Source: Methanobrevibacter sp.
GTDB lineage: Archaea > Methanobacteriota > Methanobacteria > Methanobacteriales > Methanobacteriaceae
NCBI GenBank assembly: GCA_017652345.1
Contig: JAGCBE010000109.1
Coordinates: 1 to 6,781 of the forward strand
DNA length: 6,781 nucleotides
Reading direction: 5' to 3'
Each line of letters opens with the position of its first letter. Within the stretch, counting starts at the first letter, position 1. Under the pieces are notes generated by a model. It searched no databases. It worked only from the letters and a program-made list of their open reading frames with translations, and was not told where the DNA came from. Shown here piece after piece: positions 1 to 6,781 of this stretch. The translations under genes and the position numbers were made by a program.

Positions 1-41
1 AAACCTTCATTCAGCAATTCTTTAATCTCCGTGTAAGTCAT
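1..41 (-). CDS. Start of a truncated downstream gene (5' end only)
   Basis: An ATG at 41 on the minus strand opens a frame reading MTYTEIKELLNEG and runs off the left edge of the window. It is supported by a strong ribosome binding site, AAGGGGG, seven bases upstream (bases 54-48), inside the end of the endolysin gene. It overlaps the last 20 bases of the endolysin in another frame, which fits the tight packing seen elsewhere in this window. Only 13 residues are visible, so no product can be named. In this kind of phage, genes after the lysis cassette may be structural, but that is inference from position only. Confidence 0.6.
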   Translation of the reverse strand, partial: MTYTEIKELLNEG

Positions 42-573
42 TAATAAGCCCCCTTAATTTATTAATATTTTCTTCCATAGAAATTAAAATGTTTTTAATT
101 TCTACACTTGCATTATATTTATTAGTTTCTGAATAGTCAAGTCCTGCAAATAGAGTTACCCTGTTAAAACCGTCTAATGTGCGAGTACCTACACCGTTTC
201 GTTGTGTTTTGGTACTTCTTGTACTATCACGAACAACATTATTACCACAATAAATACCAACGTGTTTACAGTTTCCCAAACCGTCAAAATAACCGACAGT
301 TTCAGCCCCTTGCTCTGTCCATATATAAACAAAAGCACCAACAGGTATTTCTCCAAATGCTTCTATACATTCTTCTACTGTACCCCTCCATGCGTATAAG
401 TTTCTATACATGGAGTTACAACCTTTCCAGTTATAAGGGTTTCCGTTAGATTTAACAACCCCTATATCCTTCAAAACTTCTTCTACAAAAGCTTGACAAT
501 CTAACTGATCGTATTTGTATTTATCCCATTTTGAAAGTAAAGCGCACTCTGCAAACTCTCTACCTGTTTTCAC
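22..573 (-). CDS. Endolysin, NlpC/P60-like cysteine peptidase/amidase
   Basis: A 183-aa protein likely to cut host peptidoglycan at lysis. The N-terminal two thirds reads as an NlpC/P60 (CHAP-like) papain-fold domain. The probable catalytic cysteine is C26 in LDCQAFVEEVL and the catalytic histidine is H104 in KHVGIYCGNN, preceded by the GAFVYIW strand usual in this family. After about residue 150 there is only a short helical, charged tail and no recognisable SH3 or LysM wall-binding repeat. No signal peptide is visible, so it should depend on the holin encoded just upstream. The start is a GTG at 573 that overlaps the holin TGA stop (GTGA, 4 bases). No good ribosome binding site precedes it, suggesting translational coupling to the holin. 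Domain assignment is fairly secure; the exact bond cleaved is not known from sequence. Confidence 0.8.
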   Translation of the reverse strand: MKTGREFAECALLSKWDKYKYDQLDCQAFVEEVLKDIGVVKSNGNPYNWKGCNSMYRNLYAWRGTVEECIEAFGEIPVGAFVYIWTEQGAETVGYFDGLGNCKHVGIYCGNNVVRDSTRSTKTQRNGVGTRTLDGFNRVTLFAGLDYSETNKYNASVEIKNILISMEENINKLRGLINDLHGD

Positions 574-821
574 TTTTCATCATCCAATCTATCAAGTAAT
601 TTTTGTATTACTAACGTATTGTTATTAATGGCTGAAACCATATCACTTTTCTGCTCATTAAGAGCATTAGTAAAACTCAATTTTAGATCGTTCATGGCTT
701 CATTATGTTTCTGTGTTTCCTCCCTATGTTCTTTTTGTTCGTTCTTCAACATAATAAACAGGGCAATAGTACAAGCAATAGGGAATCCGAAATTCTGAAT
801 TAAAGTAACAATTTCCTCCAT
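570..821 (-). CDS. Holin, BhlA/UviB-like small membrane protein
   Basis: An 83-aa protein with one hydrophobic segment at about residues 11-26 (FGFPIACTIALFIMLK). It is followed by a long, highly charged region rich in E, K, Q, N and H (residues 27-83) that should form a helix or coiled coil. A short N-terminal MEEIVTLIQNFGFP lead, a single membrane helix and a KNEQKEHREE-type cytoplasmic tail are the look of the BhlA/UviB holin-like family. It lies directly before the endolysin with a 4-base overlap, forming a two-gene lysis cassette. ATG at 821 was chosen because GGGAGG (834-829) lies seven bases upstream. A TTG at 836 in the same frame falls just before that ribosome binding site and is unlikely. 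The gene follows the structured RNA at 926-847 and is probably transcribed from the same promoter. Confidence 0.75.
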   Translation of the reverse strand: MEEIVTLIQNFGFPIACTIALFIMLKNEQKEHREETQKHNEAMNDLKLSFTNALNEQKSDMVSAINNNTLVIQKLLDRLDDEK

Positions 822-828
822 ATTAAAA

Positions 829-849
829 CCTCCCAAATTAAAAATTGGG
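829..849 (-). promoter_or_regulatory. Hairpin that would mask the holin ribosome binding site
   Basis: On the minus-strand RNA, CCCAA (849-845) is complementary to UUGGG (836-832), with the 8-base loop UUUUUAAU. The GGG on the right arm is the first half of the holin ribosome binding site GGGAGG (834-829). The CCC on the left arm also closes the large helix of the upstream structured RNA by pairing with G926-G924. The two pairings exclude each other. The pairing is seen directly; regulation is inference, and a 5-bp stem is modest. Confidence 0.4.
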
Positions 850-926
850 CTGTTTCACTATCTCATATACTCGCCAGTACATCCCCGTCCTTCTGGGACT
901 TGCGTTGGGGAATAGTGATACAACCC
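847..926 (-). ncRNA. Candidate packaging (prohead) RNA, phi29 pRNA-like fold
   Basis: The minus-strand RNA starting at G926 folds into a three-way junction with the phi29 pRNA layout. The A helix is 926-912 paired with 861-847: 15 positions with one G-U pair (850/923) and one A-A mismatch (854/919). The C helix is CCCC 910-907 with GGGG 886-883, possibly extended by U911-A882. The asymmetric 5' CE bulge is AACGCAA (906-900). The E hairpin is GUCC 899-896 with GGAC 890-887 and loop CAGAA. E joins C directly on its 3' side, as in phi29. The D hairpin is 882-876 with 871-865 (7 bp including a G-U) and loop GGCG. GCG of the D loop is complementary to CGC of the CE bulge, the feature phi29 pRNAs use to form rings. 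The two G-U pairs become C-A mismatches on the plus strand, so the minus strand is favoured. A good promoter places +1 at G926. The core is shorter than phi29 pRNA (about 120 nt functional). A leader or riboswitch for the lysis genes is the main alternative. Confidence 0.7.
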
Positions 927-932
927 ATTAAT

Positions 933-961
933 AATATAATAAAAAAAGTCCCCTCTGTAAA
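933..961 (-). promoter_or_regulatory. Sigma-A-like promoter for the structured RNA and lysis genes
   Basis: The minus strand carries TTTACA (961-956) and TATATT (938-933), separated by exactly 17 bases. Each hexamer matches five of six consensus positions. Six bases after the -10 box comes GGG (926-924), a natural start that coincides with the 5' edge of the folded RNA. The -35 box overlaps the loop and one closing base of the upstream terminator hairpin, so one short stretch ends the previous transcript and begins the next. Confidence 0.65.
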
Positions 962-968
962 GAGGGGA
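941..968 (-). terminator. Intrinsic terminator after the probable SSB gene
   Basis: A perfect 8-bp GC-rich stem (968-961 with 956-949, arms TCCCCTCT and AGAGGGGA) with a 4-base loop is followed on the minus strand by C and seven Ts (947-941). It lies 11 bases after the stop codon at 980. The plus strand also has a T-rich tail (TTTTATTTTT from 969), so the element could work in both directions, although no plus-strand gene is seen to need it. Confidence 0.9.
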
Positions 969-979
969 TTTTATTTTTG

Positions 980-1309
980 TTATTCTTCTGCAAGTTCAAA
1001 ATTGACGTACTTGTTATTTTTCTTACTAAGATTAATAACAATTTTGATGCAAGGTTTTTCACTATCCTGGCAATCTCCGAAAGCTTCATCATATTTCATA
1101 AACTTTTCAATAAAAGCCTGCACTTCCGTCTTATAGAATTTACCGTCTTTACCGTTCTTAATAACAAGGACAGTATGTTCTTTGCCATCACTACCCGTAT
1201 AGGTGTGAGTATGGTATGCGACCGGAGAAATAATCATACCCTCACAATCTTTAAGGTTTGTGTGCTTTCCGTTCATAGCATTAAACAGTTCCATTTTAGT
1301 AAGTTCCAT
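980..1309 (-). CDS. Probable single-stranded DNA-binding protein (phi29 p5-like role)
   Basis: A 109-aa soluble protein. ATG at 1309 is chosen because GAAAGGGG lies eight bases upstream. An in-frame extension to 1399 would run back through the promoter and has no ribosome binding site. The sequence reads like alternating beta strands of a small OB-type fold: LFNAMNGKHTNLKDCEG, then IISPVAYHTHTYTG, TVLVIKNGKDGKFYKTEV, a helix AFIEKFMKYDEAFG, then IKIVINLSK and YVNFELAEE with an acidic end. This arrangement resembles the phage SSBs found in phi29-like replication modules, but the match is by pattern, not alignment. It has its own strong promoter and terminator, fitting a protein needed in bulk to coat strands displaced during protein-primed replication. 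It follows the packaging ATPase. If not an SSB, it is an unassigned abundant early protein. Confidence 0.5.
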   Translation of the reverse strand: MELTKMELFNAMNGKHTNLKDCEGMIISPVAYHTHTYTGSDGKEHTVLVIKNGKDGKFYKTEVQAFIEKFMKYDEAFGDCQDSEKPCIKIVINLSKKNNKYVNFELAEE

Positions 1310-1340
1310 AGGTTTATCCCCTTTCAAATAATTATTATCT

Positions 1341-1357
1341 AACTGGTATAACCAGTT
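1341..1357. repeat. Perfect dyad in the SSB leader (possible operator or 5' hairpin)
   Basis: AACTGGT and ACCAGTT form a perfect 7+7 inverted repeat around a 3-base centre. With transcription starting near 1363 it lies at about +7 to +23 of the SSB transcript. It could be a repressor site or a 5' stem-loop that stabilises the mRNA. A second inverted pair, GTTGACA (1355-1361) and TGTCAAC (1391-1397), brackets the promoter. Confidence 0.6.
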
Positions 1358-1369
1358 GACATTTATTAT

Positions 1370-1396
1370 ATTATACTTGTTTTGTTTGTTTGTCAA
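1370..1396 (-). promoter_or_regulatory. Sigma-A-like promoter of the probable SSB gene
   Basis: A perfect TTGACA (1396-1391) is followed after 15 bases by a perfect TATAAT (1375-1370). A second overlapping TATAAT (1370-1365) lies at a 20-base spacing, and TAATAT (1373-1368) would give 17. The start would be near 1363, giving a leader of about 54 bases. The -35 box begins three bases after the ATPase stop codon, and no terminator separates the two genes, so read-through from the early operon is also expected. Confidence 0.75.
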
Positions 1397-1399
1397 CAA

Positions 1400-2410
1400 T
1401 TAATTTAGATTAAATAAATCTCTGAATAATATTTCAAGTTCAAACGACTCAAACCAAACATTTTTACTAACCATATAATGAACACGTAACATATAATAAT
1501 CTTGTGTAAACATTTTTAAACCAATACCGAAAGCATCATAATACGGTTTAGTTTCCTGGATTGATGAAACATAATATTTTCTTTCGGATTTATGCTTATA
1601 TATTCCTATTTCACCAACGGAAACCAAATGCACATATTCCCGTAAAGGTTCGGATTTTATATTGGTTTCATCAGTTCTAAAAGCATTATCCAAAGCCATT
1701 TGTATAAAATCATCAGACGCATTTTTATATAACATTGTTTCTCGTTTTTTCTCACTTATTGGAGAATCTAACAACATAACTAACATTCTTGTCCGATCTG
1801 CCTTTCTCCATACCATTTGTTTACCAACAATCATTTTAATTGCAGTTTTCATTAAATGCCAGGATGCAAAATACGGATTACTTAATTTATTAGCATTTCC
1901 TAACATAATAACCTTTACAGCTTCTTTTCCTTCTAATTCCCTGTTACGGTTTACCGTTTCAACAAAATTCTGAAAAGCACTAAACTCATTTTTAATAGAC
2001 ATTTCACCAATACTTGCTATAAATTCATCAAATACGATATAATCATAATCTGAAAAATCTATACCCCTTATATTAGCTACCACCGATAAAGCTACACCAT
2101 ATGCAACAATATCACCATTTTTATCATTATACCGAAAAATAATATTATTACCGGATGAAAACGGTTTTATATTTATTTCCATATCAATATTTAATTTTTT
2201 AAAGGGGTTACCTTCAATAGTAGCACATTGTTCTAACTGTGTTTTTAATCGTCGCAAATATATAAACTTCTTACCCTCTTTAATTAGTTTTTTAAAAACA
2301 CCGTAAGTTTTACCTACACCCCGTGATCCAACAACAGTTATAATACTTTCAACTTGTGACATTAAATAATCCCAATCTACATAACCATTATCACCATAAA
2401 TCTTACTCAT
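1400..2410 (-). CDS. DNA encapsidation (packaging) ATPase, phi29 gp16-like
   Basis: A 336-aa packaging motor ATPase (phi29 gp16 is 332 aa) that would pump the genome into the prohead. Seen directly: Walker A GSRGVGKT at residues 28-35, then KKFIYLRRLKTQLE (47-60), then ALSVVANIRG before Walker B YIVFDEF (124-130, catalytic E129), then NFVETVNRNRE (148-158) and a sensor-like VIMLGNANKLSNPYF (167-181). These blocks occur in the same order and spacing as in phi29 gp16 (GARGIGKS, FIYVRR, IVFDEFI, RNRE, NPYF). ATG at 2410 is chosen over an in-frame ATG at 2455 because GAAGGGAG precedes it at about ten bases, it follows the polymerase stop by one base, and the resulting length matches gp16. Unlike phi29, where gp16 is a late gene on the other strand, here it follows the polymerase in the same operon. 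In phi29 this enzyme works with pRNA, and a pRNA candidate lies downstream at 926-847. Confidence 0.93.
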   Translation of the reverse strand: MSKIYGDNGYVDWDYLMSQVESIITVVGSRGVGKTYGVFKKLIKEGKKFIYLRRLKTQLEQCATIEGNPFKKLNIDMEINIKPFSSGNNIIFRYNDKNGDIVAYGVALSVVANIRGIDFSDYDYIVFDEFIASIGEMSIKNEFSAFQNFVETVNRNRELEGKEAVKVIMLGNANKLSNPYFASWHLMKTAIKMIVGKQMVWRKADRTRMLVMLLDSPISEKKRETMLYKNASDDFIQMALDNAFRTDETNIKSEPLREYVHLVSVGEIGIYKHKSERKYYVSSIQETKPYYDAFGIGLKMFTQDYYMLRVHYMVSKNVWFESFELEILFRDLFNLN

Positions 2411-2411
2411 T

Positions 2412-4601
2412 TTAAGAGTGCTCCCTTCTATAATCTCCGTATAACTGTATTTCATTTAACAATAAACGATAATCCTTTGCATAGGTCATTTTGTAAGTAC
2501 CTGGAACAATGGCAACATTTTTTGTTATATGTACCTTCCTTCCGGTTTCTTTATCAGTATAATAAAAATCATCATTATCATTATAAACTGAAATTGTACC
2601 TCCTGCTTTATGCCAGGTCATTCCCTCCTTTATCAAATCCCCCTCATCATTAAATATATCCGGATGAAAATTTTCTAATGTTCCTAATTCTTCTACGGCA
2701 AAACTTACTCCGGTTTCTTCATTAATCTTTTTGCTTACTCCTGCAACTGTTATACCCATTTTACCGTTAACAATATAAGCGTATCTTTTTGCCCCCTGTG
2801 TAATAAACTGATCATAAAATCCGTCATTCTCCCATAAGCCTATATAATGAACAACCCCCTTTTTATCAGTTGCAAATGCTTTATTATTAACGGCTTTTTG
2901 TTTTAATTTATCATTTAAAACAGATATATTTATATCCCCTTCAACTTTTACACTATCTGTATCGACATACACCAATTTATCACCGCAAAGCTTTATAGCC
3001 GATTGTAACTGTGCTCTCCCTAAACTTGTGGTATACACCCCCCATTGATACGGAAATGGAGCATTTTTTAATAATTTTTCAAGTTCCTTTTTCGTATAAT
3101 CATCATAATCCGATTTATAAAAATCTCCATCATGTTTTTTCTCAATAGTGTGTAAAGGATCGTATGTTATAGAAGTATGTACGGGATCGGTCATAGACAT
3201 TCCAAACACCGCATTTAGCAAATTTTTACTTTTCATATACATATACAAGCCATCTTCCGAATCGTCCCCTTTTAATCCGGTTTTATTATTAAAATAACTT
3301 TGTATTACTTCTCTATATTCTACGGGTAACATATCCTTTTCGGCTACCATAGCTTCAATACAATCAAATTCATCATAAGTATATTGATCTAACACTATTT
3401 TTAAATCAATCTCCGTAAGTGCTATCTCCATATACCCAGCTTGCAAAACTCGCCCGTTATCTACTAATAATTCTAACCCTCCTTGCATTGTTTCATCATC
3501 GGTACTAACCGCATCACATTTACTTAAACTAATATAAGGTATTGGTTCTTTTTGTTTTTTCAATCTTATATTTTTAAATTGATATAACCCTACAACCGCA
3601 TAATTTAAACCAATAAACATAAAAATTCTTTCAATTCTTTTTCTTGCGGTTTTATTTTTAATATCTAACCATTTAAAAGGTTTCATTGGGAATAATTGTG
3701 TTAATTGTTGTGTTGGGTAAGAGGATGATATGTCAAAAGATTGTACATTTGAAATAATCTTACCCACTTTATACATATTTGCGTGGGTATTACCACCCCT
3801 TGCGCACTTGCGCAACAAACGGTATTGTTCTTCATCCGGTTTTAATGATCGTAATTCCATGTAATAATCTTTCAACGCTTCTTTACATTCCCTCCGAACA
3901 TAACCCGTACTTGTTAAAGGCATTGTTTCCAGTGTATCACCACCCTTTATAACTCTGTATTTCATAGCTTGTACAAGTGATTCCGTATCCGTCAATGTGT
4001 ATTCAAGTTCAAAAGGGGTTAATTCTGTCCAGGGAAACCGAATTTTATCATAATCGAATTTTTGACCGGATAATTTTTCCTTTACACCTGTTTGTTTACA
4101 TAATGCCGATAAACTTAAATTACTTTGAATATAACTACATCTAAACTCAAATATATCAAACATTCTACAATAAATAGGCTTACGCACATCACGAAAAAAT
4201 ATTTCTTCATTTTTAAACGGATAAACACCGCTAAAGAAAGTCCATTCGAAAGCAAGATTATGTATAAAACAAACCATTATCGGCAAATCGGACAAACTAT
4301 AATTTATTTTTAATTTCTCTATGCACCTTTTTAACAAATTTAACCAATCAAAAAATTCTTCCCATGTTCTACCTTGTACAGTATATTCTTCAATGGTAAA
4401 TGTCCAAATATACATAAAACTATGCACATCATATAACTGTTTATTAGGATTACACCATATAGAAGTAGTTTCTATATCAAAAGCAGTAAAAACGTTAATA
4501 ATTCTCTGTTTAATCCGTTTCCTTTTGTTTTTTGTCGGTTCAACTAAACCAAATGATAATAAATATTCATACCAATTTATATCATTCACATTTACCAACA
4601 T
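2412..4601 (-). CDS. Protein-primed family B DNA polymerase
   Basis: A 729-aa replicative polymerase of the phi29 type (DNA_pol_B_2), with 3'-5' exonuclease and strand-displacing synthesis from a terminal protein. Exo I is FDIETT (D42, E44), Exo II is HNLAFEW (N115, E119), Exo III is YTLTD (Y201, D205). An ARGGNTHAN block (267-275) matches the YxGG region linking the exo and pol domains. Motif A is DISSSYP (290-296), motif B is KNLLNAVFG (459-467), motif C is YVDTDS (D547, D549), and KRY (605-607) is the KxY motif. It is longer than the 572-575-aa phi29 enzyme, with about 35 extra residues between motifs A and B (TPR2 area) and about 60 extra after motif C. Exo II has Glu where phi29 has Asp66. 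ATG at 4601 has GAGGGG seven bases upstream and follows the previous stop by one base. The frame is intact. Confidence 0.97.
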   Translation of the reverse strand: MLVNVNDINWYEYLLSFGLVEPTKNKRKRIKQRIINVFTAFDIETTSIWCNPNKQLYDVHSFMYIWTFTIEEYTVQGRTWEEFFDWLNLLKRCIEKLKINYSLSDLPIMVCFIHNLAFEWTFFSGVYPFKNEEIFFRDVRKPIYCRMFDIFEFRCSYIQSNLSLSALCKQTGVKEKLSGQKFDYDKIRFPWTELTPFELEYTLTDTESLVQAMKYRVIKGGDTLETMPLTSTGYVRRECKEALKDYYMELRSLKPDEEQYRLLRKCARGGNTHANMYKVGKIISNVQSFDISSSYPTQQLTQLFPMKPFKWLDIKNKTARKRIERIFMFIGLNYAVVGLYQFKNIRLKKQKEPIPYISLSKCDAVSTDDETMQGGLELLVDNGRVLQAGYMEIALTEIDLKIVLDQYTYDEFDCIEAMVAEKDMLPVEYREVIQSYFNNKTGLKGDDSEDGLYMYMKSKNLLNAVFGMSMTDPVHTSITYDPLHTIEKKHDGDFYKSDYDDYTKKELEKLLKNAPFPYQWGVYTTSLGRAQLQSAIKLCGDKLVYVDTDSVKVEGDINISVLNDKLKQKAVNNKAFATDKKGVVHYIGLWENDGFYDQFITQGAKRYAYIVNGKMGITVAGVSKKINEETGVSFAVEELGTLENFHPDIFNDEGDLIKEGMTWHKAGGTISVYNDNDDFYYTDKETGRKVHITKNVAIVPGTYKMTYAKDYRLLLNEIQLYGDYRREHS

Positions 4602-4602
4602 A

Positions 4603-5283
4603 TTACAGCCCCTCTATATAATCATCCCAAATAGCACTAATTTCCCCAGGAGTCAAACCCTCCATGTTTTCAGCATTAGTCAATAATTGTTTTCTATTTT
4701 CTAAAAATAGATCAAAGTCCTTCGTTATTGTTTTAACATCAAACCCTTTTTCTAACAATCGGCTAAAATCTTGCACAAATTCATCAATAACGTAATGTTG
4801 TGTAAAATCACCCTGTGAAAAACGATATTCCATATACTCTACAAATGCTTGTGCTTGTGAGGGGGTTATATTAAGTTTAAAACCAAATTTAGCTTCTACC
4901 GTTTTAAGGGCTTTTAAATATACCTCAAATTTTTTAGCTTGTTCCGGAGAAGTCGCAAACTCCCGTACTTTTTTTCTTCTTCTGTACTCCCTTTGTTGCT
5001 GTCTTTTTCTTTCCTTTAAATCAATTTGTTCATACGGCAAAACCGGAAATGTTTTAAACTCCGGTACAAGTCCCGTTTCCCTTATTGCCTTTACCTGGCT
5101 ACCACCGGAATAATACCCCTTTACAGCTTGCATAGCTTCACCAGGGCTAACAACTCCTGCTTTAATTTCCCTAATGGTAGGGAAATGCACCAGGGGCATA
5201 AGTCCCGCTTCTACCGCTCTTTTGTTACGCTTTACAACTATATCACGTAAACGGGTATATTCTTTGTTATCAAATTTACTCAT
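4603..5283 (-). CDS. Probable terminal protein (replication primer)
   Basis: A 226-aa protein assigned mainly by position: it ends one base before the protein-primed polymerase, as phi29 gene 3 precedes gene 2. It would stay covalently bound to the 5' genome ends and supply a Ser, Thr or Tyr hydroxyl as primer. Supporting features are the size (phi29 TP is 266 aa), no membrane segment, and a very basic stretch at residues 90-108 (KERKRQQQREYRRRKK) suited to DNA or nucleoid binding. A helical, more acidic C-terminal half follows (residues 113-226, FVEYMEYRFSQ, IDEFVQDFSRLLEKGF, LTPGEISAIWDDYIEGL). The priming residue cannot be picked by eye; S144, S174, S216, T202 and Y223 are among the candidates. 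ATG at 5283 has a modest GGTGAAG upstream and overlaps the preceding gene by eight bases. Sequence similarity to known terminal proteins is not evident by eye. Confidence 0.75.
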   Translation of the reverse strand: MSKFDNKEYTRLRDIVVKRNKRAVEAGLMPLVHFPTIREIKAGVVSPGEAMQAVKGYYSGGSQVKAIRETGLVPEFKTFPVLPYEQIDLKERKRQQQREYRRRKKVREFATSPEQAKKFEVYLKALKTVEAKFGFKLNITPSQAQAFVEYMEYRFSQGDFTQHYVIDEFVQDFSRLLEKGFDVKTITKDFDLFLENRKQLLTNAENMEGLTPGEISAIWDDYIEGL

Positions 5284-5479
5284 AATAATGCTTCACCATC
5301 CAATCACGGCAAATTTCAAACGATCCTTTAATTATTTCAGTTTCCCAATAGTAACAAATAACAGCATAACCACCATTTACCATTATGATTTTACATAGTT
5401 CTCCGGTATCCTTATAATAACAGAGATAATATTTATTAATTTCTATGTTTCTGCCCTTTGTTAGAAACTGCCCTATCAT
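5276..5479 (-). CDS. Small early protein, paralogue of the preceding gene
   Basis: A 67-aa protein of unknown function, rich in Tyr, Ile and Lys, with no membrane helix or known motif. Residues 37-62 (from GGYAV through IKGSFEICRDWMV) align without gaps to residues 15-40 of the neighbouring 61-aa protein. Seven of 26 positions are identical, including G, A, Y, G, E, C and V at fixed spacing, and most others are conservative. The pair looks like an old tandem duplication. The only plausible start is ATG 5479, which overlaps the upstream gene by 44 bases. GGAGG lies 12 bases before it, rather far, so the start is less certain than for its neighbours. It overlaps the terminal protein start by eight bases. 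Confidence 0.7.
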   Translation of the reverse strand: MIGQFLTKGRNIEINKYYLCYYKDTGELCKIIMVNGGYAVICYYWETEIIKGSFEICRDWMVKHYYE

Positions 5480-5621
5480 GTGAAATAATAACCTCCATCA
5501 TTACAATATATTCCTTACATTTTTCTAATGTTCCATAGAAACACTTGTTCCCCATATAATCACGAACAAATGCAAAACCATCCGGACAACCGTTTTCTAT
5601 GATCTGATAAAAGTTAATCAT
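5436..5621 (-). CDS. Small early protein with a GTLExCKEYI motif
   Basis: A 61-aa protein of unknown function. The middle (residues 15-40, GFAFVRDY then CFYGTLEKCKEYIV) reads as two short strands and a helix. It is matched position by position in the next gene downstream and more weakly in the 64-aa first gene of the operon (TNATLESFRRYL). The last 20 residues are polar and basic. ATG 5621 overlaps the previous stop by one base (TAATG) and has AAGGTGAG just upstream. Placement in the early operon before the replication genes suggests a host-takeover or regulatory role, but the sequence does not show which. Confidence 0.75.
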   Translation of the reverse strand: MINFYQIIENGCPDGFAFVRDYMGNKCFYGTLEKCKEYIVMMEVIISHDRAVSNKGQKHRN

Positions 5622-5860
5622 TAATACTCACCTTCCCATTTATATACAAATTGTTTTGTTTCAACCTTACCATTTTTAATTCTATAACCATCTACCACAA
5701 TTCTAAATGGTATATCTTTACCAACTTCATAAAATTGTCTTGTTGTGGGTATATTATTAATATCAAAATGTCCGTCCTCATGTTCTTTACATTCTACAAA
5801 AGTAGAAAAACAACATCCGCAACAATCACATTTATATACTTTCTTTGTTTCAATTTTCAT
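5621..5860 (-). CDS. Small C2H2 zinc-finger protein
   Basis: A 79-aa protein whose N-terminus is an almost perfect classical C2H2 zinc finger: Y9, C11, C14, F18, H27 and H31 give the Y-x-C-x2-C-x3-F-x5-C-x2-H-x3-H pattern. Cys24 replaces the usual Leu, and extra cysteines C13, C16 and C17 crowd the knuckle. The rest (residues 32-79) is beta-rich, with PFRIVVDGYRIKNGKVETKQFVYKWEGEY. Zinc binding is likely from the spacing. DNA or protein binding is possible, but a single finger does not show which. ATG 5860 is preferred to an in-frame upstream start because AAGGAGGG lies eight bases before it. It sits 13 bases after the preceding stop and overlaps the next start by one base. Confidence 0.85.
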   Translation of the reverse strand: MKIETKKVYKCDCCGCCFSTFVECKEHEDGHFDINNIPTTRQFYEVGKDIPFRIVVDGYRIKNGKVETKQFVYKWEGEY

Positions 5861-5873
5861 CTGTTTACCCTCC

Positions 5874-6194
5874 TTAATCATATTCAATCAATTCACATTC
5901 AACCCATGTAACACGTTCACCATTATATATAATTTCTATCATACTTGAATAATAGCCGTTTTGCTCTGAATAACACGGAACAAATACCATTTTTCCAACA
6001 TTCCCGAATCTAAAACCACTTCCTGCAACTTCTTCAAAAATCAAAAATTCGTTAAATTCACAAGCTTTAGCAATATCGTCTATTGCTTTAAAATCTGCAT
6101 AATTATTCTCACAGCAATCTTGCTCATGTGAATAAGTTAAAATACCGCCATTATCAAAAAGTATATAATAATCATTTATTTCTTTAATTCGCAT
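5874..6194 (-). CDS. Early protein with HEQDCCE motif (DUF7448-like)
   Basis: A 106-aa protein. The signature is HEQDCCENNYADF (residues 23-35) with a later VPCYSEQNGYYSS (72-84) and WVECELIEYD at the C-terminus. The H-x-Q-D-C-C-E block recalls a phage and plasmid family of unknown function (DUF7448, named from memory). The His, Asp and paired Cys suggest metal binding or a structural site, but no activity is established. No membrane segment is present. ATG 6194 has AGAGGGG nine bases upstream and overlaps the previous gene by 11 bases. It is part of the early operon ahead of the replication genes. Confidence 0.8.
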   Translation of the reverse strand: MRIKEINDYYILFDNGGILTYSHEQDCCENNYADFKAIDDIAKACEFNEFLIFEEVAGSGFRFGNVGKMVFVPCYSEQNGYYSSMIEIIYNGERVTWVECELIEYD

Positions 6195-6444
6195 CAGTAT
6201 ATTCCCCTCTCATTGAAACAATACATTTTGTACTTGTGGCAGTAAATGACCGGATGCACATTGAATAAGTTGAAATGTAAATAAAACAGACAAATTCACC
6301 ATTTGCGAATAACATACCCGATTCGCTACTAACACTTTTACTCCTGGAAACTACATACTTTAATTCCCTTAAAGCCCTATAATATAGGGCTTTAAAAGAA
6401 TTAAATTCATACATAACACCGTTGGACAGTTCAGCTTTAAACAT
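6184..6444 (-). CDS. Small early protein of unknown function
   Basis: An 86-aa protein that I do not recognise. It begins MFKAELSNGVMYEFNSFKALYYRALRE, probably a strand-strand-helix unit. A Ser-rich linker (SRSKSVSSESG, residues 33-43) follows, then a beta-rich, Cys/Ser/Thr-rich half (FVCFIYISTYSMCIRSF). ATG 6444 directly abuts the preceding stop codon, and its ribosome binding site GCGGAGG lies inside the end of that gene, so the two should be translated together. Codons 17-25 contain a perfect 13-bp-arm DNA dyad (6369-6395), recorded separately. Confidence 0.75.
   Translation of the reverse strand: MFKAELSNGVMYEFNSFKALYYRALRELKYVVSRSKSVSSESGMLFANGEFVCFIYISTYSMCIRSFTATSTKCIVSMRGEYTDAN
6369..6395. 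repeat. Perfect 27-base dyad inside a coding sequence
   Basis: Arms TTAAAGCCCTATA (6369-6381) and TATAGGGCTTTAA (6383-6395) are exact inverted copies around one central base. The dyad lies within the 86-aa gene. No T-run follows on either strand, so it is not an intrinsic terminator. It could be a protein-binding site, an RNase target in the mRNA, or a cruciform-forming site. Its function is unknown. Confidence 0.85.
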
Positions 6445-6639
6445 TTACATTACCTCCGCAACTTTTTTAATAATATCATTGGTTATATAATCATAACCAA
6501 TAGCATCCAAATACCTACGAAAGCTTTCTAATGTTGCATTAGTGAAGAATTTAAAATAACGGTCTAATTCTATCAAAACAATAGCTTCTTTTGCACCTGG
6601 CACATAACCAACCTTTTTATAAGTATTAAACTCTCCCAT
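6445..6639 (-). CDS. First gene of the early operon, unknown function
   Basis: A 64-aa protein, first in the leftward early operon. ATG 6639 has AAAGGGGG about seven bases upstream, one of the strongest ribosome binding sites here. It starts with a GEFNTYKKVGYVPGAKEA segment, then a strand (AIVLIELDRYFKF) and a helix (TLESFRRYLDAIGYD), and ends in a second helix (TNDIIKKVAEVM). The TLESFRRYL piece resembles the GTLEKCKEYI and GSFEICRDWM pieces of two later small genes, hinting at a shared micro-domain, but the match is weak. No known family was recognised. Confidence 0.75.
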   Translation of the reverse strand: MGEFNTYKKVGYVPGAKEAIVLIELDRYFKFFTNATLESFRRYLDAIGYDYITNDIIKKVAEVM

Positions 6640-6662
6640 GATTCAACCCCCTTTCTTTGTCT

Positions 6663-6688
6663 ATATTATTACATAAATGTAATAATAT
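6663..6688. promoter_or_regulatory. Perfect dyad at the early promoter (operator candidate)
   Basis: Arms ATATTATTACAT (6663-6674) and ATGTAATAATAT (6677-6688) are exact inverted copies around AA. The dyad contains the putative -10 box of the early operon, and its centre falls at the expected transcription start near 6675. A protein bound here would block initiation. It is very AT-rich, so a cruciform or early-melting site is an alternative. Confidence 0.7.
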
Positions 6689-6710
6689 TCAGTTTCTAAA
6701 TAATCAACAA
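6682..6710 (-). promoter_or_regulatory. Putative promoter of the early operon
   Basis: TTGTTG (6710-6705) and TATTAT (6687-6682) are separated by 17 bases on the minus strand. The -10 box is good (five of six) and the -35 box weak (three of six), so activation or a different promoter cannot be excluded. A start near 6675 would leave a 36-base leader before the strong ribosome binding site and the 6639 ATG. All genes down to the ATPase could be read from here. Confidence 0.45.
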
Positions 6711-6733
6711 TTTCCAACATAATTATTAAACTA

Positions 6734-6774
6734 TTGTAACATTTGGGGAATTTTTGTAACATTTTTGTAACATT
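6734..6774. repeat. Three TTGTAACATT direct repeats upstream of the early promoter
   Basis: TTGTAACATT occurs at 6734-6743, 6754-6763 and 6765-6774, with start-to-start spacing of 20 and 11 bases, close to two turns and one turn of B-DNA. Each core TGTAACA is itself nearly palindromic. They lie 20-70 bases upstream of the early promoter -35 region and share TGTAA with the nearby dyad. They may be activator, repressor or replication-protein sites. No gene is visible in 6640-6781. Confidence 0.7.
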
Positions 6775-6781
6775 CTAAAAT

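Follow-up and report, generated by a model that had tools for sequence, protein, structure and literature searches.

What is the RNA encoded on the minus strand at positions 847..926 of the window, the whole 6,781-nt stretch of DNA analysed here? RNA rings that serve packaging motors are known chiefly from phi29-like phages of Bacillus. We predict, with high confidence, that this locus encodes such a molecule, a phi29-type packaging (prohead) RNA, hereafter pRNA.

The minimum free energy (MFE) and centroid folds of the RNA are concordant (-33.9 kcal/mol, z -4.55), and none of 200 shuffled sequences folded as well. Both structures show exactly the phi29 order of elements that the sequence-only reading had described for a minus-strand RNA starting at G926, namely A helix, C helix, CE bulge, E hairpin, return to C, D hairpin and back to A. 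The RNA is also more stable than every other stretch sampled (1342 segments of 80 nt, 10-nt step, both strands). The next most stable of the sampled stretches, at about 6332-6441 (-) with -31.0 kcal/mol per 80 nt, contains a near-perfect hairpin within a small reading frame.

The predicted 80-nt core (847..926, -) has its 5' end at G926 and is delimited by its fold and by a match at 852-921 to our covariance model R2, with a score of 72.3 bits that is to be read knowing that the window itself belongs to the R2 training set. Fold and relatives together define an A helix in which the outer 5' strand (920..926, -) pairs with 853-847 and the inner 5' strand (911..918, -) with 862-855, the 3' strands thus occupying 847..862 (-). 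They also define the C helix, whose 5' strand CCCC (907..910, -) pairs with 886-883. A 7-nt CE bulge, AACGCAA (900..906, -), leads to the E hairpin (887..899, -), which carries the loop CAGAA at 895-891, and the D hairpin (865..882, -) carries the loop GGCG at 875-872. The CGC of the bulge (904-902) is complementary to the GCG of the D loop (874-872), a match that was absent from the earlier reading. Directly 3' of the A helix lies the U-rich stretch AAUUUUUAAUUU (846-835, -), and a ribosome-binding site, judged by eye, is found downstream of the core. The description of the core as compact holds for its size of about 80 nt but not as a distinguishing trait: an identical topology scan of phi29, used as a positive control, recovered the real pRNA as a 79-nt core with AACC:GGUU as bulge and loop, and about 80 nt is therefore the ordinary size for a core domain.

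The minus strand carries, in order, genes for a DNA polymerase, a gp16-type ATPase and a phi29-type single-stranded DNA-binding protein (SSB), then the RNA, a holin-like gene and a 183-aa frame for which no family match was found. The claim that the RNA lies in a phage region with a gp16-type ATPase is borne out by the frame at 1400..2455 (-), which matches Pfam Podovirus_Gp16 (PF05894, E 2.9e-20) and a PHROG terminase. The 5' part of this frame overlaps the end of the polymerase by 44 nt. Since most of the 120 relatives listed have an ATPase of about 336 aa, without the first 15 residues, the true start is probably at 2410. The polymerase (2412..4601, -) is of the family-B type (phrog_1907), its Pfam DNA_pol_B_2 score of 25.6 bits being slightly below the cut-off of 25.8, and the SSB (980..1312, -) matches PF17427 and phrog_6243. 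The best match of the holin-like gene downstream of the RNA (570..821, -) is PHROG 9829 (2.1e-7), whose function is not known, with holin PHROG 4898 (4.9e-4) ranking second. No gp10 connector gene was seen in the window, which covers part of a genome; the gp10 family is present in 12/12 of the relatives' records examined. A blastn search of the region against phages returned nothing.

A sigma-70-like promoter, TTTACA-17-TATATT (933..961, -), predicts a transcription start at G926, which sits 7 nt past the TATATT box, itself 17 nt from TTTACA. This arrangement was likewise missing from the earlier reading. The site scores 10/12, and sites of that score are no rarer in shuffles of the whole window. 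Its -35 box covers the loop and adjacent stem bases of an intrinsic-terminator-like hairpin of the upstream gene (949..968, -). Among 86 aligned loci, 73 have a site of at least 9/12 within the 60 nt preceding the core, versus 76 of 1720 stretches drawn at random from these loci; a perfect 12/12 site is present in 10, versus none of the 1720.

Related loci were collected by the similarity of their ATPases. A query with the single ATPase sequence returned nothing; a gp16 alignment query (A1) gave IMG/VR loci L001-L080, the best 80 of 276, and a second gp16 query gave L089-L168, the best 80 of 472. In about 12 closest relatives, the frame in the position of the SSB gene is followed by a very stable structure with the topology of the window's RNA, and in most of them a holin-like frame comes next. 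Covariance models were built from 11 RNAs (R1) and from 39 RNAs (R2); R1 also yielded one antisense row, in L010 (E 0.008). At E<1e-3, R2 matches 25 of the best 80 of 276 loci (L001-L080) and 70 of the best 80 of 472 (L089-L168). None of the 25 is among the 44 loci L037-L080, where the identity of the best gp16 segment does not exceed 36%. In the second set, L089-L168, 7/80 loci have no R2 row at E<=1, two of these (L156 and L168) ending 283 and 254 nt past gp16, and 3 more have rows at E 0.06-0.23. The R2-positive IMG/VR contigs are 91 distinct ones, four being common to both sets, and R2 also matches the window and L084, one of three human-faecal records.

The matched RNAs are encoded downstream of gp16, on its strand; we refer to them as class 1. 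In the 84 aligned loci with coordinates for both, the core mostly begins 155-280 nt past the gp16 match (66 loci); it begins after 26-65 nt in 5 and after 443-619 nt in 13. The group at 443-619 nt consists of the close kin of the window together with L013 and L028; those of its members that were examined have a frame of 110-137 aa in the interval.

Within 14 named or unannotated phage records, L084 is the single R2 match. There is none in phi29, Cp-1, phi44AHJD, asccphi28, Enterococcus Chl-5, Rhizobium N3_8, Eggerthella LE1-1, Bifidobacterium BD811P3, Curtobacterium Transit, Amedibacillus AD70P2 and AD70P3, L083 or L085. The gp16 proteins of L083 (MT835998) and L085 (MT837693) are 50.3% and 44.0% identical to that of the class-1 carrier L114, and in these two human-gut records no such RNA was found by model or by eye. 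The missing RNA in some gp16 relatives may reflect true absence or a failure of the model. Of six contigs from metagenome-assembled genomes (MAGs), in different bins, three match R2 at E<1e-3 and another two have weaker rows, binning being no evidence of host. Class-1 RNAs also occur in bacterial MAG bins, at L178:5989-6059 and L177:6220-6289 (Treponema caballi bin, Clostridia bin), possibly on mis-binned phage contigs.

The sequence-only reading had looked to covarying helices at the same locus in gp16 relatives for support, and these are strongly present in 11, 39 and 86 RNAs: the relatives keep the fold downstream of gp16 though the helix letters are largely replaced. In 11 close RNAs, 96.2% of the cells pair, with double changes at 19/31 pairs and in 74 cells, versus 22.6 in shuffled alignments. 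For 39 diverse RNAs, the covariation score is 0.896 (0.209 shuffled, at most 0.177 when the structure is slid). Alignment A5 holds 86 of the 97 R2 matches, 11 same-contig or near-duplicate ones being excluded. Here 94.0% of 1955 cells pair, 782 double-sided changes are counted versus 218.1 in shuffles, and the score reaches 1.012 (0.209 shuffled, slid versions at most 0.144), figures that are favoured by the fitting of A5 to the model. Two of the five A5 measures, both close to saturation, stay near shuffle level, with 23 double-change pairs versus 21.7 (34/500 shuffles reach this) and 87 further pair types versus 87.7. A4 is a plain MAFFT alignment, and its structure was drawn up with the rows in view.

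The two loops give a further view of the same RNAs. Selection by topology and a C.GAA E loop retained 72 of 112 regions, 65 of them distinct. In 64 of these 65 cores, chosen without that criterion, bulge and D loop form at least 3 Watson-Crick (WC) pairs (2000 shuffles: mean 20.8, max 32). Only L018 falls short: it has a different D hairpin when folded, and UGAC:GUCA in the model alignment. Among R2 matches held out from training, which are kin of the training RNAs, 44/44 unique bulge/loop pairs reach 3 bp of complementarity or more (shuffled mean 17.6, max 26), as do 32/32 unique pairs of the training rows (shuffled mean 12.9, max 21), some pairs being common to both groups. All 86 aligned RNAs show complementarity of at least 3 bp, in pairs as different as CGC:GCG, GGCA:UGCC (L114), CUC:GAG, AGGG:CCCU, GUGC:GCAC and GUAUCA:UGAUAC. 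When the bulge has 7 nt (66 RNAs), its central triplet forms WC pairs throughout with the D loop in 64, and includes a G-U pair in the other 2; the triplet occurs in 18 variants, for which a gp16 tree with 66 tips demands at least 21 changes. All rows but one (85/86) have CNGAA as their E loop, the exception being CGAAA in L148, a uniformity that is partly due to the choice of the training set by E loop. Topology, C.GAA and a 3-bp complementarity are found together in 29 of 40 random regions downstream of gp16, and in none of 40 dinucleotide-shuffled copies or 40 upstream regions.

In phi29 pRNA, the CE bulge pairs with the D loop of a neighbouring molecule and matched loops are required, two G/C pairs between loops being enough, according to the passages of PMC12670572 on this contact. 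As far as sequences can tell, the compensated bulge:loop complementarity is the decisive evidence for a packaging RNA. Overall, helix covariation, covarying complementarity of CE bulge and D loop, and the connector in 12/12 relatives' records support the packaging-RNA reading.

The comparison with phi29 pRNA (RF00044, Phage_pRNA) reveals a common anatomy. The order A-C-CE bulge-E-C-D-A is the same, in cores of 79 nt (phi29) and 80 nt (here), and the CE bulge is complementary to the D loop in both, with AACC:GGUU in phi29 and CGC:GCG in the window. Both phages have a gp16 ATPase and a phi29-type SSB, with the connector present in the window's relatives, and next to the RNA lies promoter A1 (328-356) in phi29 and a predicted, sigma-70-like promoter in the window. 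In contrast, the E loop is CNGAA here and UUGAGU in the computed phi29 fold, the kissing letters stand in the middle of the bulge here and at its 3' end in phi29, and the unpaired D/A junction seen here has no counterpart in the computed phi29 fold. In addition, the RNA gene lies downstream of gp16 here, whereas that of phi29 is near a genome end (147-320, PMC11476376).

At the level of sequence models, RF00044 gives no row in the window at E<=10 (gathering threshold 100 bits); it scores 145.4 bits on phi29 and has no match in 9/9 other, non-phi29 sources. Conversely, R2 does not find phi29 pRNA with filters off. This lack of a model match in either direction weighs against the packaging-RNA reading, as do the two human-gut records without such an RNA and the second-set loci with no R2 row or weak ones. 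The RNA resembles a pRNA in its anatomy and stands outside RF00044 by sequence model, and it is therefore filed as a new family; a new pRNA family outside RF00044 is the best reading of the class-1 RNAs from their sequences.

Divergence of this kind has precedents. For Bacillus-group pRNAs (GA-1, SF5, M2/NF, B103, DLc1, Bfsp1 and others), the text of PMC12670572 on these phages describes a kept fold and paired loops with little shared sequence, and a 12% similarity is quoted in a passage of PMC5340915. Fold and paired loops are alike in our RNAs, our letter-by-letter comparison being with phi29. These pRNAs come from phages of Bacillus and its kin in the sections concerned of PMC9965433, PMC6266182 and PMC12670572. 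A passage of PMC6266182 also speaks of 'the pRNA of Cp1' (Streptococcus phage Cp-1), attributed to Martin et al. 1996. Cp-1 is, like the carriers described here, a gp16-type phage outside Bacillus; it has no R2 row, and its only row with R3, the model of the second family described below, is at E 0.37. A topology match in Cp-1 (L169:4687-4802, -) has a 6-bp bulge:loop match, UGGUUA:UAACCA, and the weak R3 row lies at a separate place, 18023-18159. In Amedibacillus phage AD70P3 (L081:6276-6398, -), the gap after gp16 folds to the same topology, with the bulge AUAUCCAA, the D loop GGGA and UCC:GGA pairing, a candidate from its fold alone. For AD70P2 (L173:6384-6506, -), another fold is preferred in the full gap and the topology emerges in a shorter segment. 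R2 finds neither the AD70P2 nor the AD70P3 candidate.

In the pRNA literature searched, mostly outside subscription papers, pRNAs are reported from Bacillus-group phages and one is mentioned for Cp-1; we found none for gut phages of this kind. The class-1 motif might stand, under no name, in PMC8040213, which surveys microbiomes for candidate structured RNAs. A pRNA-dependent ATPase is assumed for Clostridium phages in PMC3362512, in a passage that gives no RNA name.

A second family (class 2) emerged from the distant loci. The scan of L037-L080 for topology and complementarity returned 15 places; three became class 2 and the rest were taken as chance. These three loci have a similar RNA just upstream of gp16, with the E loop GAAGA. 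A class-2 gp16 query gave loci L183-L262, the best 80 of 322, and a covariance model, R3, was made from 31 class-2 sequences. At E<1e-3, R3 matches 36 of these best 80 of 322 loci, seven of them outside training (L228, L197, L191 and L189 being the less redundant ones), and leaves 44/80 without a match. The RNA at L198:1366-1453 (+) is an example. Between the end of the class-2 RNA and the gp16 match there are typically about 40-80 nt; the RNA is farther off, 200-520 nt ahead of the gp16 match, in L215 and L228, as well as in the weaker rows L226, L234 and L235.

The class-2 helix score is 0.470 versus 0.202 shuffled in a plain alignment, and 0.639 versus 0.211 in the model-fitted one. The loops depend on how they are aligned. 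In the model-fitted alignment, 34/35 unique pairs are complementary (shuffled mean 19.4, max 27), with a summed length of 136 reached by 0/5000 shuffles. Constrained folds give a middling result, with 14/22 reaching at least 3 bp (shuffled mean 8.9, max 15) and a summed length of 72 (shuffled mean 54.8, max 67), and fixed columns on a MAFFT alignment a weak one, with 100/155 WC cells (shuffled mean 88.7, max 107). We accept class 2 on account of the model-fitted loop complementarity and the covarying helices.

Applied to 38 sources, among them the 14 phage records above and, as eight class-1 carriers, the window plus seven loci, R3 gave only rows at E 0.37, 2.5 and 8.4. Seven more human-faecal gp16 neighbourhoods (L263-L269) contained one R2 match, in L263 (2e-4), and no R3 match. 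Topology with complementary loops beside gp16 was seen in L264 (GUCG:CGAC), L266 (AAAAG:CUUUU) and L269 (AGCAA:UUGCU), three cases picked on complementarity. The L269 RNA (MT836502, 1480-1578, +), upstream of gp16, has a 20-bp A helix, the E loop GUGAAA, the bulge ACAGCAA and the D loop UUGCU with a 5-bp match, and is possibly a third variety.

Could this RNA have another role? It comes after a promoter-like site with a gene close behind, as would a cis-acting 5' leader of the late genes (holin/lysin) that controls mRNA stability or translation, and the next gene belongs to one holin-like cluster in 68/86 loci. The other 18 next genes are spread over 11 other clusters (BLAST 1e-4), 6/18 picks lying more than 200 nt off, a count in which remote kinship could be missed and a nearer short gene may have been skipped. 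Given these 18 genes, the link between RNA and holin does not appear to be strict. Furthermore, a leader would have no need for the exact pRNA topology plus matching bulge and loop letters, and the second family is located upstream of gp16 instead. We consider a leader alone quite improbable; the RNA could also serve as one, since a single holin-like cluster accounts for most next genes.

Complementarity per se cannot separate intermolecular from intramolecular pairing, and a small RNA acting as a decoy, in counter-defence or in replication could use its bulge to pair with its own D loop in a pseudoknot. However, the pairing elements are identical to the two of the phi29 ring, the RNA accompanies gp16 and connector, and in phi29 structures the CE bulge and D loop of one molecule point away from each other, all of which leaves the pseudoknot with very little likelihood. 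A third alternative is a DNA-level element that combines a terminator and a long hairpin and does not function as an RNA. The strong terminator-like hairpin directly upstream would suit it, but the asymmetric bulge, the conserved E-loop letters and the bulge/loop covariation point to single-stranded RNA, and we hold this reading to be exceedingly unlikely.

As a packaging RNA, the molecule would work as follows. From the sigma-70-like site, transcription would begin at the base of the A helix. Transcribed copies would then link bulge-to-loop with their neighbours, as phi29 loops pair, to form a ring on the connector. By analogy with phi29, the E hairpin would face the capsid, the A helix would bear the gp16 ATPases, and the RNA ring would enable DNA translocation by the motor. 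The loop letters would act as a changeable address, of which a matching pair is maintained in each phage.

The data set comprises well over 100 examples in two new families (86 and 40 distinct rows). Class-1 RNAs, with the E loop CNGAA, lie downstream of gp16 on contigs no longer than about 15 kb; class-2 RNAs lie upstream of gp16, with the E loop GAAGA, mostly on contigs of 14-18 kb. On balance, and with some hesitation, we favour the view that packaging RNA, far from being peculiar to Bacillus phages, is an old and widespread part of the gp16-type motors of small phages, with class 1, class 2 and RF00044 as three branches. All branches would retain the ring contact and rewrite its letters, so that the loop pair may be a fast-changing self-recognition code. 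In the two families the E loop and the junction are the fixed parts, and helices and loop letters are those that drift; the covariance models address RNAs that the present Rfam pRNA model fails to find. The debate over pentamers and hexamers, like RNA nanotechnology, could draw on these natural sets of differing ring contacts.
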